Below, piece after piece: positions 1 through 64,000 of a stretch of DNA of 64,000 nucleotides (its first letter is position 1; the number at the start of each line of letters is the position of its first letter). Both the position numbers and the translations under genes were made by a program. The DNA lies in NCBI GenBank assembly GCA_030581615.1, contig JAKTTT010000036.1, positions 62,001-126,000 on the forward strand, written 5' to 3'. The notes under the pieces are model-generated. The model saw nothing but the letters and a program-made list of their open reading frames with translations. It did no database searches and had not been told where the DNA came from. Source of the stretch: Alloascoidea africana (Eukaryota; Ascomycota; Alloascoideomycetes; Alloascoideales; Alloascoideaceae).

Positions 1-764
1 ACACAGAATCCGAACTCATCCAGTATCGAGGACGGAGGGCATTAAACAACAATCTTGACGATGGTGAGCCCCAATAGCTCGACACGTTGAAGTACTTTTC
101 CAACCTTTTCACCTGCGCAGGAACATGATTTAAAATTCCCATAGGCTTTTGATAGCTAACCGCAAGGTCTAGCCCGTTTCTGACCATCATGAGTTTTGCA
201 ACATCTAATATCTTTGTCGTATTCACAGATCGTATAGCATGCATCTCGAATGAAATCTCTTCATAATGCGGCCAGAAAAGCCGGGTCTGTCGTTCATATC
301 GTCCACTAATTCCTGCTATCCCAAGTCCTCTAAAGTTTACTACCGAAGAGGCCCCCATATAGTATATATTCGGTGCAAGCCAACTCCCATGGTATAACTC
401 CCAAAGATAACTCCCAAAGATAACTTCCACTTTCTCTATATGCTCCAACGACCAATGTTGGAATTGGCATCCGTGCTGCTCCCTGTAGTACCGTTCAAAG
501 GTTCCTGGACTATTCAATGTTTTTTGAATGGAACAGTTTAGATCCATCTTGTTTCGAAATGTCTTGTTTATTGCCAGCAATGGCTTCGTTTTTGTTTGCA
601 TCAAGCTCTTTACCTACTCCCAGCCTTCCGCAAAACACAATCAAGTCTATGTTTCCAATCTTTAATGCGAGATCATAAGTCCGGTGGATTCTACCCTCTC
701 GATTTTTATCAAAAAGAATTCGAATTACCTTTTTGCTACCATTCTTTGAGATTCCGGCCCTCAT
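1..764 (-). CDS. DBR1-like lariat-debranching-enzyme homologue with a degenerate active site (partial, runs off the left edge)
   Basis: The minus strand reads as a DBR1 family protein from an ATG at 764. Exon 1 (764..618, 49 codons) contains a segment matching the first metallophosphoesterase block, ending FCGRLG where active enzymes have CCGDFQ. Joining to exon 2 (562..1) across a putative 55-nt intron restores the family register (CGRLG-TFRN against CGDFQAVRN). Exon 2 then carries family landmarks: LWELYHGSWLAPNIYYMG, GIAGISG, AIRSV, and GSPSSRLL..LRPRYW. Every metal or catalytic motif is replaced: GCCHG by KNREG, GDFQ by GRLG, GNHE by FGSYLWE, SHDWP by SYQKP, and the final HLH region by SSDSV. 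An active debranching enzyme is therefore unlikely; it may be a diverged regulatory paralogue or a decaying copy. The intron has an odd 5' site (GTAGGT), so a frameshifted pseudogene is the main alternative. The C-terminus lies outside the window. Confidence 0.6.
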
Positions 765-1825
765 TGATTCAATGGTTTTTTTTCTTTATCACAGCGTCTA
801 GGCTATTTACACTAAACAACCGTTCTGCTTTTACTCGTCCGAAAGGGGCGCTCTGAAACTTTAGGGAGCCTGAGCTTCCTTCGCTTTATAACTGCTATTC
901 TGGCTTCGTCTGGGGAGAAAAAAGAAGCAACCTACAAGACGGCCTGCGCCTGACCCTTGCGTCGCAACTAATCCGCTAATGAGTTAGCTCACATTAGCAG
1001 GTTAGGCGTTTGGGTTACCTACTCATACCTTCATTTTACTACTTTCCCTCACATCCAAATGCATTACCCGGATATAGTCGCTACTACCATTTCGATATTT
1101 TCAGCATCATGAAAAGGATATCCAAAAAAAAAAACAATTCACTACCTATGACTATATACATATTTATAAAACTTTGCAAAATAATACTTTGAAGTGCATT
1201 GACCGCGAAAACTAAGAGATACCAATAAAATGTCCTTGTAGTTTCATGGCATATCTCTGCAATACTCTCGAAACATCAAAAATAAGATGAGCGACCAATA
1301 GTCAAGGATAATAGCAATGCGTGGTAAACAAAACGTAGGAGAGGAAAACCGGAAAAAGTCAGCGTTGTCCCTGTTCTGATGATGACAAAAGAGGCAAAAT
1401 AATTTGAACTGCTACATCTTCCTATCTGCTTCCTAATTCCCCCTTAGCTTTTTCAGCAGATATGAATGTAAGCACAAAACAACCGAAAAAGAAAGTGCAG
1501 CGATGAGTTCCCATTCTTTGCATGAAGAGAATAAATGAATGAAATTTATAGTTTATAATTTTTAATGTGCTTCCTAATCTTCCCAAAAGTCAGACACGCT
1601 TCAAGTTCCGCAGACAGAAAAACAAAGCAGTCATCTATTGTCAAATTCCTTGTTTCTGTATCAAGACCTCCCTCAAAAACCAACAAAAAAAAATAAAAGG
1701 CATAGCAACAAACAACAATTTGTAAATACTTGCAAAACGTAATAATATAATTGTACCGCTAGAAATCATCAGTGAAATGATAAAGAAATGAAAAAGTGCG
1801 ATCCCGAGACAAGAATGAGAATCCC
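765..1825. other. Intergenic stretch, no gene seen
   Basis: About 1.06 kb between the DBR1-like start and the TAM41 stop. It is AT-rich with only short ORFs, several antisense to each other. It should hold the promoter of the DBR1-like gene on its left and the TAM41 3' end on its right. I see no RNA gene or repeat worth naming. Confidence 0.5.
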
Positions 1826-3310
1826 TTAGTTTCTTTGTTCGGCTTTACCCTGTCTATACTTCGAGGCCTTTTCAGATGCATACTTAATACTACGACCAAT
1901 GCCAGCAGTCAAAGCGCTTTTCAAGCTTTGCGTGATACTTGGTCCAGTAACTGTTTGTCTGATCGCTTTTGAGATTTCTTGCTTCAATTGAGAGTCACCA
2001 GCAATGAGTTTGTCAAATTCTTGGCTCTCCAAAGGAATATTGCTGGAAGAGCTCTTTGAATCTTTTTCATTCAGGAATTTTTGAGCTTGTTCATCCTTTG
2101 ACAAAGCAGTCGAATACTTTTGGGAATAGTTCTTGTAAATTTTTCGTTTGAATGCAGATGGAAGACGGACGACCATGTTTCCTCTTTTCAAAGGATCCAT
2201 ATTCTGTTCCAATATCAAAATAGAGTCGCTGCTGTCCTCGGTGGCTTTTAGAGTAGCATCTGGTGCAGAGGCAACCTTGAGATTTGGCAAAAGAGCCATC
2301 AAGGGGCCATACATGTGTCTAAAATTGTAAAACTGGTTTTCAACAATGTTTCGGACCTTGTGTGGGTTTTCGCCACCAATACTCATTCGAATATCACCCA
2401 TGTAAGAAACCCCGGCAATAGTCGTGTAAAGTTCTTGCTCCGTAAACTTCTCGGGCAATAACAAAAGAGCGACTCTTAACGCGCTTAACAGATTTGTCTG
2501 GTTAATGAAGCGAACTCTAGGGTCGTCTCTGAGAATCTTCACAGGCTTGTGAAGACGACCAGCAAGGTACAATGTGTTCCACTCTGCCAAGTCTTTGAAA
2601 AGTGTATCAATGTTAACAACGCCATACTTGATAACAGTCCCATCGGGCATTTTAACAAATGGGTTGAAATAAACTCCAGCTCCAAATTTATCTTGCAACG
2701 CGCTAACAAACCCACTACCAAGATATTTGAGCATGGAGTAATGAGAAGGGTTCTGATTCATGTTTAACGAGTGCCAATGCTGGGTATAGGTGACACCAAA
2801 GATCATATCAACCTGCGGGTTGGTTGCGGAGCTGCTTTTCCCCTGACTGAAAACACCACTTCCATACCCGAATGCATATCGAATAGGAGCATGGAAATCC
2901 CAAAGAATAGACCTCAGTTTTTTCTCCCCTTCTTTATCCACATGCATGTGCTGATTAAAGCCAAAATTTGCGGGTAATTCGTTAAATCGTTTGAACTCTT
3001 TGTACTTTGATAAATGCGAATCAAGATACGAGTTGACCTCATTGCTATCTGCCCAAAGAGTGCCATTTCCGTCCTTGTTGTCCAAATTTGATTTTGCAGA
3101 TTTGCTTTTCCGATCCGGGAGAATTTGTATTTTGGGAATTTTTTCGGTATCAATCATGCTGATCATGGTTCCATCAGAAGACGAACTTGAGTTTTGCTCG
3201 ATCGAATAAAACCTCAGACATTTGGAGATTGCGGGAATAACGGTAGGAACGGAACGATGGCTAACAAGAGAGTTTCTCAACATTCTGGAGTTTGCATTAA
3301 TCAACATCAT
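1826..3310 (-). CDS. TAM41: Mitochondrial phosphatidate cytidylyltransferase (CDP-diacylglycerol synthase)
   Basis: The 494-residue protein matches the Tam41/Mmp37 family, which makes CDP-diacylglycerol from phosphatidic acid and CTP on the matrix face of the inner mitochondrial membrane, the first step toward cardiolipin. Visible landmarks are FGYGSGVF near residue 148 (the nucleotidyltransferase GSG motif) and VDMIFGV with QHWHSLNMNQNPSHYS just after it. Conserved blocks ending in IRMSIGGENPHKV and the C-terminal LTAGIGRSIKYASEK follow. The first 45 residues are rich in Ser, Arg and Asn with few acids (MLRNSLVSHRS), as expected for a mitochondrial presequence. The protein is longer than the roughly 385 residues of the baker's yeast enzyme, mainly from an N-terminal extension and a Ser-rich insert before the last helix. 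The ATG at 3310 is followed directly by a second ATG; either could be used. Confidence 0.93.
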   Translation of the reverse strand: MMLINANSRMLRNSLVSHRSVPTVIPAISKCLRFYSIEQNSSSSSDGTMISMIDTEKIPKIQILPDRKSKSAKSNLDNKDGNGTLWADSNEVNSYLDSHLSKYKEFKRFNELPANFGFNQHMHVDKEGEKKLRSILWDFHAPIRYAFGYGSGVFSQGKSSSATNPQVDMIFGVTYTQHWHSLNMNQNPSHYSMLKYLGSGFVSALQDKFGAGVYFNPFVKMPDGTVIKYGVVNIDTLFKDLAEWNTLYLAGRLHKPVKILRDDPRVRFINQTNLLSALRVALLLLPEKFTEQELYTTIAGVSYMGDIRMSIGGENPHKVRNIVENQFYNFRHMYGPLMALLPNLKVASAPDATLKATEDSSDSILILEQNMDPLKRGNMVVRLPSAFKRKIYKNYSQKYSTALSKDEQAQKFLNEKDSKSSSSNIPLESQEFDKLIAGDSQLKQEISKAIRQTVTGPSITQSLKSALTAGIGRSIKYASEKASKYRQGKAEQRN

Positions 3311-3849
3311 GGCGGAAAGAAAGGAGTAATCAGTTTCGAAATGTCAGGTACTAGAGACTATAATATATGCGAGAGAATGTTTTGAAGTAGAGTGGTTTAT
3401 GGAAATGTGAAAAGGTAGTGGCACAGGTCGTTCTTTTGGTTTGATAGGCTGTAGTAGTGGTGGTGGTGGTAACAGTATCTCAATCTCTGCTTAGCAAATT
3501 CTCGCAGAAACAAAGCACAAACTTAGTGTTTTTGGCTCGAAAAAGAAAAGAATAATCAAGTATAAACTGTAAAGGGCGTGGTTATGTATTCAAGTCTATC
3601 ACAGATCGGTGTAGTAATCAACGGTGGCGTAGTTGAGGGATTCTTGAGAGTAGAGACTGGGTAGAGAGTAGTAGTGGGTGAGAGGATTCGGCAACACCTC
3701 AACAAAATCCAATATGGAGACGGGTGCACGGGTGTTTTGTCCTCGGATGGCCCCTTCGGTGCACGTGACGCGTTCTGGACCGCCCCGGAAAGACCGAGCT
3801 ACGGACACAAAGCAAAACATGAGAAAAAACTAAGAGATTGGCAAGAAAA
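3311..3849. other. Intergenic, TAM41 upstream region
   Basis: The 539 bases between the TAM41 start and the PIK1 stop contain no convincing gene. A GC-rich patch around 3700-3800 includes a CACGTG E-box at 3762-3767, the core bound by Cbf1-type factors in yeasts. It lies about 450 bp upstream of TAM41, so its relevance is uncertain. A short GGT-type repeat sits near 3455-3470. Confidence 0.4.
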
Positions 3850-6800
3850 CTAACTGTAGATGCCCTGCGTAAGAAGTTGGAACTGGTCATACAATCGCGT
3901 GTAGAGACTTCCCATGCTTTTCAAAATCAGCGAGTCCACGAAGGCGTCCACCTCCGTTTCCGAGAGGTGGAGCGCAAACCGCTGTCTCAACTGCTGGCTT
4001 GTAGCTGGTCCCAGTTGGAAGCACGGAAGCATAGAATCCCGCTGCATCATTTCGACCAGTATAATCAAGCCGTCAGCGTCTTTCCGCAAGGCCTTGAACC
4101 CATCTTTCATTAGTTGCTTGAAGCTCTCAAAGTGAGGCGAGGTGGGCCCACCCATCAAATCCATGTACTCACTCGTCAGTTTGAAAGGTGCTGCTTCAAA
4201 GCCAACCGAGCCAGGGGAATTTGATAGGAGGAAGCCAAAGTCGATATGTATCATGTGGCCTTCATTGTCCAAGAGAATATTTCCATTATGTCTGTCCTTG
4301 ATTTGTAAAAGGTAGCAGATTATAGAATATCCTGCAAGCGATTTGATAAATGCATCCAACGCATGGTCATACTTTTCACTTCCTTCCTCGCCATATGCCC
4401 GTTCAAAATGTTCTTTCAAAGTGGCTATGTTACCCTTTGGATTGGACCCATTCTCAATGGAAGCACCCGTCATTGCCTTTTTGATCGAATGGATACTAAG
4501 AGCATCGGTGATTGTTTCCACAATCCCTGTATTTGCGCTCGTTATCAAAATCCGCATGTTTTTGACCCAAACGTCAACACCACTGGACTTCCAGCTGTTT
4601 GACATAGCGCGGATCAATTGGCAGGCAAAGGCTTCTTGTCTTAGATCGTTCCCTGTTTTGGCAATTATGGAAAACAGGTTCCAGTTTGGAAGATGTCCGT
4701 AAACACTCTCTTTTCGAATTCGCTCCTTTTTCGCCTCCCAGCCTTCTCCGAGGTAGGCAGAGTCCTTTTTGTTCCCGGAACCGTCCTTGTCCGATTCTGC
4801 GTTATCACCATCGGCATCCCCCGTGCCAGTACCGTTACGACCCGCACCAGACGAAGAAGGTGCTATGCCACCTGTTTTTAAATCATTCTCTAATTTACGG
4901 TCTCCCGCTTCTCCATGAATAACATCCAGATTTGTGAATGCTGTATGGTCTTGCATGCTTTGCATATTTGCAATGATTTTGGCCTTGATCGATGAAATTT
5001 CAGAAGGTGGATGTCGTAGCCCCCCAGATTTACTGTCAAGCTGATTCAGCATCACCGCAGCTATCCTCATATGTGTGGCAAGTTCGGTAGCATTGGGAAT
5101 GGTATCCTGTTCATTGGGACCAGCACTTGCACCATCTGAAATCGACGTCGTTGCCGCTCCTGAAAACGAGAGATTGGGAGATCTTGGAGACCCTTCAGCA
5201 GATATGGGTTTGTTGTTCAGATTGGGAATACTAGATAAAAGTAACTCTTTTTCGACCGCAGCGGCTACTGTCTTCCCATCTCTTGCAGCACTGGCAATAA
5301 CCACATCCCCAAGGTCTGCTTCCTCGGTTCTTGATTTTGGAGTAGCCTCAGATATATCTTCTTCGGTTCCATTTTGCAAAGCTGTTCCTTCGGCCTTTCC
5401 GATTGTTAGAGCATCTTCGCCATCTTTTTTTTGTGCATCTTCATATTGGCGTTGATGGAAAGACGCCGTAAAGCCCAAATCAAATATATAATTTCTATCT
5501 TTCCGACTGGACAGTATTTTTCTGTTGTTTTCAGATAGAGGCTCAAAGTCACCATCATCACTTAGATATTCCACAAAAAGCAGATATGGCACTCTTTCCG
5601 CAGAACTGAGAACTGAAGCTTCTGCAGGTGAAATTCTCACAATGCGATGAAACCTTCCTGGTTGATTTGGCGGTAATAATGTAGGTATGTCAACCTCAGC
5701 GGGCAAATCTCGATTCAGCATTGCAATTTCTGCCCGCAGAGCGGAAAGTCGAGCTTCTTTGGGAACAAGTCCCAATCTTGCAGATATCGTCTCGAGCGCA
5801 ATGAAAAATTGTGATTCGCATTTATAATAATTACATTTGAGCATTCGATTGCGTGCAGTCAAGGGTAGATTTGAGCTCGAGGAAGAGAAGCTTCTCATGA
5901 GTCTGTCAGATTTTGAGTCTGGCCCTGGAGAAAGACTTTTCGACCGTATTGCAGATTCGGAAATAGATAGAGCGGCAATTCCAGATGATAATGTTTCATC
6001 GGTCTCTGTACGATGCTGGCGAAGATTGTGAGGAGCACTTCCTGTACTGTCAATGCTCTGGCGTAGTTTCTGTCGTATATTCAGATCTGGCAGAGACGAT
6101 GTTTCGTCATTTGAATAAAAGTTTTCCGCGTGAAATAGGCTTTCATCATCCATATCTGTATTGTACGAAAGAGCTGGAGAAGCTGGCATTGTTTCGGCTC
6201 TTTTCGACGATCCTTGAGCGGGAGTGCTGGTTCCGTCATCAAACCGTTGTTCATCTGTTTCTAAGCGATTCTTTTGTTTTTTCCTTCTTGCCTTTGTAGC
6301 AACTCTGAAGATGAATGATCGTTGTTTCCTGCCTTGACTTTTCGCTAAAGGGCCTATATATTCGGTCACCTGAGGCAACCCAATAGCTGCAGCAATGGCA
6401 GAGGACAGAATTAGTGCAGGAGCACTATTTTCCCTAAATCTCGTGGAAGGAGGAAATCCTGCATTGAAAAGAATGTATTGTAACTTGTTTAGGACTCGCC
6501 TGCTGGCTTGAAACCCATAACACTCGGGGTCGTCTGCCAGGTCAGTTAGGTGAGCTTGGAGATACCAAAAAGTCTTAAAAGTGATGTTAGAGTAAAATGG
6601 GAAACAACAAAATAACAGAGCAAAAAAAAAAACCAACAACTCACCAATAGGGTGAAATGGGTATACTGCGAACTCAGTTCAAGCAATAGGTCTTCTAGGG
6701 CCATTGATTCGGTTTCGACGGTCACCAAAAGCTGGCACAACTGTGGCACGAAAAACTCTATATCTTCATAATTATAGCTTCTCATTTTCTGGCACAAATA

Positions 6801-6917
6801 TGAATGTATTCCTATGTTTGAAGCATATCGTTCGAGGTAAGCAACACACATGAAAGGGCTGAAATGTTGTGAGTTGAAAAATCGCAAGAGAAGTGTATTC
6901 CCTCCTTGATCTGTCAT
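3850..6917 (-). CDS. PIK1: Phosphatidylinositol 4-kinase, PIK1 type (two exons)
   Basis: This is a class III phosphatidylinositol 4-kinase that makes PI4P at the Golgi and nucleus. Exon 1 is 6917..6645 (91 codons, ending HFTLL) and exon 2 is 6573..3850. The 71-nt intron 6644..6574 has 5' GTGAGT, a CTCTAAC branch sequence and 3' AAG. Both junctions are in phase, giving 998 residues against about 1066 in baker's yeast. The N-terminal part is the helical lipid-kinase-unique region. A hydrophobic helix APALILSSAIAAAIGL sits where the frequenin (Frq1) binding site of Pik1 lies. The middle is Ser/Asp-rich and low in complexity. The catalytic domain occupies the last 280 residues, with DRHNGN near residue 848 and the DFG motif (HIDFGF) near 868. 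It ends LYDQFQLLTQGIYS, as in Pik1. Confidence 0.95.
6574..6644 (-). other. PIK1 intron
   Basis: Spliceosomal intron of 71 nt with GTGAGT at its 5' end, a pyrimidine-rich stretch, CTCTAAC about 12 nt before the acceptor, and AG at 6575-6574. Removing it joins HFTLL to TFWYLQAHLTDL and keeps frame. Confidence 0.85.
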
Positions 6918-7664
6918 GTTTGATAATTCTCGGCACCGAGGATCAGTAATTTCAGGGGAAAATATGAAATGAACCGGAATTACAGCCGTTTGTGGTTATT
7001 TTTGTCCAGGTTTGGGGAAATCAGTTCTTATTTCTGTTGTTTGGAAAGTGTTACTTTGAAAGCGAAGCCAACTTGGCAAGATGATCCCGATCGACACAGT
7101 GGTGTATCTTTCCATAGGCCACTCCCAAAAAGTTGTGGAATATAAAGTTCGATTGTTAACGATGATTCTACTCAGGAGTCACGAAACCCCGATATGTTCA
7201 CAAGTGCCGAGTGCGAATGTGTGTGTGTGTGTGGTGAAGAGAAAGCGAAGCACAGGCAGGTGCTGTTAAGTCAGACAGACACCTCAGCGGGTTTGCGTTT
7301 GGAGGAAATAAACAGAGAACCAGAAATTTATTACGTGTCCAACCACTCATCCAAATACAGAGTTGCCAACATACAAAATCCAACAGCCACACATGACCAT
7401 TTATATTTATATATGATCCTTCTTCTTTCTTTTATGTGTGTGTGTTATTTATTTTTGTTCTATAATGATAAATAGATTCATAAATATAAGCATTTGTTAC
7501 ATAAAACGGCCAAAATTGTCCGACTTGGGCGTAGATAGGTAACAATAATCAAGACAACAAAAAAAAAAAAAATATAGACAAAATAAAGATAAAGATAAAG
7601 ATAAAGAGAGACAAAATACACATCTCACAGAAGTGAAAACATGAAAACATGAAACCTTGCATAA
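6918..7664. other. Intergenic with short simple repeats
   Basis: About 750 bases between PIK1 and CAF120. It holds a TG dinucleotide run at about 7218-7233, an A-rich tract at 7558-7572 and nearly four copies of AAAGAT at 7585-7607 in the likely CAF120 3' untranslated region. No gene is supported. Confidence 0.5.
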
Positions 7665-10565
7665 TCAAATAACACCACGATAAGGTTGTCCTTGACCTTG
7701 TCCCTGTTCCATAGACACCGGTGGTCGATAAGAGGCAGGCGCTTGGAGAGGATACGTATCAACCATGTTCATCATCTCCATAGGAGGACTTTTGCTTTTA
7801 GTGGCTATTCCATAAGGTGAATCTCCGCGTGCTTGGATCCGCGGCATTCCTGATGGCATTCCAGGTATGTTCCCACCATTATACGGCGGTTTCGTGTGAT
7901 GGTGATGTTGATGTTGATGTTGATGTTGATGTTGATGTTGAACAGGATTTGGTCCAGAGGCGCTTCGTAGCTGTTGGGGTGGCATCCGCTGATTGTGATG
8001 GGGAGCTCCGGGATTGGGGTATCCGCCAGGTATACGGTTATTCGGGGGATGGTGATGATGGGGATAGCCGTTACCACCTGGACCACTTGGACGGGGACGT
8101 CCTTGAGGGCCCGGCTGTGGGTAACCCTGGGGCCCCGTTGCTGGATGAGCATGAGGATAAGGGTGAGAATGGACAGAATCAGAAACACTGCGGTTGGATC
8201 CTCCCGGGGGACCTGAAGGAGGAGGATATGGCCTTGGTCCACCGACTGTGCCAGCAGCCGCGGCGGGCAGACCACCCACCGGTGAAGTAGGTGAAGTTGG
8301 TCCAGAACGCTGCCCGTTGTACAAAACAGGGCTATCGGGTCCTGGGCTCTTCGAAGCATAAAACCCATTATACGGCGATTTGGGTCCCGATACCAGACCA
8401 GCGGCTGCAACCTGCTGGGACTGGATCGAGTCAGGAGTATGGCCTCTTTTCATTTGCTGCTGTTGCGGTGGGGGTCTACGAAACTCGTGGGGCGGTTTGG
8501 AAAAACTTTGGGGTATATCATCATTCCGAGAGTCGCTTTGCAGAGAACCATTGGAGTTGTTGCCGTTTCTATTTCCGTATGGGCCCTGAGGAGGAGGATA
8601 TACTTGTTTGTTTGAGAAAGAGTCTGCGGATACAGAAACTTCCTGCATTTGATACGGCTTTGATGGGGGGCCTGGGCCTATAGAAGGTTGCGAGTTGTCA
8701 TGTGCTTGCTTATATGGATTTGGTACCACCTGAGGATACTGAGCATAATTCTGTGGTATGGAATCTTGAAGATTGGGACTATGTGGAGGAGATTGAATCT
8801 TGATTTCTGGCGTGGGCGCATCCGGCAATGACAAGTTTGCAACCTCTTCCACTGGACTTTCCATTCCTTCTTGTTTCTGTGTCTTGAGTCCATCAGGAAC
8901 ACGGTAGGTTGGATCGAAAATGTCGACTGATGTAGCAGATACTCTTTTACCCTCATCATTTTCGTTCTCACCTGGAGGCTTTACTCCAAGGTATTCGTTC
9001 GAGCTTGTGCGTAGATTGAGACCGCGCATCGGTTCCTGCAAATGTTGTTGGTCTTTAATACCATCAGCATCATGAAGAGCTGCCTCAGCTGCAGAAATAG
9101 GCTGGCCATTGCTTCCCAAATAACTCATATAAATCTCAGAAAGTGGGGAGTAACCTCTGAATCCACCTGGACCAGGTTTCCTCATCTGGACGTTCGGAGG
9201 CAGGAAAGAAGGAGTTAGCGGCGGGACTTCTTTGCCATTGATATTGAGAGCGGGCGACAATACTGGAGGAGGGTTCGTGTCTATGATCGAGTTTGTAAGG
9301 TTCCCACAGCCCTCGTACCCGCTGTCAATCTTTGATTTCAGAATCTCTCGAATCTTTGTGTTCCATTCAACGGAAGATTCCAGTGAGGAGCCCACTGGCG
9401 ATTGAACGAGCAGCTTCACATCATCCACCTCCAGATACTGTGTTTTGGGCAACACAGGCAGTGCAAAAATGAGCGATTCCGGATCAGACTTGTTTGCGTT
9501 GAGTTTCTTTGGTCGGCCATATAGCATGAACGCGTCCAGCACTGGAACGATCAGTCTGATCAAGGTTTCGTAGCCGGGCACTGCGGGATGCTGCTCAGGC
9601 ATTACGAAGATGGACGATGGAGTAGGAGAGTCCTTTTCGTTGAAAGAGACCAAGCCCTCGATTTTCAGCACGGTTGAAGAGTCGATCATCTTATAGGTTT
9701 GAGGATAGATTGCGTAGCACGCGGTGGCTCCTGTGATTGTTGCAATAAGAGCCTTTTTTTTCTTTTTGTTTGCTTCATTATCGTAAATGCATATCTTTCC
9801 TAGTTTTTTCTTCTTCTTGCCCTCTGGCGGTAGAACAACAGCATAGCATCTTTTCCAGGGCATGCCGGAGCCAAACCTGATACTTATCCATTCCTCGTGT
9901 TTGAACTTTGTCTCTGCGAGGACGACTCTAATGTCGCTCAGTTTGGACCCCCGGGAAGACAGCAGAAGGGCAGTGTATGCCTGCTGTAGAGAGGTGTATT
10001 CAAAGGTTGCCAGACGGAAAGCAGCATGCCAAGTGGTGTAATCGTCTTGCGAGTCATACCTCAGCACATACCGGTTATTCAAGGTCGTCGAAACGACTAT
10101 GGAGAAATCGTTGCCACCGGTGGACTTGGCCTGGAAGCAAGAGTCCGTAAAGTTGATATAGGTCGGGTTCTCGGTCACCGTGATGGCGTCCTGTTCAACA
10201 ACAACGCATTTTGCATCGTATATGGCCAGCTGGGTGCCTACAAGTCGTGCAAAGACCTGAAGCCACTTTCGATCCGCTGGAGTTCCATCCGACTTGAGGT
10301 CGTGGTAGCAGTGGAAGTAGCCCTCGCGGAACTTTCGCCGGCTGTGGGCGCCCGCCAGAGTGACCAAAGGTGCGAACGCCGGATCGACGTCGTTCAGCTC
10401 CTCCAGAGTCTTGTTCAGCGCGGCGGTCGCGGCCTTTGCGGTCGCGGTACTGGAGTTGGAGGACGAGTTGGTGGATGCGGAATCGGCAGAGGTGGTTCCC
10501 ATAGTTCCTATCGTTCCCACGGCGGATCTGGAGGACTGTGGCGTTGGGTAGAGACTGGAGTTCAT
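7665..10565 (-). CDS. CAF120: PH-domain protein of the CAF120/SKG3 family
   Basis: The 966-residue protein matches fungal Caf120/Skg3 proteins, bud-associated or cortical factors, one of which co-purifies with the CCR4-NOT complex. The N-terminal block (about residues 75-215) with EGYFHCYHDLKSDGTPADRKWLQVFARLVGTQLAIYDAK is a PH-like fold typical of the family. A second PH domain follows at about 225-370 (WKRCYAVVLPP..KICIYDNEANKKKKKALIATI). The rest is low-complexity and Pro/Gln/Ser/Asn-rich, ending in a tract of alternating His and Gln coded by a hexamer repeat near 7910-7945. The first in-frame ATG is at 10565; an in-frame GTG at 10574 is not a credible start in yeast. The two Saccharomyces paralogues arose from one ancestor, so the symbol could equally be SKG3. 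Confidence 0.85.
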   Translation of the reverse strand: MNSSLYPTPQSSRSAVGTIGTMGTTSADSASTNSSSNSSTATAKAATAALNKTLEELNDVDPAFAPLVTLAGAHSRRKFREGYFHCYHDLKSDGTPADRKWLQVFARLVGTQLAIYDAKCVVVEQDAITVTENPTYINFTDSCFQAKSTGGNDFSIVVSTTLNNRYVLRYDSQDDYTTWHAAFRLATFEYTSLQQAYTALLLSSRGSKLSDIRVVLAETKFKHEEWISIRFGSGMPWKRCYAVVLPPEGKKKKKLGKICIYDNEANKKKKKALIATITGATACYAIYPQTYKMIDSSTVLKIEGLVSFNEKDSPTPSSIFVMPEQHPAVPGYETLIRLIVPVLDAFMLYGRPKKLNANKSDPESLIFALPVLPKTQYLEVDDVKLLVQSPVGSSLESSVEWNTKIREILKSKIDSGYEGCGNLTNSIIDTNPPPVLSPALNINGKEVPPLTPSFLPPNVQMRKPGPGGFRGYSPLSEIYMSYLGSNGQPISAAEAALHDADGIKDQQHLQEPMRGLNLRTSSNEYLGVKPPGENENDEGKRVSATSVDIFDPTYRVPDGLKTQKQEGMESPVEEVANLSLPDAPTPEIKIQSPPHSPNLQDSIPQNYAQYPQVVPNPYKQAHDNSQPSIGPGPPSKPYQMQEVSVSADSFSNKQVYPPPQGPYGNRNGNNSNGSLQSDSRNDDIPQSFSKPPHEFRRPPPQQQQMKRGHTPDSIQSQQVAAAGLVSGPKSPYNGFYASKSPGPDSPVLYNGQRSGPTSPTSPVGGLPAAAAGTVGGPRPYPPPSGPPGGSNRSVSDSVHSHPYPHAHPATGPQGYPQPGPQGRPRPSGPGGNGYPHHHHPPNNRIPGGYPNPGAPHHNQRMPPQQLRSASGPNPVQHQHQHQHQHQHHHHTKPPYNGGNIPGMPSGMPRIQARGDSPYGIATKSKSPPMEMMNMVDTYPLQAPASYRPPVSMEQGQGQGQPYRGVI
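7905..7945 (-). repeat. Hexamer repeat coding a His/Gln tract
   Basis: On the plus strand the hexamer GATGTT is repeated about six times, reading as alternating His and Gln on the minus strand inside CAF120. Such tracts expand and contract by slippage. Confidence 0.8.
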
Positions 10566-11284
10566 CTGGAGCACGGGGCACGGGGCGTGGAGAAAGGAGC
10601 GACGGTGTGTTATATGCCTGGGGTGCTGGGATTCCTGGAGTGCTGAGATGCCCGGAAGGGAGATGTCGAGAAGCAGCGGGAAAAAGACGAAGGAGCTGGA
10701 GCTGGTCGAAATCCAAATCCAAATCGAACTCGAACTCGAAATCGAAATCGAAATCGAAATCGAAATCGACCCCGGCGTCTCTGCCGTGCGCTCCTTTTTT
10801 TTTTTTTTTTTTAGCTTTTTCGATTTCTGGCCCGACGCGTGTGTAACTGTGGGCCCGGGACCGTGTTTACGCGCGGCTGGGTGACAGCTCCCGCCAACTG
10901 TCCAGGTCTAGCTTTCTAGCTTTCTTGCTTTCTAGCCTATATAGCCAGAGCCACATCCCGCGGTGTCTAATTGCGAAGCTTAAACCGTGACAGCTTGGAA
11001 AACTCTATTTCGGCGCTGAGGCACAACGGACATGTCCTCTTACTTAAAGCCTCTATAAAGCATGACAAAAAACAAATGAATAAACAGTGCCCAAAGACAT
11101 CTTTTGGCTAGCCCAGGTCGTAGCAACCTGGATCGCTGGAATGCACAAAACCGTGCTTATCTTACTCCTAAATGACGTAGTACATCGGTGTGTGTTAGTT
11201 CATGTTATCAAACCACAGGTCTTAGGCATACACGTACCAGAATGGGTCTCATTTCGCGTCGCAAAAGCAATGTTCATTCACTTT
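10566..11284. other. CAF120 upstream region with microsatellite and T tract
   Basis: About 720 bases upstream of CAF120 and downstream of the membrane-protein gene. It holds a degenerate hexamer microsatellite (units such as AAATCG) at about 10706-10769 and an 18-T tract at 10795-10812. Such tracts exclude nucleosomes in yeast promoters, and this one lies about 230 bp upstream of the CAF120 ATG. The segment to about 10900 is unusually GC-rich apart from the tract. No gene is supported. Confidence 0.5.
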
Positions 11285-12985
11285 TCATTCCCCTTCTTGT
11301 TGTTCAGTCGTGCTCAAATGCGTCCTCATGTATTCCTCTAATGGCCGCGGTTTCGGGTGAAGCGGCTCATCTAAAAGCATTTCTTGGAAAAGCTTTTCCT
11401 CGTCCACCGTTATGAAACCATCGCCTCTGTCCACATTTGAATTCCGATCGTTTGAAACTCCGTTTTCTCCCTGTTCATTCTCACAAATTGCATTGGTGCA
11501 CATAAAGTCCTCTCTGAAACCGGTACCCTTTTCTTGCTGCTTTCGTAGCTTCTCTTCTTTCTCTAGTTCGATATTCTGTTCCAGCCATGTCAAGGTACAT
11601 GTCCAATCACTTGTAAAAGAGTTGTACAAATTGGATTTTTTGGGATCAATCTCAATCTCAACCTCTTTGTGACCCTCATAGTGTCGTAGAGTGGTAGGCG
11701 ATGAACTATCGTAAATCTCATCGTTGTCTTCACAATCTTCTTCTCCTTCAGATCCGAGCATTCTCTCCACACAAAACTCAGCATCCTCACTGGTTTCAAA
11801 CTGCGTCTGTACCCTTGGCTGTGTATTTTCCAAATCATTGGGCTTTGTTGGGCGATCTGAATGCATGTATTTCAGATTATGCTTCCTTTTTGTCAAGAAA
11901 CCCAACTCTCTCTTTGAACTCTTTTTGGAAAGAGATCCCTTAGAAAGTGCGTCTGAGTTTGAATACTCCTGCGGGTATAGATTGTTACAATCCTTTGATT
12001 CATTGTAATGTTTTTTCTTGATCGAGTGCGAAGCAGAAGCATTTTGAGGGAAGAGGTTGATAGAAGTGGGCACTTTACATCTTTTCGAATAAGGAAATCG
12101 AAATGGCTTTCCATGCTTTTCCTGGGACTTAAGCTCAAATAAGCACTTCTCGCAGTTGCCATAACTATCATGTTCTTCGCTGTATTTAAACCCAATTGTC
12201 CCGCCTTCACAATAGCTTTTCTTCCGCGTTATCTGATACGGCTTTAAGTAATCGTCGTTCGAATCGCTAACCCCCCTTTTCAAAGCATTTCTGTGTGCTT
12301 TACAATAATAAAGCATAATCGAGGCGAGCAAAACGCCCACCATAAGTATAGGCATTGCTATTGTCAGAGCCAAAACTTTGGGACTTTTCGAATGGTGTGT
12401 TGCCGTAGATGCTATAGCAGAAGCTGTAACTGAAGAAACGGGATTTACCATAGCTAGCTTCATACCGAAATTTAATCCATGGTTTGATAGAGTAGTTGGA
12501 ACTCCATTTTGACCAAAAGCTACTAACATGAGGCCTCCTGTTACTGCCCCTGCTGCTGTTGCTGTTGCTGTTGTTGCAGATGGAATATATGTTAGAACTC
12601 CGGTTTTAGAAGGTAGAGTCAGTTCTCCTGTATTGAGAGGAGGCACATAAACTTGTAAATTGCTTTCTTCTTCAAAAATTTCTATTCTAAACGAAGAGGA
12701 AGATTCCAAATGGTCATTTGTATAGTGCTCTGGTATTCGTATTGAAGTGGTCTGAACGTCAATTGAGTTACGATTAGGCCGCGATTTTTCTACCGTATTT
12801 ACAAAGTTCTTAGATATCGGCTCTTTTCTTGACTGCAAAAGTGAATTTGGTTCCAGTACATTGTTCACAGATGGATATGACTGTTCTATGATTTTGGTCA
12901 CTGTTCTCGTCAGTGTAATTGTGGTCGTCTCTTCCAAAGATGTATTTGTCGAAAAGCTATAATAGCGCCTAGGATGTATCTTCAT
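11285..12985 (-). CDS. Single-pass membrane protein of unknown function
   Basis: I do not recognise the 566-residue product. It has a Ser/Thr-rich N-terminal half with an Ala/Thr/Val stretch (TATATAAGAVTGG), then one strong membrane segment at about residues 215-237 (VLALTIAMPILMVGVLLASIMLYYC). A basic flank (KAHRNALKRG) follows it, which fits an outside-N, inside-C orientation. The cytoplasmic tail of about 330 residues is charged, with an acidic stretch (EGEEDCEDNDEIYDSS) and a short conserved-looking end (DEEKLFQEMLLDEPLHPKPRPLEEY). This layout recalls yeast cell-surface or vacuolar type I proteins, but I cannot assign a family. The first ATG in frame is at 12985; no signal peptide follows it. 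An open frame without ATG continues about 90 nt upstream, so a 5' exon may be missing (see the entry at 13085). Confidence 0.7.
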   Translation of the reverse strand: MKIHPRRYYSFSTNTSLEETTTITLTRTVTKIIEQSYPSVNNVLEPNSLLQSRKEPISKNFVNTVEKSRPNRNSIDVQTTSIRIPEHYTNDHLESSSSFRIEIFEEESNLQVYVPPLNTGELTLPSKTGVLTYIPSATTATATAAGAVTGGLMLVAFGQNGVPTTLSNHGLNFGMKLAMVNPVSSVTASAIASTATHHSKSPKVLALTIAMPILMVGVLLASIMLYYCKAHRNALKRGVSDSNDDYLKPYQITRKKSYCEGGTIGFKYSEEHDSYGNCEKCLFELKSQEKHGKPFRFPYSKRCKVPTSINLFPQNASASHSIKKKHYNESKDCNNLYPQEYSNSDALSKGSLSKKSSKRELGFLTKRKHNLKYMHSDRPTKPNDLENTQPRVQTQFETSEDAEFCVERMLGSEGEEDCEDNDEIYDSSSPTTLRHYEGHKEVEIEIDPKKSNLYNSFTSDWTCTLTWLEQNIELEKEEKLRKQQEKGTGFREDFMCTNAICENEQGENGVSNDRNSNVDRGDGFITVDEEKLFQEMLLDEPLHPKPRPLEEYMRTHLSTTEQQEGE

Positions 12986-13084
12986 CTTGAACCTGTTTTG
13001 TTGTCTAGTATTGTAACTGGACCATAATCTCAACTTGTTTTCTAAGGCCCATACATTGTTGTTATATGGATATCTTCTCCAACC

Positions 13085-13270
13085 TCATCTAACCATGTTG
13101 GAACATGCCCAATGCCGAGATTCCATCTTGGTAAGTACGGTACTAATTAAGAGGACTCTCCGTTTCTTGGCCGACGTAATGAATATAGCCTTGACCTTTG
13201 TGATGTTCCCCTGAAGAGTCTCTGAAACCATGATATCACAAAGCCACACCACTATAAACCCAACCACCAT
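13085..13270 (-). other. Candidate upstream signal-peptide exon
   Basis: Directly upstream of the membrane-protein gene, an ATG at 13270 opens a short frame starting MVVGFIVVWLCDIMVSETLQG, which looks like a secretion signal followed by an N-glycosylation site (GNIT). This is what the neighbouring type I-like protein lacks. I could not find a convincing 5' splice site that joins the two in frame, so the link is only a suggestion. Confidence 0.25.
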
Positions 13271-13759
13271 TTTTTCATGGATGCTCAGATGAAAGTTCAC
13301 CCCACGACTTGTGTATCAGACTTGTTAGAAAAGCGTTTAGCAAAAAGACGACAGCTTTAATCATTCCATTTTAAGAAAAGTATTTACCAGTAAGGACGAA
13401 CACAAGCATACATTATCCAATTATAAATTATTAGCATTACTCTGCTTTAAAAAACTTTCCCTTTTCAATCGACTCGCTTAAATATGAGTCTCAATTTTTG
13501 AAACAAGCAGATAAGGAAAATAAAATGCAGAATAGAAGAAAAGAACACAACAATTGAAATTCACAACGTAGAAATAGAAAGGTTGTATTCTCAAATCACG
13601 CATCGTCTTCGATTATGTTAAGAAACTAATACTGAAATAATTATTAAAAAAAGGAAAAAAAAAAAAAAAAAAAAAACCGCAAAATTAACAAAAGGAGCGC
13701 TTTTGATATTTGCTTAATAAAAGCCATATAAAAAGAAAAAAAAAATAATCGTCCGAAAA
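13271..13759. other. Intergenic with a long A tract
   Basis: Between the candidate signal exon and the adhesin stop, this AT-rich stretch contains a 22-A run at 13655-13676, about 100 bp downstream of the adhesin stop codon as read on the minus strand. No gene is seen. Confidence 0.4.
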
Positions 13760-16700
13760 CTACGCCCAACCAATGATGAAAATTGCGACCAAAACGTTAA
13801 CAATAGACTTTAAAGATGGAGAGGTGATCTTTGATGAATCGCCTTTATATCCTTCTGGTAGTCCAGCACCAGGAGAGGTAGCAGATGGTTTTCCCACATT
13901 TGTTCCAGTATACACAACATTTGGATTGGCATTGGTCGGCGGTCTCGCAGTATCTTCCCCAGCTGGTGGAATTGGTGGAGCAGGACCGTTTTCTGAAACA
14001 TGAGGCACGGGTGGTGGTGTTTCTAAAGGAATTTCCTTAGTTGTTGTGACTCCAACTTTTCTAGAATCAGTTTCGAAATCAGTGCAGGTGGTGGTGATGA
14101 AAATTGTTCCAGGTGCTTCAGCATTGGGTCTTCCTCCATTAGCAGAAGGCTTGGGGCCTGCTTCTCCATTAGTTCCGTGTACAGTAGTAATTCCTGAATG
14201 AGCATGTCCTGCTTCTTCTTCTGGGCAAATGGTCGTTGTAACATAACCTCCTCCTACCACCGGGGTAACCACTACAGTAACATGAACTGGTCCTTCTTCG
14301 GCGCTCGGCTCAACATTGCCACCAGGTTGAGTATTCTTTCCTCCTTCAGTAGTGCATTCAGTGGTAACTGTTTTGGTAGATCCTGCTGGAAGTGGAGTAG
14401 AAGCAGTATCCAGATGAGTTTTGGTTGCACAACGAGTACAGTCTATCGTAGAGCCGTGTTTCGATGAGATGGAACTGCCAGTATTTGATGTCGCTGCTCC
14501 ATTAGAAGTTTTTCTAGGCACAGACGAACCGTTGGATTCCGTTACTCGCGAGGAATGTCCGTTTGCACTAGAAGAACTACTAGATGCTGTTCCTTGAGAA
14601 GAAGGATTTGTACCCGACGAACCAACAGGTGTTGATACTGCTGAAGATAATCCACTTGTACCAGAAGAACCGCCAGGGGTTGCTACCTGCGAGTGACTTT
14701 CTTTTGTACCAGAAGAACCGCCAGGGGTTGTTACTTGCGAGGGACTTTCGTTTGCACCAGAAGACTGACTAGGAATGGAAACATAAGAACCCGTGTTGCT
14801 TGTAGATGGCTGGGATATGGTACTGGGATCGCCTCCAGCTCTTTCAACAATAACACTCCCAGATGCCGCTGGATTCCATACTTGTACTTCGAGTTCGTCC
14901 CATAGATGAGAAGCCCCCTGTTGATGTGCTGTTTCTTCATTACCAAACCTCACAGAAATTGGGTAGCTTTCCGGTTCATGTTTTCCACCTTTGATCTCGA
15001 ACAGGTATTGCACAATTTCGGGATTGGTAAAAGTACCTGTGTAGCCAAGTTCCAAATGAGTTTCCGAACAATCGGTTTCGACTTGCCGCGCTCCCACGGG
15101 TACCAGGTAATTAGGATATCCAAGTTCATTCACCAGATTGGAGCCAAACACTGCAATTTGATCACAATTGATAGAAAAGTTCAGATTGGAGTCAGCCAAA
15201 ATGTGACCACCAGAGTTTGTGGAATCAGAGTTTTGGGAATCAACCAAAATGTGACTAACAGAGTTTTTGGAATCAACGGGGACGTTCACAGTGACAAGTT
15301 TCATGTTGAAAATTTTCTGAACATACCCGAAGGGCAAACTTGAGTCAATTTGTCCAAAAGTTAGGCTGTTATGGATAGCACCTCCAACAGTTAGAAATTC
15401 AAAATCATGCTTTCCGTTAAAGTAACAAGCGTCTTGAGCGCGTAAACCCGTTGAGATAAAGATCGATCCTGAGGTTCCCCTTGGAATTTCATCATCAAAA
15501 CGAACAGTCAACTTATCAGCACCTTCGTCAAACAAAGCTTGGCCAAGCACATGCCCAGGATCCTTCTCATCAGTGATATTGAAAGAAGATATAGCAATAT
15601 CAAAGTCTGCAGGTAGCGAAACTTCAAAAAAGTCCTTTGCAGAAGCTCCGGACTTTAACTTAAAATTTATAACGACTTTAAAGTAGTCAAATGGGCTAAT
15701 AACATCGGCGCTATTAGATTTTTGTTGTTGTATCTCAATATCGGTAATGGCGTCCAGTCCCTTGACACTTGCCTTACCTAAAGGCGCTGAAGTAGCCACA
15801 ATTTCCGAAGATTTACATGTTTTGGTGCTCATCAATCCAGGTTTATTGGAAGGATGTCCGGCAGTGGTGGGCGAAGAAGTGTGAGGGTTTGTATTCCCAG
15901 ATCCTGATGGGAGTGAAATGCTGTTCAAAGTAGTGGTTGGACTTGTGGGGTGCTCGCTATTGCTCGGAGTGGTTGATATTTGAATAGGAGAATCAGTACC
16001 GGTAACTGTTATTGTCTCAACACCACTCACCGAGGCTCTGTCTTTGCAAGCATAATCGTTAAAACAATAAATATCGGAGACATGACTTTCTACGGCATGA
16101 AGAGCGCAAATTCCAAAGAGCCGAGCTTTGCAGTAAGAAACAGTAAGAACAGCTGGAGCCATGCAAGTGTATCCTAGCACTGGTGACGTTTTGAATAGAC
16201 CTTCATCACCACCAGCGACTGAAAACTTTTTCAGATTGCTTCCGATCTGATTGATCTTATTCGAATGGTCGTATAGAATTGTAGGTTCCTTAAAAGATGT
16301 GGGTGTGGATAAAATAATCTCTAAAATATCAGAGTCTTTATAAGGATCGTTGGAGATATCAATTTCGTACTGAACATTGTACTTCCCTGGGTCCCCATTT
16401 TTCTTTGACAAGTCCATGGTTATCTGAGTATCAACAATGTTGTTATGACAGTTCAAGAGACAAATTTGCTCCAAGTGACAGGCATCATTCGGTGGCGGAG
16501 AGCTTGGACGGGTTGTGGCCGGCACATTTGGACTAGACTGAGTCACTGGAGGCGGCTGGAGAGTAGACTGTGCTGGCTGTGTTGTGACTCCTTGGATACT
16601 GCTGATGGTGGGGTTGTTACTACACGAGTTTTCTTTGAAGCAATAAATGTCGGAGTCGTAAGTGACGACTTTGGAAAGAACACAGTCTCCAAAAAGCCTG

Positions 16701-17305
16701 TTTACACAATGCTCCACCATAATTGTGACTGGAGGCACACACGCCAATCCCGGTAAATCGTCCGCATTCAATCTTGCAAGGTCGGTAGTGGCAGTAAACT
16801 TTTTGTGGTTTTTTCCAATCATATTTACTCCAAGATATCCATCATATAACGATTTTTCTTTAATGGAAGAAGTCCTAGAACTGATTGAGATCAGCATTAT
16901 ACTATCTTCTGTGTAAGGCTCGTTCGTTAAATCAATGTCAAAAGTCACTTGATAGTCATCATTTCTCCCGTAGGACAAGTCCTTGACCATTTTCTCAGCA
17001 ACCACATTATCTTGGCAACCGTTGACGCAAACGCGTTGGAGATGGCATGAATCAGAAGGTGTATTTGAAACCGAAGGTGTATTTGAAACCGAAGGTGTAT
17101 TTGAGGCAGAATCTGGTAAAACCAAACTGCCTGGAACATTTACAAAAGCAGGAGGCAATGAGGATGGTGGGGCAGAGAGGAGAGAGGATCCGAATGAACC
17201 AGAAGCCGAACTTGTTCCACTGCTTGACGGAATGCTTGCAAAACCATTAGCAAGATCCAAAAGCAAACCAAGAAACACATAAAGAGAGAGTGATCGAAAG
17301 CTCAT
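13760..17305 (-). CDS. GPI-anchored cell-wall adhesin with tandem cysteine-rich modules and an agglutinin-like domain
   Basis: The start at 17305 gives 1181 residues beginning MSFRSLSLYVFLGLLLDLANG, a clear signal peptide; the frame is open 53 codons further up but without such a signal. Order: Ser-rich linker with NTPSVS repeats; cysteine module 1 (about 86-226); Pro/Ser/Thr linker; module 2 (about 276-420); linker; an immunoglobulin-like region (about 495-808) resembling the Als/Sag1 agglutinin N-domain (SPFDYFKVVINFKL, FFEVSLP, GSIFISTGLRA). A Ser/Thr/Gly stalk with repeats of the type SQVxTPGGSSGT follows, then a typical fungal adhesin stalk (TKTVTTECTTEG, YVTTTICPEEEAG). The last residues (SLKSIVNVLVAIFIIGWA) form a hydrophobic tail for GPI attachment. 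It is likely linked to wall glucan and mediates adhesion or mating agglutination. The ligand cannot be told from sequence. Confidence 0.85.
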   Translation of the reverse strand: MSFRSLSLYVFLGLLLDLANGFASIPSSSGTSSASGSFGSSLLSAPPSSLPPAFVNVPGSLVLPDSASNTPSVSNTPSVSNTPSDSCHLQRVCVNGCQDNVVAEKMVKDLSYGRNDDYQVTFDIDLTNEPYTEDSIMLISISSRTSSIKEKSLYDGYLGVNMIGKNHKKFTATTDLARLNADDLPGLACVPPVTIMVEHCVNRLFGDCVLSKVVTYDSDIYCFKENSCSNNPTISSIQGVTTQPAQSTLQPPPVTQSSPNVPATTRPSSPPPNDACHLEQICLLNCHNNIVDTQITMDLSKKNGDPGKYNVQYEIDISNDPYKDSDILEIILSTPTSFKEPTILYDHSNKINQIGSNLKKFSVAGGDEGLFKTSPVLGYTCMAPAVLTVSYCKARLFGICALHAVESHVSDIYCFNDYACKDRASVSGVETITVTGTDSPIQISTTPSNSEHPTSPTTTLNSISLPSGSGNTNPHTSSPTTAGHPSNKPGLMSTKTCKSSEIVATSAPLGKASVKGLDAITDIEIQQQKSNSADVISPFDYFKVVINFKLKSGASAKDFFEVSLPADFDIAISSFNITDEKDPGHVLGQALFDEGADKLTVRFDDEIPRGTSGSIFISTGLRAQDACYFNGKHDFEFLTVGGAIHNSLTFGQIDSSLPFGYVQKIFNMKLVTVNVPVDSKNSVSHILVDSQNSDSTNSGGHILADSNLNFSINCDQIAVFGSNLVNELGYPNYLVPVGARQVETDCSETHLELGYTGTFTNPEIVQYLFEIKGGKHEPESYPISVRFGNEETAHQQGASHLWDELEVQVWNPAASGSVIVERAGGDPSTISQPSTSNTGSYVSIPSQSSGANESPSQVTTPGGSSGTKESHSQVATPGGSSGTSGLSSAVSTPVGSSGTNPSSQGTASSSSSSANGHSSRVTESNGSSVPRKTSNGAATSNTGSSISSKHGSTIDCTRCATKTHLDTASTPLPAGSTKTVTTECTTEGGKNTQPGGNVEPSAEEGPVHVTVVVTPVVGGGYVTTTICPEEEAGHAHSGITTVHGTNGEAGPKPSANGGRPNAEAPGTIFITTTCTDFETDSRKVGVTTTKEIPLETPPPVPHVSENGPAPPIPPAGEDTARPPTNANPNVVYTGTNVGKPSATSPGAGLPEGYKGDSSKITSPSLKSIVNVLVAIFIIGWA
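14640..14760 (-). repeat. Tandem repeats in the adhesin stalk
   Basis: Two to three near-identical units of about 50 nt coding TPGGSSGT plus a Ser/Gln-rich stretch lie side by side here. Related degenerate units continue toward 14600. Length change in such repeats alters how far an adhesin reaches from the wall. Confidence 0.7.
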
Positions 17306-20300
17306 GTTCAATACACAAATAAACGAAAAGTAGAGTATTGACAGAGTATGAAGCGAATTGAACTGGCAATCTGGATGGCTAGGGACAGTACTTGTTAAAT
17401 CTATATATAAGGAACGATTCCTGGAAAACAAAATTTCCATAAATGTTTCTTGAGTTAAAAGCAAATAACTAAATCATAATCTTGAAGATCAGCTCAGTCT
17501 TCGAGCTTTTCTTACAAACTCCAAGCCAATTAACCAAACCGTGTGACTAAATCTGGCATAAGGTTAAGATTCCATCGTCTAGAACTAAGCATTTGCTATT
17601 GTAGAGATCTGAAAGAAATTGTGATAGACCATCTTACGCTTCTGTAGGCGAGTCGAGCATTTGATAATAGTAATGATTTTAGCCCAACTTTATACGTCTT
17701 TTTCCATGGTATTGGTAAACTTACTGAAAGATTAGCTATGTGGTGTATCTCTTTTAGTTGGGTTCAATATCAGAGAGTTGCAGAACAACCTAACTGTAGT
17801 GAGCCGTGGAATTCTTGATCGATAAAGAATAAAAAATGATTTTCTCAGCAGCCAGCTTGAACGAGAAATTACACGCTTGTCAAGTTCAATGTTCAGAATG
17901 ATAATTTTATTGATTAATAGAAAAGGATACCTTATCAAAGAATGCTACGTGCTAGAATAAACTGATGTTAGAAAGACTTGGTTAAGACCAGAATTCCTAA
18001 AACTTTTTTTCTATCTTTCAATCACTCATAGTTTCTACCCTTGTACAAGTTTGCGACATCCCCTCTGTAGCATATTCTAGAATGATTGCTTTAAAAATTG
18101 TAAGAATTTATATATAAAACTTTTGTAGTTAGCCTTTTCATAAAGCTGTAGTATCTCATTCCAAGCAAAGAGGTGTTTATAGCTAGCTATCCAATGAGTT
18201 ATATCTCAATAATAAAACGATACATCTGTAAGCTATAAAAGACTGCCAAATAAACACAGTCAATACCTAATATTTAGATACATTTTTTATGTCAAAAGTC
18301 CAAGGTTTTTAACCTAACTTGGCCTTTTATGTTGTACTTGCAACTCTGGATTTGAGCACAAGTCGTATTATAGAGCAAACACACACTCAATTCCCAAAAA
18401 AAGAGGTTTAACCTTTCAAATTAGTTTGTGAACCTCCTTTCAAGTATAATAACTCCGGATTAAAGCTAATACAACTCGCCACTGTCTTTCTAAAGAAGCA
18501 AAGGAGTGTCATGAGATATTCCAATAGTGTAAGAAAAAACTAGCAAGCTCCGACTATGGGAAATCTGTAGACCTTAATTCTAGCCTAAATCGTTTACAGA
18601 AAACTTACCGCCATAAATGTATAATAACAACACAAATAGATCATCTTACATCTTTGGAAGCTTGAAAATATGACTATAATTTTCGTAAATAGCTTGCTCA
18701 GTCCTTCTTAATTCCTGAAATGGATTATTCCTTTCCGTTTTTGCTCTTTTCGATATAAAGAAGATAATAGGATTAACCAGCTGGGGATAGTTTCCTGTTA
18801 ATCAGACAGGTTAGTTTTATTTGCTCCCTTCTTGGGGGGTTCATGATTGAAATAATCTCAATCCCAGATGGTGCCTAATCGTAGGAGCCCCAATACTCCA
18901 ATTGACATTCTAACAGTTGCGAGTTTTAGATCTCTCTAAATAAGTTGTAGCTACTTCTTTTTTGAATGCCTTTTGGATAGATTTCATATACGGAATTGTG
19001 TGGTAGATGACTGGTGCCTAATCAGCTTCTAGTCTATCTTGTCAAGTTTTGACAGTTATGACCTAACTAAAATCAATTTATAGCTTTCAAACAACTTAAG
19101 ATCACGCTGTCACTCAATAAATGTGTTTCCAAACTCAATTCACAGTTTGCTTGACGTGCAATAAATGGTAATACTTGTGGCTTGGAAATAGAGCAATACA
19201 GATTGTATTCTCGAAGCAGCTCAAATTTGATGAATGGACTCCTTGAAGCTGTAAGTAATGCTCAAAGATGCAATTTTAGTTACTGACACTGTTTGAAGAC
19301 AAATATCGAGGCGTGTCAAAGTTCAAGCAAGATACATGGTGTTTCAAGGAGTACTTTAATTTGTATTAGCGCCATTACATAAACTAATTTATTCATAATC
19401 TTTCTCTCCTAGATTATTTCAACCACAATAACTAATATGGAAGTAATTCATTTCAGCAATCTGGATCGGAATACTTTTTCCATAGAATGTCGATATAAGA
19501 AGAATGATTCAACACTGTTTTTTAAACCTTAAAACTAAAGGTCGACCTAAAACTAAATATTTACAAATTTGGCCTTGTAAATCCTGATATCTTCTTGCGA
19601 TCCATATTTCCACAAAGCAGAAGAGAAAGATACATTCAGAACATGTCATAAATCTATTTTTGGCCCCAAGAACACTTTCGTTAGTGTATACGCGGTATAG
19701 AGGCTTTTTCAACTGGTTAGAACAGCTCTCAATCATTGAATCGTTTCAAAGTAACTTTGATTGCTATAAGAATGTTCTATATCTCAAACTTACCGACTTA
19801 TAAAAGGAAAAAGAACCATAAACTTCCTGCTCCATAATAGGGGCTTTTCTTTGTACAGTTTTTGGAAGTCCATCAAAACAAAAAGAAAACTGCATTTGTG
19901 GAGATTCAAACTCTAATTTTGACCCATTTCTGCTCACGATACTTGGATGGTAAATCTATAATTTCAATACAAAGGCCGCTTCTTAGTTTAGCGCGAAGCA
20001 TAGATGTTTTCGAAATACTTCGGCAAATTAGGCTTTGAACGAAAGAATTCATGACCTACCGTCAATCGTTTCCTGATTATCTATTTGTTCTTTGGTTAAC
20101 CTTACAGATTTCAACGGAGATTCAATTGGAACATGGATTGAATTCAACGGCGAAGACCGGGTCTCTGAAACCAATTTGTCCTTGTTTATTAGCTTATTAC
20201 CCATTTTTAACTGATTTCCACATGCACTTTACTCCATGTTTGAAGTCTTCGATATTTATGTTTTGGTCTCGTAGAGTAGTTCTGGCGAACAGCAATATAA

Positions 20301-22246
20301 TAGTGTCAAGGCATTATTCATGCTATCTATTTTCAGATCAGCCTAAATTGAAATCGCTTTCTTGTAGAATTTTGGCAGTTTGTAGATGCTCTTTTTAATT
20401 ATTATATTTCTTATAGTTTTTATTCGGATGCTAAGAATTGAGCCGTTACGAGGCTATGTCGTAATTTTTCATATTTATACTGATTAGATTTTTTTGTAGA
20501 GCAGTTTCGCTTTCAAAAAGTTTTCTAGCATTTCGCTCATTGCACGCAAATAAGATGTTTTCTTCTTCTAATGTTTCTTGGTCAGCCTTACATGCTGAAA
20601 TTGTCTCCAACTAGACAACTTCCCAAGGAGTAAGGCTATTTAGTAATCATCATTTAAAGTCATGTTTTTCCCAGTTATCACAAGAGATCTTATCTAATTG
20701 TATTCCCCAGCGATCTGCTATCATTTCAATACTTATCTTTCATGGGCATCCCATTAAAAACTTGGGTTGTTGTGCCAAAACTCACTACATATGCGAAGTG
20801 TATGTAATCATTATCATCTTAATTATTATTTCAATTGTATTGATTTGTGCAATTTAATTGTTCAACAATGGTTTCTACAGAGGTTGGTCATCATTGGTTT
20901 CTGTATCTTTGAAACCAATACACAGAATACTCGATGATAATACTCCACAAAGTAGTTCATCACTTAATCATCTTCCGTTATTATAGGTCTGTTACTGGGA
21001 ATGGTTAAAGAACTGTGCGATTTTGTAAGAGAAATTTAAAAGACAATGCTTGTGGGAGGAAATGCTCAAAACCAAGGTTGTAGAATGCTTAAATGATATA
21101 AATAGTCTTCTATGTCAAAAAAATGTTTCCCAGCAATTCATGAACCTTTTTCAAAACCACGTTCAAAAAGAGAGGATGTCAAGTTATGATACGCTCCTCC
21201 ATTAGTTAACAACAAGACAAGACACAGCCACCTTGCCACAGAACCATTTGCAAATGCCAGATAGACATCGATGTTCAATGCCCTGGACGTCCAAAGAAGA
21301 CATGTGAAGACACAGATCGTATGGCCAAGACCCGAGCCACGAAGAGGACAGTGGAACCAAAAAAAAAAGAATGGTAGACGTAAAATAATATCCACCAATT
21401 ACGAGTTTGTGCTCGAAGAGAGACGTAAATGAATTAGAATGGTTTTCTCTGGATAGGATGGTATTCCCACCTGATTTCGTTTTCCTGTCTACTATGTTCA
21501 CCAAGAACGAGAAAGGCTAATAACAACTGATAGATAGACAAAACGCTTTACCTTTGCTTGGTTTGATTTATACAATAAACGTCTATTTATCACTGAGATA
21601 GTGAGCAAGGCTAAGTGGAGCTGAAAGCTTTGACGGCTTGATGACGGCTTGGGTCTTCAGGTTAGGACGCCTCCCGACTAGGGTCATGCTTCAAGTAAGT
21701 GGCAGAGGAGCTCTGTCGATAATTAATCCGAACAGCAAATAATTTTTAATACTGCTGGCTCTATGAGCATTCACTTTTTGGTGCTCAATTATTCTACGAA
21801 TTTGGCAGAATCGTAAGTCATGTATAAATTAGAATCTAATCTCAACACAGAGAAGGCAAGTGTTTTCAATCCAGAGTCAAAATTGCTAATTACAATTAAA
21901 ATATTCGTTTATCCGGATTATAATTTCCATTGAATTAGGGAAATTTACCATTCGAATTTCAATACAATTTGTTCCGGGAAAACTGGATGCAACCAGCCCA
22001 GAAATAGTGCACAGGGACAGGGTAATCGCTCTCTATGGCGCTTATCTGTCCCGTCCTTTAGGCATCTTCCGAGGGGCTATCAAAGCATCATGCCGACCTG
22101 AACTTTCTACTTCTCCCCCTTTCTATATAGTACCTGTGAAATCATACAGAACTCACTTGTTTTTCTGCTTGTTCTCATTGCTACAAGCTAATGTGCATAC
22201 TTGAATCCTCTAGTACTTCTACTGTATAGCACCAGTTAAACCTTCA
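17306..22246. other. Long AT-rich divergent intergenic region (4.9 kb)
   Basis: No supportable coding region lies between the adhesin (minus) and the STP-type factor (plus), which are transcribed away from each other. ORFs near 20051-20398 and 21138-21504 are short and have no recognisable features. The piece 21140-21530 is somewhat richer in GC than its surroundings. Long promoters are known for yeast flocculins such as FLO11, so the region may be mostly regulatory. A centromere or a long noncoding RNA are alternatives. I did not see long inverted repeats by eye. Confidence 0.5.
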
Positions 22247-24124
22247 ATGCAGGTTTTTTCGATTCAAGGTGTATCAACTGAACATTCAACACGGGATGAG
22301 AGCCAAGATAACAAACTATCCGACAACACAGAAGAAAGGGGAAAAGCAGAGAAAATGGAAGAAATAGAAGAGTTGATGCCATGTTTGCTTCCACAATTTA
22401 ACAATACAATGAAACCAGCTAAAAGTGATAGTAAAAGCCTAGAAATTTTGGACTACTCTTTAGATATCGTATTGCGATTGTTTTCGATAGTGGCAATTTG
22501 TGGAGGATTTATGAACACAATTCTTGGCCTGATTCTGCAGGCAACTATATCAGTAACAGCGTATGGATACCAGGAAGAGAGAAGGAACAAAAATGTCAAA
22601 TCACTATCAAAACATCAACAAAAGAACACAAATTGCAACTGGAGCAGTAATAATCCTGCCAGAAGCGATACCATGAATACTGTAAAAGAATCCGAACCCA
22701 CAGCTATTTTCCCGTCTATTGTTCTCGATTTGAGTCTCACTTCTGTATCTGCCCAACCTTGTGCAACATGTCCTGACTTTAACTATTACAGTAGTGATAT
22801 TGAAGGGGTGTTTGACTGCGTTTCCGACTCAATAAATCATGATGAGATGAAATTACCAAACCAACTTGATCCTTTAGGGAGACCTTTTGGATTGAACCAG
22901 GTAGACGTTACACCAGGGGGCGTCAATATAATAAGCAACGGCCATCACTGTGAGAAGCTTTCTTCCGATTTTTTAATTCCATCAGATTTCACGATTGCCG
23001 ATTACCAAATGGAAGAAATAGGTGAGCTAGAATTAAGAAATGCTAGCGTCGGATGCTCGCAATTTCCAAATCTTCCCTTTGAACTCTCATCTCCTCTTCC
23101 ATTCCAAGATTGTTATCCCATACCTCTTCAGAACAATGCAACTTCGAACCAAAATGTTAGCACTCAAAGTGTGTGTTCTTTCTCACCTTCTCTAGAGGAG
23201 TGTGAAGAAAGCCTTTTTCTTTCGAGAGATCAATTAAAAGATGCTACTTGGAACAGAAAACTGGCACAACCCTCACAATCTTCTACTTCTCCCTCGGCTT
23301 CTGGAGAGATCACCGACAGATCTGGCTTATCTTTTGAAGCAAATGAATCAAGAATATCTGAAAATTTGGAGAGTCTTGCCTTTCAGAGAAGAGAAAAATC
23401 ATTATTAGAAGCTTTTCCCAACTTTGATTCCAAAGACAGCCGCACCTCTTTATTACAAATTAATTCCAAGATAATAGGACAAGAAATTTCTTCTACGCAC
23501 AATACTGAAGGCATACAGAGTCTTTTGTATCCAATCAGAACTTCATGCCCTAACGTTTCGCTTCCCTACCACCGTTATCGCTCGCCCGTTCGACAGAAGC
23601 CGCGGCGTTCTCTTCTGTCAACACAAAAGATTCTTCAAGGCAGAATAAATAAGATAAACCAACATAGGACATCTGAGGTGCCACGTTCATCTGCGAAGGA
23701 AATAATTTTGGTGCAAAATAACAAAACATTCAAATGCCCAAAATGCGACTCGACCTTTGGAGTAAGGGGATACTTGACTAGGCATATGAAAAAGCATGAT
23801 ACAATCAAAGCATTTCAGTGTCCGTTCTACGATCCGTCGGATACATCTCCTTGCCATCAAACTGGTGACTTTTGCAGGAGAGATACCTACAAAACACATT
23901 TGAAAGCTTTGCACTTTCTTTATCCACCAGGAACGAGATCAGGAGATCGGAAGACTGTTGGGGGAAGATGTAGTGGGTGCCTTGAATATTTTGCTTCTAA
24001 TGAGAAATGGATCATCGATCATTTAGAAAAGGGAAAGTGCCAGGAAATGAAAAGACCAATCAAGCCTGTACAGAGAAAGAGGAAGCCTTTTTCAAGCCCC
24101 TCCAAAGGTGGAATTATAAATTGA
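22247..24124 (+). CDS. STP1: STP1/STP2-type C2H2 zinc-finger transcription factor
   Basis: The 625-residue protein carries the characteristic C-terminal zinc-finger block of Stp1/Stp2, the latent factors released by the SPS amino-acid sensor to switch on amino-acid permease genes. Finger 1 is at about 496-518 (FKCPKCDSTFGVRGYLTRHMKKH). The atypical second finger follows, with PCHQTGDFCRRDTYKTHLKALH. The third element (GRCSGCLEYFASNEKW..HLEKGKC) completes the family pattern, including the linker LYPPGTRSGDR. The N-terminal third has a hydrophobic, possibly helical segment (LDIVLRLFSIVAICGGF, about 68-85), placed like the region I cytoplasmic retention element of Stp1. The middle is Ser/Thr/Asn-rich. 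The ATG at 22247 is the first in frame; a second Met (MEEIEELMP) follows 35 codons later. Saccharomyces STP1 and STP2 are paralogues, so the number is arbitrary. Confidence 0.85.
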   Translation: MQVFSIQGVSTEHSTRDESQDNKLSDNTEERGKAEKMEEIEELMPCLLPQFNNTMKPAKSDSKSLEILDYSLDIVLRLFSIVAICGGFMNTILGLILQATISVTAYGYQEERRNKNVKSLSKHQQKNTNCNWSSNNPARSDTMNTVKESEPTAIFPSIVLDLSLTSVSAQPCATCPDFNYYSSDIEGVFDCVSDSINHDEMKLPNQLDPLGRPFGLNQVDVTPGGVNIISNGHHCEKLSSDFLIPSDFTIADYQMEEIGELELRNASVGCSQFPNLPFELSSPLPFQDCYPIPLQNNATSNQNVSTQSVCSFSPSLEECEESLFLSRDQLKDATWNRKLAQPSQSSTSPSASGEITDRSGLSFEANESRISENLESLAFQRREKSLLEAFPNFDSKDSRTSLLQINSKIIGQEISSTHNTEGIQSLLYPIRTSCPNVSLPYHRYRSPVRQKPRRSLLSTQKILQGRINKINQHRTSEVPRSSAKEIILVQNNKTFKCPKCDSTFGVRGYLTRHMKKHDTIKAFQCPFYDPSDTSPCHQTGDFCRRDTYKTHLKALHFLYPPGTRSGDRKTVGGRCSGCLEYFASNEKWIIDHLEKGKCQEMKRPIKPVQRKRKPFSSPSKGGIIN

Positions 24125-25106
24125 AAGAATCAGAGTGACGCGACTTTCCCAACACTTGCGCTAGCATGATCATCATTAGCGTAAATTAGGAATCCTGACG
24201 ACGATAAGAAGTTTTAACTGTAAAAGTTAACACTAGCATACTGAACTTGCTGTCTATGCCCATATCTGTACAATACCAATCATCTTGACACACGAATCAA
24301 TCAGCTTATTTTATAGGCAGTTTATCTTCTAGATAAGAATACCCAACTTTTACTGATTGTTTTATTCGCACTCGATGTTACCTCTGTAATACTTGCTTTT
24401 CTTTTGGGGAGTTTATGGCCAACTCAAATAACGCGCTGAATTGAAATAGCTATTTGATTTCCTGTGATTATATTTTTGGCTGTTCTTATTAAAGCTATTC
24501 GTTTGTAATGTTTTAATGACGTATTTTTGAGATAGTATAGTTTTTTCATTTCTGTATAGTGAGTGTACCTGAAGATTGTGTTCTTGCGAAGAATCAAAAA
24601 TTGTAGAGCGATCCTTCTACAGCCATTTTGTGCTTAATATTTAAGCCGCATCCTACTGTTGAGGTTGACACTTCTCGCATTAAGTTCTACAAGAGTTCGG
24701 CTTGCTAATGGGCATCAGGCTGTGGAAATGATCTCCAGAAAACATGACTGCACTTGGATTATAGCCTCAGATTTATCGGGATACAAGCTATTAATCATAC
24801 AACTTCCACCAACATTTTTTGTGCGGCATCGCAGAGCCAGATATCTACAGTTTACGAGTTGAGAGAAAAAGGAACAACGAAGGTTAAGCTGCTTGTTGAA
24901 TTATCCTCACGTGACTTACAACAGGGCTTAGCCCTATTTATTGAATAACACCCATACGTCCTCTTTGACTCATTATTGCTCATAACAAATGTGAGAACGC
25001 CTGCGTAAATGTGATTAGGTGTAAAGACTTCTTTTTGGCTCCTCAAACATTGTTATTGGCCTTTTCAACAGGAACAGCATCTGTATTTACGCAATAGTTC
25101 AGCAAA
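24125..25106. other. Intergenic region containing the RPL19 promoter
   Basis: About 980 bases downstream of the zinc-finger gene and upstream of RPL19. Short ORFs at 24659-24948 have no recognisable content. The last 200 bases hold the ribosomal-protein promoter elements listed separately. Confidence 0.5.
24909..24960 (+). promoter_or_regulatory. RPL19 promoter: E-box plus Rap1-like site
   Basis: CACGTG (Cbf1-type E-box) lies at 24909-24914, and ACACCCATACGTC at 24948-24960 differs by one base from the Rap1 consensus ACACCCRYACAYM. They sit about 150-200 bp upstream of the RPL19 start, where Rap1 or Tbf1/Cbf1 drive ribosomal-protein genes in other yeasts. Binding is inferred from the motif only. 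Confidence 0.5.
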
Positions 25107-25937
25107 ATGTAAGTGAACACACTACCCTTAATAGTGCTACTTGAGTGCTTTTTGGAGTGCGACTTTATTCGACTGGAGAATGATTGTATGGCTTGAGGAG
25201 TGTACTTGAAGGACTGCAATGGAATGAATCTTTCGTCGACTATTCAGATGAGCCTATTCACTCAAGAAGATATGCTATTATAAATTCCTTCTCAGTTGAA
25301 CAGAATCATCATTCAAGCCATTTATTGCGATTGTTATTAATTAACAAGTACTAACTAACTGATGTCTAGGGCTCCTAACTTGAGAACCCAGAAACGTCTT
25401 GCAGCTAGCGTTCTGAAGGTCGGCAAGCGTAAGATTTGGCTTGATCCTTCAGAAACTACCGAAATTGGAAATGCCAACTCTCGCCAATCTATTCGCAAGT
25501 TGGTTGCCAATGGCTATATCATCGCTAAACCCCAGACTGTTCACTCCAGATCTCATGCTCGTGCTCTTGCTGAGTCAAAACGAAACGGAAGACATACAGG
25601 TTACGGTAAAAGAAAGGGTACGAAAGACGCTCGTTTTCCCAGCCAGGTCCTGTGGATGCGTCGTATCCGTGTCTTGAGGAGGCTTCTTGTCAAGTACCGC
25701 AACAACGGCAAGATTGACAAGCATCTATACCACGAGTTGTACAAATTGGTCAAAGGTAACGCTTTCAAGCACAAGAGACAGGTCATTGAGCACGTCATCA
25801 AGGCCAAGGCTGAGGCATTGAGAGCCAAGCACTTAGCTGACGAGGCCGATGCTCGTCGTTTGAGAAATAAGGCTGCCAGAGAGAGAAGAGCCCAGAGAAT
25901 TGCGGAGAAGAGGGAGGCATTACTCAGAGATGACTAA
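25107..25937 (+). CDS. RPL19: 60S ribosomal protein eL19 (start codon split by an intron)
   Basis: The 189-residue product matches eL19 throughout ([44 protein letters not shown]). Exon 1 is only the two bases AT at 25107-25108. The intron 25109..25369 (261 nt) begins GTAAGT, has branch site TACTAAC at 25349-25355 and ends in TAG. Exon 2 begins with G at 25370, completing ATG and giving MAPNLRTQ. A frame without splicing would start MSRAPN from an ATG inside the intron, one that does not match the family N-terminus. The same split start codon is known for Saccharomyces RPL19A/B. Two CTG codons fall at conserved leucines (ASVLK and QVLWM), supporting standard decoding. Confidence 0.95.
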
Positions 25938-26473
25938 ACATGATCATGCTATCTATGCCATTTATTTTGCCATGTTATAGGAAAGAAGCAAGGGGAGCGT
26001 TAAAGATTGTTATTACTAGTAATGAAAGGCGAGTTCCACATTTGTCCTACTCTATCATCTTGTTTTACCCTGAGTCTGTACCTTAGAGAGCACTAGTTTC
26101 TCATGCCTTGTACGATCGAATTAAACTGCTATCAGTTGTAGGTTAAAAAGGACATCTTTTCAGATGTTTTCTATCAATCGAAATCCAATTTGTATTCTAA
26201 TAGAAACCTTAGGCTTAATGAGTATCATTGCAGGTGTGAACCTTTTTCGGGTACTAATCAGATTGGTAGGATCCGACAAAAATGCTTCTGTAAACAAGAT
26301 TTATAAATCACTATTAAAGAGTAACTAAAATTGAACTGCACAAACAAAAATATAAATATAGTAATTAACAGTGACAGTAAGAACAATTTTATACAGTTGA
26401 CACCAAAAAGAAACATTTCCAAGGCTGGAAAATACTCAATAGACCATTCCGAAGCACAACAATATAAACACAA
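25938..26473. other. Convergent intergenic region
   Basis: About 540 bases between the RPL19 stop and the NUM1 stop. It is AT-rich and should contain both polyadenylation regions. No gene is seen. Confidence 0.5.
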
Positions 26474-29400
26474 TTAGTCGGCCATTTCATCCCCATTTCC
26501 ATTTCCAGAAAGCACGAAACTTTCATTTTCCTGGTTCCTCTCAAGCAGATATCTTAATGTGTTGTACCAGACGTTATGCCGTTGCCTAGTAGGACAGGTC
26601 ACTTTAACATCACGCCCTTGAGTTTTGATAACAATGCTACGGTGCCAAAGACCAGGCGGCAAAGGGTTATTATCCTCGACCGCACTCACTCCAAGTATTG
26701 CAGCTGCTCTTGTTTTCTCATTAGAGGGATCACCAACAGCGGGGTTTTTCTCAGACCAGTATAGAGTCATTGTGTAAGGATGAATCCAAAAGTAGCGGAG
26801 GTGACGTGTTTCTGAGATCCCGCTTACTGTAGTTATTCCACGTCTATAATACTTGTACAAAAACTCCCCGATAACTGTTTGGGTAACTGCCGGGATCATG
26901 CCTTGCTCATTCAAAGACGGGTTTGTGCCTATTGTTATATTTGTCGACATGATCTCTGGGTCAGGACCATCACCATAGAGTTCACCAGAGTCTGGGACAC
27001 CGCTATCCAGAATTCGCTGATTTCCTGTTGTAGAAGGCACCGAGGATATAGTTGAGTATGCTGAGGTTTTCTTGCTAACCTTTCTGCTAGCATAATCTGA
27101 AACTCTTCGCACAGAGAGTGTCGATCTCTTTCTTCTAGATGGGGTTGCAGTCAAGGTTGGGTTTTGCACTGTGGTGGGAGTTATAGCGGGAGGAGGAGGA
27201 TCAGTTGTATCCACCACAATTCCTGAAGATTCACGATGGATCAATGCGGGCGGAATAACAATGCTCTCACTCGTTCTTGGCGCTCCTTTAACCTCTCGAA
27301 TAGTAGGCTCCATTGAAAATGAGGAAACACGGTTAATGCTGGTGGACAAGGGTGAGCCACTTCTCAAAATCTCCGATTCCGGACCCGTCGCAGTCTGTGG
27401 GGTAAAAGGAACAGGAGGTGGATGCATAGGAGGTGGCATACTACTGATAGAAGGAGGAATGGATTGTATCGATTGTGATTGCCTCATACGCAAGTTGGAG
27501 TATTCTTCTCTGGGTAAGCTCACCATTCCCAAGGTCTCTGATCTTCTGATAACCTCTTCCCGTGTTGCATTGTCTATTGTTCTTCCAGGCGCTGAAGTAG
27601 AGTCATTACTTATATGGTGAAGCTCATCTACAGGGACAGAACGTGCACCGGCTGCTGACATAGAAGAGTCGTGGGCAGCTTTTGCAATCTTCTTCAGCTC
27701 GATTAATTCCGCTATAGGCAAAACTGCAAGGCCGAATTTCTTTGCAGATAGATCCAATTCTTTCTTTGTAATTACATTGTTTGACTGGTCTTTTGAGCCG
27801 CCCGGTTCTCTAGACTTTAAGTCAGCGCCATCAATAGGAACACCGCCAATTTCAGACTGTCTAAGATTATTCTCTTTTTGATTGCCAATTCCACGTTCAG
27901 TGGAGATTCCTCTTGCGTTTCCTCCTGTGTTGGCTGCTTTTGCCCTTAGAGCTTCAATCTCAGAAGTTGGAATCACGACCAGACCTACCTTGGTAGCTTT
28001 TGATCGGAGATGTTCAGGTGTGGGATTATCACATTTATCCACCAATTCTTCATACCTTGGAGTCTCGACAATAGTGTAACCCTTTTTATTTGCTACATCT
28101 CGCACTTTTTTCATGGGCGGGTTTTCCAGTTTATCAAATTCCTCTTGTCCCAGTACTTTAAAACCTCGATCTTGAGCAATTGAACGGATATCAGAGTCAT
28201 CCGGCTCTCTTAGCTTAGAGTAATCTTCTTTACCAAGGAGGATAAAGCCAGAGTTGACAGCTTTTTCACGGAGATAGTCGACTGTTGGGTTCTCCGACTT
28301 TTCAACAAGAGTTTTATAATCTGATGATTTGATAAAGGAATATCCCTTTGATTCTGCTCTTTCTTGAAGCGTCTCAACGCTGGGATCTATCAACATTTCC
28401 AATTCTTCTTTATCTACAAGTTCAAATCCTTGCTTATTTGCTTTTTCCTTTAGGAAGTTAGCATCTGGGAATCCAATTAGCTTCTCCATTTTGGCATGCT
28501 CTTCTTTGTGAATAATCACAAATCCAACATCTGACGCTTTTGATCTCAGTTCATCAACAGTTGGGTTGTTTGATCTTTGAACAAGCTCGTCATATTCCGA
28601 AATCTTCACAACTTTGCAACCCTTTTCGGTGGCTTTTTGCGTAATCATCTCAACATTAGGATTTACCAGACTTTCAAACTCGTCTTTCTTGACCATCTCA
28701 AACCCTTGGTGGGAAGACTTTTCCTTTAGGAAATCTAGATCAGGATCTGACACAATCTTTCTTATCTTTGCATCCTCCTCTTTATTGACAAGTAAGAGCC
28801 CTAAAGTGCCAGCACCCTTCTCAACCAAGTCCCGACCAGGATTTTCTACTTTCGATACTAAAGAATCATAATTTGCAGAGGGAACGACTGTGTATCCCAT
28901 ATTTGTTGCCTTGGTCTGGAGGAAATCCAAGTCTGGACTTTGCACAGTGGATTCCAAGTGCCTGTAAGTCTCCATGGGCAAAACTTCATGGTTCAAAAGC
29001 CTAGACTTTTCAACAAGGTACTGCAAAGAAGGATGGTCCATTCGCTCTTCCAAGTCTTTAAGCTGTGCGCTTGGCATAGTGGCAAGACCAATCTCTGCCG
29101 CCTTTAGTGTGACATGCTCAAACGATGGAGATTTTGCATCCTGGACGAGTTTTTCATGTTCCTCGTTAGGGATCAAAACATAACCCTTTTGCAAAGCCTT
29201 GGATCTCAAGTCTTCAACTGCAGGATTTCGAAGTCTTTGTAGTTGAGTGTCGTACTCATCTTTTGGTAGCAGCACCTGGTTTTGAGCTTCAGAATGTTTC
29301 ATTAGGTACTCCAAGTCTGGAGATTCCAACTGTCGTTCCAGGTTCTTATGTTCATCTTTAGAAATCAGGTCAAATCCCTTTGAAGAGGCCTTTGATATTA

Positions 29401-32400
29401 AAAATTCAGATGACGGATCGGTAGAAGTCTTAACAAGTGAATCATGTTTCTCAATAGGCATGACAACAAGCCCTTTGGTTGAAGCTTCCTTTTCCAAATC
29501 CTGAGTTGTGAACGGCTTATTAACGATATCATTAAGATTTTTGTATTCTTCCGCTGGTACAACCACCATTTTGTGAGTCTTTGCCTTTGATGTCAGATAC
29601 TGCAGGTCTGGAGTTTCAATCTTCTTTTGCAATGAAGCGTATTCTTTTCCTGAAATAGCAACAAGACCTATCAGGGCCGCTGCTGAAGCAATAAACTCAG
29701 CACTTGGCGATTTTTCATGTCCTTCAAGTTCTGAAAGTCTCGATTTGGAGACAACAATGAGATCTTCATTCCTTTCGCGTTCATGGTTGGAATCCTTTTT
29801 AACTGCGATATACCCTAGTTGCTCGGCTTGTTCTATAAAACGTTCTTCTCGGTTCTCCTCTTCCTCAAGGGCTTTCTCGGCTTTAGAGGTTTCTTCTTGC
29901 TCCCGTAGTTGTTGATGGTGGTGAAGCTGAGATCTTAATTTTTCAAAATCTTCCTTCTTGACCGTAATAAAACCAAAAGTTTCTGCCGCTGCTTCAACCT
30001 GTTTTAAATCCGGATTCTTAGCTGTCTTCTCCAACTTTGCAAGTTCTTCTGTTGCAACAAGTGCAAACCCCATCTCTGAAACTTTTGAACGAATAGCGCT
30101 TTCATCTTGGCTTTTCTCCTTGGTATCAATCAGTTCAGTGTATTCCTCCTTAGGAATGGCAGTATATCCGGAATCGCTTATCCTCTTCTTCAAGGTCTCC
30201 AGGTCCGGACTAACTAGTTTCTCAAACTCAGCTGTTGCAACAGCTGAGAAGCCAATAGACTTTGCAATTTCAGTAACAAACTCCTCATCTGGGCGTTCCG
30301 CTTTTTCCAGTTTGGGTAATTTATCAACTTCAACAAGCGCCCACCCCTGATCCTGAGCTTTGGCATCGAGATACTCACGGCTGGGACTTTCCAAGGCAAC
30401 TGCCTTTTCTTCCAAGTTTTCATATTCAGATTGCTTCACAGCTACATATCCCAACTTTGTTGCATTCTCCTGTATTTCGTGTACCGAAGGTTCCTCTTGC
30501 AACTTGTCTAGAAGAGCATCATAATCCAACTTTGATACGGCTATCAGACCCTGGCCTTCTGCAACCTTTGTAATGTACTCTTTTGTGGGGGCTTCCGTCT
30601 TTTCAATCAACTCCCTATACTTTTCAACCGGAACGGTGGTCAAGCCAAGCTTGGAAGCCTTTTTGCGCAACGATTCCGCATCTGGATCGACAAGCTTTGT
30701 GTATTCTGCTTCGAAAACAGGTACACATCCTAATTTCTGCGAAAGCTTCGTAACATCTTCCAAGCTGGGCGTTTCCAACGTCGCAGACATTTGCGTAAAG
30801 TCGGACTTTGTCACAAGAACATAGCCAGACTGCTGCGCTTTTTGCTCCAGGTATTTATTGCTTGGAGATTCAAACTCCTCAACAGACAAAGCTACAAAGC
30901 CAGATTTTTCAGCAACTTCACGGATATGATCCGGACTTGGTGACTCGGCTTTCTCTAGCAATTCTTCAAACTTTTCTTTAGGTACTGTTACAAGACCATG
31001 CCTTGCTGCTTTAGCCATGACATGATCTTCAGTGGGACTCAACGCTTTTTCCCAGATATCCTCATACTCAGGTTTGGGAATAGCGATCAAGCCTAGTCTC
31101 TCTGCCTTTTCAGAAATTTGTTTAGAGTCTGGTTCATTTGCACTCTTCGACAGGAGTTCGAACTCTTCCTTGGGTACTGCAACGAGACCAGTATCTTGAG
31201 CAAGTTTTGAAAGATATGCCTTGCTGGGGTTCACAAGATCTCGATATTCAGCCTGTGGAAGCAGAGTCAGTCCAGTTTTTTCAGCCTTGGATCTTAAAAA
31301 GTCCATATTAGGAGACTCTGTATTTTGAACCAACGTCGTATAATCATCCTTATTAATTGCAACGAGACCCAACTTTTCGGCTTTTTCTTGCAAATCTTCT
31401 TTCTTCGGGTATTCTGCCTTTTCTACAAGGGCTTTGTACTCAGAAAGTTGAACGAGCTCGTACCCTCGCCTGTTCGCCACCTCTGTCAAGTCTTCCAGAT
31501 CTAAACTCTCTATGTCAGTCTCATGCATTGTGGACAAAGGTGGAGTGAAGTTTGTCTTATCATAATCTTCCAAAGAGAGCGACCCAAGCTCAGAAGATAA
31601 GTCCGTGGGTCCTCTAGAAGAAGAGGTCGGTGTAGACCCCGGGCTGCTGTTCCGTTTCGCTCCAACAGAAGAGTTTGAAGTTGCTGTTCTCAGTCTTCTC
31701 GAAGAACCCTTTGCGATTAAGAATGGTTGAATCTTGTCAAGTTTTGAACGTCCGGCAAGCGACTCGTCATTATCGTCAGAAGAGTCAGTGTCATAGTTGC
31801 CAGAATCCGCCGACCTAGATAGTTCCGCGTGTGAACGTTGATGCCGGCGCCCAAGGCTTCGACTTTGTCCATTGGTCTCTGTCTCCGTGTCCACATCTAC
31901 CTCAATCTCGGTTTCCGTCTCGGTTTCCGTTTCTGTTTCCAGGCCTTCAGATTCAGCCATGGTTTCACGGCCAGTGACGTACGCATCGTCCTCAGTCGCT
32001 GTTGTGTAATCATCAGTCGCTGTCAGAAAAGCGTCTGAGCCAGTTCCGCTTTCTGATCTATTGCTATTGGGCACAGAGTCTATACTTTCCCATGCTTCAT
32101 CAGATCCAAATCCACCACTTTCGCCATCGTCATCTTCGGTATAGATATACGATGACCGTGGACCCTTTCTAGCTACTGCTCGAAGTCGTGAACTGCTTCC
32201 AGTGCTAGAGCCAGAACTCCCGACATGAGATCGGGTACCACGAGCTCCTAAAGAGCCAGATGTTCCACCAGAATAGATGCTCTTTTCGAGTTCTGTCCTC
32301 TCTAAGCGCTCCTTGTGCAGAGCATTCCTCAGTTTGGCAATCTTCTGATGCGCATGTGCTAGGGACGAACGCATCGTCTCTGTTTCAAGAGCAGCATTCC

Positions 32401-33501
32401 TCGAAGGGGTTGCCTTTATCGGAGATCGCGGTGGTGATGTCGGAGTCTTGAACCCTTCATCCTCTGAATCGAGCCCATCGCCGTTCCCATCTCCGTCAGC
32501 GAGGCCTCTATTATCATTAGCACCCAGTGCAGGGATCTTCCCAAGAGCCAGATTCCGCTCGGACTCCATCTTAGATTCTTCTAGTTGTTTTTGCAAAGTA
32601 GCATTTTCCTCGTAAAGTTCGTCATTTGCTCTTGACAAGTTTTCAAACTCTGATCTCTGGCCCTTCAGCTCTTCGATCTCATGGATCAGGTCAGCCTGCT
32701 TCAGTTTCAAGTCCTCTATCGTAATTTGACTCTCGGATTCAGCTTTACTAAACCTTCCAGACTCCGAGACAAGTTTGTTTAGCTTGTCCCGTGTGTCTTG
32801 GGCCCCTAGCTCAAGAGCCTGTAGCTTTGTCTCAAGCTCCCAGTTGGAGTCCTTCAGCTCCTCTATTTCAAGTATGCCGGATCGCGTTAGTCTTTATTTC
32901 TCTTCTATTGCTCTTTGCATCAAGTAAGGGAAAAAGAACATACCTTCGTTTGCTCGAAATTCTTCGATGCGGGCCTGCAATGTCTGGTTATTCTGCTCTA
33001 CAGTCTCTTTATCGGCCTCAGTTTTTCGCAGGAGCTTATCCTTCTCTGCGACAATCGCTTGGAGCCGTCTGCACTCGACAAGTAGGCTCTCCCCAAGGTC
33101 AACAACAAACTTGATGTCTTTCTCTTTGGCATGGGACATGGCGGTTGAGGCCATGGGACCTTTACCCTTGGCCCCAAGGTTCATGAGCGAGCTCATGCTT
33201 GTGCCCGTTCCGGATCCAGAGCCCGGGGTAACTGCGGTTGGATCATTCGAAGAAGAGGCAGATGAACTTTGCGAATGATTCTCCGTTTGATTACCAGGTT
33301 GTGGTGGGTCGTTCTGTTTCTGTTGGTACGGTCAAAGCTGTTAGTGGTCGATCTGGTAGCCATCAACATCAACAACGTGGAATGCTGAGGTGGAACAGAA
33401 AATACAAAAGTACATACCGTAGCTTTCTTTCTAATCTCCGTGAGCTGGGCCAGGATAGAAGAGCCCTTCTCCTGGGGCTGGTTACTCGAGGAAAAGGCCA
33501 T
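26474..33501 (-). CDS. NUM1: NUM1-type cortical anchor protein (three exons, about 39 repeats, PH domain)
   Basis: Num1 (ApsA/Mcp5 in other fungi) sits at the cell cortex, anchors dynein for spindle positioning and tethers mitochondria. Exons are 33501..33418, 33319..32944 and 32862..26474, giving 2282 residues. Intron 33417..33320 (GTATGT, CACTAAC, CAG) and intron 32943..32863 (GTATGT, GACTAAC, TAG) both keep frame. The N-terminus is coiled coil (about 80-330). Acidic and Ser-rich segments with a Thr/Glu repeat follow. The central part, about 600-1900, is a run of roughly 39 degenerate units of about 33 residues, with the pattern LxxKAxxxGxVxVPKEEYxxL. A PH domain closes the protein at about 2155-2265 (GEFLYKYYRRG..RHLRYFWIHPYTMTLYWSE). 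In the family this domain binds PI(4,5)P2. The repeats are shorter and more numerous than the 64-residue repeats of the Saccharomyces protein. Confidence 0.93.
32863..32943 (-). other. NUM1 intron 2
   Basis: 81-nt intron: 5' GTATGT, branch sequence GACTAAC about 24 nt before the acceptor, 3' ATAG. It interrupts a glutamate codon after RANE and rejoins at ELKDSNWELE. Confidence 0.85.
33320..33417 (-). other. NUM1 intron 1
   Basis: 98-nt intron: 5' GTATGT directly after codon 28, branch sequence CACTAAC, 3' CAG. It joins EIRKKAT to KQNDPPQ in phase 0. Confidence 0.85.
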
Positions 33502-33996
33502 ATACAGAGAGAGGTTTTCGCCAGTCCTTGCGTGGAGGGTGGGGTGAGAATGAGAAAGGAAGCTTCAGTAGTATCAGGGTGTTAGTGTATTTAGTCCTGA
33601 CAGCCAGACAGTAAACAAACACAAGCAAAAAAATGCCTGCGTAGCTCTAAACAGCCCACACTTACACCCGGCCAATATCTTTTTTGGCCCAATGGTAGAA
33701 CAAATATATCGTATATTCTGCTAAGATTCTCCGACCTTAGCACGGCCCATTGGCGTCAAAAGAAGCACTACGTAGCGAATACAGGAACTAGTTAGCGTGG
33801 CATGGTCCATTTGGCCACTTCTCTGGAAAATGTTTCAACATTCGCTTCCTTACTACACTATATGAATGCTATATAAATCCCGAATACAAGAGTGAACGCC
33901 GCGAAACTTGGCCTAAACCCCGGTAGGCAGATGGTCTGTTGCTCTCCAGTGTCTCTCAACCTTGTAGCAAATGCTCCATATCCATCATCGTCACTG
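33502..33996. other. Intergenic, NUM1 promoter side
   Basis: About 500 bases between the NUM1 start and the NUP116 stop. Nothing beyond the expected promoter and 3' untranslated sequence is recognised. Confidence 0.5.
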
Positions 33997-36900
33997 TTAA
34001 ACTATGTGCTCAGTGACAAAAACCCAAGTTCCAGTATTCGGATCATAACTCTGAAACTGGGCACCGGGCATATTTTCTAGTCTTTTCAAATGTTTCTGGA
34101 ACTTGGGATGCTTAGGATCGGTTATGGGCCGTTTCGTATCCTTCTGCAAGGGGTAGCACTTTTCAAGTGTTATTCTTGCCTTCACATTTAGTTCCTGGCC
34201 AGGAGCTGGTCTATTATTGTCGTCTTCTCCTTGTTTAGAAGAAGGATAGGCGATACAGGAGGCCTTGGCAAATGCAATAATAGATCCTGGAATGTCCTCT
34301 AATGAAGGAATCGAAGTAAGATCTACTGGTACTAGGAACTCAATCATACCATACCCTTTTCTTCCAATTTTAAAATTCGACACAGTCTCGAGTTCCTTTA
34401 GTGTATACTTTTCCAGTTTCTCCAAAGATGGCGACATCCAATAGCCATACTCATCGGTGAAATCCTCATCTCTCAGCTCGACCTCAATTTGCTTGGTTTT
34501 TTGCGGCGATGGAGAGTTGTTAGCAGCTCCCTTATTAATTCCCCTCGTAACAAGTAAACCTGACGATCCTGAAAGAGAAGAAAGTGAAAGTGGGACAGAA
34601 GATGATGCGCCAGCAGATGTGACAGGCGAATCTCCATTCTTCAGTTTAACACTGGGCGATTGTTGTGTGAAACTGCCATTGAAATTTACAGATGAGCCGT
34701 TCAAAGCATGTTGCTGTCTTGGTGTAGAGGTGGTCGAATCGTCAAAACTTTTTTCCTTAGTTGGAGTTGATCCAAAAAGTTTCTCAGCACTTCGGTCAGG
34801 ACTTCGCTGGTGTCTATCAATAATTAGCTTCTTAATGTCCCTTCGAGGTTCAAAAATTTCAGAGCTTAAGATAGCATCATCGGTCTTTGAATTGAACAAG
34901 CTAGACTTGAAGTCGCCTCCTGAACTTCGTCCATTTAGACTGCCACGAGATGTTGCATCATTGACAAGGCCCAAGCTGCTTCTACTTTGAGATTTCACCA
35001 AGCGGCTAGCATTAGCCAATGGTTTTGGTGAGAGCTTGTAAGAAGCAAGGAAAGAGCTTTTCTTCTTCTGTTTTTCGGATGCTAAAGGAGTTGCAATTGG
35101 TCCTAGAGAATCATTTTTGCCCCCAGAGATATTCACGCTGGCAAATAATGGATTATTTCCATACGCATTCTGATCAATAGAAGAAATTAGCTGAGGTTGC
35201 TGGGCCTGCGCCTGTTGTTGTTGCTGTTGGGCAAACCCGCTTTGAAATGTGCTTCCAGAGTTGCCAAAGAGTGAGCTTCCATTAGCCCCTGTGGCGCCGG
35301 TGGTAGCAGGCTTATTAAACAGGCCTGTGTTTAAATTGCTAGAGTTATTTCCAAACAAGCCTCCTCCAGTTGCTGGGGTGGTTTTTGCATTACCAAAGCC
35401 AGTTCCTATTGAAAGTGCTGGCTTAGCAGTATTGTTAGTATTGCCAAACAGTCCTCCTCCATTTTGTGTGCTTCCAGCTGTTGCATTCCCAAAAAGCCCC
35501 CCGCCAGTCGTAGTTGAAGTGGCGGTGTTTCCAAATAATCCTCCTCCGGATTGTGTCTGAGTATTGTTTGTGTTTCCAAACAAACCACCACTGGGCTTTG
35601 CTCCCCCGAACAAGGAGCTACCAGTATTTGTATTATTTGCATTATTTCCAAACAATGATGTGCCTGTGCCTGAAGTGTTTGGATTTGATGATTGACCAAA
35701 AAGGCCTCCACCGCTGTTAGTATTGGTATTTGTGTTCCCAGTACCAAAAGAAAATGGTTTGTTCTGAGTTCCAGATCCGAATGTTGAGGTCGTATTGTTG
35801 TTGGTCGCATTGTTATTGGTCGCATTGTTGTTATTCCCAAAGGAAAATCCGGTAGAAGAGCCAGTGCCAAAACCACCAGTGCTTGGTTTCGCAAATAGCC
35901 CACCAGAATTTGTATTAGTAGCTGTTTGTCCAAATGGAGAATTGTTAGAGGTCGAAGCGCCAAACAGCCCACTTCCTCCTGTATTTGTATTAGTACCAGA
36001 GCCAAACGCGTTGGTCGTGGTGCTTGCCCCAAATGGTGAAGGTTTGTTTTGGGTTGAGCTGTTACCACCAAAAGAAAATCCAGTTCCAGCGCCCCCAAAC
36101 ATCGATGACGGGTTGTTATTGTTCCCAGTAGTTGATGAGCCAAAACCCCCCGTGTTGTTCTGAGTGGAGGATCCAAATGCGTTTCCAGCTGTGGAGCTAC
36201 CAAACAGGCCTCCCCCAGATGTATTATTGGTGGTGGACTGTCCAAAGAGACCGCCCCCAGTCGATGGTTTAGCCCCAAAGAGCCCTCCACCTCCTCCTGT
36301 GGTGGAAGTGTTGCTGCCAAACCCGCCAAAACCAGTGGTGCTGTTGGTACTGGTCGCGTTTCCAAATGGTGAGGAAGCAGGCTTCGCACCAAACCCGCCA
36401 AAAGATGATGTTGCATTAGTTGTAGAGGCACCAAAAGGTGATGAAGTGGTTTGCCCAAATCCAGTGGTCGTTGTATTTGTGCCGTATCTCTTGCTCTGTT
36501 TGTAATCCATTACTCGCAGCTCTTCCACTGAATAATTTCTAAACTCCGGCATGGTGCTGATGCTCTGGTAGTTCAAAGTTCCAGTGGTATCCTTTTCAGT
36601 ATGGACTTTATATGCGACATTCGAAGTTCCTTGAATAGCCCCTAAAGATGAGCTGAACCCAGAAGTTCCCGTGCCAGTACTTGTATTGCCTCCAAAAGGA
36701 GAGCTGGAATTGTTGGAGGTGTTTCCAAAGCCTCCAAAAGTAGAGGTTGTAGCTGGTTTTGAGTCGAAAAGCCCTGTATTTGACGTTTGTCCAAACGAAT
36801 ATGGGCTAGAACCGGTATTTGCAGTATTTCCAAACGCTGATGAACCCCCAAACAAGGACTTTGAAGGAGTTGAAGTGGTGCTTGCACCAAAAAGCCCCCC

Positions 36901-37140
36901 TCCTGTGCCTCCGCCAGCATTATTATTCATCGTTTTACCAAAACTAAAGGCACTATTGCCAGTTCCTCCAGAACTGTTGTTGTTCTGGCCGCCAAAAAGG
37001 CCAGTACCGCTTGAGCCTGTCGTGGACTGGCCAAAGGGCGAGCTGGTGCTGTTTCCAAACAGCGACGAGCCCTGCGTCTTATTGGTGTTCTGGCCAAACC
37101 CTCCGAACGTGTTGTTATTATTGTTCCCAAATAACGACAT
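33997..37140 (-). CDS. NUP116: GLFG-repeat nucleoporin of the NUP116/NUP100 (NUP98) type
   Basis: The 1047-residue protein opens MSLFGNNNNNTFGGFGQN and carries dozens of FG, GLFG and SLFG repeats in Asn/Thr/Gly/Ser linkers, the barrier phase of the nuclear pore. A GLEBS-type segment interrupts them at about 175-218 (TSNVAYKVHTEK..TMPEFRNYSVEELRVMDYKQ). This is the Gle2-binding site found in Nup116 and Nup98 but not Nup100 or Nup145. A Gln tract and a Ser-rich linker follow. The last 150 residues form the Nup98-type pore-targeting domain (YGYWMSPSLEKLEKYTLKEL, GRKGYGMIEFL, GTWVFVTEHIV). The protein stops exactly where self-cleaving relatives have the HF/S site, so no Nup96-like part is made. 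An intron-free ATG start is clear. Confidence 0.93.
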   Translation of the reverse strand: MSLFGNNNNNTFGGFGQNTNKTQGSSLFGNSTSSPFGQSTTGSSGTGLFGGQNNNSSGGTGNSAFSFGKTMNNNAGGGTGGGLFGASTTSTPSKSLFGGSSAFGNTANTGSSPYSFGQTSNTGLFDSKPATTSTFGGFGNTSNNSSSPFGGNTSTGTGTSGFSSSLGAIQGTSNVAYKVHTEKDTTGTLNYQSISTMPEFRNYSVEELRVMDYKQSKRYGTNTTTTGFGQTTSSPFGASTTNATSSFGGFGAKPASSPFGNATSTNSTTGFGGFGSNTSTTGGGGGLFGAKPSTGGGLFGQSTTNNTSGGGLFGSSTAGNAFGSSTQNNTGGFGSSTTGNNNNPSSMFGGAGTGFSFGGNSSTQNKPSPFGASTTTNAFGSGTNTNTGGSGLFGASTSNNSPFGQTATNTNSGGLFAKPSTGGFGTGSSTGFSFGNNNNATNNNATNNNTTSTFGSGTQNKPFSFGTGNTNTNTNSGGGLFGQSSNPNTSGTGTSLFGNNANNTNTGSSLFGGAKPSGGLFGNTNNTQTQSGGGLFGNTATSTTTGGGLFGNATAGSTQNGGGLFGNTNNTAKPALSIGTGFGNAKTTPATGGGLFGNNSSNLNTGLFNKPATTGATGANGSSLFGNSGSTFQSGFAQQQQQQAQAQQPQLISSIDQNAYGNNPLFASVNISGGKNDSLGPIATPLASEKQKKKSSFLASYKLSPKPLANASRLVKSQSRSSLGLVNDATSRGSLNGRSSGGDFKSSLFNSKTDDAILSSEIFEPRRDIKKLIIDRHQRSPDRSAEKLFGSTPTKEKSFDDSTTSTPRQQHALNGSSVNFNGSFTQQSPSVKLKNGDSPVTSAGASSSVPLSLSSLSGSSGLLVTRGINKGAANNSPSPQKTKQIEVELRDEDFTDEYGYWMSPSLEKLEKYTLKELETVSNFKIGRKGYGMIEFLVPVDLTSIPSLEDIPGSIIAFAKASCIAYPSSKQGEDDNNRPAPGQELNVKARITLEKCYPLQKDTKRPITDPKHPKFQKHLKRLENMPGAQFQSYDPNTGTWVFVTEHIV

Positions 37141-37592
37141 CTGCGGATCTGTTCGAGTAAATTTGAGAAGTGAGACAGGCAGCCGACAAAGGCAACAATG
37201 TGGAAATGGTTATCCAGGAAAAGTGCTGAAGACTGTCTTGTTCTCTAGTTAAGGGTGAGGGTGGAAAAAAACAAAAGTAAATTGTTACCCGGAGAAATGT
37301 TTGGGTCACGTGGAGCTCCCTGAACTTTCACTTTACCCAAATGGAAATGTAGCATTTCGAGTGTTTACGAAAATGTATTATTGAGATAGAGTATATATTA
37401 AGAAGCTAGCTGCCAGCAGTTTAGCTACACAGAAATTATAAAAATACTTTGAACATAAAGAGAACTGAAAAATAACACAATAACATAGACTGTCCATTGT
37501 GGAAGCAATTATGCTCAAAAAGACTGGAAAACTTGTGTTCAAATCTTATGAGCACATAAAATCCAGCCTTTAATATACCAGAGGCTAGTTGT
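37141..37592. other. Intergenic between NUP116 and the first pheromone gene
   Basis: About 450 AT-rich bases serving as NUP116 upstream sequence and, nearer the pheromone gene, its 3' untranslated region. No further gene is seen. Confidence 0.5.
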
Positions 37593-37806
37593 TTAAGCGA
37601 TGGTGCAAGTCCATGGGACGACCTGTCCGTAGTCTAAAATAATCAAATTTTGTTAGTCTTTGCGCCTTTGTCAAGTGTGTTTTCTCCAAAGAGATATTGA
37701 TGAGTCGCTAAAAGCGCTTTCGCTTACACATGAACTCGTCCTTGTCTTCCTTCTTGTTGGAGGAGGAGGCGTAGTTGGCAGCGATATTGTTAATTTGAGC
37801 AGACAT
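37593..37806 (-). CDS. MFA1: Lipopeptide mating pheromone precursor (a-factor/M-factor type), copy 1
   Basis: A two-exon gene missed by simple ORF searches. Exon 1 is 37806..37728 (ATG plus 25 codons plus one base) and exon 2 is 37633..37593. The 94-nt intron begins GTAAGC, has GACTAAC and ends TTTTAG. The 39-residue product starts MSAQINN, has a Ser/Asn/Lys/Asp-rich pro-region (ASSSNKKEDKDEF), and ends MYYGQVVPWTCTIA. The last four residues form a CaaX box, predicting farnesylation, trimming and carboxymethylation at Cys36. The C-terminal YGQVVPWTC lines up position by position with the fission-yeast M-factor YTPKVPYMC, which precedes CVIA. The mature end is identical to copy 2 at 47811, while the pro-region and introns differ. 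The gene would be active in a-type cells. The numbers 1 and 2 are arbitrary. Confidence 0.88.
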
Positions 37807-37876
37807 TGTTTGAATTAAAAGAGAGAATATAAAGATCGGTGTTGATGATGATGAACAGAAGTACGGAATTATTGAT

Positions 37877-37888
37877 CCATTTAAATAG
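37877..37888 (-). promoter_or_regulatory. TATA-box element shared by both pheromone genes
   Basis: The minus-strand 12-mer CTATTTAAATGG ends 71 bp before the ATG of copy 1. The same 12-mer occurs 68 bp before the ATG of copy 2, although the surrounding promoter DNA differs. Confidence 0.6.
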
Positions 37889-38020
37889 ATTTTTTATATA
37901 TATCCAAGATATTTTTCTTGTTGAAGTTCATATCAGTTGCTCGGACTTTCTATCGATGATCTATCCCACATTTAGAGTGTTATCGCAAGGATTGTTAAAG
38001 TAAAAAATGTAACAACCTGC

Positions 38021-38998
38021 TTATAACCTAGTTTTATTGGAGTATTTGATTCTTTTGAAAGTCGTCAGGCTTTGAAAATCATCTTTTAGCTGGCAAAAAT
38101 GGTAGCCCATTGTACTGGTTTTGTTCGTTTTGGTCGGATGGTGCATGGATTGGCTGAAATTATCAGGAACGTTTTTAACCCAATTCAGCACTAAATGGAG
38201 CAGCATGGGGCTAAAGTTGGTCATTTCAACTACCCTCTCAACAGAAAGGAAAGCATTTATCAACTGATCCGAATTTTGAAACAAATCGCTTTTTGGTTTT
38301 TGGATTAGATTAGAAATATTTGACAAGGAGTAAACCGGAATCGTTTTTATGCATCGACTTGCTGCCACATCTGGCTCCAAATAGCTTGAAACGGTGTACT
38401 CCCTTATTCATAGGGTGAAGTGGGATCAAAAGATATTAGAAAATGGCTGTAAAGATCAATTAAAATCTGTCTCTCGGTGCTATCCTTGTCACTCATACGT
38501 TTACAAGGGAATTTCAGCACTTGATTGTCATTTTTGAGTTCATCAAGAAGCCATAATTGTTGACATAATTTGTTTCAAATTCCTCTAACTGTTCATGAAC
38601 GAAAAATAAGCACTATTAGTTGCCTTTTGGTAAAATCAGCAGCTCTTTTAGAAAAGAATAAAACTCTCTTGATCAAAACCATTCATTTTAAGAAATGATC
38701 ATTCTCTTTTTGGTCCTGAAACTTTCCTAGGAGTTCCTTTTTGGATATTTGATAACCTAAACAGGCTCTTTTGAAGCAATACTACAATCCATTTCGAACA
38801 ATTTGTATTAGATTCACCTGCAACTGGAAAGTGAATTTCCCTTTTTGTTAATGAATGTTGACATCTACGCTTTTGGAAACAAGCTACAATGTACGAGTCA
38901 TCCTTCAGGTACGAAGTGGGGGATTTTTCACTGGGATTTTCAGTGGTTTGGGAGGTAGGAGAATCTAGATTGGGTTTATGGGACGCAGGCACAGTTTT
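38021..38998 (-). pseudogene. Possible broken or unspliced host gene of unknown family
   Basis: Several protein-like frames follow one another on the minus strand without a single continuous ORF or clear ATG. They are about 38998..38699 (ending TPRKVSGPKRE), about 38610..38520 (EQLEEFETNYVNNYGFL), about 38545..38410 (LDELKNDNQVLKFPCKRMSD then LIDLYSHFLISFDPTSPYE) and 38410..38021 (EYTVSSYLEPDVAASRC onward). The middle pieces overlap in different frames, as after small insertions or deletions, and the last two abut at 38410. A multi-exon gene with weak splice sites is the alternative. The stretch around LYSHFLISFDPTSPYE faintly recalls an RGS-type domain, but I do not assign it. The region also lies in the upstream DNA of the first pheromone gene. 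Confidence 0.3.
38277..38577. promoter_or_regulatory. Ste12-type pheromone-response motifs upstream of copy 1
   Basis: Exact TGAAACA (38277-38283) and its complement TGTTTCA (38571-38577) lie about 470 and 765 bp upstream of the copy 1 ATG. This is the core bound by Ste12 in Saccharomyces. They overlap the possible broken gene, so function is uncertain. Confidence 0.3.
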
Positions 38999-39107
38999 CG
39001 TTTTGGTTTAACGGATTGGCATCGGCCAAAATGAATCCTCCAGGAAAGTTCGTCTGATATACTAGCCCCAATAGCAATTGCTTTGAAACGCCAAGCTCTT
39101 TTTCATG

Positions 39108-40355
39108 TTAGCTTTCAGTGGCATGCTTTGTCGAAGTGCAGAGCCAACTTGTAGCACAACCAGCACGAAGAAGAACCAGTTTGACAGATTCTTCCGTTGT
39201 GTTCAAACTATACATCCGATTAAGTCCAAATTTGCCAGTACGATGATCCAAAGCATTATGCATTTGTCCGCAATTGCCATGTTCTCCCCAACCCCAAGAA
39301 AACAACTGTTTGTCGGCGGAGTTGTAGTATAACAAATGTTCACTGCCAACTGCAAGTGTGGAAGCTGTAGGAAGCTCCAATGCCGACTCCGGACCCAATT
39401 GCCCATGACTATTGTTCCCATATGATTCTATTACTCCATCATTTCTTAGAACGTGTAATGACGACCATCCGCTTTGAATATTTTCAGGAGCACATTTGCC
39501 GTCATGAAGCAGACTTTCCACACTTGAAACTTCGTTTTTTATGTTAAACCTGTCATTGCCAAGGATGTAAACTTGATTCAACCTCGTTATAAGTATGGTG
39601 AGCTCTCTTCCAAGGCAAACATGCACTATTTCGTTGTCTTTAGTTGAATACAGATTCTCTTCTCCGCGCAGAGGAACGTTGAGAATTTGAGGAACCCACA
39701 CAATTGGACCGTCTTTTGGAATCCCTAATTCTCCCTTCCTGTTTTTACCAAAACCCACACAATCGGATCGCCCTTCAAAAGTAATAAGCGTGTGTGTTAC
39801 GCTTGAGTTGACACTTTTGATCTTCTCATCGCTCAACCCTAGTTCTTCAGGCATCTCCAATTTCGCCATAACCTCTTTGCAAACATCATCAAAACTCTTA
39901 ATGATTCGCAAACCCAAACCTAATTCCCCCTTAAATCCTTGGCCAGACACATAAATTTCGTCCAGAGTGTTTATGAACACGCTAAACTCCCACCCCGCAG
40001 AACAAACTTTCCATTTTACCTGCTTGATACTCTTGTTCTGATCACTTTCTGATGATTGAACAGGTACTCGCCTAAACACTTTGAGCACTCTCTCGGTTTG
40101 GCCAGATAATGATAGGCCACATTGGCCGACTGAATTATCGCCAGCCGCAAATATTTCTCCATCACCCGTCAACACAAGGGTATGATTTCCGCCACATCTG
40201 ATGTCTATGATACTGAACGGCAGCTGTGAAGTCACTGTGCCATCGTCCAGCTGGAACAAACAGGACGCGAATGAATCCACGTCATCCTCCGTCCCGATTC
40301 CCAATTGCGATCTGCCATTAGAGCCACAGGCGAACAGCGAGTACGACTCTGGCAT
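39108..40355 (-). CDS. ATS1: RCC1-repeat protein, ATS1 type
   Basis: The 415-residue protein is a short RCC1-like beta-propeller. Repeats begin at the N-terminus (SLFACGSNGRSQLGIGTEDD) and recur as IFAAGDNSVGQCGL, IYVSGQGFKGELGLG, CVGFGKNRKGELGI, VIESYGNNSHGQLG and LFSWGWGEHGNCG. The opening and size agree with yeast Ats1, which acts with the Kti11 pathway in diphthamide synthesis and tRNA wobble-uridine modification. The start at 40355 (MPESYSLFACGSNG) matches the family, which begins directly with the first blade. An upstream in-frame ATG at 40409 would add 18 residues with no family counterpart. The gene is divergent from BIM1, with 209 bp between starts. It is longer than the roughly 333 residues of Saccharomyces Ats1 because of inserts between blades. 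Confidence 0.82.
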   Translation of the reverse strand: MPESYSLFACGSNGRSQLGIGTEDDVDSFASCLFQLDDGTVTSQLPFSIIDIRCGGNHTLVLTGDGEIFAAGDNSVGQCGLSLSGQTERVLKVFRRVPVQSSESDQNKSIKQVKWKVCSAGWEFSVFINTLDEIYVSGQGFKGELGLGLRIIKSFDDVCKEVMAKLEMPEELGLSDEKIKSVNSSVTHTLITFEGRSDCVGFGKNRKGELGIPKDGPIVWVPQILNVPLRGEENLYSTKDNEIVHVCLGRELTILITRLNQVYILGNDRFNIKNEVSSVESLLHDGKCAPENIQSGWSSLHVLRNDGVIESYGNNSHGQLGPESALELPTASTLAVGSEHLLYYNSADKQLFSWGWGEHGNCGQMHNALDHRTGKFGLNRMYSLNTTEESVKLVLLRAGCATSWLCTSTKHATES

Positions 40356-40564
40356 GGTTCTGCCATTTCGTTCAGGACTCGGTTTTCCCAGCGTGAGGAA
40401 GATGAGCATTACCCGGCTTAGAGAACATAATGATTTTTCGATTTTAGGTCTTGTCTGGCCACCAAGCGGTTCTGCCCCTATTTATACTTGACCATCTCTT
40501 CACGAGCTGCCTCCCAATTCTCTTTGTCTTCGGAACCAGGAGACAGAAATAAACCATATCAAAG
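40356..40564. promoter_or_regulatory. Divergent ATS1/BIM1 promoter
   Basis: A compact 209-bp region (155 bp if the upstream ATS1 ATG is used) must drive both genes. I recognise no specific factor site. Confidence 0.5.
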
Positions 40565-41854
40565 ATGGCAGAGTCGAGATTAGATTTATTAAACTGGCTC
40601 AATGAGACCTTCTCATTCTCCTACTTCAAAGTGGAGCAATTAGGCACAGGTGCAGCGTATTGTCAGATAATGGATTCAATCTACTATGATTTACCTATGA
40701 AAAGGATCAACTTTGGGGCCTCGAGCGAGTACCAGTATATTGAGAACTTCAAGATCCTGCAGAGTAGCTTTCTAAAACATAATATCAAAAAAACCATTGA
40801 TGTTCCCCTTTTGGTCAAATGTAGGATGCAAAGCAACCTTGAGTTTCTCCAGTGGATTAAAAAGTTCTGGTATGAAAACAAAGATGACGAGTTTTACGAT
40901 GCTGTTGAAAGAAGGCGGTTTTCTCCTGGTGCAATCACTTTAAAGTCAGCCAAGAAGGGTTCATCTGGTTCTCTTGCCGGGATCAGAGCTCCAGCAGGGG
41001 GTTCTCGAGCTGGAACAAGGAATATGCTTTCGTCTCCTTCTACGAGAAAGCCCAGCGGTACCACAAAAACAGCACAACCATCCTCTAGAAGACCTCTGGG
41101 GACATCAGCAGTGGCTCCAAGAAGTTCTGGGTTTAGAGGACAAGTTAAGCCTTCTGCGAGCAGTACGATAGCCAGACAGTCTATAATCGACAACAATAGT
41201 CGAACTCGCGGAGGGCATTCAAGAGGTTCCTCCAGGTCAAGTTTCACGGGAAGTGAACCGAGATCCCCGATAAGATCCAGACCGCCTCAGTCCAGTTCAT
41301 TTCAGAAGCAGCAGCAGGTTCAAACGCAGGAAATTCAACGGCAATTGAAAGAATCCGCACAAAGAATGGCCGAGCTGGAACATGGATCTGAAGAGCTCGG
41401 CGTTAAGCTCGACACGCTAGAGACGGAGAGAAACTTTTATTTTAACAAACTACGTGATCTCGAAATCTATATACAGACTATTACGGATGATCTCCATCTC
41501 GAGGAGCCTAATGGCAATGATCCATACTCAAAACAACAAAAGGAAGTAGCAGCAAGACAGGTATCGGGGATTAGCGGTAACCTATGGTCTCTCACATCTC
41601 TCGTGGGTCAAGTACAAGATATCTTGTACTCGACTGAGGAGGGTTTTCAAGTGCCTGAGTCCGATGAGGATAATGGCAATGGCAATGGAATTACTGCTTA
41701 TGATGATATGACAATTGGCAACGAAGAAAATGTGGACCCAGCAGGAGTTTACCCAGGTATGGGACATGATGCTAGGGAATACGGGGACGTGGCATTTGGT
41801 AACAATCACCCTCACTCTGCAGCTTCTGCGAAATATCTTGATGAAACATTTTGA
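40565..41854 (+). CDS. BIM1: Microtubule plus-end protein of the EB1 family
   Basis: The 429-residue protein has an N-terminal calponin-homology domain at residues 1-110 (RLDLLNWLNETF, QLGTGAAYCQIMDSIY, MQSNLEFLQWIKKFW) that binds growing microtubule ends. A long basic Ser/Arg/Pro linker follows. A coiled coil with the EB-homology motif lies at about 265-320 (LETERNFYFNKLRDLEIYIQTI). The C-terminus is DETF; an ETF end is the motif in Bim1 recognised by the CAP-Gly domain of Bik1 in Saccharomyces. In yeast Bim1 acts in spindle orientation together with the Kar9 and dynein pathways; NUM1, also in this window, belongs to the latter. The linker is longer than in the 344-residue Saccharomyces protein. 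Confidence 0.95.
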   Translation: MAESRLDLLNWLNETFSFSYFKVEQLGTGAAYCQIMDSIYYDLPMKRINFGASSEYQYIENFKILQSSFLKHNIKKTIDVPLLVKCRMQSNLEFLQWIKKFWYENKDDEFYDAVERRRFSPGAITLKSAKKGSSGSLAGIRAPAGGSRAGTRNMLSSPSTRKPSGTTKTAQPSSRRPLGTSAVAPRSSGFRGQVKPSASSTIARQSIIDNNSRTRGGHSRGSSRSSFTGSEPRSPIRSRPPQSSSFQKQQQVQTQEIQRQLKESAQRMAELEHGSEELGVKLDTLETERNFYFNKLRDLEIYIQTITDDLHLEEPNGNDPYSKQQKEVAARQVSGISGNLWSLTSLVGQVQDILYSTEEGFQVPESDEDNGNGNGITAYDDMTIGNEENVDPAGVYPGMGHDAREYGDVAFGNNHPHSAASAKYLDETF

Positions 41855-42540
41855 ATTTATCGTTATGCATCGCATCTTGTGTTACGACTTTTTTTATATA
41901 TATTTGTTCTTATGTAGCTGTTTTCATCTCCCTTCAGCATTCCGTTTTCACCTTATCTTTTTGAAGCATCTACCCTGCTCAGCCTGGAGGCTTGATTTAA
42001 TGACTCGGATTATTTGCATGGTAATTGGTTGTGCTTATCACACTATCCTACATAGCAATCCCATAATGCTCAGATCAATGCAGCCGATTGAACTTTTACC
42101 TTTCTTACCATGAGCCATTCTAATAGTGGGTTGGAGATATTCAAAGAATAAGGAATGAAAGAAATTCTAGGTTCTGCTTGGGTTTGATCCGCGGTAACAC
42201 TGTTTTTCCTCTATGGGTTATCTACTTCAATTTCTGCAGATCGAAAGCACCTGAAGTAGGTTCAAATTTGTATCCCTTATTATACTTGGACATTTCCACC
42301 TTTAAACGCAAAGCCGCAAGACTACTATTCACAGGGCATTCTTATACATTATGCTATATGCAATTAACGAGGTACTTATTAAAAATTCCACCTGAGTTTG
42401 TTAGATTCAAACATCATTTGGTAATTGAAATGATTTTGTTTTTCCTTTTATCAATCCCCATGTCCAGAAACAAACTAAACGGAAAGGCCAAGCGAAAAAA
42501 TAAAAAGAGAAACACAAACAAAAACAAAAACAGGAGAAAT
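41855..42540. other. Convergent intergenic region
   Basis: About 690 bases between the BIM1 and HMG1 stops. ORFs at 41715-42113 and 42178-42573 have no recognisable features and overlap the ends of real genes. An A-rich AAACA-type tract is near 42510-42535. Confidence 0.5.
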
Positions 42541-45500
42541 TCAAGACTTTATGCAAATTTGTGGGCTTCTTGAAGTTCTTGCGAGCTGTGTCAAGTCAAC
42601 AGTAGAGGAATGAGGAGTCGGTGCTTTTGAACGATTGTGGGTCATATGGCTCTTCACCAAGTGGCCTGCAGCCAGAGCAGAACATAGAGAAAGTTCAGCG
42701 GCCAAAACACCAGAAGCGACTATTCTAGCTAGCATTCTTGCATTTTGGCCTGGATTTGTAGGGTGTGGTCCGCGAACGCCTAGGAGCTCCAGCATTGCGC
42801 CTTGAGGCTCTAGGATTGTTCCCCCGCCAATCGTGCCAACCTCTATCGAGGGCATCGAAACCGAGATTTGGAGATTTCCGTTGTTGTTTTTCATGAGAGT
42901 AATACAGTTTGAGGACTCGACGTTTTGAGCCGGATCTTGACCACAGGCAAGGAAAATTGCCGTTACTAGATTCGCAGCGTGGGCATTGAAACCACCAACG
43001 CTGCCAGCCATAGCGCTTCCAATGAGGTTTTTACTTACATTCAGCTCGACAAGAGCATCAACATCGCTTTTCAGTACCTTTCTGACGACTTCACCGGGCA
43101 CTATGGCTTCTGCCACCACACTTTTTCCTCGACCTTCAATCCAATTAATTGCTGCTGGTTTTTTATCAGTACAGTAGTTCCCGCTCAGAGAGATTACTTC
43201 CATATCTTCAAACCCGCAATCTTCTCTGAGATATTTGAGAGAATATTCGACACCTTTTGAGATCATATTCATGCCCATGGCATCTCCTGTAGTGGTTCTG
43301 AATCTGATGAACAGTAACGTGCCGGCAAGTGCAGTAGTAACATGTTGCAACCTTGCAAATCGCGAAGTAGAGTTAAATGCCCTTTTCAAAGTCTTTTGAC
43401 CTTCTTCGGAGTCAATCCAGATTTTGGCCGCTCCGGCTCTAGTTAACGAGGCAAAGGAAACACAAGGGCCTCTGGTCATGCCATCTCTTGTAAGAACAGT
43501 GGTGACGCCGCCCCCAGCATTAATTGCTTTACAACCACGCATAGTACTGGCAATGAGACAACCCTCTGTAGTTGCCATTGGGATATGGAACTCCTTTCCA
43601 TCGATAAGAAGGGGACCTGCTACACCAACTGGCAAAGGCATGTAACCAATGACGTTTTCACAACACGCTCCAAATACCCGATCATAGTCGTAATGTTCAA
43701 AAGGCAATCGATTCGGTTCTAAGAGTGAATGCGCTTTTGCAATTTCTGCTATTGCAAGCCTACGAACCAGAACTGCTCTTGATGTGTCCTCGAGTTTTTT
43801 TTCTAGCGCATAGAGAGGAAGTTTATCATGGGTTACCAGTTTCGCTATTTCCTGATCGTTCAACTCTTTAAGTTTTCCCGATTTTTGAATTGCTGAGATT
43901 TCCTCGAGGCTTCTGACCACTGCAACTGCTGTTGGCTTAGTAGGTAAAGGTACGACTTCTTTGTGTGTCACAATAGGTTTTTCAATTGCTTTCGGTATGG
44001 GAAGTGGAGCTGGCTTTGGCACTGGTTCCTCCAGCTTGGGCGCGTTTTGCTTTTCGTCGGAGCTTATCGGTGCAGCAGCCTTCAATAGATACCCATTAAT
44101 GACAATGCTGAGGATTAGAGAGATAAATATAACCTTGCTTAAAAACCGATCTGTTATGGCATTGTTCACGTTCTCATAGCTGGAATAAAGTGCATCCTCA
44201 AACATAACCGCAAATCGCGGGTATTGATATGTTCTAACAGGCAAGAACGTAACCAAGGCATGTGTCACTCCCATAGCTTCCAAATAGTTTTGGACTAAAG
44301 GCTGTGAGATGACAATAGACCTGTTTAGGATAGACTCGTCAGAACTTGTTAACTTGAACGGGAGATGCTTAACGCTGTAGATATTGAAAAGAAGGAATCC
44401 AAAAATGCTTAACAGTTTGAAAGCGTATATCCGTAATCCTCTGTACTTTGGTTTTACCCCAAAGAGATAGCCTTTGGTCCTCTCTGGATTCTGAATGTTT
44501 TTCTTTGTGCTATCGGGAACGTTCGAGACACCTTCTTCCTCCAATGTAGCACGGATATTAAGGTCTCTTTTGATCTTGCTGATTTGAATCTTTACCGCCA
44601 GGATGGAAGAGTAGAACGAAAACATAAGCAAGCAATCAAATATCAAGGTAACAGCACCCAAAACGCAAAATTCTGATAGTTGGGGGATTCGAGCAATAAC
44701 AACAAGAATCAGGATCGCCAGTGCAAAAGAATAGTGCTTCAGAATTGAAACACCAGTTTGCAAAGCTGCACCTTTGATCAGCTTTTCAACTCTTTGGTTT
44801 TCCACATCTTTCCCAAGTTTTAGACCGTGAAGTACACTTTCTGTGTAACTGATCTTGTCATTAAACCCAACACAAACCACCAAGAAAGGCAGTCCCTCGC
44901 CTAAGCTCCTCATTGAAATTTCAACACCAAGGGTTTTTGTGAAGAAGGTTCCAAGGAGGAAGCTTAGGAAACTGGAGATGAGAACGGCTGTTGCCAACCA
45001 AAACCGAGATCCTACCTTACGCATAGAATAGAAGAGATGGCCAAATGTCCAAAACATTGCCAGATAGACACCAGATATCAAAATAATGTCAGAAGTGTCA
45101 GAGCCTTGGATTATGTTCTTGATGCTTATTGATGCAAACTGAAGATACTCGATCCAGCTGAATGACTTTCGAATTGGACGAAGACGCCATGGGGAACTCG
45201 AATCCTCGGTAGTTTTCTCAATCTCTCTTATTGTCTCAGAGGTTTGGTCTTTTGGGACGATGAAAAATCTTGTTGTTCCATCGTCTCCAATTTGATCCTT
45301 TTCATCGTCAGTATAAAGTTCGGGACCCACAAGTAGGGAAGAACCTTGCAGATTTAGAGCGTCTGGATAGAATGGTATTTCTTCCTTATTGTCTCGAAAC
45401 CGATATGTCAAAAGTGAATAAAAAGGTGTTTCTGGATCCGCCTCGTTGTGTGCGATTTCTACTTGGGACCAAGTTTGGACAAACGGATCTGCTGTGTAGG

Positions 45501-45669
45501 CAAAGACGAGATCGGAGCCCGATCCAACATCGTTTCCAGGAATATATATGTCCAGAACAGAGAGGTATGTGGCCGACGCAAGCATGGAGATGGTCACCAT
45601 CACTCTCACCGGATGGAACGCTGCATGCTGGGCTAGAAGAGCAAAGGCTGAGGTCAACAGCTCGAGCAT
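42541..45669 (-). CDS. HMG1: 3-hydroxy-3-methylglutaryl-CoA reductase
   Basis: The 1042-residue enzyme makes mevalonate in the ER membrane, the rate-limiting step for sterols and for farnesyl and geranylgeranyl groups. The N-terminal half has a first membrane helix near residue 25 and a sterol-sensing-type cluster of helices at about 185-360 ([37 protein letters not shown]). A Pro/Lys linker follows. The catalytic domain begins near 590, with [18 protein letters not shown] at about 670, DAMGMNM at about 794, GTIGGGT at about 945 and the catalytic His in KSHMTHNRS near 1008. The first ATG in the open frame is at 45669 ([12 protein letters not shown]). The 22 codons above it start from TTG and are not used here. 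It lies head-to-head with the second pheromone gene across 2.1 kb. Confidence 0.96.
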
Positions 45670-46775
45670 TTGTGTCTTCTGGAGATACTTCTGGAGAGAA
45701 AGAGGAATCGAACGGTTCGTTTTGGAAAATCCCAAAGCTACCGTTGGCTAAAGTGGGGTAAGCAGTAGCCGGACGAACGAGCTTTTTCTGCTCGAATTCG
45801 CTCTGAACTAGTAAGCCCAGGATTTGTCATACGCGAGCGCTTATGATTCAGTTTGTCGAAACCAAGAGATCGGAGAAAAGGGCTGTTTCTGTTTTCAGAG
45901 AAAGAATCGAAACTAAGAGATAAACGATTTACAAGAGGAGGACAGAATGGTCAAAGCGTGCCTAATGCTGGAGAATAGAGCTGGTATCAAATAGCGATAG
46001 TGAATTCAGCATGACCTTTCTCTGCTAACTTGCTAGTCAAGAGCCTTAAATTCGCAAGAATGGGATAGATGTACAGTGACCAAAACAGACTTTTGCTCCC
46101 TTAATTGACCATCATTCAAAATGGATTTTACTTGATCACTAACTTTAGATCCCTTGAATTTTAAAGTTACTAATACTAATAGTGTTAATCAATGGATCTG
46201 AACAAATGTTCCATACTTCCACGGCATATAGGTACACAAAACCTTTTCTTTTTGGTTAGAAGTACTGGAGATGACGGCAAAGAATGCGAGGGCCATTAAC
46301 TTCCATAGAAAGGTCTTTTTTGGCTTGATTTGACACAAAACTTGTCAGAATGACGTCTTCAAAATTTCATCCTCTTCTTAGATAGTCCCTTTTGGGTTTT
46401 TTCTTTCCTTGCCTAGAGTTGATCAAAACTGGAACGTTTGAGTTTACCTTACATTACCTTGCTGGGCATGGGATAAAATGCTAGTACTTTACACAAGGAT
46501 ACTAGATTGCAAAACACAGCCAATGGATTTCCTCATTAGTTATGAATAAATACAAAACTTGTGAAAAAAAGAGCATCCACCAGACAATACTCTCATGAGA
46601 CAGGAATTGCCATTTTCGAAGCCAAAAGAGCAGTCGAAACTTGCGGTAACATGAGTTCATCGTGGAACCTAAAGTTCAAGCGTTTAATTTGTAGAGTCTT
46701 AACTAATTTGTCACTATTATGTGTCTTCAATACGTATCCTAAAATTTCTTAGGGGCATCTTCACTAGCAGATACT

Positions 46776-47669
46776 TGAAACAAATCTTTCCAAGTAATGT
46801 AAAGATGCATGAAACAAAGTTCGCTCAGAAAACTCAAAATTAGTAGAGCTTTTAGATGCTCCTCAAGACGCTAGAATTATGCAAAAACGTGGTTTAACAT
46901 TGTTAAACTGTTATTAACAACAAGTAAATAATTGTATTTGTTTCTTTTTGGTTTTGTTACTTCCCTGTTGATCCCAATAGTATTTAGTGGTTGCTTGACG
47001 ATTCTCATTATCTGACTAAACTTTAAATTGTAAGGATTTCCCAAAAGAGACTAAAATTCAGGTTTAAACTCACGTTAATGGGCCCAGCTTCTTCACTAAT
47101 GGGTAAAGCAATAGGAGTTAAAGGCTGGCTGGGTCGGTCCTACGATGGCAATTGCATGTGTTTAAACATTTGTATTCTTTGAATATCCTAATTAGCCAGA
47201 TTGAGAAAGCAAAGGGGGCAGAATCGTAGGATTTGCTCCTTGTTGGCAGAGAGATCAACACCCTCAGTCTAGAGGAAAGGCTCTTATCGCACCGTTTCTT
47301 TTAACAACCGAATTTTTACACTAAAGGAAAATTAAGAGAGCTTTGAACTTTGTACCTTTGTGCTTCCAGTTCTAGGAATCTTAGATTTCTTACAAGAAAG
47401 GTCATCCTCCAAGAATTAGGACATGGTTCCCCAGGATTTGTGCCTGACAGCTTAGCCACGCTCCAAGTTGTTTCTTTTCAATTTGGAAATTATGCTAGGA
47501 TCAAGCCACTCGATTGTTTCAATTTTGTTGCACATTGGGAAACCTGATTTTCCTAAAGCCCTTAATTGGGTGATCCAAGTTCACTTTGTTGTCTATTCAA
47601 TGTTGAAAAAGGAGAGAAAAGGCATGTATAGGGATTCTCAACCTTGTACTATCCGCAGTATCTGTTTCA
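46776..47669. promoter_or_regulatory. Four Ste12-type pheromone-response elements
   Basis: TGAAACA occurs at 46776-46782 and 46810-46816, and its complement TGTTTCA at 47515-47521 and 47663-47669. The nearest is about 142 bp upstream of the copy 2 ATG. This 7-mer is the Ste12 pheromone-response core in Saccharomyces. By rough base composition I would expect fewer than one copy in 2.1 kb. Confidence 0.5.
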
Positions 47670-47731
47670 AAAAGGTTACAAGATTACTCTTCTTTAGAGA
47701 ATTCTTTTATCTGAAGAATTCCAACCAAAAA

Positions 47732-47743
47732 CTATTTAAATGG
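47732..47743 (+). promoter_or_regulatory. TATA-box element of pheromone copy 2
   Basis: CTATTTAAATGG, identical to the element of copy 1 and at almost the same distance from the ATG (68 versus 71 bp). Confidence 0.6.
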
Positions 47744-47810
47744 CCTCATTTCTCTTCATTGTCAAATCATCATTCAAACCAATTCACTCTTTGCAATCAA
47801 ACTATTAGAA

Positions 47811-48004
47811 ATGTCTGCACAAATCAATAACGTCGCTGTTAACCACGCCTCCTCTTCCAACAAGAAGGAAGACAAGGACGAGTTCATGTGTAAGTGACTG
47901 GAATATTATTTATTTTTGAGTCTGGAACTTTCACAATATGCTAACGGCTTTTCATTTCTATAGACTACGGACAGGTTGTCCCATGGACCTGCACCATCGC
48001 CTAA
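47811..48004 (+). CDS. MFA2: Lipopeptide mating pheromone precursor (a-factor/M-factor type), copy 2
   Basis: Exon 1 is 47811..47889 and exon 2 is 47964..48004. The 74-nt intron starts GTAAGT, has TGCTAAC and ends TATAG. The encoded 39 residues begin MSAQINNVAVNH, share the pro-region ASSSNKKEDKDEF with copy 1, and end MYYGQVVPWTC plus TIA, a CaaX box. The protein differs from copy 1 at only three positions, all in the first twelve residues. Several synonymous sites and the whole intron sequence differ, so the mature pheromone appears to be under selection rather than copied recently. Processing by farnesyltransferase, CaaX protease, methyltransferase and an N-terminal protease, followed by Ste6-type export, is expected from known a-factor biology. 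The exact N-terminus of the mature peptide (Y27 or Y28) is not visible in the sequence. Confidence 0.88.
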
Positions 48005-48027
48005 ATTTTTCTGAAAAGAAAAATTTA
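48002..48027 (+). terminator. Hairpin at the copy 2 stop codon
   Basis: TAAATTTTTC and GAAAAATTTA form a perfect 10-bp inverted repeat with a six-base loop, starting at the stop codon itself. A role in 3'-end formation or mRNA stability is only a guess. Confidence 0.3.
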
Positions 48028-48532
48028 AGTGTTGATGTTCCTTAATGATAAACTTGTTTTGCGGATCTGATCTTTCAATTTGATCTAGGTTTTCAAGCAG
48101 CATGGAAAGGGTGGAATCTCAACCTCCAGGCCATCTCACTGGGGTTAATGTTTTTATTTTACTTCCTTTGTTTTTGTTTATATTATCTTTGTAATTGTTA
48201 GAAATCGGTTGTAACTGCTGGCAGTTTCACCATTTTATATATGTTAATTGAATCCCAGATGAGTTTTTCTATAAAATATGTTGGTAAACTTAGATCGAAA
48301 CTGAAAGTCCCGGCGAAGTCCGGCGCCACACTATCTAGATCAAAGATAAGCATAATGGAATTATTTTCAACAGATCAGATAAATCAACATTCCTTTTCAA
48401 AAGGTTACTAGAAGAACAGCTACGTAGAATGTGTTGTAAGTCTAAAACAAAAGTGTCTTTTAATTTTTTTTTATCGTCAATGTATTTCAATTGAGGAATT
48501 GTGGAATGGATAGAAATGGAAGCTAATCTTAA
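48028..48532. other. Convergent intergenic region
   Basis: About 500 AT-rich bases between pheromone copy 2 and the FUR1 stop. No gene or notable repeat is seen. Confidence 0.5.
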
Positions 48533-49315
<783 letters not shown>

Positions 49316-49539
49316 GATGATTTGGAGAGTCTTGATCTGATTGGTATCTGCGAGAAAAGAAGATCAAGATAACACGAGAGTCTAAAACCCGGGTAACATT
49401 TCATCGGCTCCAGATCGTTTGCACGTGACACGAAAATGAATGGATGGAACCTGATCTGGCGCTTTCTGGAGTCCGGATTAACATTTGGTCTAGTCTCGTC
49501 GTGTACACAGGAAAAGAAAGGCAACAAAGGGGAGGAAAG

Positions 49540-50307
49540 ATGGCCGATATAAGTGTTTTTGTAACGTCTGATTTGACCTCATCGGAGCGACGCATCTCCC
49601 CATCACACTCAATCAGCTACTTGAAAAAGCGACTGGAGCCTGTCACAGGCATTCCACCTGAACACCAGAAGATCACGCTGTTCAACTCCACCACAGACAC
49701 AGGGAGCAGTGTTGAGATTAAAAATACGGATAATGAGGGACGGGAGCTAACAGTTAATGACTTTGGGGTTGTTCCATTTGCAAGATTGCATGTTGTTGAC
49801 ACGCGAGGTGCCGATTCTGAACTTGCGAAACTAAGAGATCAGGATGGGGAGAATGGGAGTGAGGAGGAGGGAGAAAACACGAATTTTGGCATCACAGATC
49901 AGGAGTACTCCCAAAGATCGGGTACAGTTTTGAGTTGGAAACAGCAAAACAAGCTGGGGCGATTTGATTTGGAGAAAGAAGAGCAGATGCTGAAGCAGGA
50001 GGCTGAATCGCTCTCCCAAATCAAGGTAGGAATGAGATGTCGTATCAAAGATTCCGACAGAGCTGGGGCTGAACGAAGAGGAGTTGTGCTTTATGTGGGG
50101 AGCATCCCTGAAATTGAAAACTCGCAGCATAGCTGGGTTGGAGTGAAGCTGGATGAACCATTGGGTAAAAACGACGGGTCTGTGAAAGGGAAAAGGTACT
50201 TTAGTTGTCCTCCAAAGTACGGATCTTTTGTGCGACCAGTAAATGTTGAAGTTGGAGATTTCCCAGAATTGTGTCTCGAAGAAGATGACGACGACGATGA
50301 GATTTAG
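49540..50307 (+). CDS. ALF1: Tubulin-folding cofactor B (CAP-Gly protein)
   Basis: The start at 49540 gives 255 residues (MADISVFVTSDLTSSERR), equal to the usual length. An in-frame ATG at 49444 would add 32 residues lying in the FUR1 side of the shared promoter. A ubiquitin-like domain (about 3-90) includes SYLKKRLEPVTGIPPEHQKI. A coiled linker follows, then a CAP-Gly domain at about 162-240 with VGVKLDEPLGKNDGSVKGKRYF and KYGSFVRP, containing the GKNDG groove that binds EEY/F-type tails. It assists alpha-tubulin folding together with cofactor E. The C-terminus DDDDEI retains the acidic DEI-type tail known in cofactor B. Confidence 0.93.
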   Translation: MADISVFVTSDLTSSERRISPSHSISYLKKRLEPVTGIPPEHQKITLFNSTTDTGSSVEIKNTDNEGRELTVNDFGVVPFARLHVVDTRGADSELAKLRDQDGENGSEEEGENTNFGITDQEYSQRSGTVLSWKQQNKLGRFDLEKEEQMLKQEAESLSQIKVGMRCRIKDSDRAGAERRGVVLYVGSIPEIENSQHSWVGVKLDEPLGKNDGSVKGKRYFSCPPKYGSFVRPVNVEVGDFPELCLEEDDDDDEI

Positions 50308-50489
50308 TTCTACTTCATAGAATAGGAATTACGAGCAAATAAACCCCAGAATTACGTATTATAGTGTTATGTAGAACTAACTAAATCCGATGGTACCATA
50401 CAAGGAGAAGCGAAAACATTGTACTTGCATTAATGAAAGAGAAGGAAAAGGAGACATGTCATCTTAAATCAAAGAACAATAGCATCAAA

Positions 50490-51551
50490 TTAACGGCCAA
50501 GACTTTCTTGGAGAGCAATGGTTCTTGTCTGCTCATTTAACTCACCTGCACCAGTAATGGGAGCGGTGCTTCCACTAGCATTCTCAGCAATTGCCTCCAT
50601 TCCAGACGCGCTAGGCATGAAGATGACCTTTGAGCTTGAACTCTTCGCCATTGCCTGCATAGCGTCCAAGTAGCGGATTTGCATAGCTGGTTTGGAGGCC
50701 AGGATATCAGCAGCCTTTCTCATGAGCTTTGCACTCTCTACCTCTGCGCGTGCTGCGATGATTTTGCTTTCACCGATACGTTTGGACTGAGCAGCCATAG
50801 AAAGAGACTCCTGGAGTTCTCGAGAAAGCAATAGGTCTTTGATAAGAATACTTTCGACACGAACGCCCCAGCCGATAGCAGTCTCGTCAATGATTTCTTG
50901 GATGCTTGAGGCGATTTCCTCACGGCGTTCAATAACGTCCTGGAGGTTTCTAGCGCCGACCACATGTCTCAAAGTAGTCTGTGTTCGTTCTACCAACGCG
51001 TTCTGGACATTCGATACGCCAAACATGGCTCTATGGGGGGAGGTGATGTGATAATAGAGCACGCTTGTGAGAGTGAGATTCACATTGTCCTTGGTCATGC
51101 AAGCCTGTTGGGGGATTTCTACAATCTGGACCTTAACATCCACAAAGCGAACTGACTCCGAAACAGGATTTACCTTGACAAGGCCAGGGTCCACAGCCTT
51201 GTAAAACTGGCCAAATCTGCTGACCAGGCCCACAGTACCTTGGTTGACATTCTTGAACGGGTTCGGGCAGCAAAAACAGCAAGGAATAGAACCTAGACCA
51301 CCGAGCATCTGGCCGAGACCGTTCATAAAGCTTCCATAAGCTCCCGTTTTGGGGGTTTCCATTTCGTAAGCATAAGAGGGCTGAAGATCTGACTTTCTAA
51401 TGGGCTCTACCTCTAGCAAGGGCTCTGGCTGGCGCTTGAATGTTTTGCCCTGGCCGTTGGAGGTTGAAGTAGATGCAAACGCATTAGCCTGGCTTGAGAG
51501 GCCTTCCTCCTGGTGGATCTGGTCGTCGGTTTCTTCAGAGAATTTTGACAT
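50490..51551 (-). CDS. Stomatin-family (SPFH/band 7) membrane protein
   Basis: The 353-residue protein has an N-terminal cytosolic region and a cysteine-rich hydrophobic stretch (IPCCFCCPNPF, about residues 98-108) suited to palmitoylation and membrane insertion. A full band 7 domain follows at about 113-280 (NQGTVGLVSRFGQFYKAVDPGLVKVNPVSE, QQACMTKDNVNLTLTSVLYYHI, RREEIASSIQEIIDETAIGWGVRVESILIKDL). It closes with the stomatin-type oligomerisation helix (AEVESAKLMRKAADILAS..AMQIRYLDAMQAMAK). Such proteins organise membrane microdomains and regulate channels. The start at 51551 (MSKFSEETDDQ) is chosen over an upstream ATG that adds 32 low-complexity residues. This family is common in filamentous fungi; I know of no true stomatin in Saccharomyces. 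Confidence 0.88.
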   Translation of the reverse strand: MSKFSEETDDQIHQEEGLSSQANAFASTSTSNGQGKTFKRQPEPLLEVEPIRKSDLQPSYAYEMETPKTGAYGSFMNGLGQMLGGLGSIPCCFCCPNPFKNVNQGTVGLVSRFGQFYKAVDPGLVKVNPVSESVRFVDVKVQIVEIPQQACMTKDNVNLTLTSVLYYHITSPHRAMFGVSNVQNALVERTQTTLRHVVGARNLQDVIERREEIASSIQEIIDETAIGWGVRVESILIKDLLLSRELQESLSMAAQSKRIGESKIIAARAEVESAKLMRKAADILASKPAMQIRYLDAMQAMAKSSSSKVIFMPSASGMEAIAENASGSTAPITGAGELNEQTRTIALQESLGR

Positions 51552-52488
51552 GTTGGCAGCTAGTGGTGTTTCAGTTGTTGGAGGTATCCTTTTGTGTGGA
51601 GAGGGCGAGACGGTGTTTTTATATAGACGGGTAGAGAGGCAGTTCACTGATTAAGAATAAGGTTGTCCCCAGCACGGCCTTCTTGTTGGCCGCTACAGCC
51701 TCTTCAAGCCGCTCCCAGTGGATGAGGTCACTGGCGGCAGCGGGCAGCCTGGAGCGGATCGGTCGGCGACGGGAGCGCGGTGCGAGCGAGCTGGTAGCGG
51801 CGAGTGAGCATCTGGAGCACCTGGCGAACCCGAGCGAGGGCCAGAGCCATGTGGACTGGGCAAACACCGGGCAGCAGCCTCACTGGGAGGCAGAGGTTAG
51901 CGGCAGAGTTGGCGCCCGCCGGAGAACGTGTGGGTCCTCGCTGGTTTCTGTTTCCGCCGTGCTTGGCAATTCTGATGCCTCAGAATCCGTGCTCTTGGAA
52001 AGCAATTCTGCCTAAAGCATAGTTCTCGAGATGTCTTGGAATTGATCCTGCGGCATGCTAACAGGCCAGATATACGTACATGGTCGTCACTATTGTTCCT
52101 GGCCCTCGCTCATCCTGAAGGTGTGTGAGAACTGCCCAGGTACGAAACACAAGGTTTACGTCCTGCTTCTTGGTGGCAGAGACATGTGGCTGGTGTCACT
52201 GTCAGACCCTTTTCTCGTCCGCATTCCCTTTCGTGTTTCACAGGGTTTGGTCTTCGTAGTTGAGAGTTAAAGGCAGAGATTGCTGGTAGTCTATGGCCTG
52301 ACCGTGCCCGTATTATTTCAAGCAATTTTTTCCCATGATTATACCCCCACATCTATTACCCGAACTACTCTCCAGTTCTCTATCCTTGAACGGTGCCTTG
52401 AATTTCTAGTTTTTGGAGCACATGTGTATGTGAGTAACTGCATCTGACTATGTATCACTATGTTTGAACAAATACTCCGTTCAGACGA

Positions 52489-52530
52489 CATTTGGCAAGT
52501 GTCATTTGGCAAGTGTCATTTGGCAAGTGT
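52489..52530 (+). repeat. Three perfect copies of a 14-bp unit
   Basis: CATTTGGCAAGTGT is repeated three times head-to-tail. Each copy contains TTGGCAA, which is near palindromic, so it could be a cluster of identical protein-binding sites. Confidence 0.8.
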
Positions 52531-53295
52531 CCTTAAAATAATAAAACCAGTACAAAATTTATATCGGATCTTGATTGATCTCATGTTTTAACACAACGGA
52601 TGTCTAAACTGCGGTCTTCAATGCAAGACCTGAATGTGAATACATGCTGACCCTGCCGCTAAGCAGGTGTCAGGCTTTCTGAAAGTTGATTGCTGTTTAC
52701 TTTAGACCAGGATAAAAGAATATTTCGTTTATCGTTTTCTTTGCCATGATGTTTGATCTCAATTCATCCGCTAATATAGGATGCTCAAGGTCAACCCTAT
52801 TAACTTCCCCATTGGTATCAGAAGTTTGGGCCCCTAGAAGTCTGTCTTCCTTCATATCTCCCCAGCAACTGATATTCAGATTGCTTTGTTTCTCAGCAGA
52901 CTGTGCTTCCTGCAATATATGCTCATAACCAAAAACGATTGGATGACATTATTGCAGAAGTTGAATTCTTACAATAGAGCACAAGAGGGAAGGAAAAAGT
53001 ATTTGTAATTAAGTCACATTTTGCTGCTAGAACGCCCTGTTTCAGGAATCATGATTGACAATAAGAATTGATAGAAGCCCTTTTCTCGTGCTTTATCACC
53101 ATCATTTTCTACCCCAGAATGTGGTGGTCTAATACGAGGGCCCTTATCGCATTTTACGAGAAAAACGATTCGGAAACCTAAATTAATAGAAAGTATTAAA
53201 AGGTTGATGCGATAACTGCTAACAGACTGCAACTTCTAGGCAAACTACTCTTGAAGTTGCTTTAACTCTCGGGCATTGAGAGGCACAGAACAAAA

Positions 53296-53403
53296 GTTCA
53301 ACTCGAGTACAAACGGAGATGGTTTAGGAAGAATGGCTCATATCGAGTACAATCGTAAATGCTTTAGGAAAAAGAGCTCAACTCGAACAAAAAGGAAAGG
53401 TTT
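53296..53403 (+). repeat. Imperfect 40-bp tandem repeat (about 2.7 copies)
   Basis: Units begin at 53296, 53336 and 53376 with variants of GCTCAACTCGAGTACAA and share GCTTTAGGAA near the end. The first two are about 75 percent identical by eye. Confidence 0.65.
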
Positions 53404-53875
53404 GATTGCTAATTACTGTCATCGTATAAACATATAACACTTTGAATAAAAAGACCAAGCTAAGTTTAGGAATACAAACTAGATTCAATCTTGTAGCCAG
53501 AACAATGCTCAAACTACAACAGAAAGTGACTGATAAGGAGTAATCTAAAAATGAAGTTTGGTTTGACTATTAAAAGAAAGCGATAAGACTATCATGAGTT
53601 GACTTGAACAGACTTGCTAAGTTTCTTCCTCAGACAGTGTTCTCGAGGACATGTCTTCCTTATAGTAGAACAATATATACCGGATATGGTACTAAAGGAT
53701 ACAGGGTCTGAAACCAAAGGTAAAAAAGCGCAACCATATGCTTCTGGGTATTTCTATTAGAATAATCAACTAGAAAAAGCTGCAAAAGTGCTCGTTCTTT
53801 GTAGGTACTAAGAACTTATAATGAGGCAATGGAGAATTATGCTGATAAAAGGATGAATCGTTAAGGTAGTAGGGT

Positions 53876-53902
53876 CCCCAGTGTCATAAATGGACACTGG
53901 GG
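53876..53902. repeat. Perfect 10-bp inverted repeat
   Basis: CCCCAGTGTC and GACACTGGGG are separated by seven bases (ATAAATG). The arms are GC-rich in an AT-rich stretch. It could be a dyad operator or an RNA hairpin; no gene lies within 1.5 kb. Confidence 0.75.
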
Positions 53903-55487
53903 GAAAGTGAACAAATGGGGGAAAAGAGTCTTTCTGTCGGAAGTAAAAATCATTTAGATCGTGTTTATGTTTCCGGGCTATATATTTAATCCCACGCTCA
54001 ATTTATCAAATTCTTTTTGTACTTGGCTATTTTTCTGATACATACTGCTTAATGTTTCAGGTCACAGGTCTTCTACATTCACTAAGGAGATATATTCGCA
54101 GCAAGAAATAGGGGAATGACTCTAGATACGAGAATATGCTTATAACAACCCAACTTCTAAACAAAGTAGTAAATCTAGATCAATACCAAATTCTGGTTTT
54201 CTAGGTCGAAGATAAAGGCCACAAATAAGATTTCAAAAAGAGCTTGCGGAACATGGTCATGTATCGTGCCAAAGTTCTCCCTTCTAGATATTAAGAGCTC
54301 CACTTTTTTGTCCCTTTGACTTTTAGTGAATGATATTTTTCAAGTTTTCACAGAGTAGACGGAAAGTGCTTTTCTGTAAATTCTCCGCTTTCTTCAAGCC
54401 TTCCTAAATTCAGCAGCTTTACTGTGAACCACGTCTTGTTGGTTTGGGCATTCAATTCTACCATTAGGAGAAAACAGAAAATCAAAGGTGGTAGCAGATT
54501 GAGATGGAAACTTAAACATCCACTTTTTGTATGGGACCCCACCTCCCCCACCTTCCCCCAACGATCCGCTCTTCGCTCTGGAAGAAGTTCAGATCCGAGC
54601 CATCAACGCAGTATAAATCAAAGTATGGGAACACAATCTATATGCACTCCCACTTTTCTATAGTGTCAATTATCAATTTATGTCAAGTCATGTCAGGTAT
54701 CCAAGTTGCTCGATAAGAAGACTCAATTCGCCCTACCATTATTGAAGTCTGTCGAGTTTTGCTTTGTAATCCGAGCCGAACTGGATCCCCACGCTTTGTT
54801 GGGGTTAGAATCTACGTCTCGATGAGCAAGTGAACCCTTTCGGTGTTCTTATTGTTGGTTAACGTTCTAAAGGTGCAGCACATAATGTGGAGTACAGATA
54901 GTTAAATAAAGTCTGACTGTTGGATATCTATGCAACTGTTAGATTGCATCTCTTCTCCGATACTGAATCTCAAGCAAGACACACACATCCTAGGACATGT
55001 CTTAGTCCCCCAAAACCTGACAAATCTTTAACCCTTTCGGTTCTTTTCCCCCGCTCAAGTCATCAACTCAGCACAATCTAGTATTGTACCGACCCATGAG
55101 ATGATAAAAGTGGCAAGAGCAAATCTGTCAGAAGCTTAGAGGAATATAGATTTGACCAGAACAAATACAATCAAAGTCAATGTGTTAGGATTTAACTCAA
55201 TTTGCTTGGTTCTTTAAGCCTCATCTCATCCCAATAGAGGACCAGATTCGCACATATCCGATCTCAAATGTTGGGGAAGAGAGAGAGTAATGGAGGAGCA
55301 GATCAAAATGGAGTGGAGACATACATAATCGCTCTTAAAGATTCTTTTTTAAAAAGAAGCAATATAAAAACTAGCAACTCCTCCTCTTTTGTTGGATTGT
55401 TATCTTCTTCCTGACTTTTTTTCCCAAAATAAAATAAACCGTTTAATTGCTACCTCTGGGGTTTTTATCAACGCTGAAATTGACAAG

Positions 55488-57149
55488 ATGGTAGAGAAAT
55501 ACTTGACATCATCACAGCTCCCAAAATATCTGAGATTTTTGCATGGGTCAGATAGAACAATTCCAAAGTCAAGGGTCGTTCTCGTACTTTTGTGCTTTCT
55601 CATGTCTGCCGTGAATTCAGTGGTGAGTTTGCAAACTATTTAAACAGAATAAAACCAGATCTTAACAATTTTTATGAAATAGACTACTGGCTACGATGCA
55701 AGTCTCATGAACGGTATCAACTCTTTGCCTCAGTATCTCCTCTACTTCAACATCACCACTAGGCTACTATCTCTCAATTCAGGTGCCATCTACATTGGTG
55801 CAATCCTCTCATCACTTCTTGTCCAGCCATTCTCAGACCGGATTGGCCGCAAAGCTACCATTTTCATGTCGGCAGTGATCTGTATTATTGGAGCCGTGAT
55901 CCAGACAACAGCCCATGAGGAGGTTCAGTTTGTCTTTGGACGTTGTATCATTGGTTTCGGAGGTCAATTTGCAGCTGGCTCTGCACCCATTCTGATCGCA
56001 GAACTTTGCCCCAAAAACGTACGCGGTTTTGTGCTCGGCTTTTACTATGCTCTTTTCTTTGCCGGTGGAATCGGGGCCGCTGCCGTTACCTATCGGTCCA
56101 TGGACTATTCAGGCACCTGGGCGTGGAGATTGCCCAGTCTGGTCCAAGTTGTTCCCAGCGCGATTTGCCTCCTTAGCATCTTCTTCGTCCCCGAGTCACC
56201 CAGTTGGATGATTTCCCGTGGAGAATATGAGTATGCCAAGAAGGTACACGCTCTCATTGAAAATAAGAGCGGACGTGAGCTGGAAGATTCGTTTGCGCTC
56301 TACGTGGCAACCATCCATGAACAGCGAGAGGTGGTGAAGGACACAAAAACCATCTGGAAAAGCCTTTTCACGACTCGTCCAAATTTGCGACGACTTCTAG
56401 TAACTGTTGCACTGGGCGCAATCATCCCTCTTGGTGGCTCTATTGTTGGCTCATACTACCTCTCCAAGTTTCTGGCAATGGCTGGTGTGCTCAACGTCAA
56501 AGAGCAGCTCAAAATCTTTATGATCTATTCTTGCTGGAGTCTTGTCGTCATCACAATTGGGTCGGCTTGTGTTGATAAACTTGGACGCAAAGTTCAGGCC
56601 GCAATTGGGATTTTTGGCATGATAATCTGCTTCTTTATCCTCGGAGGGCTCGTAAAAAAATACGGTGGAGGTACGAATCAAGATGGAATCCGGGGTACCA
56701 TCGCTATGATTTTCATCTTTAACGGTTTCTTCTGTTTTGGGTTTTTGCCTATGATTGCACTCTATATCCCTGAGATCTTTCCGTTCCGAACAAGAGCAGC
56801 GGGAAATTCAATCTACGTGTTTTCGAACGCGGCATTCGGACTGATTGCAACATTCGTATTGCCATTTGGAATGGATAACTTGGGCTGGAAGTTTTACATA
56901 TTGAATGCTTCGTACAACATCATATTTGTGCCTATTGTACTGTTTGCGTGGGTTGAAACAAAGGGCCAGCCTTTGGAAGAAATTAGTCGATTGTTTGGTG
57001 ATGGTCCAGAGGCTCTCGCCCTTGAAGCGCATCTTCACGAGCTGGAGGAGAAGGCAAAGGATCAACAGGCAAAGCAAGGCGCTGATAGTTATCACAGCAG
57101 CGAGAAGAGCGTTAAAGGCACAACTATGGAGTACGTTGAAACAATTTGA
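55488..57149 (+). CDS. MFS sugar transporter (two exons)
   Basis: Exon 1 (55488..55622, 45 codons) and exon 2 (55683..57149) are joined across a 60-nt intron with GTGAGT at its 5' end, a TTAAC branch-like sequence and TAG. This gives a 533-residue protein. The junction rebuilds the first helix and loop (LMSAVNSV-TTGYDASLMNG), the usual G-[FY]-D-x-S-L-M-N-G of fungal sugar permeases. Motif A is DRIGRK, the central PESPSWM motif follows helix 6, and PEIFPFRTRAAG and WVETKGQPLEEI close the second half. Twelve membrane helices are expected. The closest general type is the fungal lactose/hexose permease group of the sugar porter family. The substrate cannot be read from sequence. It is convergent with a second sugar-type transporter 165 bp away. 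Confidence 0.88.
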
Positions 57150-57313
57150 ATTTTTAGATTCAGTATTTTTTATGAAATAATTTCCTTTCCTCAATGTGAA
57201 GTTTTCTCCCGCAGCTACAAGGACTCAGCTTTGGAGAAAACCTTGGTCATATAAACTGTTAGGCGGAGATTAATGAGACCATTAACTGTTAACTGAATGT
57301 CTTTATCTTAATT

Positions 57314-59077
57314 TCAAAAACTTTTCTTTCCTAGTGCACGTAAAAACTTTCCTTTAGCAAAAGAGCCAATTCCAATGTTAAAAACATAGTCAAGTTCCTC
57401 TAGGGTTCGCCTCTTTGTCTCTGGTACAATCAGATATATCACGAAGAATGCAATCAAGTTCCAAGCTCCGTAGAAATACATCCCACCAGAAGCAGTCATT
57501 GCCGTTTCCATACTGGGCCAGCTCATGCTGACAACAAAGTCCAGAATCCAGTTGAGTGCCATAGCATATGACATTCCAAGCTGTCTTGTTGACATGGGAA
57601 AAATCTCTGCTGGCAAACTCCAAGATATGGGTCCAATTCCCAAGCCAAATCCAATAACAAACACATACATTGCTGTCAAGGACGCCCCTAGTCGGTTTTC
57701 CTTCTCGCTAATGTTTAGTGCCCCTCCAAGCCAAAACATAGCAGCTGTTAGGATCGGGAAGGTGTATAGCATCATTCTCCGTCTGCCATACCGGTCAATG
57801 GTAAGAGAAGAGATGAAGGTGACGAGGAAACAGCCACCTCCAATTCCAATGCTGCCACATAGGGAGGTCTTTTCATCAAAGCTTGCCTTTCGGAGAATCG
57901 TGGAGCTATAGGATACAAGGACGTTCACTCCACAGTATTGCTGCATAAAGACAGCAAAGCTGGCCACATAGAGAGCAAACCTCTGTCTCTTGGTGGACCT
58001 TAGCGCCCTGATCTGTTGTGGAATGGTGAGCCTTTCCAATTCCTGTTCCCGCTCTAAGGACCTGTACAGAATATAAAAATCTCTAGCTCCAGACAATGGG
58101 GTGCTTCTCAATTTGATCATTGACTGTAAGGCCTCGCTAGCCCGTATAGGTCTGCTCTGCCGATTGGCAAGCAACCATCTGGGAGACTCTGGGACGAGAT
58201 ACGTGATGGAGGCTGCAATGAGAGGCGGCACAACAGAAGATCCGATCATAAGTCTCCAAGATATAGGGCCTTTCACTTCGTAGAACGCAACCGCCATAAC
58301 ATTACCCATCATGACTCCGAACGCTACAAATGTCTGCCAAAGCATCAGGTACGATCCTCTATGCAACGCAGGTGACGTCTCTGCCAGGAAAATAGGTGCC
58401 ACCGCGCTGTTGATGCCCATTCCAAGACCCAGGAAGAGTCTTGCAATGAAAAGACAGGCCCAATTCGGCGAGACGGCCTGCCAGATCGAGCCCACAATGC
58501 CAAAGAAACAGGCAACAACTAACGCGTCTCTTCTTCCGATGTGTTTATCCAGGGGTACTGAGATCCAACACCCTAAAACTCCCGCGGAGAGATACGGCGC
58601 GGCAATAACGAGACCCAACAAGCTTGGGTTTGAGTCTAAGCCAAACTGTGACACAAACCGGAGCTGGGCTCCAGCCACTGCTGTCTCATCAATGCCAAAG
58701 TTCACAGCGGCCCAGGCGACAACCACGGCGGCCAGGATCATTGATCGAGAGCTGCCTCGGAATCGGTGATGGACCTCTTTTTCCAGCTTCTTCCTTTCAT
58801 CATTAGAACAAATTTCCTCTTCAATTTCTGTCTTAAGCACTTCTGGTCCCTTATTGGCAAGCTTGGCGCCTCTTTGTAGAATTTGTCTATATTCTTGCAA
58901 TCCTTCTGTTTCCACCAGTTCTTGTACTTTTGCATCCAATTCCTTCTCCGGAAGATTAGTTTGAAAGATCTCTATTGAGCTGACATTAATTGTAGTGGAC
59001 TCTTTATGAGGAAGCTCGGGACTGGAACCTTTTTCCTCGTCAAACTCGATGCTATGACTTGAACGAGGATCTGACAT
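57314..59077 (-). CDS. MFS sugar or polyol transporter
   Basis: The 587-residue protein has a cytosolic N-terminus of about 115 residues of the type seen in inositol-like fungal porters (EICSNDERKKLEKEVHHRFRGSS). Twelve membrane helices follow. Landmarks are GIDETAVAGAQL in the first loop, PLDKHIGRRD (motif A), PESPRWLL after helix 6, QQYCGVNVLVSYSS in helix 7, DRYGRRR, PAEIFPMSTRQLGMSYA and VPETKRRTLEELDYVF. The long N-terminal extension and the helix 7 sequence separate it from its convergent neighbour, so the pair is not a recent tandem duplicate. The substrate could be a hexose, pentose or polyol. The ATG at 59077 begins MSDPRSSHS. Confidence 0.87.
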   Translation of the reverse strand: MSDPRSSHSIEFDEEKGSSPELPHKESTTINVSSIEIFQTNLPEKELDAKVQELVETEGLQEYRQILQRGAKLANKGPEVLKTEIEEEICSNDERKKLEKEVHHRFRGSSRSMILAAVVVAWAAVNFGIDETAVAGAQLRFVSQFGLDSNPSLLGLVIAAPYLSAGVLGCWISVPLDKHIGRRDALVVACFFGIVGSIWQAVSPNWACLFIARLFLGLGMGINSAVAPIFLAETSPALHRGSYLMLWQTFVAFGVMMGNVMAVAFYEVKGPISWRLMIGSSVVPPLIAASITYLVPESPRWLLANRQSRPIRASEALQSMIKLRSTPLSGARDFYILYRSLEREQELERLTIPQQIRALRSTKRQRFALYVASFAVFMQQYCGVNVLVSYSSTILRKASFDEKTSLCGSIGIGGGCFLVTFISSLTIDRYGRRRMMLYTFPILTAAMFWLGGALNISEKENRLGASLTAMYVFVIGFGLGIGPISWSLPAEIFPMSTRQLGMSYAMALNWILDFVVSMSWPSMETAMTASGGMYFYGAWNLIAFFVIYLIVPETKRRTLEELDYVFNIGIGSFAKGKFLRALGKKSF

Positions 59078-59691
59078 TTCTTGGCGCTTGATGAGAAGCC
59101 CAGTGATCTGAGCATTCAGATGGCTATATATCTAGTCGTCTTCACGTAGAATTTCATCTAGAGCTGTTTAATGAGTGATAACCCGAAGCTATTGCGCAAT
59201 ACTCGCTAATAATCTTTAAGGAGCAAACTCTAAGATGCTAAATGATAATACTGTCAGATAAGGAAAGGCGTGGCACACAGGGTTCAGTGGTGACGAAAAA
59301 ACAATCAGTAGAGAACTTCTGCACTACATTTTGGGAGGAGGAAGAAGAAGCCATGGTTCGCAAAAACAAGAACAAGTAGACCCCCTCACCTCGTTTACTT
59401 CAATTGTTTTTTTTGAAATAGAATACCCGAAGATAATAGCATTAACGAGCGAGGGACAAAAATAATTTCATGCGTATCTTAAAGGATACTATAGCATCCT
59501 GATTTACACACTGTATTATAATTATCCTACTTTTCAATTCTTTGTTTTGCATTTGGTTTCTTTCAGATATTCTGTGTCTACTCTTTTTAATTTAACTTAT
59601 CACCTTTAATAAATATCTACTTGCTTATAAATCAGCCAAATGGTATGCTGAAAATCAAGTTATATGATAGTAAATTCGCAAATATGCTGTA
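59078..59691. other. Intergenic, upstream of the minus-strand transporter
   Basis: About 610 bases between this transporter start and the MAE1 stop. It is AT-rich, with no gene or clear motif found. Confidence 0.5.
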
Positions 59692-61641
59692 CTAGAACTG
59701 GTGCGAGGGGTTTCTACCATTATCCACCTTCAACATTGGTCTATAGACAGAATCCCACATCTGGATCTTGACCCAGCTCAAGCAGCTCTCATAATCCTCT
59801 GGAATCTGAACATACTCATCAGTTCCGGGCTTTTTCTCCTTGTCCACTTGGGTCACACCATCCTTGACAGCAGCAAGGATGACAGCGGTTGCAACACGGG
59901 CGCTAACCTCTCGAATGTCCTTAACGTCAGGCAACAGACCAGCATTAGGATCTTTCAGAATTGGAGACATGTTTGCAAGTTCGTTCACTGCTGCTGCAAC
60001 CATATTGTTTGTAATTCGAGTAGCTCTCGACAGCACTGCTCCCAGACCAATTCCAGGGAAGGTAAAGCAGTTGTTGTTTTCCGAGATGTCTTTCCCGTTA
60101 ACAGGCTCGAAAGGAGATCCAGTTGCAATGAGCGCATTGTTGTCTGTCCACCTCAACAAATCTTCTGGGAAGGCTTCATGAAGTCTCGTAGGGTTACTCA
60201 GAGGGAAAATGATGGGCTTTGAAACATGACTGTACATTTCCTTGACAACCTCCTCTGTAAATGCCTTTGGTTGGGTAGAACATCCTATAAGGACATGCGG
60301 CTGAACTTTTTGAACAACTTCAACCAGTTTTCTTCGGTTGACTCCTTCCCACTCGGCGTCATCACAAGCAAAAAGAGCCTGATCTGGCGACATTTTGTTG
60401 CCGTCCGATTTTAGCAAAAGGCCTTGCCTGTCCATCAGTTTGATCTTTTGCCTAGCCTCTTCAATGGGCACTCCGTTCGCAACAAGATTATCCACTATCT
60501 GGAAGGCAATACCAAGACCGGCACTTCCAGCCCCGTAGATCAGAACTCTAATGTCCTGGAGAGGCAATTGTGTAACCTTGAGGGCTGCGGTGATGGAGCT
60601 CATAACAACGGCGCCAGTGCCCTGGATGTCATCGTTGAAGCATGCAAGTTCATTTCTATATGTATTCAGGATCTTTCTAGCGTTGCCAACTCCAAAATCT
60701 TCAAAATGGAGAACAGCACTGGGATATTTTTTCTTGATGACTTGGATAAAGTTGAAGATGAATCTGTCGTAAAGAACACCACGAACTCTTGGGAACTTGT
60801 TTCCGAGGTAGAGCTCATCATTCAGCAGTCTGTCGTTATTCGTTCCAGTGTCCAAAGCTATGGGAATAACTCGTCCAGGATGAATTCCACCGCAAACAGT
60901 CATGAGTGCAAGCTTTGCAATTGCGATTCTAATTCCAGCGGTGCCCTGGTCTCCGATACCCAAGATGCCTTCACCATCCGAAACAACAATGTAGTCAATG
61001 TCCTCGTCACCACCAAAAGGCTCCAGTCTCTTTTCAATTTCTTCTTGCTCTGGGGTTGTAATATCCAAAAAGCATCCCTCTGGTTTACGGAACATGCTTG
61101 AGTATTTCATGATGGCATCTCCTTCAGTCGGAGTGTATATGACATGGAACATCTCCTTGATGTACCTCTTGACAAGCTCATAAAAAAGCACCTTATTCTG
61201 AATTCGCATGCTCGTGCAAAAGTCATTCTTCTGGAGATCTGTTTCCAAAGCACAGTATTGTTGGTATGCCCTAGCGACCTGACGCTCCAACGTGTTTACG
61301 CCCGATGGCAGAAGCCCCTCCAGATGGAAGTTCTTGCGCTCTCGGTCCGAGAACGCGGAGCCCTTATTGTAGAGTGGGGAGTTGAGGAGAGCAAACCCGG
61401 TAAGCGGACATTCGATAGGGCCCTCAACTGAGAGCCTTGTCTGTCTTTGGATTTCCTGTTGTCGAAGCTGATAGTCTATTTGATCGTTCACAGGCGATAC
61501 ACTGGATATTTGACGATTTGGATAGTAGCACTGGAACTGAGAAGTTGTGGATGGTGATCTTAGCCATCTCGTTCCTCTTCTCGAAACTGTCGATTTGAAG
61601 AGGGAGAGCCCTCCTCCTGCGTTGGAGATAGCGATTGCCAT
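59692..61641 (-). CDS. MAE1: Mitochondrial NAD-dependent malic enzyme
   Basis: The 649-residue enzyme decarboxylates malate to pyruvate in the mitochondrion. The first 45 residues are rich in Arg and Ser (SRRGTRWLRSPSTTS), a good presequence. Conserved blocks are GFALLNSPLYNKGSAFSDRE, IYTPTEGDAI, VVSDGEGILGIGDQGTAGI, HFEDFGVGNARKIL, and FNDDIQGTGAVVMSSI with its metal-binding Asp residues. IYGAGSAGLGIAFQI is the nucleotide-binding GxGxxG, and IFPLSNPT, ATGSPF and FPGIGLGAVLS follow. The length is close to the 669 residues of Saccharomyces Mae1. The ATG at 61641 is followed at once by the targeting sequence, which supports this start. Confidence 0.95.
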   Translation of the reverse strand: MAIAISNAGGGLSLFKSTVSRRGTRWLRSPSTTSQFQCYYPNRQISSVSPVNDQIDYQLRQQEIQRQTRLSVEGPIECPLTGFALLNSPLYNKGSAFSDRERKNFHLEGLLPSGVNTLERQVARAYQQYCALETDLQKNDFCTSMRIQNKVLFYELVKRYIKEMFHVIYTPTEGDAIMKYSSMFRKPEGCFLDITTPEQEEIEKRLEPFGGDEDIDYIVVSDGEGILGIGDQGTAGIRIAIAKLALMTVCGGIHPGRVIPIALDTGTNNDRLLNDELYLGNKFPRVRGVLYDRFIFNFIQVIKKKYPSAVLHFEDFGVGNARKILNTYRNELACFNDDIQGTGAVVMSSITAALKVTQLPLQDIRVLIYGAGSAGLGIAFQIVDNLVANGVPIEEARQKIKLMDRQGLLLKSDGNKMSPDQALFACDDAEWEGVNRRKLVEVVQKVQPHVLIGCSTQPKAFTEEVVKEMYSHVSKPIIFPLSNPTRLHEAFPEDLLRWTDNNALIATGSPFEPVNGKDISENNNCFTFPGIGLGAVLSRATRITNNMVAAAVNELANMSPILKDPNAGLLPDVKDIREVSARVATAVILAAVKDGVTQVDKEKKPGTDEYVQIPEDYESCLSWVKIQMWDSVYRPMLKVDNGRNPSHQF

Positions 61642-62657
61642 ATTTGACTAGTTTGGTTGGTTGTTGGGTTTCTTGCTTTTTTGAGGTACTAAAGGAGGAC
61701 AGCTTTCAATTGATTGCTAAAAACGCAAAAACTGTGAAATGGAAAGAGGAGAGGTAAAAAAAGAACAACAGAAATGCAGAAACAAGGAAGTGTAGAACTT
61801 GCAATAAACAGTACAAAAAATTGGGTTTTCCTGCTTCTTTCGCTTTTGTGTTTTGTAGACAAAGCTTAGCTGAGTTTATTCGTGTTTATTTTGTCCTGGT
61901 GAAGTCACTTCTGCGGTTGGTACGCCCGTGCATACGCAGAGAGAAGGAAGGAGAGAGAAAGGAAAAGAGAAAGAGAAAGGCCGAGGAGGAATATAAAGAG
62001 GAAATTACCGACGGTGGATTGGACCATCTTCAAGTTCAAAGACAGATGTTGAGGTATATTGTGTGTTCCTCATCACCAGATTCAAAACCCAGATCCAAGC
62101 AGACTGATCCCCGTTATCCGGCGTGAAATCGTAATAATTCGCACTTCCCAGGTTTCCTCGGCCGCGGACTCCGCTCTACTCCATCCATCGCCATCGCCAT
62201 CTCCATTTGCAAGGTCTGGTAGTCTGAACTATGGCACGGAGAGAAGGATCTTACTGAATAATTTGGGTATACCCCTCCTATGCAACTTTGAAGAGTTTTA
62301 TCTATCTATCTCAAGGGCACGTGTAAGACAAAACGATCACCAGATAATGAGGCTGTTTCGTACCTTGGTTTTGCGTCTTGCTTTGCTTCTGGCGGTCATC
62401 CTAGTAGCAGTCCAACTATCCAAATTCATGTAACGTGTTGTACCAGACAGCACCTGAGCTGTCCTCGACTTTGGATACTGCTCTGTGCCGCACAAAATGA
62501 AAAAACGGGTTGGTTAGGCGTTAGTAGACCGCACCAGGTTATCAGCCACTAGCATTACTAACCAAGACCAAAATACCGTTTAGATAGGCCCTGCCTTTTT
62601 TCTCTTCATCAGCATCATCCTTTCAAAAAGTCTAGAGTACATACAGAGATAAAAATA
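61642..62657. other. Intergenic with a possible tail-anchor ORF
   Basis: About 1 kb between MAE1 and a small membrane-protein gene. A purine-rich tract lies near 61930-62000. A plus-strand frame ending at 62433 closes with MRLFRTLVLRLALLLAVILV, like a tail anchor, but the only in-frame ATG (62347) leaves just 28 codons. The longer frame starts at TTG, so I do not call a gene. An unseen 5' exon would be needed. Confidence 0.35.
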
Positions 62658-63197
62658 ATGGATCCAAAGGTGGCTCTTCGACACTGGATAGCAGTGGGTC
62701 TTATATCCTGTGTCCTGTTGCTGCTAGGGTTTATCAGGAAGTATAGGACTGAATCAAATCAAACCATCAACAAGCTGACGACAGTTTTTTATTGTTTGAC
62801 CGCAACTTGTACTCTTATTGCGTTTTGGGTTAGTGAAGGGTCTAATACTCTCAAGGTCACACAAGTCAAGACAGAAAAGAAGAAATTGATCAGAAGCACA
62901 AATGAAGAGAACATTGAGAGGCTCATTGTGACAGCTGAGCTTGAAATTGAGAGGGCGAAGAGCCATCTACTTTTAATTCGATGGCGCTATCTACAATCTA
63001 TCACTGTCCTGTTCTTATTTATTGAGCTGTTTATTATTCGATTGTCGCTCCCAAAGAGCAATTCTGCGATAGATTGGGTTCAAATTGGACTTGGAGGCGC
63101 TGGAATAATATCTAGTTGTCCGATGATTGTGTCATCTTTTGTACGACTAAGAAAACAAAAAGGCGTTTCGCTACAAGACGAAGTGCCATTGGGGTAG
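62658..63197 (+). CDS. Small multi-pass membrane protein of unknown function
   Basis: I do not recognise this 179-residue protein. It has a membrane helix at about 10-27 (WIAVGLISCVLLLLGF) and a second at about 42-60 (FYCLTATCTLIAFWVS). A charged, probably coiled stretch follows at 68-108 (KTEKKKLIRSTNEENIERLIVTAELEIERAK), then helices at about 114-131 (TVLFLFIELFIIRLSL) and 140-160. The tail is basic. Four helices with a charged loop between the second and third fit an integral membrane protein of internal or plasma membranes. The downstream gene at 63545 has the same layout, which suggests a related pair. The ATG at 62658 has AAAAATA before it, a good yeast start context. Confidence 0.6.
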   Translation: MDPKVALRHWIAVGLISCVLLLLGFIRKYRTESNQTINKLTTVFYCLTATCTLIAFWVSEGSNTLKVTQVKTEKKKLIRSTNEENIERLIVTAELEIERAKSHLLLIRWRYLQSITVLFLFIELFIIRLSLPKSNSAIDWVQIGLGGAGIISSCPMIVSSFVRLRKQKGVSLQDEVPLG

Positions 63198-63544
63198 CTA
63201 CTTGCTCAGATTTTACCGAATTTCTAATACTCTTTCTAATATGATTATGCTCTTGTGTTACTATGCAAGTCTCAAACTTAATTACATACACGAAGTGTTC
63301 CTCCGAACAAGATGTAAAAGTTGTAGAGTATCAATTCATCTCCCTGAAGCTTGGAGCTTGCGATCCGGAAAATTCAAAAGCTTACTCAAGATTCCAATAT
63401 ACCAAATCTGGCGCGTAAAACCCAACCTGCATGAGACTATCTTTTTAACTAGTCCTCCTTCTCCCTCCTTCTCGTTTTCTTTTTATTGTTCACTTTCCCT
63501 CACATTAAACAACATTTTTTTCCTTGAACGTTGACATACTGAAA
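63198..63544. other. Intergenic between the two small membrane-protein genes
   Basis: About 350 bases; a CT-rich tract at 63450-63500 precedes the next gene, as in many yeast promoters. No other feature is seen. Confidence 0.5.
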
Positions 63545-64000
63545 ATGAAAAGAGCCGAAGACAAAATTACGCTGCAAATTATGGGCTGGTTCGTCATCTG
63601 GATCATTTCCCTTGTTCTCTACACTTCTGCTGCTGGGAGACAAATTAGCGGAGACCTGAACTCGGTGCTGAACGTGGTAGAAATCATATCCTTAATATTC
63701 TTTGGAATTCTAGGACTTGCATTTTGGAGAGCGTTCCATAATAGCTGGAGTATCAGTGTCCGTGTTGTGGAGGAAGAAGTGGAAGAGACAAAACTCTGCA
63801 CAGGCAGAGACACAAATGGTACGACAGAACAAGCACAAGAAGCACGGCACAAGCGAATGTCAATAATGAAAAAGATGGAAAGGATTAAAAGGCAGAGACT
63901 TGACAGTATTTGGAATGTTAGTAAAGTTTCCACTGCGTACTTGATAATTATGATAGTGTTTATCATTCGGATTCAGCTGAGTGTGTGGGATACTCCTCTC
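63545..64000 (+). CDS. Second small membrane protein of unknown function (partial, runs off the right edge)
   Basis: An open frame from ATG at 63545 continues to the window end, giving 152 residues so far. It has helices at about 14-30 (WFVIWIISLVLYTSAAG) and 47-65 (IISLIFFGILGLAFWRAF), a charged loop (VVEEEVEETK, then basic RMSIMKKMERIKRQR), and a third helix near 130-147 (TAYLIIMIVFIIRIQL). The order of helices and the charged middle loop repeat the plan of the gene at 62658, though direct sequence identity is low by eye. Function is unknown. The end of the protein is not in view. Confidence 0.55.
   Translation, partial: MKRAEDKITLQIMGWFVIWIISLVLYTSAAGRQISGDLNSVLNVVEIISLIFFGILGLAFWRAFHNSWSISVRVVEEEVEETKLCTGRDTNGTTEQAQEARHKRMSIMKKMERIKRQRLDSIWNVSKVSTAYLIIMIVFIIRIQLSVWDTPL

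Follow-up and report, generated by a model that had tools for sequence, protein, structure and literature searches.

In our judgement, a budding yeast's a-factor-type lipopeptide mating pheromone is highly likely to be encoded by two redundant genes, each with an intron, in the stretch of DNA analysed here (hereafter the window: the whole stretch, at its full length of 64,000 nucleotides, which is part of contig C36 in an assembly of 23.18 Mb and 138 contigs). The locus under study (copy 2) and its sister gene (copy 1) very probably represent two tiny split yeast genes that encode one and the same fat-tagged mating signal peptide. An earlier note on this DNA had called copy 2 a farnesylated mating pheromone gene, and that call is supported by several lines of evidence—the polar pro-region and the CaaX end of the precursor, the existence of a gene pair with an identical C-terminal part, the conserved splice signals, and the co-occurrence in this genome of prenylation enzymes and receptors of the STE3 type. 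The note had further proposed two exons with clean splice signals and a 39-residue precursor, all of which could be reproduced from the sequence, and its exon boundaries at 47889/47964 agree with our gene model. The spliced product of copy 2 (47811-48004, plus strand) is MSAQINNVAVNHASSSNKKEDKDEFMYYGQVVPWTCTIA, 39 residues in length and ending in YYGQVVPWTC-TIA, and the gene is organized as follows:

47811..47889, plus strand: exon 1 of copy 2, with the start codon, the polar pro-region MSAQINNVAVNHASSSNKKEDKDEFM and the first base of the Tyr27 codon
47890..47963, plus strand: intron of copy 2, 74 nt, phase 1, GTAAGT...TATAG
47941..47945, plus strand: CTAAC, a branch-site-like motif in the intron of copy 2, 18 nt from the intron 3' end
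47964..48004, plus strand: exon 2 of copy 2, (Y)YGQVVPWTC-TIA and stop; predicted mature pheromone and CaaX box

The intron splits the Tyr27 codon after its first base, leaving the other two bases to exon 2, which continues with YGQVVPWTC, TIA and the stop codon. Overlapping the start of exon 1 in another frame is a 112-residue ATG frame (window 47492-47830, plus strand), probably a chance occurrence. The sister gene lies about 10 kb away in the opposite orientation (37806-37593, minus strand), and its product is MSAQINNIAANYASSSNKKEDKDEFMYYGQVVPWTCTIA:

37728..37806, minus strand: exon 1 of copy 1, the paralogous gene
37634..37727, minus strand: intron of copy 1, 94 nt, GTAAGC...TTTTAG, with CTAAC at 37656-37652
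37593..37633, minus strand: exon 2 of copy 1, encoding the identical (Y)YGQVVPWTC-TIA

Retention of the cysteine and of the exon structure, which the earlier note had named as decisive for its reading in close relatives, was checked on this paralogue, and copy 1 keeps both. Exon 1 is conserved between the copies with mostly third-position changes, and in both introns CTAAC lies at precisely the same distance, 18 nt, from the 3' end. A 251-base DNA search and a degenerate pattern for the end of exon 2 (up to two mismatches) recovered these two loci only in the 23.2 Mb assembly; more diverged copies could escape both. Copy 1 is flanked by a gene for a Nup98-type nucleoporin and an RCC1-repeat gene, and copy 2 by genes for HMG-CoA reductase and UPRTase. 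The HMG-CoA reductase gene (window 42541-45669, minus strand), coding for an early enzyme of farnesyl supply, sits between the two pheromone genes, probably by coincidence.

The sequences around both genes share several short elements, located as follows:

47732..47743, plus strand: TATA-like CTATTTAAATGG, 79 nt before the start codon of copy 2
37877..37888, minus strand: TATA-like CTATTTAAATGG, 82 nt before the start codon of copy 1
48213..48224, plus strand: common downstream element AACTGCTGGCAG, at offset 208 after the stop codon of copy 2, possibly within the 3' UTR
37410..37421, minus strand: common downstream element AACTGCTGGCAG, at offset 171 after the stop codon of copy 1
47515..47521, minus strand: TGAAACA upstream of copy 2
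47663..47669, minus strand: TGAAACA upstream of copy 2, second site
38277..38283, plus strand: TGAAACA upstream of copy 1
38571..38577, minus strand: TGAAACA upstream of copy 1, second site

The common 12-base words are not significant by themselves, as 23 of the 300 shuffles of the upstream flanks and 10 of the 300 of the downstream flanks also reach words of at least 12 bases. The heptamer TGAAACA is identical to the pheromone response element consensus of S. cerevisiae, which may not be the element used in this lineage. It occurs twice per 1 kb upstream in each copy (dinucleotide-shuffle P = 0.007, for a motif chosen post hoc), once upstream of each STE3 gene, and once or twice in 3 of 17 control promoters, which were window promoters chosen by the analyst; none was found upstream of MATalpha1. 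Since this motif was picked after a common word containing it had appeared, and since it is one of 13 heptamers present at least twice in both pheromone promoters (most of the others A-rich), we treat it as supporting evidence only.

Drawing on the a-factor and M-factor pathways, a plausible maturation route can be outlined for the precursor, which ends in C-TIA in both copies and whose residues 1-24, read directly from the sequence, are rich in N, S, K, D and E and contain no long hydrophobic core. The spliced mRNA would be translated into a 39-residue cytosolic precursor, and Cys36 of the C-TIA box would be farnesylated; TIA would then be removed and the new C-terminus methylated. Cleavage of the polar pro-region just before Tyr27 or Tyr28 would release the mature peptide, to be exported and detected by a STE3-type receptor, with expression of the genes presumably specific to one mating type. 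Three classes of processing enzyme for such a route are encoded in the genome, which has farnesyltransferase (RAM1-like), CaaX protease (STE24) and methyltransferase (ICMT) genes. Among three prenyltransferase beta-type loci, the RAM1-like protein matches the solved structure of the CaaX farnesyltransferase beta subunit Ram1 at 4.5e-103, the STE24 product matches Ste24p at 1.8e-137, and two genes belong to the ICMT family of STE14-type methyltransferases (L023 and L024, on contigs C64 and C65). None of the sequence-level features examined speaks against the a-factor/M-factor class, two of them (the relative constraint of the mature region and the promoter elements) counting neither way, and the pair probably works like other members of that class. 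Six peptide strings of the C-terminal region had no occurrence in the open literature searched, a scope outside which lies the catalogue of Srikant et al. (2023), described in PMC10569646 as a search of Saccharomycotina for a-factor genes; that catalogue may already list this gene.

On the receptor side, two genes of the STE3 family (PF02076) were identified, both open frames scoring above the Pfam cut-off, with E-values of 1.8e-75 and 1.1e-71:

L005 1060-2385 on contig C37, minus strand: STE3-type receptor, 441 aa
L006 1474-2820 on contig C46, plus strand: STE3-type receptor, 448 aa

The two paralogues share 43% identity over 350 columns, and a comparison with solved structures returned one chance-level match only. 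In a 12-row tree, both receptors form a fully supported clade with the database proteins P0001 and P0124; the C37 receptor pairs with P0001 at 94/94, just below the program's support star, and the branching order of the C46 receptor and P0124 is left unresolved. Given this clade and the pairing of the C37 receptor with P0001, the duplication looks lineage-specific but not recent, and the homologues P0001 and P0124 suggest that it predates the split from a relative. The mating-type gene MATalpha1 was found as an open frame on contig C31, with an ANTH + I/LWEQ (SLA2-like) gene about 5.4 kb away. Just downstream of MATalpha1 (contig C31 ~201.9-204.8 kb; L016 ~1381-4290), open fragments resemble, by eye, a decayed gag-pol retroelement.

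How far could such a gene arise by chance? A grammar written after the gene had been seen (ATG; a GTAAG, GTATG or GTGAG donor; CTAAC; a TAG or CAG acceptor; 25-60 residues; CaaX followed by a stop) retrieved exactly copies 1 and 2 from the window, while 40 dinucleotide shuffles of the window produced one hit in 3 cases and none in 37 (mean 0.075). Extrapolation from that rate predicts about 27 chance hits per 23.18 Mb, which lends some room to the idea that the open frame is accidental or the duplicate pair functionless. With the grammar fitted afterwards and this many hits expected genome-wide, a single gene alone would be unconvincing, and the comparison of the paralogues becomes the real test. 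Between the copies, 12 of the 120 coding bases are changed, 9 of them at third positions (binomial P = 0.0039), with a dN of 0.033 against a dS of 0.547. In the protein, only residues 8, 10 and 12 differ; from residue 13 to residue 39 the two products are the same, every base change there being synonymous. In this two-sequence comparison, pro-region residues 13-26 are as identical as the mature part, so the constraint is not limited to the latter but extends 14 residues into the pro-region. No similarity is detectable between the introns (164 of 200 shuffles reach the same score or better), yet the upstream and downstream flanks still align above all 200 shuffles each (local alignment, simple two-base-block shuffles). 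The third-position bias, the low dN relative to dS and introns that align no better than shuffled sequence all disfavor chance; together with the alignable flanks, they indicate that the pair is not a recent copy and that its protein is under selection. A chance or functionless origin thus appears very improbable, and the comparison favors a pair of spliced genes whose protein product is under constraint. The paralogues also speak to the use of an unspliced frame—a product of 28 residues ending in FMCK in copy 2, with a different end in copy 1. Exon 1 of copy 2 does read two codons into the intron before meeting a stop, but the two copies end differently when read through, whereas their exon 2 encodes the same residues with none but synonymous base changes, and the donor, CTAAC and acceptor are kept in both introns. 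We regard this frame as having almost no claim to be the functional one.

With splicing and protein-level constraint as the favored reading, a further alternative concerns what the peptide does: a short prenylated peptide in a non-mating role, e.g., a membrane-anchored or quorum-type lipopeptide, could be matured by the same enzymes. CaaX processing is general, and a-factor is not alone in ending in CaaX, as stated in PMC10569646. The presence of two STE3 receptor genes, however, argues against such a role, as do—modestly—the pheromone-response-like motifs upstream of both copies. Moreover, scanning stretches around the STE3 genes and the MAT locus with this grammar brought up no further two-exon CaaX candidate; the scan covered 11 sources (L015-L018, L029-L034 and the window), L026-L028 not having been scanned separately. 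The single-exon CaaX frames, three in L030, L031 and L033 and two in the window, were unremarkable by eye. Taken together, a non-mating role seems improbable, and a lipopeptide mating pheromone remains our preferred interpretation of the pair.

The retention of two STE3 paralogues with no STE2 detected is a more unusual, though unsettled, lead than the pheromone pair itself. No Pfam match to STE2 appeared in the whole assembly at E 0.001 or 10; as the control genomes are prokaryotes and offer no positive control, the negative result is only suggestive. A genome-wide search for a Yarrowia-like alpha-factor (GEPxWKR) gave four single matches against one for the reversed-pattern control, and these were rejected as an alpha-factor gene because none of the four lies in a frame that contains repeated units. 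If STE2 were lost or unrecognisable, and STE3 duplicated with both copies kept, mating could run on lipopeptides through the two STE3 receptors in a basidiomycete-like manner, the linked pheromone genes serving one or both of them. We deem this scenario unlikely.

Placement of the host within the budding yeasts (Saccharomycotina) is very probable, judging from an HMG-CoA reductase tree of 20 rows (the window protein plus 19 of 120 listed; five omitted, including the only filamentous fungus; no outgroup). Here, the window protein pairs with P0004 (64% identity over 990 columns), and both belong to a supported group that also contains Nadsonia, Yarrowia, Trichomonascus and Blastobotrys, although they lie outside the subclade of these four and apart from Saccharomyces, Ogataea and Candida. 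Built on one gene and with no outgroup, the tree does not fix the species. In the window, an Rfam search and ARAGORN (run with the bacterial code) gave no match, and a 2031-residue frame had none among solved structures. A 1226-residue frame (window 13760-17440, minus strand) has a weak, sub-cut-off match (E 4e-4) to the Candida ALS agglutinin domain and may represent a cell-surface adhesin. On contig C21, a carboxylesterase-type gene (L010) shows three stops inside its six-frame match, reflecting either introns or a decayed copy.

Genes for a-factor rank among the hardest yeast genes to annotate, and ordinary gene finding easily misses them; in the 2026 genome paper on Trichomonascus vanleenenianus, the mating pheromone a gene is given as not detected (PMC13130702). 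Because the phase-1 intron isolates the mature peptide almost exactly in exon 2, the structure described here provides a usable search pattern for other intron-bearing yeasts—exon 2, CTAAC 18 nt before the 3' splice site, and a CaaX end. Moreover, the predicted peptide is a ready ligand for the two STE3 paralogues, making receptor duplication and pheromone specificity directly examinable.

Basidiomycete lipopeptide pheromones derive from CaaX-type precursors and act on STE3-type receptors, of which a genome holds more than one gene; the present system shares the precursor type, the receptor type and the multiple receptor genes. It differs from the basidiomycete pattern in that MATalpha1 lies about 5 kb from an SLA2-like gene, an ascomycete-type MAT arrangement, and in that the scanned surroundings of the two STE3 receptor genes yielded no two-exon pheromone candidate. 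In S. cerevisiae, MFA1 and MFA2 encode short CaaX precursors whose mature peptide starts with Tyr and is sensed by the Ste3 receptor, and neither gene is known to have an intron. The present genes resemble them in number, short precursors, CaaX end, Tyr start and a Ste3-type receptor, and differ in having an intron and in the sequence and length of the mature peptide. In S. pombe, which very probably belongs to a different subphylum from this yeast, three M-factor genes (mfm1-mfm3) with varying prosequences and introns are described as encoding one identical mature peptide, YTPKVPYMC, which is farnesylated, methylated and recognized by the GPCR Map3 on the partner cell (PMC6342294, PMC3713066). 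On that description, the redundancy of genes for one mature peptide is shared, with two found here versus three. The likeness to M-factor on which the earlier note had leaned is real but modest—YGQVVPWTC and YTPKVPYMC (the latter from PMC6342294) share 4 of 9 residues plus one aromatic/aromatic position—and the case for a pheromone does not rest there, four identities in nine being weak evidence by themselves. The resemblance may nevertheless be functional, as VP, the aromatic residue and Cys fall in the C-terminal half, the part described as important for the M-factor receptor (PMC3713066); the S. octosporus M-factor, YQPKPPAMC (PMC6342294), differs from that of S. pombe in that C-terminal region. 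The MFa gene of Pichia kudriavzevii, compared here by its published description, encodes a 41-residue precursor ending in CTIA and has a second, decayed copy upstream (PMC6053246). The CTIA box is common to MFa and both of our copies; unlike the Pichia arrangement as described, both copies here are open and face opposite ways at a distance of about 10 kb, and each contains an intron. Redundant genes per mature peptide (PMC6342294) and the CTIA box (PMC6053246) are already known, according to these sources, and the gene pair is a new and convincing case within a well-known class of genes.
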